A stretch of DNA of 64,000 nucleotides from Hydractinia symbiolongicarpus. Taxonomy: Eukaryota; Cnidaria; Hydrozoa; Anthoathecata; Hydractiniidae. Below the pieces are notes generated by a model that was given only the letters and a program-made list of their open reading frames with translations, was not told the origin of the DNA and made no database searches. This document shows positions 1 to 64,000 of this stretch, piece by piece. Both the position numbers and the translations under genes were made by a program. The DNA is taken from assembly GCF_029227915.1 (NCBI RefSeq), contig NC_079889.1, positions 1,674,001 through 1,738,000 on the forward strand. Reading direction: 5' to 3'. Positions within the stretch are counted from its first letter, which is position 1, and each line of letters begins with the position of its first letter.

Positions 1-2786
<2,786 letters not shown>

Positions 2787-3837
2787 ATGAAGATCACCTT
2801 ACTTATTGGAATGGGACTAATCGTCCTTTTTCAGTTGGCACATCGTACTGAAGCAGAATGTTTAGATTCGCTTGGTAAGTATATCATTGGTATCAGTACA
2901 CCTGTACATTAGATTCCCAAGTGCTGGAAAGATGATGGATCGAATTGGACTTAAAACCACAGCCTCTTTGCTTACCGAGCGATTGCTCTATCGATTGCGC
3001 AAATGACCCAATATTATCTCCCTAGAACATTTAGTATGTAGCACATGTAACTCATGTGTAGAGTTACTCAAACGAATGTAACTCACATGTTGTTCTTATA
3101 AAGTATATGATTGTCTCGTTATCTCACATACCTTACATTCCCACCTATCTCACAATCTCGCATTCACACGTATTTGACATATGCACTTTTGTTCCTATAA
3201 TGTCCGTTATTTTCTTTCTAAAAAAACACTTCTGCTTAACATAGACTCAGCACTATGGTATTTAAACTTTTCTAGGAGCTGTTCATTGAGGACATATTTC
3301 CTCGGGATCTGAGAAACCGTTTTAGCATGATTTCAAGACGATATCTCGTGTATAGGACTTCTTTTAAAAAAGTTAATTGTGCTCTTATAGAGAATAAAAC
3401 ATTTTACTAGTTAACACACGATCTCTGTTGTGCATGATCAATAAGCCGGTAATCATTTTTTCATTTGAATAAAAAATGAAAAAAAAGGAACAATAAATTT
3501 TTATCATAATAAACAGTAGACACTCTGATCACATGTTACTTTTCACTTGGAGGAATGTATTGTCGCTCATGCCATATGCCATATATAAAATAAAATCCAC
3601 ATCATGCTAATACATTTCGGCGCTGACCAGATAAATATTTTCCTTATAACAACCCCTATCCGTTTCTGTACTTACAAATTCATTGCTTATTTCTCTCTAG
3701 GGGATCCTATACCTGAAGGTAGTAAACGGCCATCATCTATTATTGGACTTTGTTCCATGTGCTCACAAGGAATGTGGAAACTAACCGCTTGTTCGCGAAA
3801 ACGCAGTGTGGAAGAAATCTATGATACAATGGAGTAG
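2787..3837 (+). CDS. Small secreted four-cysteine peptide 1 (two exons)
   Basis: Exon 1 is 2787-2874 and exon 2 is 3701-3837, joined at phase 1 across an 826-bp GT..AG intron (GTAAGT donor, TTCTCTCTAG acceptor). The product is 74 aa. Residues 1 to about 23 form a signal peptide (MKITLLIGMGLIVLFQL...), so the protein is expected to be secreted. The mature part has four cysteines in the pattern C-x3-LG-DPIPEG-x(8-9)-LC-x2-CS-x2-M-x3-L-x2-C. It is followed by a basic SRKRS site that could be cut by a prohormone convertase. Paralogues with the same intron position and phase lie at 22976, 26826(-) and 33283(-), with a broken one at 8225. AATAAA lies at 3914, about 75 bp past the stop. I do not recognise the family. 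A venom, antimicrobial or signalling peptide are all possible and none is shown. Confidence 0.8.
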
Positions 3838-6800
3838 AGGATGTAGTTTTGTAAAAGAATATATACTATAACTTGTTCTTTAAAAGTTATTGTTTTTATG
3901 TTTACTATGCTGGAATAAATTAAACAAATTAATTTTCAGATATATTTCCATTTAATTTTTGATACAGTACTGATTTTTTTGGGCTTAATCTTAAGGCATC
4001 TTAACAAGAGGAAATAGATGCCTATAGTCCCTACAGTCCTGATGAACATATCATAAAATCAAGTTCAAAAAATTATATTTGGTGCACGATTGTAGTCAGG
4101 TGGCAGGGTCTACTGAAAATGCAAAACACCAATCAAGGCCCCTTATCTTAATTTCATGGTACCATCTTGTTTAAGCATGGCTGTATACACCTCCATGGTT
4201 AAAGCATGTAGTGAAATCCAATGTTTGTGGATATTGAACAGCTTACCACTGTATATGTATTATCTCAGGATTTTTGATACAGGGCAGTGAACATAAAAAT
4301 ACACAAAATAGGTCCAAGCTAGGTAGTCCTTATTGTAAAAACTGTACTTTCCCTTCAGTAAGTCTCATAACATTTGTAAAAATTAAAATACTGACTTGAG
4401 ATTTCATATGATATGGTTTTAGACTGGTTTGGTGAAATTGAGTCAAAAAACCACTTTAGAGAAGGTGATAAGCTTTTATTGACAAGATTAGGGTACTGAT
4501 ACAGAAAATAATGAAATCAATGTTAACCTTGGGTCAGATAAGGTTCAATCTAAATTTATGCCAGTCAATTATGCCAGTGAAATTAATTTGCAAAAATTAT
4601 TATTTGGATATATTTTTATGATTGAGTTTTGAATATCTTCTAAACAGAATGAAAACAAAAAAACACATAAATACAATGCGTTTCGTAAACAGCAGTAGAA
4701 ATTTATGCGTGGTGAGCTCTAAAAAAAGGTCGTTTTCTGGAACTCAATTTTAGTCCAAAATTCCCAAAAAGTTCTTTAAAACTTATTTTTTTCTTTTTTA
4801 AAATAGCACAGTTTGTTGTTGTTAAAATTATTTACCAATATCATGTTTAGTATCACTTTGAAACTATTAATAAGGTCTGACACATGATTTGATTAATTTA
4901 AATTTTAAAAGCTGCCTAATGCTTTCAATCAAATTTTTGGATTATAAAGATTGTAAATAAAAAATTCTTGTTTTTGTATATATCGAATGTGTATGCAATA
5001 AAATGTGATCTTCTTGAGTAAAAAATAAAAAAACCGTATAACGTTTTTAAAATGTCGTTAGGAAAGAGCAAAATTTATGAATGAATAAGTGCATATTTTG
5101 GAAACGTAAAGGCCACAAAATGTATAGGCAAAAATGAGAAGACACCTAAAGTAAACACTTCTCTGAAGTCATTTTGTCATTTACTTTTAAGATTTCCTCC
5201 AGCTTTTTGGACTTATAGCAGTTGCTTATTACAAGCAGTGAGTTCACCATTTTCTTCACTTTTTGATGACATTTTTGTCACAAATAATAATAAAAAAACT
5301 TTCGGAGTCATACCGCAAAATCTTGGTCATAATATAAACAACCACTGCAATGCAGAGCTACAGGTATGCAATTACAGAAAATGAGAATACTAAAGTTCAG
5401 TCAAAATGAAAAAATAATACAATAATGTTAACATGAAGTTACGTTTCTGCCTAGCTACCTTCCACAATCACATTACCATTTGAAAAATTATGTAGCCAGT
5501 TTAGAACGTGAAAGAAACAATGAAGTGATATACATGTATTTTTTCAGATGAAAATTGTTTATAAAACACTTAAGGCTGAAGTTTCCAAGAAATAAGAAAC
5601 TTCCAGTGCCATTGCTAGAGACTTTCACTGGCTTCTTAAAAAAAGGTTCGTATAGCTAAGTGAGCAAATCATTTACCAAATTTTAACAAGTTTCTCCATT
5701 TGTAGTTAGCTACAAGTTTTGCAACCCAGAGATAAGTCAAGTAAACGATAGCCTAAATAACATGATTGTGTTTTTATACATACAAAATCAAGAGTAATAT
5801 GCGAGTTCGTCTGTTGCGTATGAAAGGAATGAAGACAAACTCGATGCATATATCTGTGATGTAAAACGCTGAGCTTGCTTTGCTGTTCAAGTTGATATAT
5901 AAAATTTTGGTTTTATTGAGAGAAATCTCGTAAATATTACACCTAGAAAAACTGTACCTTAAAGGTTTATGAGGTTAATATTAGCAACTCTTAATATTGA
6001 TGTGTATGCTATGATTCTCATTACATAAAAAATGGGCTTTGCAAAATCATACAGATTAAAAACTATCGATTTTATCATCCTTGTCATTTTTATCATAACG
6101 TTTAGCTATAATATTTTTAAATGGAAAAAGGAACGTTTTACTGGAATTAGCTATCTTCCTGTTTTGTTCGTTTAGCGAATTAACTTTTTTAGATTTAACC
6201 TCGACAGTTTTTTTAGTTTTAGCCTAAAATAATTTTAGTAGTTAATTAGATTTTAACCTGGTGTAATTAGTGACAAATAATTGTGCTTTATTGTATATTT
6301 TTGTAAAATATATACATCTGATATGTTCTTATAATCAATTGTTGAGATCCTGCGACATTTAAATTAACTGAACTGTTAATTTGTAGGTCTTTAAGTTTTA
6401 ATTTAACTTGTAGGTCATAAAGGTAATGTTTAGTTTCCATAGGACTACAATTAGATTTCATTTTGTTTTTAATATCCTAAAGCAGACTTTTTTTGTTTCA
6501 TCAAGTGGCTTTTCTTCATCCTATTTGCTCGAATAGATCTGATTGGTGGAAAGAGTGTCTATTAGAACCTGTAGTATGTCGCAAATTTTTGGATCCAATA
6601 TTGTTCTTTCTCACCTAACTTTAAACATAAGTCGACATAAATCTTAACTTCATTATTCTATTAACAAAAAGATAACAAATCGATGAATATTGCAACCACA
6701 GCGCTTCCTTTATTTTTAAAGCCTCATTTAGCGGCGTGCAATATTAAAAAAGCTTTTGTCGGTAAGAACTGATACATAATATTACATAAAAATGTCATAA

Positions 6801-8220
6801 ATCGAAAATCGGTATAACACAATACAAATTTTTAATTATTAATAGATAGATAAACAAAAACGTCATAATTTATATATAATGGATAGAAAAAAATTACAAT
6901 TCAAACCAATAGTAAAGGTAAGTATTTAGGAAGTAATTCGTTCTTTCTTCCAAGGTTTTCTTTCCTTAAATTTAAAGGTAAACGCTTTTTTTTGATAAGC
7001 AGCAAATATTGAGATTTAAAACGTCAAACAAACAATGCTGTGCAAACAACAGGCTAGGCCAAGCAGATAGCGTTTACAATTTGCTATTCGCATTCTCTAG
7101 GATGCCCTCGCAACGAATTAATCCCTGTTGGGTATATAAGGTTGAAAAATCGCAAGCTGACATCAGCAACAATTAGCACATCACAGAATTTGCATTTATC
7201 CTAAGTCTTACGTCTACTGTAAACATTGATAAGTGAGCTTTGCCAAGTTTAAAATGTATAAATCTCATATAGAAGCGCCTATAGATTACTTGTGGTAGCG
7301 AACTTCATAATTTAGCCGCCCTGTGTCAACTTATTTTGACCAAAATTGTAAAAATGGCGCAAGTCTTGATATTAAAAGCAAAGTTAGAAATAACACAAGT
7401 AACAAGTCAAACAAAAAAAGCTGACGGCAAATTTATATTTCACGCTATTACCTCAGAATTATCTTTCGTAACCTTAAAATAGCAAGCTCTAATTTCGAGT
7501 TTACGTTTTTTTTTGTTTTTTTTTGCTTTTTTATTAATCGTGTATCACAGACAGCAATTCGATTTGCAGTATTCATCTGGCCAATTAGAAGCCGCTAACA
7601 TTTGCCTTGGCTAAACCTTTTCTGATGATTGCAATCTACCGACACAAAAATAATATTCCACGACTAAAGCTACTCCCAGTGGTATGCAATATTATATATT
7701 CTTTTTCTTCTTTTTTTTTGCAATATGAAAGAGGTCCAAAACAACCCTGGCCTTGAAAAAGAGTTTGTGTAAATTCTATAACTAACCCTCAGCACATTTG
7801 CATAGTTTTAGATGTGATGGGATTCCCTAATTGGATTTTTGTTTTGCATACCAATGAATGCTGTTCTCTCAGGCTTAAATGTTTTTTGATTAAAGTTTTT
7901 ATGTGGAGAAATGATGTTGTGTGGCTATAAGGAGGATTAAGAAAGCAAGTTTCGTCAGACGCACGGGCTCTGTTTCTTATACCTGTTTTTGTTGTGTTGT
8001 GATATTTATCCATGACGTAATTTAGACGGTCCGATATGTGGTGTTAGTGGGGTTAGAATAAATGCGTTAACTTTAAATAAAAACCCCTTTTTTTAAGGGA
8101 TTTGTGATTCCAACAAAACAATTAAAGTTTTATTAGGACTTAGTAAACTTTCTTTTAGCCTATACTCTGTAAGGTTTGCTAGCCAGCAGCCAAATAATAT
8201 GGTTGTATTTCATAAATAAT
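3838..8220. other. Intergenic, AT-rich, with one dispersed-repeat match
   Basis: No supported gene in about 4.4 kb. The stretch 4405-4450 (GATATGGTTTTAGACTGG... followed by GTGAAATTGAGTC) recurs near 49132-49175, which marks a dispersed repeat of unknown class. A minus-strand frame of 74 codons at 7789-8013 has no recognisable domain. Confidence 0.45.
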
Positions 8221-8299
8221 AAACATGAAGATCACCTTTGCGGTAGAATTAATCTTGCTTTTTCAGTTGGCACATCCTACTAAAACAAGTTGTGGTTAG
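8190..8299 (+). pseudogene. Broken exon 1 of the four-cysteine peptide family
   Basis: Starting at ATG 8225, the sequence is close to exon 1 of the gene at 2787: both open ATGAAGATCACCTT and share CTTTTTCAGTTGGCACATC. The similarity extends upstream of the start (CCAAATAATA..GTTGTATTT). The upstream 3' splice site TTTTACAG is changed to TTTCATAA. A small indel after the first cysteine codon shifts the frame into TAG at 8297-8299, and the GTAAGT donor is gone. No matching second exon was seen in the following kilobase. This is a dead duplicate of gene 1. Confidence 0.75.
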
Positions 8300-8749
8300 A
8301 CATCTATTAAAAGAAATATTTCATAAACTAAAATTTTATTATAAGCCAGTACACTAAAGCAATATATATATAACAATGATTTTTAGCAAAACTAATTTTT
8401 TTGTAGGGAGAAATTAAAAATGATATAAAATATTTTGTCAAGGGTAATACACATTGTTTAGTAAAAAATGTTGTGGTCTCAGATGAATCATCATCATTTA
8501 GATGAGTGATTATTTGCTAAATCCTTATATTAGTGCATGTTTTTAATTAAAATACTTTTAAATTCAATATTTTTCATCAAATGTGCATATTTTTTCACTT
8601 TCAAAAGAATTTACTTTTGTTGAGAATTATGATCTTTTTACTTTCAAATAGTTATTTATTTATTTATTTATTTAATAAATAATTTTTATCTTATGATTAT
8701 ACGGAAAGTGTATCTGTGTGTTTGTAACAGGCAAAGTTAAGGTGTTCGT

Positions 8750-9610
8750 TTTCCTTTGATGTTGCCGAAAAATGGATGTCTCATATGTTAAATTTTCTGA
8801 CGTTACTGCGCGACGTCAATAACACTACTTTAACGTCAATATCAATTAATGAAGCCATTACAGCGCATCTAAAAGTTTAAGGCCAAATAATCTGTAAACG
8901 AGGTGGTGACGTCAATGATTTTTCTCCGCGTAGGTAACTAGGGACCACCTAGGACCAATTTGGGTAATTTTCCCAAGTCTGTGTCCCTAAATCCGTTTCG
9001 GAATGGACGGGTTGATGACGTCATCAAAAAACCTTCAAACCCTAATATCTCTGCAACCGTTTGTCAAAAGTACATGGTCCTATACATTTTCTTGATCAGC
9101 GTTTAAAGATTTATACCATGAAAGCAACGGGTATACAAATTTATATAGAAAAATTGGTTTTGACGGGCCATTCCTGACGTTAGCAAAACTTTTGAACCCT
9201 TATTGATATTATATTACAACCGTTTATCCAACGCACATGATCATATACATTTTCTTGATCAGCAGTTTTAGCTCTGCACAATAGAGGCAACGTGAAAACA
9301 GGGTTCTATTTTTTTCTTTTTGTGGATGAGTTGCTGACGTCATCGCAATTCAAATGACGCTTCTTTTTCATTTTTATCCTGCCTTAGTGGATTTCTCCAC
9401 TGGCCTTATCGACCAGTTATTAATATTTATAGAGGATATACATTTCAAAATATATGTCTTTGTAATGTGTTCTGTTTAGCTTATACTTAGAGCGTTCCTT
9501 TTACGTCACGTGATTAAAGAGCACCAGATGACGTCATATTTTTGTTGTGAGGATGGTGCGTTAATGAAGCGGTCTTGTCCGCAAAATTTCCGTCGAAATA
9601 TTGCGGACGT
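8750..9610. repeat. Repeat block with a duplicated about 95-bp unit
   Basis: Two similar segments lie at about 9043-9137 and 9206-9300. Both contain CAACCGTTT, CATGGTC or CATGATC, then ATACATTTTCTTGATCAGC, then GCAACG. The surrounding DNA is rich in TGACGTCA-type palindromes (8900-9550). No coding frame is seen. It is probably a degraded transposon internal region of unassigned class. Confidence 0.5.
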
Positions 9611-9958
9611 GACACGAATATTCAAGAAACGCACTATTTAATCAACACAATTCGAAGATATGTTTGGAAAAAAATTATGTTTTGACATGCTTTACACTCT
9701 AAAATATAACCTACTATTTGTGTATTTTTCTATCTTCATTTTTGTTTATACAGAAAAATATACGTATCAAAAAGCAAACCGTGATACCTAATTATTCTCG
9801 ATAGGGAGTATTAAAAATGCACCGAGCGATTGGAAGAGAAATTTTAAACAAACCTCATACGCCCACCTTCGTTATACTGCGACTTTAAAAAAAAACTTAA
9901 ACAGGTTTAAAAGGGTAAAAAGTTTCTCCTTGTGATATAGGTTCAAATGCTGTCTATT

Positions 9959-10032
9959 GACTGATGGCTTTGTGGTAGCTAGAGCTTTCGCCTCCAATGC
10001 GGAAGGTTTCCGGTTTAAACCTCGGCCGAGTC
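9959..10032 (+). repeat. tRNA-derived SINE head (tRNA-like, 74 nt)
   Basis: A 74-nt segment has the order and size of a tRNA: GACT..AGTC end pairing, an A-box-like TGTGGTAGCTAGAGC, an anticodon-arm-like CGC-CTCCAAT-GCG with CCA in the anticodon place, and a decayed B box GGTTTAAACC. The T stem is mispaired, so it is not a working tRNA. The form resembles the 5' head of tRNA-derived SINEs. The 3' body, if present, runs to about 10200, but its end was not found. Confidence 0.5.
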
Positions 10033-10644
10033 ATGCCAGACACATAAAAAGTGTGAATCGGTCTTTTCTGTTTATCGTCCAGCATAAAAATACGATTAAT
10101 ACCTTAAGTGTTTTTCTACTTGAACGATTCTTGTGGTTGCACCAACTTTCGTAATTCAAATGGCAACTTTAAATGCGCCAGGAACCCCTTCGAGGGTCTC
10201 TCAATGATAACAGTACAATTACGAACTGAAAAACTATTCTTGAAAATAATACTACTTATAATTTGTAAAATTTAACCTTTTTAAAATTCGATTTCAAGTA
10301 GTAGATTGCTTAACATTCTGGTAAAAAAGGTTAATATACAATAACGCAAGCGTATATTTTATAAACAACAGCGCATATGCCCGCTCTACTTAAGTAACAA
10401 ATCACTAAGAAATATTTTTTCCCCACAAAATGACGATGGCACTTTTTCACTAAAAAATCATTGTTATAGTAGAAAGAATTCGAAGTTGTAGATATAATCA
10501 AATCTGTATTCATGACCTTATTTTTTAAGTAAGGTGTTAGTACTAATTTCAACGTCTGAAGCTAGCAATGCGTGCTTATAAACAACGGTGTTACTGTTGA
10601 CATTTGAGCATTGCGCCGCTACTTATATACACTTGTACTATTTT
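10033..10644. other. Intergenic DNA 3' of the receptor gene
   Basis: No gene seen. It contains the probable SINE body and the 3' flank of the minus-strand receptor gene. Confidence 0.4.
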
Positions 10645-13600
10645 TTATTCTGAAGACATGACAGCATATAATGCTATCATTCCCATTGTTAACACATACA
10701 TGAGTAAAAATAAACGATCAGTCGATCTTATCACCGCCTCAACTTCCAATCTGTTGACACTGCTAGTTATTTTCTCTCGCAGCTCTTTCCTAGTATTTTC
10801 TATCTCCATTCCATCCAGTAAGGGTAATGTTTTTACTTCTTCTTCTATTAACATCTTAATGGCTTCTGTTTTGTTTGTTCTTCTTAGATTTTGGTAGTCA
10901 GCGTTATCAAAATCGACATTTATATTCACAGCTAAGTCGATATTCGTATGCACAGCAAAGTCGATATTTTCACTTCTACTATTCTCTCGTTTTAAATTCG
11001 TGTTTTCTTTCAATTGATTTAATGCTTGAATGCATCGATTAACACTTATCGGGTCAATATCGTGTTTTCCGTTTGTGTAGTTATAATACCGACGTGTCAT
11101 TAAAACAACAACTGCGCACCAATCGATAACAATAACGTGTACAAAGCGAGAAATAACTTTCCCTTCCCGATAAAACATATTTAAGCCCATCGTTACGATT
11201 ACTAAAGACAAAAATGACAATAACATTGTACAAAAGTACATTTCGGATAGAACAGGAAATGCATAGGGCGGTAAAATATCCATCGTAAGCTGCTCGAATA
11301 TGATAATAGTTAGTAATATATTTAACGCGTGGTTGTGACGGTTGAGCGAAGGTAATGGAATAAGGAACGCGAGAATCATTAAAATCGATAAGAGAATACA
11401 CGGAACAAAAAAATTTACGTAATAAGCATATGCGTTTCTGTGCAAACTAAATTTTAACTTTATTGACGACTGCTCATTTACACCTTGGAGGAAAGAATAC
11501 GGAAGGAGAAACAACTTCATTTCTGTATGCTTTAAATGTATTGAATTTTCTATTGTTTTTAATTTCAAAAGAATCAGTGCGTGAGGTGCTCGACCGAGTC
11601 TTTTTCGCAAAAAAATGATCAAATTCCATATTCTCCTTTAATAGGGGCTAACTTTTTTCTATTGAAATCTGACAGTAACACGCTGCAGGCACGTGATGTT
11701 TGTATGGAAAGTGTGCCTAATATAAGTCGGTAAACATTGCTGTTAAAAACTTCAACAATACGTTGGGAAATAAGCGTTAAACCATGATATTAACCTATTT
11801 TTGCAGGCTTGAGTATACCACTTTGATCATGAAAAACAATATAGATAGATATGCGCCGGACGAGTGCCGACAAAATGTGTGCTGGATTAATGTTTCTTCT
11901 AACTAAAGAAATAACTTCTTATAACAGAACGTCGTTTTAAAACGAGATATAAACTTTTTCTTTTTGTTTACAAAAGTGTCGCGCATGTGCTTCTTCGCTA
12001 ATTATGTTAACATAAGAACAAAAGAAATTTTACCGATTTCAATATGGCTTCTTGTTTTGATAATATTATCAAATTCATCATCAAATTATCTAATTGTTTT
12101 TATAACCAATCATAGTTGCGAATTGTTATTTACGAATAATTTAGTCACACAACCGCCAAAATTTCAAATTTAGTTTCTATACAGACACCTGCTAGAACCT
12201 CACGCAGTGTTTCAATAGAATTGAAAGAGTTGTTTCTCCTTCCGTATTCTTTCCTCCAAGTTTACACCAACAATCATTTCTGATTCGTTTATTTCCATAA
12301 TTTTCAATTCCCATTCTTTATTCCTAAATCTTTCATCTATACGTTTCTCTGGATCTTGTAGAATGAACCCAAGACGGTTTTTAGAAGAATAACTTGAAGT
12401 AAGTATGATGCTGCATTTATGCTCGTCAAAGGGGAACTGTTTAAGATGGATATTGCAGTCCTTTTTGATTACAATCTCTCCAATCCATTCACAAGTACCG
12501 TTCGAATTGATTTTCACGTACGTCTCTAGTTCAGATAACGGAGGGTTGGCGTAACCATCAGGTAGCGTGCTGAAAACAAAATAAAGCAAGGTAAAACAAC
12601 ATTGAACAAGGTGAAACAACATTGAACAAGGTAAAACAAGGTAAAACAAGATAAAACAAGGTGAAACAACATTGAACAAGGTGAAACAAGGTAAAACAAG
12701 GTGAAACAACATTAAACAAGGTGAAACAAGATCAAAAGAGATTAAACAACATCAAATCAAACAACATCAAACAACAAAGAACAACATGAAGTAAGATGAG
12801 ACAAGGTAAAAAGCTTCACTGCGTGTATATTACCATCACAATACACCACGAAATTAACTTCAGTGTAAATGTTTAAGCTCATTCCCTTCTTTTTTGAAAG
12901 CCTCTTTATTGCGTCTAATATTTAAAGAAAGTAAACACTGTCCGGACATTTATTAGAGGAATTAGTGTCATATTCGAAGCTATATCTTTGAATCCCTTAA
13001 TCTCTTAAATCTATTACCACTTGACACTTTATTCTTTTTATAAGTGTCCTTTCTCAATCAAGCCGTAAAAAATTCACAAATCCCAGAAAAGTCGATAAAA
13101 AACATATTGTGTATGTTATTTTCAGGTTAAAGATTTCGTGCACGATTAGCATGACCGCTTTAGGTTAACTGACAAAATACGACCATAATAGAGATGAATA
13201 TGTAAAATATGTCATATTGTGCGTATGACGTATCATGACGTATCATTATAATGATCTTCTTAATTGTCAACAGTGGACTAAGATTTAAGCTGATCGTAAT
13301 GACGTCACTGGGTATGTCAAAATGCAGGTAAAGTCCACTTTGCTTTGTCACGCAACCAGGAAAATAAGAGGCAGAATAAGCGGGAAAATACCACACATCG
13401 TTAGTTTTACTACCTAGCCTTATTTACAACACTTGTATCGCAATAACGAATCGTATATAAAGTTAATATAGTTATTTTCGATTAAATGCAATAAATTTGC
13501 AAAAACTACTATATATATATTCACTTTCATGTTTTTGTGTTTGTTTAAAGTGTTTTAAAAATACGAAATCTGAAAATACCTTTCGTGCAACAAGCTATCC

Positions 13601-14989
13601 GGCTGCCACACATCTGAAGATTTGAGAATCAAGTGATCGATATTTTCATAATAAGTTGAGTTCCACGATAGATGAGGATTAAACCATCTCTGAATGAATC
13701 CCAAACAATAGTAAGAAATACAGGTTGAAAAAGTTGAAATAAATATACATGCTGCACTCTTAAATATTTTTTTCGATGGGTTTGTAATTGAAAAGGGTGA
13801 GATTGTAGACTAGTTCATGCAAATAATATTATACCTGAGTTGCTAGCACAAACAGTAGCACTTGTTGACTATGTTCTTCCTAAAAATATAAATAATTTTA
13901 ACAAACATTCTCACAAAAAAAAAACACTAAATTATATTTAAGTAAGCACGTTAGATTTGATAAAAGATATAACTTAAAGAAGATATTATTTGTCTGGAAA
14001 TTTTAAAGCAAATTAGAAAGTACTGATAAAGGAGGAAAGAAAGACAAAAATGTTTTGAAATAAAAATCACTCACCACATCAATGAGTCGTAGTAGCTGCA
14101 AATTTGAATACACCAAAAGCTTTTGATTGTTTTCTGTATATGGAGAAAGCTTCAACTTGCTTTTCAGATGCTCGTGTAAACTTGCTGAGTTCAGCCTCGC
14201 TAAAATAAAACAACATTTTCCTATGTATCGGTGTCTATGGCAATCCACCTCCATATATATCATTGATTCTGATAGTACAGAAAGCAAATGCACAATACGT
14301 TATAATGTTTCGTTATTAGACAGGTCATTTTTGGTTTGCGTAAGCCCAGGAGAGAGAACAGAAGACCTGCAGGATATATGCTGAACCACAACTGCATACT
14401 ACATGATGCCAAGTATACGCAGCAGACTGTCTCAGAATAAACAAGTCTGCTGTTACAACATGTTTAATGTCGCCATAGGGAATAAAGGCATTGCCATCTT
14501 TTATATTACTACTTTATTATCTGTGTTCATAATGGCTGTGCGCAAGGTGATTCCGGGTTTTACCATAACTACAAAATTTACTGACGTTGAACCCGTAGAT
14601 ATTTTCATGAGCTAACGATTTCGCTTGTATAATAGTTTCTGAAGATAAAGAGATGAGAAACTCGCGCTTTTAGTAAACTACACGCCGTATTATAAGAAAG
14701 AATTTTGGAATCCATATTATAATACCCGTTTACGTCTGTCCGTATGTCACGCAAAATGGTAGCTTGGCTGCGCAAGTATAAAAAGGACGAGCAAACCCGT
14801 GGATTTTTCCACGGGCTAACGACTAGTTTTCTATAATAAGAGCAGCTTAGGCTGAACCAAATCATGAATTTCTTTAAAAAAATGAATGTAAATGAATAAA
14901 AGTATTTAACCAGGACTACGACGGTGAAAAAATATGGACATACCTTTTACGTAACTAAGTAAAAAAATAAGATTTAAAAAGTTTAGCAT
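10645..14989 (-). CDS. Nicotinic-receptor-like Cys-loop channel subunit (six exons, 488 aa)
   Basis: Exons on the minus strand are 14989-14944, 14199-14075, 13879-13835, 13689-13580, 12569-12268 and 11483-10645; all junctions are GT..AG and in phase. A signal peptide (MLNFLNLIFLLSYV) precedes a ligand-binding domain. That domain has a loop-D tryptophan (W74), WQPD (100-103) and a Cys-loop C147-x13-C161 containing FPFD. Four membrane segments follow: M1 about 230-252, M2 about 259-280, M3 about 291-313 and M4 near 465-485. The product would sit in the plasma membrane as one fifth of a ligand-gated ion channel. It lacks the vicinal CC of loop C. The loop-B tryptophan is serine (168) and the loop-A tyrosine is histidine (107), so it looks like a non-alpha subunit supplying only the complementary face. 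In M2 the -1' glutamate is asparagine (257). AATAAA overlaps the stop codon. Intron 5 is a transposon, described separately. The closest family is nAChR; the ligand is unknown. Confidence 0.85.
11477..12267 (-). mobile_element. Introner-like TIR element forming receptor intron 5
   Basis: The element spans 11484-12260 (777 bp). Its ends are a perfect 33-bp inverted repeat at 11484-11516 and 12228-12260, starting CTTGGAGGAAAGAATACG. Subterminal stretches inside each end are also similar (CAGTGCGTGAGGTGCT against CACTGCGTGAGGTTCT). It is flanked by a 7-bp duplication, GTGTAAA on the minus strand, at 11477-11483 and 12261-12267. The upstream copy is the 5' splice site and the element's terminal CCAAG is the 3' splice site. 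Splicing therefore removes one duplication copy plus the whole element and restores GTT-GGT-GTA-AAT. No transposase frame is visible, so it is non-autonomous. The superfamily is unresolved; 7-8 bp duplications occur in hAT, P and MULE types. Confidence 0.88.
12587..12776. repeat. Minisatellite in receptor intron 4
   Basis: Irregular tandem units of about 10 and 20 bp are built from CAAGGTAAAA and CAAGGTGAAACAACATTGAA. They decay into ACATCAAACA units at the right end. The array lies just inside the 3' end of the intron before exon 5 and gives a spurious Leu/Phe/Cys-rich frame on the minus strand. Confidence 0.85.
14711..14826 (+). mobile_element. Helitron-like short copy A (116 bp)
   Basis: Begins TC after an A and ends CTAG before a T, as Helitrons do. 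The 3' end has a hairpin, CCCGTGG-ATTTTT-CCACGGG, 8 bases before the CTAG. The left part contains AATACCCGTTTACGTCTGTC and CACGCAAAATGGTAGC, shared with the other copies. It is too short to code for anything and so is non-autonomous. Confidence 0.75.
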
Positions 14990-15520
14990 TCTGAAGTATC
15001 CTGATTCTCTTCTCTCTTCACGGAAATACTTCACTCTTCTTTAAATTTTAAGTTTTTAATGAATGTGTAACATAACAGAGTATTTTATGTATAACCAAAG
15101 CTGTGAAACTAAATAAATAAAATATGTATGAGTAAAGGGCCTGATACACTTGTACAATATCACTGAAATATAAATTATAATATCAATATAATTTCTTAAA
15201 ATATGTTTAAAATATGGTTATAATTTCATATAATATTTCTTATAATATAGCTATAATATGTATAATTTCAACACCTGGCATGTGCGTCATAACCTCATAA
15301 TTTGCTGCATGGCTATAATATTTGAAAAAAATCAAACGAGTTAGATTTTAATAATATTGTTAGTGATCCAGTTTCGAATGACTTTGTTTTTGTGACAATA
15401 GATCTATTATCTGCTAGCCTTGTTGTGGCAACGATGTTATGAAATTAATTGAAATTATAACGATATTATAACAAATTCTAAGTATATTGTAGAAAAATTA
15501 TAACTGTATTATAGAATATA

Positions 15521-15697
15521 TCTCTATTATAATAGCCGTATTCCGTCTGTTTGTCTCTGCGCGGACCCCCCGCTGAGATAGAAAATGATGTTACGGAAAC
15601 ACGAATATCAAATGCGATAAATTCTTATCCACTTTGTTGCCACGGGTAAATTCAAAGGACGGGCGAACCCGTGGATTTTTCCACGGGCAACGACTAG
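15521..15697 (+). mobile_element. Helitron-like short copy B (177 bp)
   Basis: Starts TC after ATATA, contains the CCGTATTCCGTCTGT left motif, and ends with the hairpin CCCGTGG-ATTTTT-CCACGGG followed by CAACGACTAG. It abuts copy C directly. Confidence 0.7.
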
Positions 15698-15843
15698 TCT
15701 ATATTATAATACCCGTATATGTCTGTCCGTCCGTCAGTCTGTCACGCAAAATGGTAGCTTAGCTGCGCAGATAGCGAAACGCACGCAATGCGGTATAAAA
15801 AGGACGGGCGAACCCGTGGATTTTTTCACGGGCTAACGACTAG
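15698..15843 (+). mobile_element. Helitron-like short copy C (146 bp), tandem with B
   Basis: Starts TCTATATTATAATACCCG immediately after the CTAG of copy B and ends CTAG before T. The left and middle motifs (GTCTGTCCGTCCGTC, CACGCAAAATGGTAGC) and the 3' CCCGTGG..CACGGG hairpin are best preserved here. Confidence 0.75.
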
Positions 15844-15876
15844 TTTAATGATATTATACAAGTGTATCCTGGCCTT

Positions 15877-16785
15877 AAGAGAATAATTCATTTTAAAAAT
15901 TTAAAAAAATACAATATGTATATGACACATAAAGTTTTAAAATTAATATGCATTTATATTTCTTGTTTTCTATTATAGTTTTTTAAAAAATGTTTTGCCT
16001 TGTATCAGTGAAATATAATTCTTGACAAATTTTTTTATTTATAGCTGATGATATCTGCACAATTAGAACCGTTTATGATTTTTAATCTATCCAAATAAAA
16101 TGATCCCTAGAAAAATTCCCTAGAAAACTGTTTTTTTTTTTCTGACATCGGGAAAACGTAAACATTATCAAGTTTAATATTTCCATTTAAACACTCTGCC
16201 TCAGAGTGAAATGCGTTCTTCAATCAGTGCGAATTCTTGAAAGTCACGAACACCACATTTTTTGGCTGCTAAAGAGCAGAAAATTGAATTAAACGCGAAT
16301 GGAAAATTAAATTAAAAATTGAATTAAATTGAACACAAAATAAAACGTTGTGTAAACAATCATTTTTTTTTCACTTTACTCCGCCTGAATTTCACTTCGG
16401 GTTCGTGTTAAAAAAAAAACATATAAACAAGATTTTTATGATTCATTATCGCATAAGTGGTACAAAATGAAGAAAATACACATGTCAGCCATCATACCAA
16501 TAGCACCATAATGCGTCTCTTGGCAACTAAATCGTGTGACAATAAACGAATGCTGTGGAAAGAAAAACTACTGTTAATTATGTTAGATAGTTTGGTCTTT
16601 GAAGTATTTTGTCAGCGAAATTTTGTACAATAAACGTATTGTGAGTAAGTGCTAAATATCTTTTTTGCAACAAGTTAACTCGTAGTATAAATATGATGAA
16701 TTTGTTTTTCTCTTTTTTAAATTACTTGTTACCACATAAACCGCGTTGCAAAGTTTCTTGAAGAAAAGGGTAAGTCAATTTATGT
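15877..16785. other. Intergenic AT-rich DNA
   Basis: No coding frame, RNA gene or clear transposon end was recognised between the TIR element and the next Helitron-like remnants. Confidence 0.45.
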
Positions 16786-17155
16786 CCTCTCTACGTTAAT
16801 AATACCCTTATTCGAATGCGATACACTCTTACCCACTCTTTGCGACAGCCGAACTTCCGTCAAGTTTATGAACGGGAAAACCCGTGGATTTTGCTACAGG
16901 TTAAAAACTAGTCTCTTTAATAATAGTCGTCGTCTGTCTGTCTCTGAGCGCAATTGTACCACAGTAGCGAAACACACAAAATGCAGTATATAAATGCCTC
17001 CCCTTATATACTGCGTTTCGACCCCATGGATGGACCTCATTATATTCTTTTATAGTCTTTATTGTAATAGGTGTTGACTGCCTGTCAGCTGTCAGCGACA
17101 AATGTTCAATGTACATTGCTGCGACGGACGAATTCCCGTGGATTATATAAGCCTG
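16786..17155 (+). mobile_element. Two decayed Helitron-like copies (D1, D2)
   Basis: D1 ends with AACCCGTGGATTTTGC..ACTAG at 16908-16911. D2 begins TCTCTTTAATAATAG at 16912, again directly abutting. D2 carries GTCTGTCTGTCTCTG and ends vaguely near 17150, with CCCGTGGATTA but no hairpin partner. The left end of D1 is uncertain. Confidence 0.5.
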
Positions 17156-17344
17156 TTTTATTGACATAAGAAATTGTCTTTTTCCAAGGAAATCCTGCTA
17201 CTTTTAAGTATTTACAGTTTATGTAGCCTTCTTAGCACCTAAGACAATGACTAACGCGATCTCGATGAAACTCGAAACCACAATCTTCCGAAGTTGGACG
17301 CCGTTTGTGTCAATATACGCACGAAACACAGACCATTCGACAGA

Positions 17345-17503
17345 AATTATTATATTAATAATGGCCGTACATTTTCTGTCTCTGCACAAAATGGTACCGC
17401 AATATAGCGATAGATGCCTTTATGCGTTTTTATAGTTGTGACACTGAGCATGCGATATATAACGGCGGGCGAACCCGTGTATTTACCCCTCTCTACCGGC
17501 TAG
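17345..17503 (+). mobile_element. Helitron-like decayed copy E
   Basis: Contains ATAATGGCCGTACATTTTC, CACAAAATGGTACCGC and GGGCGAACCCGTG, and ends CTAG before T at 17500-17503. The 3' hairpin is damaged and the left end is approximate. Confidence 0.5.
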
Positions 17504-17582
17504 TATATATTTACTTTACGTATTTTGCCTGTCACTCAGGCTGATTCCGTGCTAAGAATACACGAAAATTATAGGACGAAAC

Positions 17583-17750
17583 TGTAGTATTCATCTATCA
17601 TCAGATAAAAAGTATTCTTCTGATAAAAGAAGCTAATCACATATAAACATAAAGTCTGATATCAGATGCTGTGACGCCATCTTGGATCGTGTTTTTGAGA
17701 GCGAGCCGAAACTCACGGCATCCGATATATACCTAGTAAAATATATTACA
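17583..17750 (-). repeat. 3' LTR of the Ty3/Gypsy element
   Basis: 168 bp, bounded by TGTAGTATTC and ATATATTACA on the plus strand. On the element's own strand it carries a TATA-like GGTATATATCGG. It is short compared with most Gypsy LTRs. Confidence 0.93.
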
Positions 17751-17765
17751 ATCCCTCTTTTTCTC
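17751..17765 (-). other. Polypurine tract
   Basis: On the element strand, GAGAAAAAGAGGGAT lies immediately before the 3' LTR, the position where plus-strand DNA synthesis is primed. Confidence 0.75.
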
Positions 17766-17986
17766 GAAGTTATTGTTGTTGATTTCTTGATTGTTTGTTT
17801 TATAACATGTTCACATATTTGCTTTTCAACTCAGTTCCTCTGCACGTACATAAAACGTTTTTGTTCTTCAGCTATACACATCGGTCTTTTACTATATACA
17901 TCGTATCGTTCGTCTGCTATATATATACATCGTTTATCATTATCGTTCTTGTTATCATTATCTTGTTATCGTTCTTATTTTTTTCT

Positions 17987-20900
17987 CTAAGTCTTCTTCT
18001 TGCGCTTCGGATTGATGATGACGTAACGCTCTGTAGTTTTTCTTTGTCGTTTCGGGTAGGTTTTTGCACCGTTCTTGTGGTTTTTCTTTTCGTATAGATC
18101 TTCTTCTTTGTTATGGCCATCATTCGGTTTAGATTGTTGGTTCTCATCAAAATTCGCATTGCTTGAGCAGGTACAAGGGTCTGCCCTGTTTCGCGCGTTA
18201 GAAACACTCGATTGCTTACCCTTCGCAGATCTATACAGTTTCGCGTGTCCGTTTGCTCGTAGAAACGTTTTTCCTTCCTTGTTTCGAACCATGATGCTTC
18301 GTTTGTATACTTTAATGATGGTGAAGACTTCCTTTAACCAGGGCGGTGAAAGTTTGTTTTTGTTGTCGGTAAGATTTTTCAACAATACCTTTTGTCCGAC
18401 TTCAAAAGTGACAGTTTTTGCCTTGCGGTTCTGGTCGGTGTTTTCCTTGGATTTCTGTTTGTGCTTTTCATCATTCTTGTTTACTTCTATATCCAATTCA
18501 CTGTTGCTTTTCACAAGTTGACTAACGTCAGGAAGATCATTCGTTAGCGGTCTACCGAACATCAGTGTTGCAGGTGGAACTTTAGTTACGGTATGAGGTG
18601 TGGTTCGGTAACTCAAAAGGAATGTGTCAAGAGTTTTACGCCAATCCTTTCCAGTGATGACAGCAGTTTGATTGTGTCGCTTCAATGTGCGGTTAAATCT
18701 CTCAACCTCACCATTAGCTTGTGGCCAGTATGGAGTTGTACGCCGGTGTTTTATACCATGTTGTTGAAGGTATCGGCTGAATTTGAAGGACGTGAATTGT
18801 GAACCGTTGTCAGTTACAATTGTTTTTGGATAACCAAAAATACTAAAGGTTCGCTTCATAACATTTATTATGTTTTGCACACCAGTGTTCTTGATAGAAG
18901 AAACTATTGGGTATCTGGATCTGTAATCAATCAAAACTAACAGGTTGTCACCAGAGGGATAAGGGCCTTGAATGTCCATTGCAATAGTGTTCCAAGGTTG
19001 TTTGGGAATTTCTGTTGGTTGTGACGGTTCATGCCTGGTGGTGGAGGGTGCAGTTACTTGGCAGGCATGACAGGTAAGTGTTAGATCTTCGATTTGTTTG
19101 TTCATCAGCGGCCACCAAACTTTTTCACGTAATAGTAGTTTAGTTTTGGTTGTTCCTTGATGCGTAGCATGTGCTATCTGCAACATTTTCTGTTGTAGAG
19201 TGCTTGGGATGACAATTCGTTGTCCTTTGAGTAAAATGTTATTCACAAAGGATAACTCATGCTTTGCATGTCTGTATGGATTCAAAGCAGAATCTTTTGG
19301 CCAGGCCTTCGAGTTAATGGCTTTGGTGACTTTTTGAAGAATGATGTCTTTTGCAGTTTCATCTTGTATCTCTTCGATATTGCAGCTTTTAGGTACTGCT
19401 TCTGCTGCTGTAAAGTTGATAAAGGATTCAATTGAGTCGTCAGTTTCTCCTTCACTGTCTGTACAAACAGGGTCTCTTGATAGTATGTCAGCAGCATTTT
19501 TGGCACCAGAAATGTATTTTAATTTGTAGTTATACCCTTGTATGCGAAGAAGCCATCTCTGGATCCTCGGTGGTGGAGATGTGGAAGTTGGTGACATTAC
19601 GTGCAAAAGACTCTTGTGATCAGTGGTGATATCGAAGTCACGGTCATATATGAAAAAGTGAAAGTGTGTGCAGCCAAAGGCAACTGCAAGAGCTTCTCGT
19701 TCTGTTTGTGAGTATCTCTGTTCAACAGGTGTTAATGCTCTACTTCCATATGCTACCGGCTTGAAGTTTCCATCTTTCTGTTTCTGTGTAAGTATGGCAC
19801 CAAGACCATACGGACTTGCATCAACAATTATGTCTGTTTCCGCCTCAGGATTGTAAAATGCCATAGTTTCAGAAGTGCAAAGTTTTTCTTTGAGTAAATC
19901 AAATGATTTCTGTTCAAGATCTGTCCATATGAATGGTGTATTTTTCTTGGTGAGTTTCCTCAGTGGAGCTGATAATGTACTGTAGTCTTTGATGAACTGA
20001 CTGCAATAATTTACTAGACCAAGAAAGGATCTGACTTCTGTCGATGTTGTTGGTGTTTTGAATTTGTTGACTGCAGTGACTTTGGAAGGGTCTGGAGATA
20101 TGCCATTTGTTGTGAGAGTATATCCACTAAATAAAATTTTATTCTTGCTAAACTCACATTTTTCTGGGTTGACACGCAGGCCATTCTCAGAAAGATTACG
20201 AAGAACCTTATCGAGATTGCGGTCATGCTCAGCTTGTGTTTTTCCCCAGATAAAAATATCATCAGAGATGTTCTTTGCCCCTTCACAATCAGCAATTACC
20301 ATTTCAATATTTTTCTGAAAATGTTCAAAGGCACTTGAAATACCATATATGAGACGCTTGTATCTGAAAATTCCTTTATGGGTAATGAAGGCAGTAATGT
20401 TTCTGCTTTCTTCGGCTAACTCAATTTGATGGTAGCCTTCTCGCAGGTCAATTTTTGAGAAGACAGTGGCTCCATTTAATAATGGTAGGATTTCTTCCAG
20501 TTTTGGAATAGGATGCTTCTCTCTGATAATGGCAGTGTTTGCTCTGCGCATGTCCACACACAATCTAATTTTGCCATTTTTCTTAGGTACTGCGACAATT
20601 GGTGAAACCCACGAAGTTGGTCCATTAACTGGCTCAATGATATCTAATTTCAGCAGTCTATCGAGCTCTGCTTCAACTTTCTTTCTGGTGTGAAACGGCA
20701 GTCTCCTAGTTGGTTGCTGGATGGGGGTGACATCTGGATCAATATGGAGTTTCTGTTTGAAGTTGTTAAGTTTTCCCATTCCTTTGAATACCTTATTGTT
20801 TTTGTTGAGGACTTGTTCTGTTGATACTGGTATGCCTTTTGACAGACTTCTGCTACCTAACTGGAATGTTCTATGGTTGATGGGTGTTGTAGCTGGTCCA

Positions 20901-22087
20901 ATTCGTAATAGATCTAGCTGCTCAGCTGTTTTGTGACCAAGTAAATTGCCTCCTTGACCAGGTATTACGTAGAATTTTGCTAGTATTTTATGGTGATTTG
21001 CTGCAACTGTAGCTTTGAAGGTACCAGTGATTGGGAGCTTCTTAGTAGCATTGTATGGGTAGATTCGGGCATTGGATTTCTGAAGCTGGATGTTGCTGAA
21101 TAAGCGTTTATAGGTTCGAAAATCGATGATATTTGTTGTGCTTCCAGAATCAATGATAGCAGTCATTTCGCTATTGTTTACTAGAACGGGGAAGTTATTT
21201 GACTTCGTAGTGTTCATCTTGTATAGGTAGATATCCTCATCTTCGTCATCAGAGTTTTCATGGTTGGTTTGATGAACTTGCTGTTTATTTTTGGTGCGGC
21301 ACATTTTTGCAAAATGTCCTTTAATACCACATTTGTTACATGTTTTATCTCTTGATCTCCGACATTCATGACTTTTGTGGTTCTTCATACCACAGCGACC
21401 ACATTCTGGTTTGTTGAATGATTTGGTTGGGTTGTTCCGATGTGGTGGTGCATTGTGTTTCCTATGGCTACGATGAGGTGGTCTACGCCCATGTAGTTTG
21501 TTGATTTGTTCAGAGCTTTCTTCTTCAGTGTCATGTTGTGTTTGTTTACCATTAGCTATTTCTTTGTTTTGGTGTTCTGCAGATTCAAAAAGTCGTCCAA
21601 GGTCCTGTGTTTTCTGGAGATTCAAATCAGTTTCCATAAGTAAACGTTTGCGGAATTTAATATTCGATGTTTTTGCTATGACCATGTCTCGGATTTCATT
21701 GTCAGTTTCTGATCCATATTCACAATATAAGGAAAGTTGTCGTAGACGGGTAATGAATTGATCCGTACTTTCCCCTACTTGTTGTGAGGCTTGGTGAAAT
21801 TTATGCCTTTCGAAAGGTATGTTCTTTTTGACTGAAAAATGTTCATCAAATTTATGGAGGGCTTCTTCAAATGTTGTTCCAGGATCAGAGAAAGTTTCAA
21901 ATATTTCCTGGCATTTAGGTCCAATCATGTGGAGTAAAATTGCCCTCTTTCTTTCATCATCCCTAACTCCACTTGCTAGTATGTAGTATTTAAGACTGGT
22001 CTGCCATTTCGTCCATCGTTGACCAACTGAAGTCGGTTCTCCATTTGGGTCAAAGGGTGGTATGGCTGGAAGTTGCAAAACGGACAT
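17987..22087 (-). CDS. Gag-Pol polyprotein of the Ty3/Gypsy element (1366 aa)
   Basis: A single frame with no gag-pol frameshift encodes the proteins for retrotransposition. The start chosen is the first ATG (22087, MSVLQLPAIPP). Gag is followed by two CCHC zinc knuckles (229-242 and 250-263) that bind RNA. Then come an aspartic protease (DSG 313-315) and reverse transcriptase (about 470-660, catalytic SDD 608-610 in the context NISDDIFIWG). RNase H (D756 in IVDASPYG) and integrase complete it. The integrase has an HHCC finger at about 973-1009 and the catalytic triad D1038, D1093 and E1129, the last two 35 residues apart. The tail is basic, with no obvious chromodomain. The order protease-RT-RNaseH-integrase is that of Ty3/Gypsy. 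The first residue of the usual YxDD box is isoleucine, which to my knowledge also occurs in other Gypsy elements. No stop or frameshift is seen. Confidence 0.95.
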   Translation of the reverse strand: MSVLQLPAIPPFDPNGEPTSVGQRWTKWQTSLKYYILASGVRDDERKRAILLHMIGPKCQEIFETFSDPGTTFEEALHKFDEHFSVKKNIPFERHKFHQASQQVGESTDQFITRLRQLSLYCEYGSETDNEIRDMVIAKTSNIKFRKRLLMETDLNLQKTQDLGRLFESAEHQNKEIANGKQTQHDTEEESSEQINKLHGRRPPHRSHRKHNAPPHRNNPTKSFNKPECGRCGMKNHKSHECRRSRDKTCNKCGIKGHFAKMCRTKNKQQVHQTNHENSDDEDEDIYLYKMNTTKSNNFPVLVNNSEMTAIIDSGSTTNIIDFRTYKRLFSNIQLQKSNARIYPYNATKKLPITGTFKATVAANHHKILAKFYVIPGQGGNLLGHKTAEQLDLLRIGPATTPINHRTFQLGSRSLSKGIPVSTEQVLNKNNKVFKGMGKLNNFKQKLHIDPDVTPIQQPTRRLPFHTRKKVEAELDRLLKLDIIEPVNGPTSWVSPIVAVPKKNGKIRLCVDMRRANTAIIREKHPIPKLEEILPLLNGATVFSKIDLREGYHQIELAEESRNITAFITHKGIFRYKRLIYGISSAFEHFQKNIEMVIADCEGAKNISDDIFIWGKTQAEHDRNLDKVLRNLSENGLRVNPEKCEFSKNKILFSGYTLTTNGISPDPSKVTAVNKFKTPTTSTEVRSFLGLVNYCSQFIKDYSTLSAPLRKLTKKNTPFIWTDLEQKSFDLLKEKLCTSETMAFYNPEAETDIIVDASPYGLGAILTQKQKDGNFKPVAYGSRALTPVEQRYSQTEREALAVAFGCTHFHFFIYDRDFDITTDHKSLLHVMSPTSTSPPPRIQRWLLRIQGYNYKLKYISGAKNAADILSRDPVCTDSEGETDDSIESFINFTAAEAVPKSCNIEEIQDETAKDIILQKVTKAINSKAWPKDSALNPYRHAKHELSFVNNILLKGQRIVIPSTLQQKMLQIAHATHQGTTKTKLLLREKVWWPLMNKQIEDLTLTCHACQVTAPSTTRHEPSQPTEIPKQPWNTIAMDIQGPYPSGDNLLVLIDYRSRYPIVSSIKNTGVQNIINVMKRTFSIFGYPKTIVTDNGSQFTSFKFSRYLQQHGIKHRRTTPYWPQANGEVERFNRTLKRHNQTAVITGKDWRKTLDTFLLSYRTTPHTVTKVPPATLMFGRPLTNDLPDVSQLVKSNSELDIEVNKNDEKHKQKSKENTDQNRKAKTVTFEVGQKVLLKNLTDNKNKLSPPWLKEVFTIIKVYKRSIMVRNKEGKTFLRANGHAKLYRSAKGKQSSVSNARNRADPCTCSSNANFDENQQSKPNDGHNKEEDLYEKKNHKNGAKTYPKRQRKTTERYVIINPKRKKKT

Positions 22088-22280
22088 GCTAGCTGCACAG
22101 AAATGCTCAGAGCGCGCGCACAAGTATAACTATCGCTTGAAATTACAAAGGACAGCCTAGCAAAGTTTCCTTTCGCACAGTAAGAGTCAACAAAATTTGT
22201 TGTTTTGATTCGAAAATTCACACGTCTTGTTTCACGCGAGATTGCTTTGTAATTATGAAATATACCTCTCCATGAGTTCT

Positions 22281-22299
22281 TGGAATCCTCGTCGCCAAT
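22281..22299 (-). other. Candidate primer-binding site
   Basis: On the element strand, ATTGGCGACGAGGATTCCA begins one base inside the 5' LTR. It is where a tRNA 3' end would pair. I did not assign the tRNA. Confidence 0.55.
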
Positions 22300-22300
22300 T

Positions 22301-22468
22301 TGTAGTATTTATCTATCATCAGATAAAAAGTATTCTTCTGATAAAAGAAGCTAATCACATATAAACATAAAGTCTGATATCAGATGCTGTGACGCCATCT
22401 TGGATCGTGTTTTTGAGAGCGAGCCGAAACTCACGGCATCCGATATATACCTAGTAAAATATATTACA
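22301..22468 (-). repeat. 5' LTR of the Ty3/Gypsy element
   Basis: Same as the 3' LTR except for one visible base change near its end. On the element strand it would contain the promoter, with TATATA close to its left edge. Confidence 0.93.
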
Positions 22469-22473
22469 GAAAC

Positions 22474-22975
22474 AACAAATTTATATAGATAAATTTGTAA
22501 TTATTCCTGTAATTTAGTCTTTATTAATATAATAATAAAACAATGTTGGACTCTTTCATGATTTTCTCGGTATCTAATACCAAATTTAACACGCCGGCAA
22601 TAAGTTTATATAAGCCGGCAATAAGACTTCATCAACATGTTAAGTTTATATTTATATAAAATAAAACGAAAAAAAAAACTTTTCACAAAGAGGTCAAAAT
22701 AGAAAAATAGAAAATAAGAAAGTCGGTGCTGGAATTACAGAGTTGACATCTTTTAAACAAACGTATTTAAATTTTTATCATATTTGATACCGCCAACAGG
22801 TGCAAACAGCCTTAGAATACATAAAAAGTCTGATAAATCAGGTCATTTTAACTGTGCGTTGAAAGAAAGTTTATGTCTAGAAAGGCTGCTATCTGTAATT
22901 ACACTTATTGCATGCTACAAATAAGGTGTACAAAAATATTTTCATGTTATTTTTTTTTTAGAATCGTAAAACAAA
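22474..22975. other. Upstream region of peptide gene 3
   Basis: No coding frame. A poly-T tract ending in AG at about 22961 is a good 3' splice site 15 bases before the ATG. It suggests a 5' UTR intron like that inferred for the paralogues. Confidence 0.45.
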
Positions 22976-23248
22976 ATGAAGATTTTCTTTTTCTTGGCAC
23001 TGTTTATGGTGATTGCCACACAACATGTTGATGCTGAATGCAGGGATAACCTTGGTAAGGATAAAAGCATAGCTATGTATGGGTTCTTTTCTAATATGAT
23101 TTTTCAATTCTATATTTTTTTTTCTGTCATAGGCGATCCCATCGCCGAAGGTGATTATGCACCTGCTTTAGGTGACCTTTGTTACCAATGTTCCGGTGAC
23201 ATGAAGCGACTGACAAGCTGCCCAGAAGGATTTGTCGCCAAAAAGTAA
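22976..23248 (+). CDS. Small secreted four-cysteine peptide 3 (two exons)
   Basis: Exon 1 is 22976-23054 and exon 2 is 23133-23248. The 78-bp intron (GTAAGG donor, TGTCATAG acceptor, phase 1) keeps an open frame, so unspliced reading is also open, but homology supports splicing. The product is 64 aa. A signal peptide (MKIFFFLALFMVIATQHVDA) precedes ECRDNLGDPIAEG and the core LCYQCSGDMKRLTSC, giving the family's four cysteines. The C-terminus is shorter than in its paralogues (PEGFVAKK) and lacks the KRS site. It lies about 500 bp from the retrotransposon. The function is unknown; an extracellular peptide is inferred from the signal sequence. Confidence 0.8.
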   Translation: MKIFFFLALFMVIATQHVDAECRDNLGKDKSIAMYGFFSNMIFQFYIFFSVIGDPIAEGDYAPALGDLCYQCSGDMKRLTSCPEGFVAKK

Positions 23249-24571
23249 TGCATACGATGGTCACGTTTTCTTTGAGAGAATTATAAACTTTTTTGTTGCA
23301 TTTATCTCGTTTTCTTTTCTCCTTCAATTCACTAATAACATTGATAGCATAATTATAAACCAATTCCTTAAATAACACATTTTTTTAAAAAAATTTACGG
23401 CGAAGGCTGTATCTGGCTAAGATGGTGCAGCGAATCTTGTAAATTCCTTTTTTCAAAAAAATGTACGACTTTCCCGCTGCGAAAAGGGTTAAATTATATT
23501 TTTTTAGTGAGCCGTTATGCTAAATCTTTTTTCAATAACTAAGGAAGAAGTAATGATCCAAGAAACGTGCTTAACGAAGTTTGAAATATAGGAACGTTAT
23601 ATCATTGCAGTATATTAATTCACAGTTATTGGAAATTTTTGCAAGTTTAGAGTTCTATAAGACATCTTACAAATTTTTCTGTCAAAAGAGTGCTATTACA
23701 AGTTCAATTGCACTCTACCTAATATTCGCCATTATTCTGTTTTACCGTATATATAAGGCGGCAAAATTTGACCAGATTTCGAGACTTACTTTCTCTTATA
23801 AGCATTAGTAATATGAGGCGAGGTAGAGAATGGTTATTAAGGAGATAAACCAATGCGAGGCCAAAATGTTTTTTACAGTTAGAGAAGTTTTGAAAGAAGT
23901 AGAGTACGCTGTAATCCAGAAAGATTTTCATAAAGGAAAAAAAAATTAAAAAATATGTCATTTTTGTAGAAGGACAGTTCTGAACAAGCGATCCTGTGTA
24001 TCATGTGATCGGCTCATCTACTGACTTATCAGTACTTTATCGGTCATTTCATATAACCTGCCCTTTAGTTATTTTTTCTTATCTTAGCCAGTAAATATCT
24101 TATCAAAGTTACTGTAGTTTTCCATCCTACAAAATTAGTACACGTAACAAATGAACTAAAGATATCAAGTTTTGCATTTCCTGCCTTTCACTTTAACCTT
24201 GTGAATACCCACATAAACAACCACTTTAACTTTCTGCTTACCCAATCCCTCCCACCCCTACTGGCAACTAATAGAAATGCCAACAATGCAAGTATCACCA
24301 TAGAAACAAAAAGGATGTACTTTTTCTTCGTCGTAGACTTTGACACCTGTAAAAAGTTTAACCGACGGTGTCAACTTTCCCATGTTTATATAAGTTAACC
24401 TAAAAAGATCCCAGATTCTTGATTCTAAAAAGCAGACGTGGGTGTTGGGATTAATAAAGCAGAGAGGGTACGGTTACAGCTCACTGTTACAACATTACAC
24501 ACACAATTAACTGTGCACAATTGTATATTCTTGTACAAGATAATGTATAGATGTTAACACGACGAACAATA
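23249..24571. other. Intergenic DNA
   Basis: AT-rich. Several chance frames have no recognisable domain, and there is no clear RNA gene. Confidence 0.45.
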
Positions 24572-24640
24572 TCTATAGTATAATGCCTGTATACGTCTGT
24601 CCGTCCGTCTGTCCGTCCGTCTGTCTGTCACGCAAAATAA
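24572..24640 (+). mobile_element. Truncated Helitron-like 5' end (copy F)
   Basis: Starts TCTATAGTATAATGCCTG after an A and continues with GTATACGTCTGTCCGTCCGTC repeats to TGTCACGCAAAAT. There the family homology stops, and the hairpin and CTAG end are missing. Confidence 0.65.
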
Positions 24641-26278
24641 AATGAATAAACAAGAAAAATGTTGCGATTTAAGCAAATTTGTTTATCGAAATTATTAAAA
24701 AACATAGTGGTGTTTATATGAGGCAAGCTAGCTAAGACAACTATGTTAAACCTTAAAGTTTACAGAAATTGGAAAGCAGAAACAAATATAAAACAATTAT
24801 TCTCTTTGGTCTTAGATCTCACTGATCCCAGAAGTTTTCGAATATTTTTAACAGTTTAAGTAGAACTCTTTTATTTTTAATATTAATATCATTTGCGTAC
24901 ATTCATCTTCACCGAAATTATTATTGATTTAAATACTAATAAATAAATTATTCTTTACAACAAAACTTTTGAAAATTAAATTCATTTAAAGTGTTACATT
25001 TCAATTAAAGATTTAATATATTTCTATCTTCACGCTGGGGAGAAATGAGGATGGAAATGGAATTCCTAAAGTCGCCTTAACGCGGCAAGACAGACCACGC
25101 AAAGTGTGGTCTCTTTTCTGTGATAAATGTGCAAGATTAACGGTATTCAAACTGAACGCTGACATTTTTTGCAGTGTAAAATTAAGTCACTTTGACCAGC
25201 ATTTGTGACAGTAAAAATGCGAGACTGGAAGAAAGACCTTTTTTAGTAGCCACAAAGTTTATGTGGTGAACAGAATGTTTCCTTCCACATGGGATTGATT
25301 TTTCTTTATTTTTTTCCTTAAATGTGATCTTTTCTATCATCACTCGTCTTCCCCCCCCCATTTCCCCCCCCCCCCCCCCCCCCCCCCCTATACATTTTGC
25401 ATAATACTAGTATCAGCTGTACTTAGATGGCCTAACACCTGTATTCCTTGTTTTAGATTAAAAAAATATCATAGAGGTACATTTGTATGGTGTAATAAAT
25501 AATAAATATTGTTTGTTGTTAAGAACCAACAACAACAACAACAACATATTAATAATTAATTTTTCTTATGATCAGTTAGTCTTAATATCCTCTTTTAATT
25601 TTACTTTACGTACCCTATTGAATAAAGTTCCTGGGAAGAGGTCTCCTAGTATGGTAAAAGCACCTATCAATTGTTTCTTGTTTTTTTACCACATGCTGGG
25701 ACACTTTTCAGCAGGTGAAGAAGGTGTATAGCTTATTCAAATGTGTTGTTTCTAGATTATTGATAACGCGACACAAATTTGTCTTTTCTGTCGACAAAAT
25801 TGTTGTTTTCAGAAAATTACATTTTGGCAATACCTAGAACACGTTTTTTTATTTCTAAATTTAAGCAACCACGAAGTGGAAAGCAAACACAAAGTGGAAA
25901 AATGCAACGTGATCACAAGTTTTTTCATTATATCTTATAACTTAACTTTATTGAGGACTTGTGGTGCACTACTTAATATGAACAAGCGCAGTTGTAAGTG
26001 GTTTTAATCTTGATAAAAACTTAAACTTTTAAAAAAAATTACTCCTTTTCAACCATACGAGGCTAATATTCGGTAACCAGAACGATATTTAACAATAAGA
26101 TGAGAATGAAAATTGTATTAGCACAATTTGCCCGAAACCACGAAAAAATAAGCGTCCTAATTAAAACACCTTAAAAGGTAATTTAAGACGTTATTAGGAA
26201 AATCGCAACAGGGTATTTTATCAACATGTTCAATTATTGTTATCTATACCATTATATTTTTTACATTGCAAGACAAGA
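24641..26278. other. Intergenic DNA with simple repeats
   Basis: No gene recognised. It includes a small hairpin GACCAC-GCAAA-GTGTGGTC near 25092, a poly-C tract at 25351-25388 and a CAA run near 25528-25545. Confidence 0.45.
25351..25388. repeat. Poly-C tract
   Basis: Nine Cs, ATTT, then about 25 Cs. Striking against the AT-rich background, and liable to length error. Confidence 0.9.
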
Positions 26279-26826
26279 TTACCACATATTGTTATTATTA
26301 AAATTTCTTCGGAAGATAGATCGTTTTCTACATCCACCGAGTTTCATCATACCGCCTGAGCAGGTGTTGCATAAACCGGCAAAAGCACGGACCTGTGCCC
26401 CTTCCATTACAAAGTCCCCTATAAACATATGAAACATTAAGAAAAAATATAAAATAAAAGAGTATATTAGTAAAAATATTTGCGAGTACTTAAAAAGAAG
26501 AAAATTAGTGTCAACACGTTGTGAGAAAAAAAAATCTTTTACTAACAGGAAATTGGCTTTAGATTCGTGCCAACAGATATCTTTCTTGTAACAAACTTTT
26601 CTCTCTCTGTCCTCATTCTAACTTTACGTAAATTTAAAAATATGTCTTCAGATGAAGTGCAAGCCAAAGACACATTACAACGATTTTCTAATCTGTAGAA
26701 ACGCAGTAAATAAAGTAGCAATATTGAAATTGAGATTAAAAACGTACCTAGCGCATTCTGGCATTGCGCATGCGTCCCAGTCATAAAAACAACAGCGAAG
26801 ATGGCTAGAACAACTGTGACTTTCAT
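26279..26826 (-). CDS. Small secreted four-cysteine peptide 4 (two exons)
   Basis: On the minus strand, exon 1 is 26826-26748 and exon 2 is 26418-26279, with a phase-1 intron of 329 bp (GTACGT donor, GTTTATAG acceptor). The product is 72 aa. A signal peptide (MKVTVVLAIFAVVFMTGTHA) precedes QCQNALGDFVMEG and the core LCNTCSGGMMKLGGC, with four cysteines. The tail has a CRKRSI dibasic site and ends NFNNNNMW, very like the gene at 33283. A 5' UTR intron is likely, with its acceptor TTACATTATAG about 23 bases upstream of the ATG. A conserved promoter block lies at 27036-27117. The function is unknown. Confidence 0.82.
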
Positions 26827-27035
26827 TTTGTAATTAATGGTGGTGATGATGCTATAATGTAAAATATGTTTGCCATATGTTTGTACAGTTAACCTTGCAC
26901 TTTCTTAAGAAGAGATAGTTAGTAAACTAATTTTGACATTTTGAATGTATGCATGAAATTAAGTGCAAGTAAATTCAAATGTGAGATCTAAAAGGTAACA
27001 TATAAAGAATATACTTACATACGTTACGACTTGAA

Positions 27036-27117
27036 GTTTCTTCTGTTGAAGACAGTTTTTGAATGCTCAATATTTTCACAACACCACCTAAATACATTTT
27101 TTCAAGGAAAAGGTGGT
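27036..27117 (-). promoter_or_regulatory. Conserved promoter block of peptide gene 4
   Basis: On the minus strand, CCTTTTCCTTGAAAAAATG then TATTTAG is followed about 42 bp later by ACAGAAGAAAC. The same two blocks with 42-43 bp spacing precede the paralogue at 33283. The first may be a core or upstream promoter element and the second the start of a 5' UTR exon that ends at a GTATGTA donor. This is inference from conservation only. Confidence 0.55.
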
Positions 27118-27760
27118 TTTTAAAAAGCTATCATTTTCTTTGTAAATACTGACAACATGCTGTGACAGGTGGGAATATAATAACGAAAAACAGGAAATGA
27201 CATGTTGTGAAAAATTATTTAGGAAAAACAAAAAATATTCTTATTATGAACGTTCAACATTGTGGAATTTAGGAAATTTAATTCAACCAAGAGAAAATTC
27301 GAATTCATTTATCAGCGCCGAAAATGGATTCCAATTGTATCTAACGTTCTTTTTTAAAATGACATTAATTATTTTTTTTCAGCATAGACAAGGAACAATT
27401 TCTCAGGAATTTAAAAGACGTTTGGTAAAGTTATTGTTTACGGATAATTGATTACTTGACACAAATTATTCCGCCCATTAATTGTTCTTATAAAAACAGT
27501 TATAATTTGCTCCTTCTTTGTCCTGCATTGATCACGTTCTAAGAAAAAAATTTAGTGTCCCAGGGTTTTTTCCCACTAAAAAGAAACGCTATAGATGCAA
27601 TTTTAATACGAAACGTGAGCTGCAAGGAGTAAGGTATTTTGTTCTACACAATGACTTATTTTTATCTTATTTTCTTGAAAAGCGTCTTGTAAAATGATCA
27701 AGATATATGTGCAACAATCGAATATGAAAAGGTATAAATAGCTTTTTTATTTGGTTCATG
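27118..27760. other. Intergenic DNA
   Basis: No gene seen. An 84-codon plus-strand frame at 27197-27451 has no recognisable feature. Confidence 0.4.
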
Positions 27761-27764
27761 ACCC

Positions 27765-28468
27765 TATTAGGTCCTGAGGTAGGGGCCAGATACCGTACCT
27801 TGCTGGGTCTCTTTTAATAAAACTTTTTTGCTATGTTGGATGGTTATGATACTTACTGAGTTTCGATATTTATTTATTAGACACCTGCATGCTAAATTTC
27901 TAGTTTCCATACCTTTCAGAGCCTAGATATTGGCTATTATTCGAAACTACCCTTTAAATCTTTATGGAATCTTTATAATTGAAAAAGTATAACTTTCGTT
28001 TAGGATTTTTTTTAGAACTTGCAACTTACAACACCACTTTGTTTCATCAAGGGGAATCATTCTGTAAATTTTCGTCACAAGGGTAATCCAATTTCCCGAT
28101 TCTTTTGGATTTTACCAGAAAATCGGGAAAAATCGGATAATTTTTAGAGTTTTTTTCAGGCAAACTATGCAAAAACCGGAAAAGATATCAAATGACTTTT
28201 ATTTAGTTCAGGAAAACTCTTAGAATGTAAAAAATCGCTCTAGAAATAAAGTAATTGAATTTTAAGGAGATAGTGGTATATTTGGACAATTTACAAGCTT
28301 TCGATGACGTCACAGTGCAAAAATTTATTGCTGTCAATTTGCTGCTTTCATGGCGTACTATCAGTGTGCCAAGTTTAATTCAGTTTGGACAGGCCTATTA
28401 AAAGTTATGAAAGGGGGGTGTCCACCCACGGGCATAATAAGTTTGAAAAACCCCGGACCGAATAGCTT
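27765..28468 (+). repeat. Degraded copy of the TTAA-type MITE family
   Basis: Similar along its length to the well-bounded element at 40921-41632. Shared stretches include TTATTAGACAC, AGATATTGGCTATTATTCGAAACTACCC, TTTGTTTCATCAAGG, and the right end CCCCGGACCGAATAG. The left terminus and the TTAA flanks are decayed, so the borders are approximate. Confidence 0.65.
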
Positions 28469-29447
28469 TAAATAGGCTACAAAGAGAGCTGTTAATTTTT
28501 AACTTTGGTGACTTACACGAAACTGAAGTATGTGGTGGAAGGAAAGTTTATAAGCAATGAGTACAATACAAACGTCTTAAATCATATTGCGTATTATATT
28601 GATGTCAAAATATAACTGAAAGCACCAGAATAGTACCTTAAAAATATTTGACATGCACATTTTATGTAAGTTAACATATAAACGGTGAAGTTTCGTCTCG
28701 GCAATGGAGACCCGTCATGTCAAATTAATTTTAATTGGGTTTCATAGTTTTTTTCTCGAGCACTTTTTACATTGCCTCTGATCTCCGTATGAGTAGGACA
28801 AGCGCGTGGTAAAAATAAGAATCGCAAATATCGTAGTGGAATCTTAACGTAAAGAATTTCAACAAGCAGCAAAAAGGATGTGAGCGCAGTAAACGATGTA
28901 ATAATTAGTGTTTTTTTGTTGTATTATGTACGTGTAACATTTTGTCCATCGACACGGACTATGTTTTTATTTATTTATGTTGTGTTTATTTTTTTTTGTA
29001 TCTTTGTATTTTTTCCGTTTGTTTTTAAGCTATGAGACGTCATCATCATGCAGTACTAGACCGACCGACGCACCGTTATATTACCGCCCCGTGTGTTTGC
29101 ATAGTTGCGTCTGCTTTCTACTATCTTATTTTTTAAAAAAAATAAGATAGTGTTCAAAAGCATTATTTAACTAACTGCTAAAGTAAAGGTGTTTCTACCA
29201 AAGTTTACAAAAGTGAATGTAGGCAGAATTAAGGTCTCCCCAAATGCCTGGAAAGTAGTCTGCGAAAAATAAAATTTCCACAACATTACGTAAAAGGGAA
29301 ACGAAGATGCTCCACCATATCATTTTAATAAATACATTGATTTTACAAGATTTGGTTAAAATGTAAGCAAAATTCAAATTTCATTATTAATAATAACGAG
29401 AACGAGATTCTTTTCGCTTCGCTAATGACGCACCGAAATAGGGAAGT
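28469..29447. other. Intergenic DNA with a small palindrome
   Basis: No gene recognised. A near-perfect palindrome, CTATCTTATTTTTT joined to AAAAAAAATAAGATAG, lies at about 29122-29151. Confidence 0.4.
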
Positions 29448-29714
29448 ATGATTTCGGAAACGCTCCGAAAAAACGTAAATTTTCTGATTCTGTTCTTGTT
29501 AGCTATTTGTGTCCACGCCATATATGCACAGGATTCTTTTAAACGAAGTTTGCTGTTTGTAACAGTTCTGATAATAATTTTTTTAACAGCTATTTCCTTC
29601 TTCGTACAATTAAGATATACTCGTATATTATTTTTTTATTTTGCTTTTTCTTACTGGGTGGCTCTCTTATACCCCGTTCTTTTTTGGGGGTCTACTAAAT
29701 TTCGCAAATTTTAG
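29448..29714 (+). CDS. Possible hydrophobic secreted or membrane protein (88 aa)
   Basis: The frame starts at ATG with a plausible signal sequence (NFLILFLLAICVHAIYAQ) followed by further hydrophobic segments. It could be the first exon of a split gene, with a GT donor near the Q-D-S codons, or a chance frame in T-rich DNA. No downstream exon or homologue was recognised. Weak support. Confidence 0.25.
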   Translation: MISETLRKNVNFLILFLLAICVHAIYAQDSFKRSLLFVTVLIIIFLTAISFFVQLRYTRILFFYFAFSYWVALLYPVLFWGSTKFRKF

Positions 29715-30097
29715 GTGGGGCTTGTGGGTTTTTTCTTCCTGTCAGTCAGTTTGCCCCAGACTGACCCATTGAAACTTGAAATATTTCATATATCACAGAT
29801 TATCAACATCAACTTAAATACAAATATATTAAAATCTTGAAATTATGAGGAGTATGCCGAAAAGACATTTAGCATGCATTGAATCAAAATGCTTGATCAT
29901 CGATGTACCAAATATCTTTTTGCTTTCTTTGCAAGTTTTTTCACAGAATGTACTATAAAAAACACCAATGTTAACCCTGTATGCTTGCAATGTGATCATT
30001 TTAAATTTTAAACAAGTACAAACACTTCAAGTTTCGTGTTTCTGAAGTAACCAAAAAGAGTTATAATATAAAAATAAACCATCTGAGAATTATTACT

Positions 30098-30331
30098 TTG
30101 TTTATGGTTCATTTTTATATAACTCTTTTAGGCATACTTCACATAATTTCATCATGTAATTTGAATATAGCAACTTTCCAATTCCTTTTTCTCGCTCAAG
30201 CAGCAGATATTGAGAGTAACCCTGGTCCTGAAACATGTTTTAAAATCTGTCAAAGCAGGTGGCGGAGGACAAACAAACTGATCGGCCTAATGCAATTCCG
30301 TTGTTTGTTGCTTCATGTTTCGCCGTTCTAA
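30098..30331 (+). pseudogene. Fragment with 2A-like DIESNPGP motif
   Basis: A short frame reads FLFLAQAADIESNPGP at about 30182-30229. D-x-E-x-N-P-G-P is the core of 2A ribosome-skipping peptides, here preceded by a hydrophobic stretch as in invertebrate examples. Such motifs are known near the N-termini of non-LTR retrotransposon proteins and in some marine invertebrate genes. The frame ends soon after and no PHD, endonuclease or reverse transcriptase domain follows. It is probably a 5' remnant of a LINE-type element or an isolated exon. Confidence 0.4.
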
Positions 30332-30611
30332 TACCAAAAAAAGAAAAAATGCCCTGAAAACGAGGTTGGTTTAGCCCATAGATTCGCTACACTGCTGCCC
30401 AACCCTATGGAAGCCTACCTTATATGGTCTATGCGTAGGAAGGCTACGTTAAAAACACCAACACTAACTACCCTTTCTATCGACTATCATTTTTCTACGT
30501 TCCTCTTCTGGGCTTCACTTTCGAAGAATTTTCTTTTCAAAAACATCTCACAAACATCTCAAAAACATCTCACAAATCAATTTTCAAATAACTGCATAAT
30601 ATGTTACAAAT

Positions 30612-30745
30612 ATTTTGCCTATCTGGATAGCAAAATACTTCGTGTCTAATTTCGTAATAGGAATCACAGTCTGTTAGATAGATTTTTGTAAACTTTATTC
30701 ACGAGGTTGTTTACGTATATCATACGTCTTGTTTGTTCTTACATA
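30612..30745 (+). repeat. Dispersed repeat, copy 1 (pairs with 51006-51105)
   Basis: Contains TTGCCTATCTGGATAGCAAAATA, CGTGTCTAATTTCG and GAGGTTGTTTACGTATATCATACGTCTTG, all present in the same order at 51006-51105. This could be a SINE or LINE tail family. Confidence 0.65.
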
Positions 30746-30748
30746 CTA

Positions 30749-31751
30749 CAGTAGACTCCCGGTTATTCAAACCTGCACTTATTCGAAATTCTCGGTTATT
30801 CGAAGCGATTTTCTTTCCCCTTGAATTTTCTAACTCGTTTTAGAGTAAATCTCTCTCAGTTATTCAAACTTCAGTTATTCGAAAATTCGTTTATTCGAAG
30901 TGGTTTTCTAACACCCCTTGGCTCAACATTCTCTCCGTTATTTAAAATTCTTGACAATAGCTGGAGTAAAAGTGAGGATTTTCAACTTCAAACATTTTTT
31001 ATAAAAGAAAAATAGTCTTTATTCCTAAAAATAAAACTATGTACAAAGCAATTTTTTTAAAGTTGAATGCTTTCACCATTTCCAGAAAATTCAAGCAAAC
31101 AAGGGATTCGCATTCCTTTGTCATCACCCATATTTATCGCCTTACCTGTGACTTTAACAAAACAAATATTCAATGGATCTGATCTTAGGAAGTAAAATAT
31201 AGTCTTTGCATATTTTTCACTTTGTCCCTTTGGTAAGTGACCCACAACGTTATTCTCCTTATCGTTAAGGACAGCCACAGCGTATTTTTCGACTTCATTC
31301 ATAGGCTCCATTCGTGTTAAGAACTTGTCCAATAACAGGTTGCCACTTGCTTCGGTACACATGAAGCCCCATAACTTTTGAAGTTGTTTCAAAGTTCCTT
31401 AGAATAATTATCTCCATCGGACCTTCATTGTTTACTATCAATGACATAAGATCCATAATGATTTTGTTACTTCTCTTCGACTGCTGTAGGAAATTTCATT
31501 GAATACTTTTGATGCAACTCAATGACACCTTTTTTTGAAAACATTCGAAAACCTTCTTTATGCGGCAATTGTTGCGTTTAAAACTGTAGAGTAGAAACTT
31601 GATATGACTACTTTTTTATTCAAATCCCTCCAAAAAGTCCGTCAGAGTGAAAATTGGAGCAAAACAAGACAATTTTCAGTTATTCGAAATTTCGGTTATT
31701 CGAAGTAAATTCCTATCCCCCGTTGAGCTTCGAATAACCGGGAGGCTACTG
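30749..31751. mobile_element. Pogo/Tigger-type TIR element, 1003 bp
   Basis: Flanked by TA at 30747-30748 and 31752-31753. The ends are inverted repeats beginning CAGTAGACTCCCGGTTATTC on the left and CAGTAGCCTCCCGGTTATTC on the right strand. CAGT ends with TA duplication are typical of the pogo branch of Tc1/mariner. Subterminal TTATTCGAA-type motifs recur many times near both ends. No transposase is seen. The interior carries a different open frame, described next. Confidence 0.85.
31057..31392 (-). CDS. Uncharacterised 111-codon frame inside the pogo-type element
   Basis: The translation contains EKYAVAVLNDKENNVVGHLP, then a stretch ending TIFYFLRSDP, then VKVTGKAINMGDDKGMRIPC. The patterned conservation-like sequence (GHLP, VTGK, IPC) looks like a real folded domain, not chance. 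It does not resemble a DDE transposase or a CENPB-type DNA-binding domain. I recall similar GHLP..VTGK..IPC segments in uncharacterised invertebrate repeat-borne proteins but cannot name the family. The frame opens within DNA lacking a clear start, so it may be a fragment. Confidence 0.45.
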   Translation of the reverse strand: MKQLQKLWGFMCTEASGNLLLDKFLTRMEPMNEVEKYAVAVLNDKENNVVGHLPKGQSEKYAKTIFYFLRSDPLNICFVKVTGKAINMGDDKGMRIPCLLEFSGNGESIQL

Positions 31752-31753
31752 TA

Positions 31754-32954
31754 TTTCCTTTTAAATTTTGCACAGAATCATTCCTATTGCATAAAAAGCC
31801 CGTTGAAGAAACAAAAATGACGATAAAATGATATTACAGATGGGAAATGATAAAAATAGAAAGAATTTCGGATTTGTATATTCCTTGTACCTTTTTTTAC
31901 ATATAATTTGCATTGGGTAAAAAAAAAAACTTTGATTTTGCAAGAATGATGGGAATTCGATACTGGAATAAGCATTTTACATATCTGGAAAAAATTTATT
32001 GTCTTGTAACATATTTTCATTTTGAGAATGGTAATTAAAATGTTTTCCCTATGCAATAATACACTGTTATAAAAATATACGTGTTTTTTTTTTAAGTAAT
32101 ATTTTAAAAAACTGTTGACCTGTAACAAAATCTACAGGTTCTCCTTTGTTAATCTCCCAGTTATATTATTCGTGCTCGTCGTACTATCCCTAATATTGCT
32201 ATTTCGTGTATCTTTATCACAATGTAGCGATTTAGCCACCATTTCCAACGGGTCATAATTACACAGGTACACTTTTTTTTCTTAAAGGACTTGGAAAACT
32301 GCTAACTTAAGCCCCCTTTCATTGACATTACTCTACATGTACTCGCACGTTCTGCAAAATGACACGTATTAAGCGGATCTACTAGTTGTAAAAGACTATG
32401 CGTACTTTACAATTAGATTGACGTCTAGACAATCGGTTTATGAACGATTGATTTTGCCAATTTTGACAAATTCACCTTTTAAAATTGCTATCATTCCAAA
32501 ACAGCAAACACTTCGGACAGACAGTAATATGTATCAAAATCCATGGAATAGAATATCAATAAAAAGCTGTATTTCCTAGCTAAGTAGGTAGTCAGTGCTT
32601 TCAAAAAGACCTGTAAACTGGGAGGGTTAGTTAGCTAGGATTCCTTTCTACAATGGTATGCCTAAACTCCCCCGCAGTTTTTACAAGTCTGAATTTTTTT
32701 CACCTTAATTCGGATTTGATGACGTTAAATAAAAATGCTAATATTAGCAATTTTTTTTAAAAAAATTTGCCTAAGGCTTTTTGGACAAATTTCTGAATGG
32801 CAGTCGAAAGCGATATTATATACTTCTTAATCCCGATACCATTGTTTGCATCGGGATTAAGTGCAACATCGGGTGACACAGAAACAAACTACGATACTAA
32901 TTTTGTATATGTACAAGGTTTCTTTTTATTTAAATGTCATATTACATGGCAAAG
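31754..32954. other. Intergenic DNA with a 12-bp stem-loop
   Basis: No gene recognised. A perfect inverted repeat, CTTAATCCCGAT (32826-32837) and ATCGGGATTAAG (32850-32861) with a 12-base loop, lies about 95 bp past the stop of peptide gene 5. Confidence 0.45.
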
Positions 32955-33283
32955 TTACCACATGTTGTTATAGTTATAATTTCGTCCGTTAATTGATCTT
33001 TTACATCCGCCAAGTGTCATCGACCCAAGGGAGCATCTGTTGCATAGATTGCCAAAAGCACTTACTTGACCTCCTTCAGGGATAATATTACCTGCAAAAT
33101 TAAAATAAAAACAAAAATTAACTAACTGATTATTAGTAGAATATGTAACTACTGTCTCTTTCAAATGTAATTCCACCATATTTCGATAATTTAAATAAAC
33201 TTACCCAATCCATCAACGCACTGGGCATTTGTGCCAGCCATGTAAACCATGGCAAAAAGAGCAAGAACAACAGCGATCTTCAT
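32955..33283 (-). CDS. Small secreted four-cysteine peptide 5 (two exons)
   Basis: On the minus strand, exon 1 is 33283-33205 and exon 2 is 33091-32955, with a phase-1 intron of 113 bp (GTAAGT donor, TTTTGCAG acceptor). The product is 71 aa. A signal peptide (MKIAVVLALFAMVYMAGTNA) precedes QCVDGLGNIIPEG and the core LCNRCSLGSMTLGGC, with four cysteines. A CKRS dibasic site follows, and the tail ends NYNYNNMW. It is the closest relative of the gene at 26826 and shares its promoter block and a 5' UTR intron (acceptor TCTCTTCTTAG about 19 bases before the ATG). The function is unknown; secretion is inferred. Confidence 0.83.
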
Positions 33284-33474
33284 TTTTCGATGGTAATGTC
33301 GCAAGTGCTAAGAAGAGAAAAATGTGACCATCAAAAACGGAGGAAGAGAAACCTATGACAACAAATTTCTTTACACGTACTGTGTGAAATATAGCAGTTT
33401 TATTTGTTAAAAAAATATAAGCTACAAATATGAAATTAAAAAAACGAATAGCTACATACATTTATGATTTCAAT

Positions 33475-33556
33475 GTTTCTTCTGTATCGATTAGTGTGAT
33501 AATGTTAAAAACGTATTAAAACAACACATAAATACATTTTCTCAAGGAAAAGGCGG
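33475..33556 (-). promoter_or_regulatory. Conserved promoter block of peptide gene 5
   Basis: On the minus strand, CCTTTTCCTTGAGAAAATG then TATTTATG is followed 42-43 bp later by ACAGAAGAAAC and then a GTATGTA donor. This matches the block upstream of the gene at 26826 in sequence and spacing. Confidence 0.55.
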
Positions 33557-36500
33557 TCTTCTCCAAGTAATCATTTTAATTGTAAGTTTTGGCTACACGT
33601 TGTTAAAAAAAGAATAGATATTTATATCGATGAAGAACGTGCAGAAAGAGAAGAAACAGATTTTGAAATATCCCTTTTGTGATTAATAGCGCTGTTTTGT
33701 CATTCAATATCTGCTTTAACTTTCTATATGACTAATTTCGAAATCAAATTATAATTTTTTTATTTCAAGAATTCTTTTAACAAAAGAAATTATTCTTTTG
33801 CACGGTGTTATGAGACAGGTGGAATAGAAAGAAAGCATTGCCTTCTTGAAAACATCTATTTCCTTGATTGGTATTTTAATGGAAAAATTTGTATTAAATC
33901 TTCTCTCAAAATTTCCGCAAAAGTTCACATTTTAAGGGTGATATATTTTTAGCTTAGACGTCATGTGTATGTATTGTTTACAGGTTGAATTTTATTATAA
34001 CTATTTTTGTAACTAATACGGAACATCAAAGTTTTATGGAATTAAAAAAATGGTCACATGAATAAATCTGTAATTTCAATAGAAAAAAATTGCAATAATA
34101 TCCATAAAAACGTATTTTTCCGCAATGCAGACGTACTTTAGAGTCACATTCATACATTCTCCTTAAACGTTCGAAATATGTCTACGAATGTTTGGAATTT
34201 GTAAACATTCGACTGAGTAAAGATATTGCATGTTTGTTGTAATTTTGTATCGACAAGATAAAAATGGCGTTCTCGTTAAGGGGCTGGGTAATAGATGTTT
34301 CCTAGCGTAGCGTAATACACCTGTCCCGAATTAGTTTTCTTTGGTAAGCGCTGCTTTTTCTCAAATTTGTGGAACAAAACCAATGTAATTTTTGAAATCC
34401 TGACCTGAATGTTGATACGATGTGAAATCTTTAGGTTAGGTTTTAACTTTGTACTAATTGACCTCTGCCTGAAACAGAAGCTTCTTAGTACAAATTAAAA
34501 ATTAAAAAGACTTTGACCGTAACATTAATACAACCAAAACAGCATTTTAACATGTCGGATTATGAAAATTTATACACACACCAATTTAATGATGCTGAAT
34601 ATGATCTTAAAGTCAAAACATTAAAATTCTAAAACTTTAAAAAACATGCAATTCTGTATGTAACGTGTATTAATAAGGGTAAAAATAGGGGTAAACACGT
34701 GATGGGAAGGGGGGTAGGTGGTTCTAAAACGGCAAATTTAGCGTTACGATATTATTAAACAGTCGCTATTAAAAAATAACAGATGGATAAACTAAATGTA
34801 TGCTATGCTGAATAATGTTTTTTTAAAAAAAAAAGAAAAGAATTCTTTTGAAAGAGCATAGACTTTCTTTATGAACAGGCAACTTTAAATCACCAGTATT
34901 TAATTTCACGAATTAAACTGAGATTTTTTTAGTTTAATTTTGCAGTATTTTTTGGCATAAAAACTAATACCTAAGTATTCAATGGTAATCCTTTTCAGAA
35001 ATAAGCCTATAAAGTAATGTATACAGAAATCAGTTCATGGCGATAATAAATTTCAAATATAGACGGGTCACCCTTATTTACAATTAACTATAATAAAACC
35101 TAACCATTTTGCGGGGTTTTGTGGACAGGGTTTTGATTTTGTAAATAAATCTAGTTTGCTTTTTTCAAGAATTTTTAAGACTTGCTCTCATAGCCTTGGT
35201 CACCCGCGATGCTATCGTCGAACCTTCGCCTCTCCATCTCGTATGTTTTTAGTTCGTATTACCCCGACGCTAATCGCTAGTTTGTAAACATCATAAAGAC
35301 AGGTGATTTGAGAAAATCGATAATTTTTAATTATTTTATATTTCTGGATCAAATTAGAGAAAAATTGGCTTTTCATTTCTATCCGTATGCCTAAAAATAC
35401 ATCTGCGGTCTTTAACACCAAAGATTATTTGTTTGTTTTCCGTTTTTCAAATTAATATTATTTAATTGAATTTGGCAGGTGCGTTAAATATGCTGGAATA
35501 TCATCCTTGTATTGTTTCGTGTGAGGTTTATATAAACCTCCTTGGTTTATACAAATTCATCAAAAAATTGGAATTCCGTCTCATTTGGGCATGCATGTTA
35601 AATAAAACATGGCGGTGTACTTCAAACACTATCTATCTTATATGAAATATTCAACAATATAATAGGAAGTCTTAATTTAAGCTGTTCATTTGTATCACTT
35701 ACGGTGAAGTGTGAGAAGATAGACTAATCATAAATATTCGCCAGGGTGACAGCCTAGATTATGTTTCTACTTGCACATATTTTTGCTTTGAAGACTTTAA
35801 AAAAGTTACGAAACGCCTTTTGGTTTTTAAATTTTGTGACTTACACGAAAGTCAAAAAGAATATTGAAGATTTTTTTAGAAAATAAAAATAAAAAAGTTG
35901 AAATTCTACATATAAAATTAGTTATTCATAAACAGGTTATCTACACGTCTAGATGGCTCTCAAGTGTGTATACTATCTTGCACTTTGACCTTTTGAGTGC
36001 TCTGTTTATTACACGACATTCTTCAGAAATTGCGGGGATTGAGTTGATTGAATCGTTTCGTAGGCCCTTAAAACACGAAAATCATGTTAGATGCTGCTAA
36101 GCTTCTGTATTTTACGGACTGTTGCTTATTTGGTTCTTTTGAAGACCAGACAGACTAGCTTAGTCTGCTCCCCACAAATTTCTTTTCAATGTTACAGCTG
36201 CCATTATTATTTCTAAGCAATGTTACTTACAATAACAGTATACCTTGGTGTAGGAAATCAATCTCAAGGTTTTTTCAAATTTCTCTTGCATAGTTTTGAC
36301 ATAAAGTTTTAGGGGTAAAATAAGGGCAGCCTTATTGAAAAAAATACTAAAAACTAGTCCCTAGCCAGTTCAAAAATCGATGGTTTCTCCGCTCATCTAA
36401 GTTTCGCCTGTCGTGCATGACCCAGACATCACTATTTCGTGCTTTGTTGGCACAAAATAGTCATTTAGCTACCATATTGAATAAAATATAAGTATGAACA

Positions 36501-36630
36501 AAGGATTATCCTGCAGAGAGGACCTCAAATAAATGAAGCTGCACTGTCATAACATGAAAAGTTGATAGCTTGTGGAAATAAGGGTTCACATGTTCATACA
36601 ACTGCATCGCTATCTTAGGCTAACTCCTAA
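33557..36630. other. Intergenic AT-rich DNA, no gene seen
   Basis: About 3 kb with only short chance frames (for example 35212-35421 minus and 35864-36100 plus), none with a signal peptide, domain or splice partner that I could support. Confidence 0.45.
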
Positions 36631-36631
36631 A

Positions 36632-37048
36632 ATATGCTAATTGTTGCTGACGTCAGAATGACCTTTTTCACGAAATTCGGGGACTTCGTGGGCCCCTGAC
36701 GCATCCTCGTCCACAAGGTTTGTTGCCTATGCCAAAGCCGCCAGCGCGTACTTGGCGGCTAAACAAGACTCTGGTACAAGCTGCTTTTCATAACTAGTAT
36801 ATTGGTTACTGTAAATAATTAATGAGTTTGTCTCACTGTTACAGTTGTCGCCCCCGACGTGGATTATTTTGGTATGCGAACTTGCTAGAGAATGTGACTA
36901 GCAACTTTTCAACGCTATTTTCATGACCTACGTGTGTGCAAAATTAGCAAAATGTGACTTTTTGACTTTTTTTTGTCCATATTTGAAAAATAAGGAAAAA
37001 AGTGCCTCCGTCCCAATATTTTTGTCCAAGGTTGTAGATGTATCTTTA
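36632..37048 (+). repeat. Dispersed repeat, copy 1 (pairs with 62125-62395)
   Basis: Shares with 62125-62395 the ordered motifs GCTAATTGTTGCTGACGTCAG, CCCCGACGT, GACTAGCAACTTTTCAACGCT (or GTCTAGC), TTTTGTCCATATTT, AAAAAAGTGCC, CAATATTTTTGTCC and a right end near GGTTGTAGAT. The right end resembles the termini of the MITE at 43401-43566. Confidence 0.65.
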
Positions 37049-39090
37049 AAACGTGTAACTTTGAGTTAAGTTTTTTATTTAAACTGGGTCGTGTGAGTTA
37101 AAAAGAAGAAATCACATACAAATATTTTATGATTACGCATATAATTTTAATATAAGATTTAATTAGCTCTAATTGCATGTTAAATAACTAATTATCGTTG
37201 TAATTAACGTTCAATCGTAATAAGTTATTAAGTTGTTTTGACAAACTTATTTGCATGAAAGAATGAGTTGACATCATGACTAAATATACATTAAGAAGGA
37301 AAAGTTTTGAACAGTTTAAAAATTACGGACAATAATAAAAAACGCTAGCGTAACCTATACAAATAAAATTTATAGAAAACTTTTGAATTAAAAAAGAACT
37401 TTGAAAAGTTCGGCCTACTTTAAAAGCATAAACTTTCGTGGATCAAAAATTCGCGAAATTTTCTGGGGGTTTTTTGTAAAAAAAAATTAAAAAAATAATG
37501 AAATTAGCTAGGCAATAACACAACTAGCTTCTGGGAAACAAGGGGAGGGTCAGAGCTAAAGTGTCCCCGATACCAATGCTACCTAACGTAGAAAAAACAG
37601 TTTTTTATATAAACTTCAGGCGTTCATTTTACAAGATTTTTTAAACAACATTCTGAAATGTTTTATCCAAATGTTATTAAGATTCTTGGTGTGAGTGAGA
37701 TTATCGATAAATCAAAAAAGGTGCTTAAAGCAATGTCGTGTTACCATTCGCACGAAATGATGCAACAAGGGAACAATTAGAGACAGAAGTAATCACACAA
37801 CTCGTTGCAATGTCTGCATATCAGATAACTGATAAAGCGTAATTTTGTTAATTTATACAAAGATCACTTTTTGTGACTTGTACATAATTAATTGTACTTT
37901 GTTGTGGAGATGATTTGCAGGAAAACAAAGGGTGAGATCTTGTTATCAAATATGTTAGCTAATTCACCAGCACTTCTTCTCAGGGTTTCATCAGATAAGC
38001 TTATATTTAACAGTAAGTGTACTTAAGTTTTTGTTAATCAGTCAAGGAGAGAAAATCTGATTTCAATCACTGATAAGAAATTAAACAAAGAGTGGAGAAG
38101 TACGAAATTTTTTGTCATTTGAACATCAATTGGACAAGTTGACATATTAAGTTGATGAAGAATTGTTTTATACATTCTCAACAGTAAGTTTTGATTACAC
38201 AGGATTTTTCTGATCTATTTTTACCATCTGTGAAGAATTGTCGTGATCCATTGGAATTTTTTAATCAGGTTTTAGGCCTGTTTTGTTTCTGCTTCATAAA
38301 TTTTTTTTTTTTTTTTCGTTTTTGTATGTTACTGTGTCTTGTTTTCCTATTTAGTACGTTCCTTTCAAAGTTTTTTAGCCTCACTTCTTAAACAATCCTG
38401 TTAAAGTAATGATAAATAACGGAACAGGAACTCGAAACTCTTTTTTGCTATTTGTCATAGAAGGATTAGTAGCAAAGAAAAGGTGAATGAAAATTTTCAT
38501 TGTTATATGGTATTTCTCATTTATTTTACATTTTTAACTTGACATAGCCAAATAATTTGTCAAAAATGCAAAATTGAATACATCCGCTTATAATTAAAAT
38601 GAAACTTTAAACAGTACCATTTTTATTACTATAGAAACAACGCATTCCACGATGTTGAGTCTGCCTCCTTTTGTTCGGTAATTTCATTTAAGCTTTTTTC
38701 ATAAAGAAATCGCGTCACTGCATTTGTCAATACAAGAATCAAAGTTTGATTTGGTATAAAAAATTTAAAAACTTATATATGTACACGTTTTCAGATTGAT
38801 TGTATAAATAATATTTTGTGGTGTAAGCAAATTTTTATATATTTCATGTAAGAGAAGTAAATCTTCATCATAGCTATCTATTCTCATTATTTGACATATC
38901 TACATTTTGCTTAGTTTTTACCACAAGGGAAGATGATAAAGAAACAACGTAAGCTCCGTGTACAGTGTTTGTTGTTTTTTAAATGATTTATTTTTTTTTA
39001 TGTTATGTTATTCACTGTTGTTACCCGGGTAAAAGGACGGCATCAATATTTTCGAATATCGCACAATGTGATTGGTTAGAACTTACATCA
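37049..39090. other. Intergenic AT-rich DNA, no gene seen
   Basis: About 2 kb of T-rich and A-rich DNA without a supported gene, RNA or transposon end. Confidence 0.45.
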
Positions 39091-39485
39091 TAGCGGGCAA
39101 TATTCCACGGTATTGCCCGCTACCATAACATTAAATGTAAATAAACACGAAAAAAGTAAACAAAACGCGAAAAAGAAGTGAAACTTACTTTCTTTCTTTT
39201 TTGTAGCTACGATAAAAACCTGTAATGTTTACACGATATTCGATTCAAAATAATATATTTTTAGTTCGAATGTCCGTTCCATGGGAATAGTGCCTATAAA
39301 GACATGGTTTCTACATCCTGCTTATAATGTTATATTTTTTGTAAAAAGCAGCACCCGGATAATAATCCATAAAATAACTGTTTACTTCGGGCAATACCTT
39401 CAAATATTGACCTCTGTCACGTATTGCCCTCACAAGCTCGGGCAATACTTTGACGTCGGTCAATATTATCCGGTATTGCCCTCAT
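39090..39485. repeat. Cluster of inverted GGGCAATA motifs
   Basis: The octamer GGGCAATA and its complement TATTGCCC alternate three times each, as pairs near 39092-39119, 39388-39429 and 39440-39481. The first pair forms the hairpin GCGGGCAATA-TTCCACGG-TATTGCCCGC. The arrangement suggests nested palindromes of a small repeat; binding sites are possible. Confidence 0.6.
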
Positions 39486-39507
39486 AAACAGTTATTATAG
39501 GGTTATT

Positions 39508-39549
39508 GTTACTGTTGTTGTTGTTGTTGTTGTTGTTGTTTTGTTGTGG
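39508..39549. repeat. (GTT)n microsatellite
   Basis: A short GTT trinucleotide run, slightly interrupted. Confidence 0.85.
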
Positions 39550-39931
39550 TTCTTGAAAGTCTTATCACTGCTCATCGTATGTACAATTTTATTGATAAAA
39601 GTGATCATTGCAAACATGAGACATTTCACATCATTGTTGAAAAATTTCACAGGGAGTAAATTTCACGGTTCCAAAATCAATAATCAAAATCATCAACAAA
39701 ATAATACAACGTGAAAGAAGGTTGCATGAATAAAAATATAATTTAAGATGATCGGAAAATTTAATTTATCTATTTTTTTTAAAAAAAGGAGCGCAAAATC
39801 GCAAAAGTTTCTGACAAAAAAGTAATAATTTCCAATCGGTTTTTTTGTCAGTTGTTGAATAAATATCTTCACTGTGTGTCACATACATAGCGTCATAACC
39901 TTCACTCAATACATTCTTATCTTTAGAAGTG

Positions 39932-40363
39932 ATGTCATCATTTATTGCGTGGTTATTTGTGTTTCCCTTAATCAGCTCTGCTCCTATGCCAACATACAGA
40001 AAAGGATTTTTAAACGTCGCCCAAGATTACAAAGGTCGTCAAGTCGTTGAAATCAAATATGAAGAGTATCCTAGCAACGCTACTGTCAACAATAGAGACA
40101 TTGTAGACCAGCCAGCAACGGAGTCTGGGGATGAAAAATTAATTTGTGGACCGATAGGAGTTTATGAGTTATGTTGTCCAAATTATAAATTCGAGTATGC
40201 AGGAACATATGAGACAATCTGCATCGAGAAGTGTAAACTTGATCGCGAGTTTTGCTCCCTCGATGTTGTAGAGGAGTGTTATAAGAGTAAACACAGAGCG
40301 AAACGACTGGGGGATATCTGTAGAAGACAGACTGAATATGGTTTTAAAAGGTTACTAATTTAA
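39932..40363 (+). CDS. Secreted eight-cysteine protein (143 aa, single exon)
   Basis: The ATG at 39932 is chosen because it directly opens a signal peptide (MSSFIAWLFVFPLISSAP) just after a splice-acceptor-like CTTTAG. A polar region of about 50 residues with N-glycosylation site NAT follows. The C-terminal half has eight cysteines in the spacing C-x8-CC-x14-C-x3-C-x6-C-x7-C-x12-C, enough for four disulfides. Dibasic KR sites occur near the end (HRAKRLG, FKRLLI). The adjacent CC and spacing do not fit insulin, ShK or the cystine-knot patterns I know. It is probably an extracellular factor or structural peptide; the function is unknown. A non-coding 5' exon is possible. Confidence 0.7.
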   Translation: MSSFIAWLFVFPLISSAPMPTYRKGFLNVAQDYKGRQVVEIKYEEYPSNATVNNRDIVDQPATESGDEKLICGPIGVYELCCPNYKFEYAGTYETICIEKCKLDREFCSLDVVEECYKSKHRAKRLGDICRRQTEYGFKRLLI

Positions 40364-40731
40364 CAGGTTTTAACAAGATTTCTTACATGGAATGGGCGGA
40401 TTACTTGATATATTACTAGTATGAAAATTGACGCAAACAAACGAGGTTCCAACAAATCGTCAATTCGGTATAGCGTAATGGTGACAGGAGTGCTATTCCT
40501 GAAAGCTAACATTAAGAAAATAAATTTTACTAACAATGGATTTTTTTCAGCTTTTGTTTTCATTAGCTTTTCGGGACGACAGAGCGTGAATACAACCTCT
40601 CCACCCCTACCCTTACCCGTGCCACCACACCCACCACCACCCCTATCCACGACCACCACCTTCTACCAACACCCCCTTGCTATTACCAACCCTACCGCTA
40701 TCCTCATCTAACCTATAAACATATGTAAATA

Positions 40732-41903
40732 CAGTACAACTCGCGTAAGTAGGTCCCCGGATAAGTGGGACTTTCACTAATTGGGACCAGACTTCTTAGT
40801 CCCTTGAACTTTCTTACTAATTTCTACTAAAAATACTTCGCATGGGAGAGGTCTTAGATAAGTGAGATTTTCGTTAAGTGAGATTCTTTTTTACGGTCCC
40901 TTGCAAAAAACCTAGGTTAACTTATTCGGTCCGGGGTTGTTTTTTTTAACAACTCGTGATTGCTTTGTTATACGGCTATGATAATTACTAAGTTTTAATA
41001 TTTATCTATTAGACACATTTTTAGGTCCCAAACCTTTCAGAGGCTTTGATATTGGCCATTACTCGAAACTACCCCTAAATATCTCTATAAAATTCTTATA
41101 ATGGAGAAAATATAATAACTCCTGTTAGGATTATCCTTAGAACTTGAAACTTGCAACACAACTTTATTTCATCAAGGAGAATCATTTTGCATAACTTGGG
41201 CACGTGACTAATCCAATTTCCCGATTTTGTCAGGTTTCACCCTAAAATCGGAAAAACGGATTTTCGGGCAATTTTTGGCAATTTTTTATGCGATGCATGT
41301 AAAAAATGGAAGATATATTAAATAACTTTTACTTAGCTTTCAGAAACTTCGAACAAAATGTAAAAATTCGCTCTAGAACAAAAGTAATTGTATTTTAAGC
41401 AGATTGTGGTGTTTTTAACAAATTTCAAGCTTCTAATGACGTCACAAAAAATCTGCTGACGCTAGCAAAAATTTATTGCGCCATTTTGTTCCTTTTATGA
41501 CGTACTATAAGTATGCCAAGTTTGATTCAATTTGAACAACCCTATGGATAGTTATTGAGGGGGAGGGGGCGAAATCCGCCCCCTTTCCCCACCTTGTCAT
41601 AGTATGTTCGAAAACCCCCGGACCGAATAGGGTTAAGTGGGACATTAATGCAATGGCTTCCTAGAAGAAATCACGAAATGAATGAAACTAAATGAATGAA
41701 GTTTGAATGATAAAAATGAAATGAAGAAAAAACAAAAACACACTGCGCTGACTGAGTTGAAAATAAGCTTTTGTTGCTAACTGAAAGCCACAGAAATAGA
41801 TGCCAGAAATCTATTACCGAAAAATATTAAAAGAGATTCAAAAAATCTCGATAGTCCCAGTTGCAGGGAGATTTTGTTGAGTGAGACGTTCGTGAACGTG
41901 CTG
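40732..41903. mobile_element. Pogo-like TIR element interrupted by a MITE
   Basis: The left end, TA-CAGTACAACTCGCGTAAG, at 40730 and the right end near 41905 (inverted: CAGCACGTTCACGAACG) resemble each other loosely and have TA flanks. The interior repeats AAGTGGGAC/AAGTGAGA motifs on both sides of the inserted element at 40921-41632. The TIR match is imperfect, so the borders are tentative. Confidence 0.4.
40921..41632. mobile_element. TTAA-flanked piggyBac-type MITE (712 bp)
   Basis: Flanked by TTAA at 40917-40920 and 41633-41636. The ends are inverted repeats: CTTATTCGGTCCGGGGTT on the left and CCCTATTCGGTCCGGGGG from the right. Removing it rejoins GGTTAAGTGGGAC, which matches motifs of the host repeat. 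TTAA duplication with CCCT-type ends fits piggyBac-derived MITEs. Degraded relatives lie at 27765-28468 and about 57985-58455. No transposase frame. Confidence 0.82.
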
Positions 41904-41905
41904 TA

Positions 41906-42815
41906 GTAACTGGATCCATCATTCCCAGAGGTAAAGTTTTACGACATCTACATATGGTTTCCAATATATTTAAGATTCATTTTTGTTGCAAGCCAAAAAC
42001 CAATTCGGTGAATTTAATTTTTTTACACCTATTGGCCTTGTTGCAAACTCTTTGCAGTATGGACGTGTCGAGATTATCTTCTTTACACACACGTCACTGC
42101 GACCAAAAGTAAACCTGCAGACAAGCACGATATTATCAATTTCTACTAGTGGAGGAGTGTGTTGTTGGGCGGGTAAACAGAATAAAAAATGCTAACTCTC
42201 CTCCCTTTTAAAGATGCTGACGCACGGAATTGCTACATAACTTGATAAGATTCCAATAATTTCAAAACCAAAAAAAAAATTTTTCCAACCACTTCTTTTA
42301 AACAAGTCACCATGAAAACAGCTGTGACATCATGTCAAAATATTTTTTCCGGTCACCAATTGATGATAATGCACAGAAGTTCAGCACATAAATACTGTAG
42401 ACTGCAGACGTAATTTAAAAAAAATTAGAAGTAGTGATAATAGACTGATCATAAAGTTTCATTCATTTGCCTGTCTAAAATTTCAACCAAAATTTCAAGA
42501 CAGTGTTTTTAGCTTCTAGAGATTTCTGTCATCCATTATTTGACAAAACAACATGTATGACAGGCGTTAACTCTATAAATAATTTCTTTTTTTTCTCCGC
42601 TGACACTAAACGAATTAACTTGTCGTGGACTTAATCGTTTGCGACCATGGCTGATCTATGTTTCCTGAAACACAGTCTTGACTTTTGTTAGACTGTGATG
42701 AATTGTAAAAAATTGTTTTTTCACACAGAATAAAGAAAAACTTCCACGGCGTTATTTTGATCAAAAATTACACCATATCTTAAAAACATTTTTTTTACGT
42801 ATAAATCTATAAAGA
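41906..42815. other. Intergenic DNA
   Basis: No supported gene. Confidence 0.4.
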
Positions 42816-43058
42816 ATGGGTAATTCAATGAAATCCAGTGATATTGATGATCATGTCATCACATTTGACAGAACAAAAGTAAAAAAAAGCAAATGCAATG
42901 AAGTTGTTCGTAATGGAAATTTATGTTATTTCGGTGAATATACATTTCCATTAAATATTTCTCTATATTGTACACAATTCACGTATATGCCCTTAGCAAC
43001 ACCTTGGGTACCATCTGATGACCTACTTAAATTAAATAAATATGTAAATAAGGAATAA
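42816..43058 (+). CDS. Possible small protein (80 aa), unrecognised
   Basis: The frame opens MGNSMKSSDIDDHVITFDRT and has a balanced composition with three cysteines and no simple-sequence bias, unlike the chance frames nearby. Glycine at position 2 raises N-myristoylation as a possibility, though the following lysine does not fit the usual pattern well. There is no signal peptide or membrane segment. No neighbouring exon or polyadenylation site was assigned. It could be a single-exon gene or a fragment. Confidence 0.35.
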   Translation: MGNSMKSSDIDDHVITFDRTKVKKSKCNEVVRNGNLCYFGEYTFPLNISLYCTQFTYMPLATPWVPSDDLLKLNKYVNKE

Positions 43059-43400
43059 AACTGATACAACGCTACATAGGAGTGACGCAGATGCAGTACT
43101 CCGCCAAGTGAAAAAAACGCACAAGAGTTTGTCTAGTAAAAGACACATCGAGTCAAATTGACTATTAGTCAAGAGAGCAATTCCACAAAGTGCGGTCTGT
43201 ACTTTCATCCTCTGTCTTTCTATTGCAGTCAAATCTCTAATTAGCGGACAACTTCGGTGCAGAGGAACGAAAGAGGAACTAATACATTCTGCAAAAGCAA
43301 AACAACTTTGTCCTCAAGCATTGCAAATATTTTTTTTTAGTTTCGAACTCTTCAAAAATAGAAGTGCCATATGCTGCAAAAACTTTGAAAAATACTTATT

Positions 43401-43566
43401 ACAATCTTGGACAAAATATGTATGGACTTTTTAACTTCCCCCTTCCCCCCAACTGCAAGGTTGAATTTTGAAGGTCAATCACTGTTTTGACTCCAACATT
43501 GAGCTTGGGGGGACGGGGAGTTAAAATTTAAAACTTGTCCACTAATTTATGTACAAGATTGTAGTT
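43401..43566. mobile_element. Short imperfect-palindrome MITE
   Basis: The left half, TTACAATCTTGGACAAAATA..AACTTCCCCCTTCCCCCC, is an imperfect inverted copy of the right half, GGGGGGACGGGGAG..GTCCACTAATTTATGTACAAGATTGTAG. The ACAATC..GGAC terminus recurs at the right ends of the repeats near 37040 and 62390. Confidence 0.65.
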
Positions 43567-45043
43567 TCGTGCCATCTTAACAATGAATCATTGTGTTTGA
43601 CATCACTTGATATATGTGGAAGCTAGCTGTTTTTCTATGACATCTTAAAAACAGATTAATTTATTTTTCTGTACTTTATCAAAGGATTAGTATAAATGAG
43701 ACATGTATTGGAAGTATCTCACGGAGTCAATGATCAGACAGATTCATTGATTCTGGCCGACTTTTTCAATTCTCTTTACCACTTGATGTTGGAATTACAT
43801 CACTTGCTTTAAGTTCTCATATAACTTCTGTTTTGTTTTTCTTCTGTCACGAAAGAGTTATAATCTTGTGTTTTTGTTCCACACACTTAAAAAGGTATTT
43901 TAAAGTCAAAATAAATTGTTAATATTCCTGAGAAGACTTTAACACTTTGTTTCCTTCCCTTTGTCCCACTTAAACCATTCTTTTGAGATTTTGTATCTGT
44001 AAAGGAAAATTTATTAGAAAATGAAAACCAAAAAAATATTTCTCTATTTTAAAATTTCGAGTGTATTATGTAAATATTAATCAGGGAACACACAGTTTCA
44101 AAATATGCCAATATAGGCGAATGCAGATTTTCTTACCTAAATTTTTATTTAGCTCGCATTCTAAGATTTTTAAGTTTGTTATTGTAAAGATTATCTTTGA
44201 TAGCATTTGCATGTTTCAAAACACATTTGGTTACTAACCCTTGTTACATCGTCAAAAAGCCATCCGTATTATTAGACCTTCCAGCATCATCGAGAAGCTG
44301 TAATTGGATCATTTTAATTGCTATTTCGTATACCGTGACAATAACTGTTTTCTTTGTTACATTCCATATCTACTTGGCTAGGTATGGTAGGATGATATTG
44401 ATATCTATGAGAGAGAACTGTTTTCAATTCACGTCACTAACTAATTTCACATAATTTTCCAACAGAGTAATTAATTGGTGTCGTCATAACGTGATCCTGG
44501 ATGGGTAGCGATCTTTGTGTTTTTACATTGAGATTTTTTATCTAAAATTAATTTTAATATGTGTTTAGATTTGATCATCCCAGTCTTTAAACAAAAGAGC
44601 TGATTTTTTAAGGAAATTATCTTGCCTGTTTATTAAGAAGAGCTGATTCTTACCAGAATTTTACCATTTCAAAGGTGTAAAGTTAAATAATGCAATTATG
44701 CACGCACTTATGAAAACGTTTGCAAGGAGTTTATATAACTATACAATCATTTTTTTTGGTTTGTTTTTCGAGCCCTGCAATTTCTGGTCTCTGACAGGCC
44801 CCACCCCAGAATCATTGATTACCGCTTTTCCTTTACTGTTTCTGGACATAAACTTTGTTTGTTTATGTAATGTCAAAGAAGTACAAAGAAATATGATTAA
44901 AATATCATTAATCAAGCCTTACGCTTTTCAAATCTCAAGAGGCGCTGGATCGAATTTCAAAAACAAAAATATACGGCAATGACAAGCTCCTGCAAGTAAA
45001 AAAGTAGCTCACGAAGAGAAAGACAAGTGTGATTGAGAGAGAC
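43567..45043. other. Intergenic DNA upstream of the membrane-protein gene
   Basis: A frame at 44197-44454 holds one hydrophobic segment (IILIAISYTVTITVFFVTF) but no start context or partner exon. Nothing else was supported. Confidence 0.4.
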
Positions 45044-48000
45044 ATGTTTCGAGATCTGTGGGTCTTGTGCTTGGTTTTTATTTTTTCAAATTGTAAGGTA
45101 AGAGTTGTTATGTCATCTAAATTAATCACCACATGAGTCATCAAAATTCAGTAAGCTGTTTCTGCAGTGTGTGGCATATCCTCTAAACGGGATGATAATT
45201 CGTTGCCTATAACTAAATTAAGTGGAACATGACTTCAATTAACTGCAGGTCTCCAGAGAATTAACTTTTGTGTAAAATGAAAACTTGTTTATTTAGATTG
45301 ATGCAATACAAAAAAATCAAACCCAGAATGGTAAGCCTAAGTTTAGCAATCAAAACACATTCCAAGGATTGTCGCTAAATTCGTTTTTTTTTCTTCAGAA
45401 ACATTGGAAGTATGCAGGAAAGAATATTTTGTTGCAAAGTTTGTGAACTCAAGTATGTTTTTTCCTTTAATTCGTCAAAAACTTTAGGCTCTTTTGGTTA
45501 TTTTATATGCGATAGCATTTTGACACCAAATTGCAACTATTTTAGTTTCGCAATGCAAAAAACAATGTTATCTCACAGTTTGTCGGTTTCCATGCCTAAA
45601 AACTGTTTTCTTCCGTCAATTTTTAACTAAAATTCACCGTGATAGCCAAATCAAAAGCTAAAGAATTGCAATTAATTAATTTCTTAGGCGAGCGTTAGTT
45701 ATACACAGAATATGAATTAAAATTAAGAGAAGGAAAATATTTTTGTTTTTCTTATCTGAAACACATGTATCAGATTTGCTTTTCCTCATCAGAGCTAGAA
45801 TGTATTAGCGTAAAGCTCATTAAAATATCAGTTAATATTGCTAAGTGATTACATTTGACATCTTTCTTAACCCATGGTTATGTGTTCATCTTCATTCTCG
45901 TTATCCCACACAGCCTAAACAAACAGGCTTGGTTTGAGAACATTTTTCGATCTGGCTTTCTTCCAAAATATATAACTTAAAAGGTGTACAGAGAACCTTT
46001 ACCGAGATGGTTTCCGTGTTTTTTTTAATCTTTTTTTTTTTTGCAGACACATCCATTACAAAAGAAGAACTTGTTAACACAAAGCATTGTGCACACAACG
46101 CCAACAAAACGAATTTACAAAATACACTTAGTATCATCTACGTATTTAATACAGCTCTTAAAAAATACTTTTACTGGCTGCGTGGTGAATTGGTGCAAGA
46201 TGCTGCAGGTAATGGTATGTTTTTGTTGACTTAGTAGACCGTTTATTAAATTAAAAGATATATATCCACTTTACAGATAAACATTCCGTGGTCATCTGTT
46301 AGTTTCCGGTTTAGCAGTGTTTGTATAAAATTACGAAATCCATGTTACGTTTTCACAATCATTATTATCGATGTGTGTACTTTAGAAATGTTAACTAAAT
46401 TTTCGGACAGAGTGGGACTCGAACCCACGCACTTCAAACTTCCCGGCTTTAAATGACAGCTTTTCTAGGGTTGACGCCTAAAACTGCTCAGCTATCCGCC
46501 CATGGGACAAATCACCACCCTGGCACACAATTAATACTTATAGGGTGTTACCCTACAAACATCAGTTGCGAAATGTAATACCGCACACACCAGTTTTCGG
46601 AGGTTTTTTACACAACTGTATTCGTTATAGGGGTTTTACCCACAAACACTACATTCAGTAACGAAATATATTGAAACGCTGTAAAGAAAATAGTTTGATA
46701 CTATCAAAAATTGATAGTATCAAACCAGTTCCTCCTTTTCCCTCTTCTACCCTATTAATGCTATATTCATGCAGTATAAAATTATTTTAACTAAAACAAC
46801 CTCTTTCGGGCAACTCAAGAAAATACTGGAATAAGAAATTTTAAAGGCGTTTCATGAATTTTGTCTGTCATTGCAGTTGCAGTGAAGTAACCCTGGCATA
46901 ATAAGTTATCAACTTCTTAACAATTTTATTTTATTTTTACAAACTTCGTTCTTAGCGTCAACTTTTTCTCATTTAGACTGGGGAAGTGTGCTTTTTGTTA
47001 CAAATGACTTTGAAACCATAACACAATATTATAACTTTGGACAAGAAAAGGTTTGTTACATTTTTTTATACAGCGAACTATCCAATTAGTAGACACCTTT
47101 GGTGTAATCTCTCATTGTCCACTAATAACTTGTGTCCGAAATTTGGAGTATCACTTAGCTGTTTCGATCTGACAGGAAACGGGTCTAGAAGCGTTATCTT
47201 ACGAATTAGACAACCTATGTTTACTTCAACTTAGTCTAGGGAGAGAGAGAGAGAAAGAAAGACGGAATGCTAAAATCCATATACCTAGACATCATAAGGC
47301 ACTAGCACTGATGTAGTTAAATTAGATGCTTGTTCAAGAAGCCACATGAAAAATATATGTTTAAAGCAAAATATTTGTATTTCCTTTCCCTGTCCAGAAA
47401 TCACAGAGAATTTCCGGCTGGCAAATTCATTCTGTCATACGTCAAACTGTCTGCTAATTAGAATATAAGCCAAATGCTGTCCGTTATCTGGTTTTCTTTG
47501 AAGTATGCGATCGTGGTCTTGCGAGTAGAATGTGATTATCAATTAATTAGACACATCTATTAATGAGAGAGTTCACTGTATTAAACAATGCTCTTGCACC
47601 CAATTAAGAAAAAATTAAATTAAACAAAAAAATTAAAGTCGGGTTCGGTTAAATGTAAGATTTTTAAAATTTTGCTAAACCAAATTTTAAACGTTATAAG
47701 ATGGCTTAATAGTCTCCAGTCTCAAAAGTCATATGATAACTGATATGACAGCTTTCCGCTCTTTACTGAAACAGTGGTGGCACAAATTAACTATATGTGA
47801 AAACTTCTCTGACAAGCCATGGTTTATTGAAACTCCATAAACGAAAATTGCAACTCTTGCGCACTCGTACGTTACGTCATTCTGTCGTATTTAGATATAA
47901 ATATTGTTACCTGGGCAAAGCAAAGGTCTTATAAAAGGTTGATCACGTGGAAGTGTTTTAACACTATGAATTATTGTTGCGTTTTAGGTAAAAGCCTATC

Positions 48001-51000
48001 AGGAATTTATTCCAGTAACTGCTGGTTCCAATTACACTTTCATGCTGTTCTCTATACCAAGTAATCGACATACGCTACAACTGAACATGAAAGCTCCAGG
48101 TAAAAGTTATTTTTAGAAGAAATATTATAATATCTTTTATACAGCGTAACAAATTGTCAAATACATACACTGAAATGATTAAAAGTTGGCTTTTGAGTTT
48201 TAAGTACTCGCTTTGTAAGCAGTACAACATTTGACTGAGGTTAAATGTTCCATAATTCCTTTTTTTCACCAGACTTATCTGTTGCTTGTTCATCGCTGAT
48301 TATTTACGTAGAAAGACCAAATTCACGTGTTCATTTGTTCCATTAGAAGAAAAGCTCCAATCAAAATTAAACTTAAATATATTTGAAAATGTAACTATGT
48401 ACAGTGGACTCTCCATAACTCGAACTCTCACGGGGAATCAGAATTCGTTCGAGTTAAACGGCGGTTGGAGTTAAAGGGTTTCGAATTATGGAGAGTCCAC
48501 TGTAGTGGTTAGAACAACATAATTGTCACTTTAAGGGAAAATTAGAAAGTTCTTCCGTCAATGACAGCTGTAGCTATCGAAACGTTGCCTAGTATAACAT
48601 CTATATTATTCAATGACAATGACTGAACAGATAAGTAGTAACTATTTTAAGTTCAAAATTCGCCTTGTACTCCCGGGTTTATAAATAGTTTAGTCCTATT
48701 CGGGACGAAGGGAGGGTGAAAGGTTTCTAACAAAAATTGATTGTTAAAAGTTGGTGATTTATCATTTTTAATTCTCTTCTTAGCTTAGTCAAAAGGTTTT
48801 TGGCATGACGTCACTTTTGTTGTTTTGGTGACTCAATTAAATTTATTTCGCTAAAAATGAAATTAGCTTTTACTCTTAAATGTATTTTTGCCAGCACCGC
48901 GTTTTTGAAGCGCGCAGTGAAATTAAATTTCCGCTGAAAGTCACGCATTCTTGTATTATCTATTTTAACGTCTTCACAAGATGGTAAGCATATGAAAAGT
49001 TTGAAAAAAAATTTTACACAGATTAGCCCCTAACCATTACATTCTCGGCGCCATAACAACTAAATTATTAGCTTAATGTGGGATTTAGGATTAAGAACCA
49101 CAAAGTTAAGTAAAAATTGATATAACATGGCATGATATGGTTTTAGACTAGTTTGATGGAATTGAGCCAAAAAAATTTCCGAATTTAACTGTTTTTACAA
49201 ATACCGATATAAATGACGACAAAGATACCTGTTCCGACATCATTTCTTATGATTGAAATATTTTGAAAAGGCCTAAAGAAACATGTGACCTGTCTGGGAC
49301 CAAAATGATTTATTTACTTGAGAAAAGTTAAGAGAGCTTTTAAAGGGTGGTGTTGAAATATCCAACCTTAAAGGGATTACGAAACGATTTAATAAGCTCA
49401 ATTCTCGCAATTTCCAAAGAGTGGCGTGTAATAAACGGACCATTCAAAATGGCAAAAGGGCAAGAAATTATACAACTTTAGAACCACATAGACTTGTAGA
49501 CAACCTGTTTATGAATAATTATTTTTTAATGATGAATTTGCTACTTTTTTTATTTTTATTTTCTAAAAAAATTTCTTGTTTCAGCATTCTTTTAGAATAA
49601 GCTACGGTCTGCAAAATATATTAAATATCAGTAAATCGAAAAATTTATTTTGACGGAAAACAGAGACAATACGGGGAGCTGTATTTGTTAAAAAAAATGT
49701 TATGTATGTACAACAAAATTTTGAAGGATATAGCTAGCTAGCTCTAAAAGTTTGAAGTTTATTTTACAGAAAATTTGATTTAAAAGCGAGGTAAGTATTT
49801 ATACCAAAATGTCACGGATATCGAATATATGTAGGGGATGTTTTTGTCATTTTTAATTATATTTGTATGCCCAATATGATTTAAGTTTTTGTCCTCAGTG
49901 ATGACAAAATTTTCCACCGCTATTAGCTCGGCTTTCGTGTAAGTCGCAATAGTCGAAAACCAACAGCCGTTTCGTCAAACATTTTTAATCCAATCTCCAC
50001 CGGTATAAATTAAAGAGTTATACCGGTGGAGATTGGATTAAAAATGTTTATGTAAACAAGAAAATCCTATTGCGCGTGCAGAAAGCTATAGCAAATATTC
50101 AGCTGTTAGAACTCTGATACATTTCCATTTTTTTTTTTTCATTTTTATTTTTTATTTTGTCGGTTTATATGGTTCGTGTAAATGCAATTGAATTAGTATA
50201 TTTTTCAAATTTCTATAACATCAATTATGTTATGTTTAGACGCATGCGAGAATTCAGTGTTGGAAACAGTCGACAAAAGTAAGTACATGAGCGTATTTTC
50301 TTTCTTATCATTATAAAATACATTCTGAAATTATGGAAAGAATGATATCCATTTTGCTTGTGGTTTGCTAAATAGTCGCTTGCAGTGATAAAATAATGTA
50401 TTTAAGTTTAGTCACACTATGAACACATAAGATATAGTCGACATTTGCAAGTATGTGCTTGAGAAGACAGGAAAGATAATAAAGAGAATTGCAAAATCTT
50501 TTTTTGGAGTTCAGCTGTAACTTTTTTTTTTGTGGTTGACAATACAAAGAAGTGACTGTGATAGTTTTCAAAGAAAAAGATATGTGGTATTATTGGACTG
50601 CAACCTGATATCTGAACTTTTCTCCCATGTTAAAAAAATTTTTCTTATCCTTTTTATACTATGTTAAGATTTAGTAATTTAACATTTATTAAGTGAAATT
50701 CATAATAATAAAGCAAGTATAAAGCCACATTTTCTTATGTTTACAACACGCCACACTGTTAAACGCCGCTATTATGTCGTAGTTTTTGTTACAAGCTCTT
50801 GAGCTTGTATTAAAACGCAAATGTGTCCTACAAGAATGGAAATTTTTGCCTCTCTGAGCACCGACACGGGAGTAGTCGTGTGTTCGAATCTCATCTTGGT
50901 AACTATTTTTACTTTTTTTTTCTTTTTACTATCTCGCCCGCGAGGACGTGTTTACAGACTGACCTAACGAAAATTGAAATTTCGAGAAATTTTCTATCAA

Positions 51001-53515
51001 TATTATTGCCTATCCGAATAGCAAAATATGTCGTGTCTAACTTCAGCTTTTTATACACTTTTTTGGCGAGGTTGTTTGCGTATATCATACGTCTTGTTTT
51101 GAATTAAATCAGTTCGACGTCATCTCCAGGATGGCAGTAAAGAACTTGAACATTTTGCTGCAAAAATTATTAAACGATCTCCGCGTAAAAAAAGTAGTGT
51201 AAATTATTACATCTAAGTATATAATTTTGTGAATAATTATAAAATGTCTTCTTGTGATATACCTTTAGCACAAAATTCAATTGGCAACTGAGACGTGAAT
51301 TTTAATTCTAGATGCTAGGCGGCGCCCGGTCTATTCTACAACTTTGATCAGCAGTTGTTTTAGCTTGTGCCCGTCCTTTGTGTAGTTATTCACGTGGTCG
51401 GAATGATCAACGCTGCCGATTGTGTAGCTAAAGAAGAAAGATTTTTACTGACCTACTGAATAAATAACGCTTGCCGAGTCAAACTGTAAACAACGAAAAC
51501 TCTGTCTATTTGGACATATCTGTGCGTTTTCTAAACCTCTGCAGACTGAAACTGAAAGTCTCACCGTTTTCGTGAAGATAGTAGCAAAACAAGCTATTAT
51601 TCATTTTCAGTACATGGTACAAATATTTAAATATAGAACAGGAGGCACAACAAATGCTTGGTACATATAAAAGTCCATAAAAACATCATCCGGGAGTTGA
51701 TGTCACAAGCCCTCCTGTGAAAGAATAATTTTAAATTTGCGACAAAAGATTACGACTGGCACGAAGTGTCTTCCCCAGTTAAAATTTTGCAACTGTAACG
51801 TCGAATATCTTGTGCACATCAAAAGAAGTGTAAAATAATATTTTTTTTGTGATTTGTACAATACTTTGAGTTGATTTTCGATTACTTTTTCTTAAGAGGG
51901 AAATAAGCTTCAAAATAGGAAATGTCTTGATTTATATATAAGTTCTAACAGTATATATCCACCGATCCGAATGCTGTTAATTCGAAATTCTGCTCTTTCG
52001 AACAAATTTCTTGGTCTCTTAACTTATGAAGCCTTTTGTCTACTGATTTCTAATTCGAACATTCTTTTATTCGATCATAATTTCCAATCTTTTGCGTTTT
52101 CGAATTAGCAGATATGTACTCTGTTCTTAAACGTCAGCCAAATTAAATATATTGTGCACCGGGCTCCTGCAATGCCAGTCGTTTTTACACCCCTATCATC
52201 ATTGAGCATCTGTAGTCATCATACGCCGGTTTTAATTACACTCCGGTCTTTAATATACGCCGGTCGTTTGTATGCGCCGGTATCAAACTGTTTGTTCTAA
52301 AAAATCTTGTTTTATAGAAATTGTTCACGATAAATTGTTCCAGAAGTGTGATAGTTATCCAGGTAGGTGTTTTCTTCTTATTGTACATCGCAACCTTCCC
52401 ACGTGAAGTGCTGTTTTGAAAACAGAAATAAATAAAGGCTAAAAAGTAGAATTGTTTTTAGAATTATGTACTTCGCTGTCTGTAAGCCAACATAATAGAG
52501 AAAACTTCCCAGCTGTGTTAATCACACGTAAACTTCATTGATGTTACGGCTGTTACCCAATTAACCACTGTAGCATTATTATACCGTACACGAGTTTATA
52601 ATTATTTTGATTTACTTTACTGATTTGATTTACTTCAATTCTGAGGCAAGTACTAACGTTTAAGGGCGTGGCCACCTTTCTGATTATGACTCTAATCAAT
52701 TTATGCAATCCCCTCTCTTCCTTCGTTAATGTTGATTTTTCAACACACTAATTTGGAGTATCAAACTAGTGTACATTATTAACATTAGCTTAGGGTAAAG
52801 GGATACGGTCTTAAAACTTTGATGAGAGATTGTACATTTTCTAGGTAGTGTTATATATTTGTGAATTTTGTAAATAAGTAATAATAACAGAGTGTGTTTT
52901 CTCTGCTACTTTTTTGATAAAATATATTAACACTAGCCGTTACTCCCCTGGTAAACTCAACGCGGACTCACCCGTCGCAGCAAAGTCGATAAGAACATAT
53001 CGCATTTGTTATTTGTAGCTAAAGATATTGAGCGTGGTCAGGTCGACCCGGTTTTACCAAACAGAAAACCTACAGCTACTTTTATAGAGATAGTTTGACT
53101 TGAATGGTTTGTGTTGTACTAAACACTGGTACTTTACCAATGTTGTTTTTTTTTAGATTTGCTTGATAAACTTGATGTCGCATCAAAATTTTGCACGATG
53201 GTACCTGATAATAAAAAGACACGAGACAAAAAGATAAGGCAGGATATAATGGACAAAAACTGTAAACTTACAATAAGAAAAGTTAACTCAGAAACTAACG
53301 GGAAATTAAGCCCCGTTATTATTCCCATCATAAGTTTAACTGTCGCACTTGTCGCGTGCATTGTCATCTTTTTGTTAGTGTATCGGCGATACAGACGTCA
53401 ACGTTGCGACGAAGTTGCGATGACGTCGACAAGAAAAACATCACACGGACATTTGATACGCATGAATAGACCTGCGACGGTTTGTGAGCGGTGTGAAGAA
53501 GAAATAACACCGTGA
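45044..53515 (+). CDS. Type I single-pass membrane protein (nine exons, 310 aa)
   Basis: Exons are 45044-45097, 45297-45330, 45399-45452, 46047-46208, 46977-47050, 47988-48099, 50240-50278, 52318-52362 and 53157-53515; all junctions are GT..AG and in phase. A signal peptide (MFRDLWVLCLVFIFSNC) is followed by about 225 extracellular residues. These have several cysteines and at least four N-glycosylation sites (NQT, NTS, NKT, NYT). One membrane helix lies at about 245-267 (VIIPIISLTVALVACIVIF..). The 43-residue cytoplasmic tail is basic (RRYRRQRC), carries TSTRKTS and ends near CERCEEEITP. The cytoplasmic tail has no ITAM-like YxxL repeat. I do not recognise the ectodomain; the exon-6 segment VTAGSNYTFMLFS could be part of a beta-sandwich. 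AATAAA lies near 53780. It is probably a surface receptor or adhesion protein, by topology only. Confidence 0.72.
46405..46501 (-). tRNA. Class-II tRNA-like sequence, probably a pseudogene or SINE head
   Basis: On the minus strand, 97 nt start GGGCGGATAGCTGAGCAG and end CTCTGTCC. The acceptor ends can pair with two G-U pairs, the T arm GTGGG-TTCGAGT-CCCAC is perfect, and the A and B boxes are good. The length fits Leu/Ser-type tRNAs with a long variable arm. The anticodon arm does not fold normally, so no amino acid is assigned. It lies within intron 4 of the membrane-protein gene. Confidence 0.4.
46693..46725. repeat. 15-bp perfect inverted repeat
   Basis: GTTTGATACTATCAA and its complement are separated by AAA, in intron 4 of the membrane-protein gene. 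Confidence 0.85.
48402..48502. mobile_element. Pogo-type mini-MITE (101 bp)
   Basis: TA flanks at 48400-48401 and 48503-48504. The ends are inverted repeats of about 23 bp starting CAGTGGACTCTCCATAA. The CAGT terminus and TA duplication match the larger pogo-type element at 30749. It lies in intron 6 of the membrane-protein gene. Confidence 0.85.
49132..49175 (+). repeat. Dispersed repeat match to 4405-4450
   Basis: GATATGGTTTTAGACTAG..TTGATGGAATTGAGCC matches the segment near 4405 with a few changes. Both are parts of an unclassified repeat. Confidence 0.55.
49977..50049. repeat. Perfect 32-bp inverted repeat with 9-base loop
   Basis: The arms are 49977-50008 and 50018-50049 with spacer ATTAAAGAG. 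The arm core is CCAATCTCCACCGGTATAA. It lies in intron 6 of the membrane-protein gene and would give a perfect RNA hairpin or DNA cruciform. It could be a solo palindromic MITE or a small-RNA hairpin; the sequence does not decide. Confidence 0.9.
50845..51105 (+). repeat. SINE-like repeat with B-box and tail shared with 30612
   Basis: A B-box-like GTGTTCGAATCTCATC at about 50878 follows a region with GAGCACCGACACGGG. The tail 51006-51105 (TTGCCTATCCGAATAGCAAAATA .. GAGGTTGTTTGCGTATATCATACG) matches 30612-30745. A tRNA-derived SINE is likely. It lies in intron 7 of the membrane-protein gene. Confidence 0.5.
51947..52125. mobile_element. Possible decayed pogo-like MITE
   Basis: The left end, CAGTATATATCCACCGATCC, and the right end, inverted CAGAGTACATATCTGCTAATTC, are loosely similar. 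AATTCGAA-type motifs recur inside. Weak support. Confidence 0.3.
52223..52282. repeat. Short array of CGCCGGT motifs
   Basis: Four copies of CGCCGGT or CTCCGGT lie at 17-19-base spacing in AT-rich DNA shortly before exon 8 of the membrane-protein gene. Confidence 0.6.
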
Positions 53516-55060
53516 AATTCCCGCATCTTCTGTTGACGTCTAAGCAGTCCATTGTCTATCCAACGTCCGTATCACTGATTCTTAAATATGGTGGTCAAAA
53601 TCACACGCACACACACACACTGTATATATGTATACATGTTGACACATTCTATGTGTAAGAAAACTGACCTATATATGTATAAAATATGTAAGCTAAATAC
53701 ATAAGCCCGAGAATATTCAATTGAGTGGTAATTGTCGAGTGTCTTGCAAGCGCACCTTCCTGTGCAATTGAGATCAGTAATAAAAGAGTAGACAGGAAAA
53801 CTCGTTCTCCAATAAGTTTGTGAGATATAAAGAGATGGTGAGGGTTCACGTTATCCTAATTATACCCTTGAAAAAGTATGCCCCTTTTCTTTGTCCGTTT
53901 CATGTGGTACTTGCTCATTCCTTAAATTTTTATTACGGACAGTACCGACACAACTTCTGTTCTACTGCGGCCGAGCGAAGTAAATAATTTTAATTTCTAA
54001 TGTTTTAATTTAGAGAGATCTCTGGATTTTTATCTATTATTAGTTCATCTCCGCTCGATACAAACTGTGAAATCATCTTTAAAAATATTACGTACCTGGA
54101 AAATGTGGCTAAAAATATAACGATTTGATTAAGGTTGTTGAAAAGGCACACCATCGTCATAAAGCATGACTTGATTATGTAGGAAAATTTTTAACTCGCT
54201 GGCAGTATAATTACCATCTAATCATACAAGGCTTGCAGCTCGTTTACATCCCCATTATGTGTCTTGATTCGCTGTTATACATGCAGCGCGTTTTTAAAGG
54301 TGATGAGAAAAAAAATATTAAAGTATGTTAGATGAGAGGAGAAGTTTTTATAATATTTTTTGTTCGTTTCCTTTTTACTGCCTCTCCATAAAACAATTAG
54401 GAGGGCGATGTTGTTATCTTTTGAAGGAGAGGGCGGGGGGAAGGGCGTTGACGTTTTACGACACAGGGTCACATTTTACTATTAGAAGTTTTTACTACCT
54501 AAATATTTATTTCGGGTATAGTGGTCTAATAAACAAAACCATCTTAGCGCATGGTTTTACACATGCGGTAAGAATGGAGTAGAAAAAGTTTAGCCGCACG
54601 CTACTGAAAAACAGCAACCGAGATTGTGACGTCGTGCAGTGAGGTCTATGCAAAGAAACATATCATAAAACATTTTCAAATGTTTCACATCTTGAGTTCT
54701 TCAAACAAGGATAAAGTAAGTCCACTTAATCATCATCAACTATCTCTTCCAGAAAACAAGTTTGAAGTGATGTCTCTACACTTTCGTTTCTTTCTGGTGG
54801 TAATTTCAACAATAGGTCGTTAAATTTTGTAACAAACACAACCGCTCCATCAACGGCAAATTTCAGAACTTTAAGGATAGAACTATATAAATGTGTTTAT
54901 TGTGTTCGAAAAAAAGTTATTTTCCTTCAGTTTGGTTCGAACGTTTATATTGTCAGAAGATATGGTTTCTATATACATAATCATTTTTTTGGTTATTTAA
55001 TTGCCAATATGCGGCTATAGATCATTTCGATTCCTGTTTTCATTAGGCTACCAAGTACTA
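53516..55060. other. Intergenic DNA with (AC)n run
   Basis: Contains an AC dinucleotide run near 53602-53620 and the AATAAA near 53780 for the upstream gene. No other gene recognised. Confidence 0.45.
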
Positions 55061-55206
55061 AATGGCTTATAAACCGTTTATTTAGTCGCTACGTGGGAAT
55101 ACAGCAACCTCGGTTATCTGCATGAACCTCAACTGCGTTCTGTTCATGACGTCATAACCTCGTAGTTTATTTCCGTAGCGCCTGGCTAAACGGTTTATAG
55201 GCCATT
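55061..55206. mobile_element. MITE (146 bp) with about 33-bp imperfect TIRs
   Basis: The left end, AATGGCTTATAAACCGTTTA, and the right end, inverted AATGGCCTATAAACCGTTTA, continue into related GTCGCTACG and GGCGCTACG stretches. There is no coding frame and the class is unassigned. Confidence 0.75.
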
Positions 55207-56730
55207 GTTATCACGGAGCCAATATTTTTTGCACTTTTTCGACCTTTTGATATAACGATAAGGTTTATATAATTACACCAACCAATGCTTTAATCGAATG
55301 TTATGACAACGTGTCACTATGGAATTTATGGTAATTTGACACACTTAATTGATTTCCATGCTAACAAGCTTAATGTACACGTTTCTAAAACAACTTTGTA
55401 TGATGTGAATAACACTTAACGTTGGTAATGGGCGACGAAAGCAAGTAATTTCTTTTTGAATATAAATTCCTATGTATATGTCTTTGAAAATGTTCATACT
55501 TGTTTTATAGCAATCTCAAAGTAGGTAAAAAGAATTATTACGAGAAACTAAATTTAATAAACCTAAGTGTAAGTTTATCAGCCATTACACTTTCGCAAAT
55601 GTAAACATTTTGCAGCTACCGGCTGGAAAATTTTGGCAAAATGATTCTGTTTAGCAATTTCAAGAAATGGAAAAAATCAACTTTTGTGCAGGATTAAAGT
55701 TACAACACATTTATTAACATTGATAGCTTCAGTTTCATTGAAGAGTCCGATTCCAATGTTGTTTTATTATTATTGTTTGAAAGAGCAAATCAGAAATTTT
55801 TAGGTAGATTTATCAATTCGAAGCCGCGTATTTTTAAGAGATTGACTGCGAAAGCGATACTCATGTAAATACAGTACAAAATGAAAAGGGAACAACACAA
55901 TGATACGAAATATGTCATTTTTATTCTATTCTTGATTCTGAAGTAAATTTAATGCTTTTTAAGCACCAAACACAAAAAAAGTTGATTACACAATCAAATT
56001 CGGTAGTTTTAAAAAGCCTCACTTGTAAAAACAGAAATGTTATTTTCTCACACAAAAAATTTAATTTAGAACCAAGAAAAGCAATTGCCTTATGAACCTA
56101 AGATACTTGTCGATAAAGCAAGTATTAAAAAGGAGGACTTTTAAGCAAGGATTAAGCCTTAGAGAGAGTCAAACAAAACCTCTGTGTTCTTCATAAGAGT
56201 GCTTGTTATAGCAGGTGTTTTCTACACAGAAGGTCGTGCCTTTCCCGTGAGTGTTTCACCCTGAGAGTTTCGTCTTGTACAGGTTTGACTGTAGCTTAAA
56301 CGGGACAGGATTGACAGTGAACAAAAAGTTAATTATTCTATTCCGGGATACTGTTTGGTTAAAACAAAATGGTCTGTGAAAAGGCTCTATCATTTTTTAA
56401 TGTTCGTTTAAAAATGATAGAGCGTAATGAGTGTAATTAACCTTTAATCTGATTTTATTCCACTCTTACAAAATATTTCAGCATTTAAGCCGCTAACAAA
56501 AATGCAAATTATTTACTGTAAAATAAGAGACGCCAAGGGTAGTGAAAGTATACATAAGCTAGTGTTTGTGCAGTTTGTTGGATCAGCTGTAGGATGCCTA
56601 TATTATTAACGCTCCTTCACATCGACTCCGCTACATGTTCTAAATAATGTGTAGCATACTAAAATACACTCAGCGAAGGAGAGAATATTCTAATAAGTGC
56701 AGTGAAATAATAAATTCACTTTAATTCAAA
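55207..56730. other. Intergenic DNA with a hairpin
   Basis: An inverted repeat GCTCTATCATTTTT / AAAAATGATAGAGC lies at about 56384-56423. No gene recognised before 56731. Confidence 0.45.
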
Positions 56731-57794
56731 ATGATCAGGTTAGGTATTCTAGTAGTGGTGGTTGTTGTTGGTATGTCGATTTGTTGTAGTGGGGAAGTTA
56801 CAAGTCCATTTCCTAAATTTATTTATTAAAATACGTACTTTTTTTAGCTTTCGCTCAAGCGTGCAATTTCTCAACTCTTAAGAGACTTTTTAATGATGAT
56901 CAAAGCAAGGCATATATGGTGAAAGGGCAGCCATTGCTAAACGATCAAGGTAATTTTCATCTCTGTTGAGGGTATGAAGTATTGTATGTTGGGAAAGAAT
57001 ATTGTGTGAGTAAAAGATTCTCCAAAGAAGCAAAGGCTTCATCAGACGGCTTCGTTTCTTACATCGACTTTTCGACCAATAAAAATTAAATTGATTTTTA
57101 TTTTTTAATTGTATTTCTACTATTGTATTATTATATTTTTATTTTTATTTATCTGTTATATTTGTTTAATTAAGTTTGTTTCCGTGAATCAATTTTTTTT
57201 AAACTCATTTAGCCAGGACAACTTTTGTCAGTAAATTGTTATAATTATGTATTTATTTTCCGTACACAGGATTAGAAAGCGAAGCAAAAAAAGTTTATCG
57301 AACTTTTTTAACAACATCAAGTTTTGCTCAAGTCAATCGATTGGATTCTTATTTCAGCGAATGGACGTTAGCCACATCTTTGACTCGACCTTTTGATACA
57401 ATCGAACAAAAAAATGCTGCGTTTAAAGCTTTGGAGAGATCTGAAAAATTCCACGTATGTGAATCTGCTTTGGATAATTTAAAATAAGAGAAATTTATTT
57501 TATAATTCCATTTTTAGGAAATTCAATGAGCTTGATAAATTTCACGAAAGTTTGTTCGTTCTGTCCTTTCAATCTTTAATTTCATTTTAGGCTCAGCTAG
57601 TATTTGAGTCCATGATAACTAATCGAGACGACGCCGATGATGTACAAACAGCAATGAAGTCTGTCCTTTTTTCTTCGGCTGCCGTTAAAGTGAACATGTA
57701 TTTTACTGGGGATGATGATATTATACAAGGTTTAGCCATCGTGTCGCAGTATAAGGATGGTAGCTTGTATTTTGTGACACTTATTTCAGATTAA
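56731..57794 (+). CDS. Secreted protein, unrecognised (four exons, 176 aa)
   Basis: Exons are 56731-56770, 56848-56949, 57270-57454 and 57591-57794; all junctions are GT..AG and in phase. A strong signal peptide (MIRLGILVVVVVVAFAQA) spans the first junction. The mature protein starts CNFSTLKRLF and has only that one cysteine. It is acidic and helical-looking in the middle (SEWTLATSLTRPFD..AAFKALERSEKFHAQLVFESM). It ends in a beta-like stretch (VKVNMYFTGDDDI..DGSLYFVTLISD). It has no membrane segment after the signal. I do not recognise the family. The introns are 77, 320 and 136 bp. Likely extracellular; function unknown. Confidence 0.75.
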
Positions 57795-57984
57795 AGTGCC
57801 AACTTGGTGACTTGTTTTTTTTGTTATATTTTAACCTTCTCTTCCTTGGCACATAGGAAAGAGAAAGTTAAATTTGAACATATCAATAATAGAATACCAT
57901 GCTGACACTTAACACGAAACAGGATGGAACAAACTAAAAGTTAAAAAAGAATTGCAAGTTGCAAGTAACATTTTGTACTTTTTA

Positions 57985-58455
57985 GCATATATGAATCAAA
58001 ATCTGCTTTCATGTTGCATGGCTATAATACTTACTGGATTTTAATACTTATCTTTTAGACACCCACATGCCAAATTTTTAGGTCATACCTTTTAGAAGCT
58101 ATAATATTGGCTATTATTCGAAACCACCGCTAAAAATCTCTATGAAATCTTTATAATTGTGAAAATATAATAACTCTAGTCAGGATTATCCTTCGGACTT
58201 GAAACTTACAACCCTACTTTGTTTCATCAAGTAGAATATTTTGGACACGTGATTAATCCGATTTCCCCATTTTTTCGGATTTTACAGGAAAATCAGGAAA
58301 AACGGATTTTCGGGTAATGTTTGGCACCTTTTCATGCCATTTATATAAAAGCGGAAACTTTTATTTAGCTTTTGGAAACTCCTGAAATCGAAATCACTCC
58401 CTCCCCCCTCACCCGGTGATAATATGTTCGAAAAAGCCCGGACCGATTTAGATTA
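57985..58455 (+). repeat. Truncated copy of the TTAA-type MITE family
   Basis: Shares GCTATAATACTTACTG, TTAGACACC, TATTGGCTATTATTCGAAACCACC, TTTGTTTCATCAAG and the right end GCCCGGACCG with the element at 40921-41632. The internal part is shorter and the borders are decayed. Confidence 0.65.
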
Positions 58456-58852
58456 GCAATTTATATTTTGTTGTGCGATTGCACTCTCATACACAAACAA
58501 CATAAAAACTTTTTTTGACTTTTTCGTCAAGAAAGAGGGAAAGGACCGAATTGTCATTCGTCGACGAGCCAAAACAACGCTTGCTAGGTTTACCTTTACA
58601 AAAAAGTTATTATGGCCAATCTGGTTTGTTAATTAGTTAGTTAGCTACTCTCTACAAATTTTAACTAATTTTTGGCTTCTTCTTTTAGCTAGCTAGAACC
58701 CTGTCTTATGCAAAATAAGCTTTTATTATTTGTAAAACTTTAGCTAGCTGGCAAGCCACATCTAGTTGCAGTCACCACAACATTAGCTATAATCATGGTT
58801 AAAAGACAGTATCCTTCATCAAACTTTCTACTACTAGCTATGTAGAAAGCTA

Positions 58853-58969
58853 CTACATAGTTAGTACCCCCACCCTAAGGCTAGTATGTAGCCATTTATT
58901 TTCGTAGTAGATACATAGCTACTACCCCTACCCTAGGGCTAGTATGCACCTAATATTTTCTAGCTACAT
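58853..58969. repeat. Two-unit imperfect tandem duplication (about 58 bp each)
   Basis: Both units contain TACATAG, TACCCC..ACCCTA.GGCTAGTATG and a TATTTTC segment. CTAGCTATGTAGAAA motifs flank the pair on both sides (58834 and 58989). Confidence 0.7.
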
Positions 58970-59722
58970 ATGTATTTTCTACATAGCAACTAGCTATGTA
59001 GAAAAGCAGCAATCCTTGGATTTTCTGATATGTGACAACCCTGTATGTCCCTGGAACGAGGTTGATTCTGCGTCAAAAAATAGGTAAGAACCCGCATGGT
59101 GGTTGGATGTGGAAATTTTTCATTTCCTTGGTATCCTTCACGTAGAAAAGCTTAATTCTTTCAAAGCTATATATTTATGGTCGATTTACACTCATTGGTC
59201 GTATGTGCGAACTAAGGTAATATATATTCGCTGGGAATCACTAATGTCAGAAATATAACTACACAAAAGCAAATTGAAATAAGACATTTTTATTTCAGAC
59301 TTCATACGCCGTACTCTCACTAGTGAATATTTCATTTTCTCTCATTCTTCTGCATTCGTTACAGTAGTTAAATCAGGTTAACTTCCACAGCTAATGAGAA
59401 TTTATCAGGTTAGAGGATACTTAGCAACATCGATCGTTGTCACAACAACCAAACATGCCTACCACAAGTTCCTCGTCTGTTGTTAATTAAGTATAATTAG
59501 GCTAGTTATATGAATTAATTATGACAATTTCGTGAATTAATTATGCTAATTATATAAATGAATTATGCAGTATTTAAAATGTCAGCTGCACCATGTTATT
59601 AAAAAGTCATTATTTGATTACAACGACAAAAGGAAGACACCAGTGATAACAAATGACAAATGAAAATTCCGTGCAGCTGTGTCATATCTAGTAGCCACGC
59701 TATATTAGATGTCAGATTAGAA

Positions 59723-61122
59723 ATGATGCCCAACATACACACTAAATGTTTTCTCCTGTTTTGTTTGGTAATTTTTGTCGAAGTTCGTGTGGCCACGACT
59801 GTTGCTTGCAAGAGATGTAAATGGTGGAAATGCCCTAAAATATCTTCTCTTTCTTGTCCAGGTAATTTTCACTTTTTGAAGTTTTTTCTCACCAAGAAAA
59901 TAGATCTCAAAATAAGTTTCACTGGTAATAACGTTTTCAGCCACGATAAAAAATCGTCAGTATTATCTGTGCTGTGTTCGTAACGGATGCACATTGGAAT
60001 AATCCGGCGCTTTTGAAACGCCACTATCAGTGGCTTGTGGATTAAAGCACGGCATCATGAACTTTGTTCCTGGACTTGTTAGGCTTTATGCACACAGAAA
60101 AACTTGTGGACGAGTTTTTCTTACAATCTCCGTGCTTTTTTTTATGATAAAATATTTTTAAGGTGCCTTTTTTTCTTTAGCTGGACATGTAAAAGACACG
60201 TGTTTGTGTTGCTACGAATGTGGCTTGATGGAGGGACAAACATGCGGGATAGATACACCAAGTTGTGGTACAAACCTGTTTTGTAGAAGAGATAAACCAA
60301 CAGACAAAAATGGTATCTGCCGTTCCAAATATGGTAAGACCTTTTGACCAAGCATAGCAACATTATTGTCTGTAATCAGTGGAAGCATGTAAATTTCTTG
60401 TTAAGAAAAGCTACCGTGCTAAAGAACTTTGCAATAGCAGGTCTATTTGTGTTTTTTTTCTGCAAGAAAATAAAAAATACAAAATCGCTGTCACTGCTGC
60501 TTAACGAGAGTTCCAATTGAGTAAAGTAAATGCTATTTTTAGACATTACATCATCACTCGGTTTACCTCCTTGCTACAGTCATGCAGGATATAACGTTAA
60601 AGTGGATTACCACTGTCGCTACGTGACAACGACATTTTGCTCGATGGATTGTAAGAGGTAAAAATTGTCAAATGTTTAAACTTTGTTCATCGTTCTGGTT
60701 CGTTTTTTGTGGTGGTGATGATTCAATGATTAACAAGAGACAAGGAGACCTGGTGCTGAGGTCGCTAAGTAACACTCATTTCTTGTCTTACCAATATAAA
60801 ATCTACACAGGAAACTCTAAGGGAAGAAAATCCGACAGGAGACCAAAGTATTTGTTCGAAATAAAATGAGTCCACTGTAGTTTGCTTTGAGCAGAAATAC
60901 TTTTTAACAAATTTATTTTTCTTAATTCAATAACTGGTATTGAAAGAAAAAAAACACGCATTATTATCAGTTCAGGAGTCATTCATGAATCCTCTCTTCT
61001 TTTGTAGTTGCTGTAGCCACCGTACAACCTGCAACCCAGACCCCTCAATTTACAAAGATGCTGACTTGTGTAAAAAGGAACAAAAGTCAATACCTGGACT
61101 TCCGAGAAAGATTAAATTGTAA
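59723..61122 (+). CDS. Secreted IGFBP-domain protein (four exons, 173 aa)
   Basis: Exons are 59723-59861, 60181-60333, 60543-60657 and 61008-61122, in phase with GT..AG ends. The signal peptide is residues 1 to about 27 (KCFLLFCLVIFVEVRVATTVA). An insulin-like-growth-factor-binding N-terminal domain spans about 28-98: ACKRCKWWKCP, then CLCCYEC (54-60, the counterpart of the vertebrate GCGCC motif), then GQTCG, CGTNLFC and GICRSKY. The exon 2 border falls at the domain end. The C-terminal 75 residues hold a second cysteine-rich part (CYSHAGYN..HCRY..FCSMDCKSCCSHRTTC..DLC) that I do not recognise. It is not an obvious thyroglobulin, Kazal, VWC or TSP1 domain. It would act outside the cell, perhaps binding an insulin-like ligand, but single IGFBP domains also occur in proteins without that role. 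Confidence 0.78.
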
Positions 61123-62124
61123 ATTTTGAATACTTTGAAACTATTAATACCTTAATTGTGAAAATGTTACAGTCGCCATTTTCGTTATAATGGTTTCATT
61201 GGTGTTAGATTGAGACCTGGGGACAAGGTTGATAAACCACTTTCCCTTAATTTTTGTTACACTTATGACAACTTGACGTCAGCGCTTTTCCGAAAAGACT
61301 GGAAATGAGGCTAAGACTTCTATATGGGTGAATAACTACTTTTATTCTGCAAATTATTGTTTTCGTTTTTATATCGAATCATATCGAACTTACTTCTGTT
61401 AGTTTTCGTTTTCGGTGTAGTTTTCTCTCGATACTTTTAGCCTTTACCGCACATTCTATATTCAGGGTAAGTAAGTAAGTCGAGTTGTCGTAGGAGCAGT
61501 AAAAATAGGTATACCCATAATGCATTTGATCTTAAGATAAATAGTGAGAACGTCATATGGATATGCCCATGAATTGGTGGAGGTTATGGTTATGATAGGC
61601 ACTGATGGTGCTCTTCATCATGTTTTGTTGGAGTCCTGTACGGTCTTGAACCTCCAGGTCCAAGTTCCCGAAAGTGACCTGAAATATTTTTAAAAATATT
61701 GCAAGTTACCTATAAAGACATGCTTTAAATGCCTACAAAGTTAGGCTTATTTCCAGGGCTACTTTTTTGCTTATGATGTATGACTAATGCAAATATCTCT
61801 GCGGTGGAGCGCGAGAAAAACTTTAAACATAGCGCTGAAGAAACATAAATTTTATGAGTAAAAAGATGAAAGAATTATATATATTAATGGAGGGGCGAAC
61901 AGCCGCAGCACGGCTGCTGATTGAAAAGTCATAATGCCACAGATAGATTCAAAGACTACAATCGTGGTCACAATATGTTGGGACAAGACAACGAATTCTG
62001 CACCTCGCCACCACAAGTATTGCGTAGGCTCGTTCTATATTAGATTCACACATCTTGAACTTGTCAAAATTCACTTGTCAATGTTCAGAGTGGACTTAGG
62101 TTATTTGGTAAATACGAATTTCTT
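61123..62124. other. Intergenic DNA
   Basis: No gene, RNA or clear transposon end seen. Confidence 0.4.
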
Positions 62125-62395
62125 ATAATGCGCTAATTGTTGCTGACGTCAGCAAAGCCATTAATCACGAATTTTGGGGTCTTCGTGGTCCCCGACGTAA
62201 ATTATTTCGGTGTGTGGGCGTGTTAAAGAATGTGTCTAGCAACTTTTCAACGCTCTCTGCCTGGTCAACTTGTCTGCACAAGTAGCGACTTTGCAGCCTG
62301 CCGGCTGCAGAGCATTGACTGGTTGACTGTTTTGTCCATATTTAGATATTGAGTAAAAAAGTGCCTTAGTCTCAATATTTTCGTCCACGATTGTA
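62125..62395 (+). repeat. Dispersed repeat, copy 2 (pairs with 36632-37048)
   Basis: The motif order is the same as in copy 1: GCTAATTGTTGCTGACGTCAG, CCCCGACGTAAATTATTT, GTCTAGCAACTTTTCAACGCT, TTTTGTCCATATTTAG, AAAAAAGTGCC and a terminus near TTCGTCCACGATTGTAG. An insertion with paired GCCTGCCGGC is specific to this copy. Confidence 0.65.
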
Positions 62396-62921
62396 GATTT
62401 ATAAAATCATATTCAGCTCCATCAAAATATGTCCAGCGTCAGCAAAATTAATTTTTGAGAAAAATATTAGTTAGCAGCTAATTGAGGTCTATAGCGATTT
62501 TTTTTTTTTAAAAAATAATTTTCTAAGGAAAACAAATTCTTCTAACAGGAAATACAAACTATCATCCACCAAATGCAATAAAATGAGAACCTACTATTAA
62601 ATATGTATGAAAATAACTTTTTGAGGAAACTGCTTGTAATTTTAGAATATTCTCAGGAATATTAGACCAAGGGGGATTACATAACAGTATCTTGTCCACC
62701 ACTCACATGTGTTTGACGTGTGAATAAAAGAACAGGAGTTTTTGAGAGTTTGGCTGTGTGGTATAACTTTTAGATCTGTCATGCAAATACTACAAAATTG
62801 GGCTGAAGCAGTTATGACTACACCAGCCAGCAGTACATAGATCTCTAAGGCAAATGTCTCTTTTTATAAAAAACATCACGTTTCTTACTGTGGCTCCCTC
62901 TTAGTGTTTTGGTTCGTAACC

Positions 62922-63000
62922 AGGGTTCCCACCCAAAAACATCCAGGACTATTTTTCTAACTTTCCAGGACATTTGCTACAACAATTCCAGATCTGTTGC
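62922..63000 (+). mobile_element. Possible hAT-type terminus
   Basis: CCAGGGTTCCCACCCAAAAA followed by CATCCAGGACT looks like the CAGGG-type end common in hAT elements. No inverted partner or 8-bp duplication was found in the window, so it may be a solo end or a partial copy. Confidence 0.35.
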
Positions 63001-64000
63001 AGGACTTTTTGTGGCAATGTTGCATTTTTTTGAATATTTTCACCACCTTATTTTATAATGACTCCACCTGCATTTTACCAAAATGTGAAATGACCTCTCC
63101 CATGTCCTCCCCTCCCCATATTAGGCGTTTTTTAAATTTCTAAGAAAACTAATATTATTTAGTACCAGACAGGTCTCTTTTGCAGAACAAAAATTAAAAA
63201 CCAATAACAAGTAGAACGAATCAACCAAAACTTGTTAGAACATACACTCAATTCGAATTTCTAATTTGAATTTGCTATTACGCTATAAAACTGCACTACA
63301 GACTCTTCATTATAGGAAAGAAATATCCACTTATAGGTATTTGGTATTCCGTAGTCTATAACTACATAGCTACAATAATATACGAATTGTGCATAAAATA
63401 AAGTCAAAAAAATAGTTTAAAAAATAGTTTAACTACACATTAAAATTTAAATGAAAAAAATCAACATGACTCTGCGATATTGTTGAATTATACTATCCTC
63501 ACTTGTCCGTTGAGGATTTTACTTAAAACAAAACCAAGACCAGAACTCATAGCTGTTTCAGATTACAGACCAGACCAACTCTCGCACAGTTATTTTGGAG
63601 TAAAAATCTTACATTGCCAAAAGCATAAAATTTATTTCTGAAAAAAGGAAAACAAAATTACTAAAGCTAAACATATGTTGTTGAAGGTGAATCACCCTCG
63701 TCCCCAGGTTTTTTTGTCTTTTTGATATGAGAGAAGACGAATAATACCCTGGGCCAATATATGGCGAGATTATGCGAACGTGTCATACGTTAATTTATGC
63801 GACCAACAACGGCGGAACTTTAGCGAGCAGAATTTTATGTTCCAGCAACAGAAAATCAATGTCTTACGACTAAAATATACAAGAAAATTATCTTGGTAAC
63901 TGTAATAAGCGTCTTTAAAGTTTGTAAAACCGTGTGCTGTTTTATTAGCAGGTTACATAATACTTTAATATAGTTTAGCTTGCTAGGTACTCCCTAAATA
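63001..64000. other. Intergenic DNA to the window edge
   Basis: No supported gene or RNA. Confidence 0.4.

Follow-up and report, generated by a model that had tools for sequence, protein, structure and literature searches.

A very recent transposon insertion as the probable origin of a seamless intron in a Hydractinia receptor gene

A nicotinic-type Cys-loop receptor gene on the minus strand of the Hydractinia symbiolongicarpus genome carries a DNA insertion in one of its exons. We found it in a window of 64,000 nucleotides, the whole stretch of DNA analysed here (contig NC_079889.1, positions 1,674,001 to 1,738,000; positions below are those of the window unless a genome location is given). 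The best explanation, to which we assign a probability of roughly 0.8, is that a 777-bp non-autonomous cut-and-paste transposon jumped into the receptor exon very recently and became a spliceosomal intron at once. The anatomy of the insertion, the family to which the element belongs, the 7-bp duplication, the annotated junction, and the bias of the family's targets toward GT were all observed directly. That the receptor intron is spliced we infer from the NCBI gene model, which was possibly driven by the open frame.

Pfam assigns the flanking exons to a Cys-loop receptor, with the ligand-binding domain on one side of the element and the membrane domain on the other, and alpha-7 nicotinic receptors are the best-scoring solved relatives of the protein. 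An NCBI protein from H. symbiolongicarpus, 'neuronal acetylcholine receptor subunit alpha-7-like' (P0001, 488 aa), is 100% identical to our spliced query over all 380 query residues, junction included, and is the sole near-identical protein among the 2 matches. When the gene was searched for GT-AG introns of 30-2,000 nt whose splicing yields P0001, a single structure was obtained, with exons of 46, 125, 45, 110, 302, and 839 nt and a last intron running from 12267 to 11484. On the minus strand, exon 1 (14944-14989) holds the start codon and is followed by exon 2 (14075-14199), exon 3 (13835-13879), and exon 4 (13580-13689). Exon 4 and exon 5 (12268-12569), the latter immediately upstream of the insertion, encode the ligand-binding domain (Neur_chan_LBD, PF02931), while exon 6 (10645-11483, stop codon included), downstream of the insertion, encodes the membrane domain (Neur_chan_memb, PF02932). 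In size, exons 3 and 4 (45 and 110 nt) presumably resemble those of vertebrate nicotinic genes, in which case the earlier introns of the receptor gene would be ancestral and the element intron would be new. Just upstream of the gene, at 15144-15867, we also observed a second inverted-repeat structure, with 27-bp ends and a possible 4-bp duplication, CCTG.

The element, a MITE-like DNA transposon, occupies 11484-12260 and is bounded by inverted terminal repeats at 12228-12260 (5' on the gene strand) and 11484-11516 (3' on the gene strand), which are complementary at 33 of 33 positions. On either side lies a copy of the target-site duplication GTGTAAA (TTTACAC on the plus strand): copy 1, at 12261-12267, provides the GT of the splice donor, and copy 2, at 11477-11483, forms the first 7 nt of the last exon. 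These are the perfect 33-bp inverted repeat and the direct duplications that an earlier note on this DNA had described. The interval given there, 11477-12267, is correct for the element together with both duplications, but the intron proper, made up of duplication copy 1 and the element as in P0001, is 11484-12267 (784 nt).

With the exon-intron boundary marked by a slash, the junctions of the last intron read TTG/GTGTAAAC at the donor (TTG/GTGTAA) and TTCTTTCCTCCAAG/GTG at the acceptor. The same note had proposed that the duplication supplies the donor GT and the end of the element the acceptor AG, and this is the arrangement in the sole GT-AG solution for P0001. Splicing out 12267-11484 reconstitutes GTT-GGT-GTA-AAT-GAG, so that the predicted return of uninterrupted codons was reproduced. 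The edges of the intron are the edges of the insertion, with zero bases left between the exon and the duplication copies, which is the boundary looked for in an introner. The acceptor AG and its pyrimidine tract lie within the 3' inverted repeat, where 15 of the 17 bases preceding the terminal AG are pyrimidines. This is the best such tract among the element's 40 AGs and ranks in the top 0.38% when all 6,514 AGs on the two strands of the window are considered. As the element ends in inverted repeats, the acceptor would be the same in either orientation of the element. In the predicted RNA fold, the element's two ends pair with each other (z -8.6 versus 20 shuffles). By eye, the base preceding both duplication copies is also G, making the direct repeat 8 bp at this site; we take the duplication as 7 bp because other copies of the family show 7.

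Such a structure could also arise if a transposon had invaded an intron that was already present, and introns before the first membrane helix do exist in other receptor genes. At this site, however, exon sequence meets a duplication copy directly at either side, without leftover bases, and the joined flanks form an uninterrupted coding frame whose alignment with human alpha-7 continues through the insertion point. Going by vertebrate exon sizes, the position presumably matches no alpha-7 intron either. We regard an old, later invaded intron as extremely improbable. The idea put forward earlier, that an intron was born when a DNA transposon entered an exon and left the protein unchanged, appears to hold, in that P0001 uses the junction and no remnant of an older intron is seen.

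On sequence grounds, the element belongs to a young family. A genome search with the element's end and with the whole element, a check that had been proposed along with that idea, found the exact 23-bp end at 213 places (control pattern, 0). From 270 candidates (271 when the duplications were included in the query), 40 full or near-full copies were scored, with identities of 97-100%. One of them, on another chromosome (G000:C7:15905989-15906765), shows 0 differences from the receptor copy over 777 positions, which implies that either the receptor insertion or its twin's took place very recently. For 38 of the 40 copies, both flanks were read. The duplication was exactly 7 bp in 33 and matched at 6 of 7 bases in 3; in the remaining 2 it was missed by the script, and by eye the first base of the element is altered. 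The window was also scanned for inverted ends of at least 12 bp with flanking duplications of 4-10 bp, and of the 8 structures listed only the receptor element has a duplication longer than 5 bp. This finding, together with the exact 7-bp duplication in 33 of 38 family copies, excludes a chance origin.

With its length of 777 bp, 33-bp inverted ends, 7-bp duplication, and many near-identical copies, the family has the features of a MITE. The single frame of the element that was scanned, of 82 aa, gave no Pfam match. The 23-mer end occurred at 0 places in viral contigs and at 0 in genome contigs, a set from which the window's own genome records may be left out. In the available parts of the two Hydractinia genome papers (PMC11067881, PMC10411563), DNA transposons are described as numerous and most repeats as unclassified, and the 777-bp family is not mentioned.

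Among the 33 exact 7-bp duplications, position 2 is T in 27 and position 6 is A in 27, while G or C is found at position 1 in 23 and at position 7 in 20. Judged from these duplications, the target preference is palindromic, (G/C)TTNAA(G/C). In 19 of the 33 copies, one strand or both have GT as the opening of the duplication, compared to 10.7% of background 7-base windows drawn from 23 genome stretches of 10 kb each (230 kb in total). Genome-wide, GT occupies the first two duplication bases at 81 of 213 ends (38%; control, 0) versus a background of 5.5% per strand, where the 213 ends are partly non-independent: some elements are counted twice, and GTTAGAC appears four times, always on C1. The third duplication base is T in 40 of the 81 GT-opening ends, and thus many such donors would be weak. 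Because many copies lie outside any open frame, the GT bias more likely reflects target choice than selection for splicing.

These features suggest how the intron could have arisen. The transposase would prefer targets like (G/C)TTNAA(G/C), and this preference would place a GT-opening copy of the duplication just outside about a third of element ends. The inverted ends would serve as ready-made acceptors, with pyrimidine tract and AG, whichever way the element lies. Where the coding strand has GT at the start of the duplication, the spliceosome would excise the first duplication copy together with the element and leave the mRNA unchanged, and pairing of the element's two ends may aid this by bringing donor and acceptor together. 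Where the duplication has no such GT, the element can disrupt the gene it enters, as is annotated for another copy.

That copy, at C1:29335929-29336705, interrupts a TRIM-like gene within an exon, and its duplication, TTTTGAG, has no GT. The NCBI protein at this locus, P0015, reads into the element and ends within the element's translation; a separate protein, P0042, matches the downstream side of the insertion, and the paralogue P0004 is uninterrupted. (For the interior of the TRIM-like element, the window copy was used as a stand-in, and one residue differs from P0015.) In this one pair of gene models, therefore, the same element appears as an intron where the duplication has GT and as a truncated gene where it does not. 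On the TRIM strand, a GTATGC of the element itself, 41 bases in, would by eye splice in frame to the terminal AG with the addition of 16 codons, so a duplication without GT need not be fatal; the NCBI model leaves this GTATGC unused. TRIM-like proteins are numerous in Hydractinia (G000:C1), several of them with ankyrin domains, and the closest full-length ones are ~90% identical to the interrupted gene.

The TRIM-like copy bears on whether the receptor insertion, though recent, is in fact left unspliced or spliced poorly. The annotated intron would then be a gene-prediction artefact that joins two open frames, and the allele of the sequenced animal would be broken or weakened. By eye, the receptor donor TTG/GTGTAA looks weak beside the gene's other donors (GTATGT, GTGAGT, GTATAA, and GTATTT), and two bases downstream lies a possible competing donor, GTAAAC, whose use with the same acceptor would lead to an early stop. 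Read unspliced through the element, the receptor protein ends at 227 aa, before the membrane domain. Precise removal of any duplication-flanked insertion restores the frame, so a gene predictor would choose such an intron in any event, and since the receptor element still matches another copy at every position, there may have been no time for selection to act. That the family can enter exons and truncate genes is evident from the TRIM-like insertion itself. Yet there the NCBI pipeline truncated the gene instead of bridging the element, indicating that it does not always bridge such insertions, and at the receptor the GT and AG fall exactly at the duplication and at the element's end. We consider a failure of splicing to be quite unlikely, and favour the reading that the receptor insertion was born as an intron.

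How often the family has done this was approached through its other copies. Of the 36 copies scanned (two with a changed end base were set aside), 19 have an open frame of 70 codons spanning the empty site and 17 have none, and Pfam was run, besides the receptor, on 8 of the 19 open-frame loci. Among the 38 copies read, a homology-supported coding frame was found at 5 loci: the receptor, the TRIM-like gene, L034, L028, and L078. The L034 frame, for a KRAB-A domain-containing protein 2-like product, is uninterrupted in the paralogue P0043; the L028 frame is continuous in the homologues P0044 and P0050; and L078 has a weak Pfam rve match (E 0.00078, below the Pfam cut-off). GT is on the coding strand at all three. 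At L027, GT is on the strand of a coding-like frame, and L025 has a reverse-transcriptase-like frame by eye only. One composite protein search (16 matches, to proteins of 177-564 aa) gave no protein of their own locus for L027, L028, L034, and L078; a paralogue and homologues were found. For 20 more GT-flanked ends, with one flank read for each, no recognisable coding exon was seen, and two were open over 73 of 77 codons.

Annotation was looked up at six of the 38 loci and gave one annotated intron, that of the receptor, and one truncated gene, the TRIM-like one. To the question raised in the earlier note of how many copies coincide with annotated introns, the answer at these loci is the receptor copy; the other five are the truncated TRIM-like gene and the four loci for which the search gave no protein of their own. 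The note had further supposed that a related element may be seeding introns in this lineage; the element does belong to a recent multicopy family, but a single annotated intron among six loci does not show such seeding.

A true introner family would be one in which the element made several Hydractinia introns and spread through genes by that means. The GT-biased target and the acceptor-ready ends would suit it, as would the coding-strand GT in the homology-supported, coding-like frames of L028, L034, and L078, two of which are uninterrupted in homologues. On the other hand, the lookup yielded only one intron, and nearly half of the scanned copies (the 17 of 36 above) lack an open frame over the site. 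Moreover, the hosts at L034, L028, and L078 look transposon-derived or repeated, and these loci were chosen after the fact; for these reasons, and with no locus protein within the 177-564 aa search, they prove no further introns. We judge an introner family of this kind to be unlikely. We describe the receptor case as an intron born of a transposon and working in the manner of an introner, without classing the whole family among the introners. More tentatively, and aware that it may well be wrong, we suggest that in this cnidarian family, with GT opening ~38% of its duplications and acceptor ends that work in both directions, a large share of exonic insertions are born as seamless introns. If so, the receptor intron would be so young that living colonies could still be polymorphic for it, and the birth, loss, and selection of introns would be traceable in a laboratory animal.

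The DNA-transposon introners reported by Gozashti et al. (2022; PMC9860276), in the portion of that paper available, have terminal inverted repeats, a target duplication, and an unchanged mRNA, and the receptor intron shares the inverted repeats, the duplication, and the unchanged (predicted) mRNA. An introner of Symbiodinium microadriaticum (PMC9860276, 2B legend) has the same splice geometry, with a duplication of 4 bp versus 7 bp here. According to the same portion, an introner family has between 5 and >2,000 copies in a genome, situated within genes at a higher frequency than expected; here, the six loci whose annotation was looked up gave a single annotated intron. The origin of introns is a long-standing question, and transposon-born introns have rarely been reported in animals: PMC9860276, in that text, places introners in two animal groups only, of which copepods are named, even though 835 of its 3,325 genomes come from animals and land plants. 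Within the titles and abstract openings of the introner literature searched, there was no report of a cnidarian introner.

New here are the young family of the element, the measured target bias that supplies donors, and the GT-less sister insertion annotated as a truncated gene. Together with an annotated intron whose element is identical to another family copy, and in an animal used in the laboratory, they make testable the possible rule that a GT in the duplication decides between intron and knockout. Maize Ds insertions in exons offer a parallel, since these too are single exonic insertions removed by splicing, at sites at or near their ends; Ds splices are often imprecise, whereas the predicted product of the receptor gene is unchanged.

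Two long family copies were considered as the autonomous parent and rejected, L092 (4,368 bp; G000:C7:14413200-14417760) and L097 (5,430 bp; G000:C8:12223380-12228900), as in both the transposase-like genes sit in a later nested insertion with its own ends. The element nested in L092 is of the ISL2EU type, with a THAP/DDE transposase frame of 534 aa and a YqaJ frame of 574 aa; in its THAP, DDE_Tnp_4, and YqaJ genes it resembles the ISL2EU/PHIS transposons treated in the available part of PMC4482050. The 777-bp family itself does not belong to ISL2EU, for which that part of the paper gives an AT duplication rather than 7 bp, and the genes in question lie in the nested element with its own CACCGTTCCC ends. 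The element nested in L097 has TACCGTGG ends and, by eye, an integrase-like frame of 392 aa and a HECT ligase-like frame of 710 aa. A lone end at L018:646 (G000:C1:15000646) matches the inverted repeat of the family over its first 21 bp but has a different interior, with no partner end found in the next 19 kb; it may represent a related subfamily or a piece of the parent.

Elsewhere in the window, a 1,380-aa open frame at 17987-22129 (minus strand) has reverse transcriptase, RNase H, and integrase domains as well as a weak PNMA-like stretch below the cut-off. The 168-bp direct repeats on either side of it (17583-17750 and 22301-22468) are 99% identical, and the whole is probably a young LTR retrotransposon. 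An uninterrupted run of 115 TA repeats lies at 1192-1421, and a tRNA match above the Rfam gathering score was found at 46404-46501 on the minus strand.
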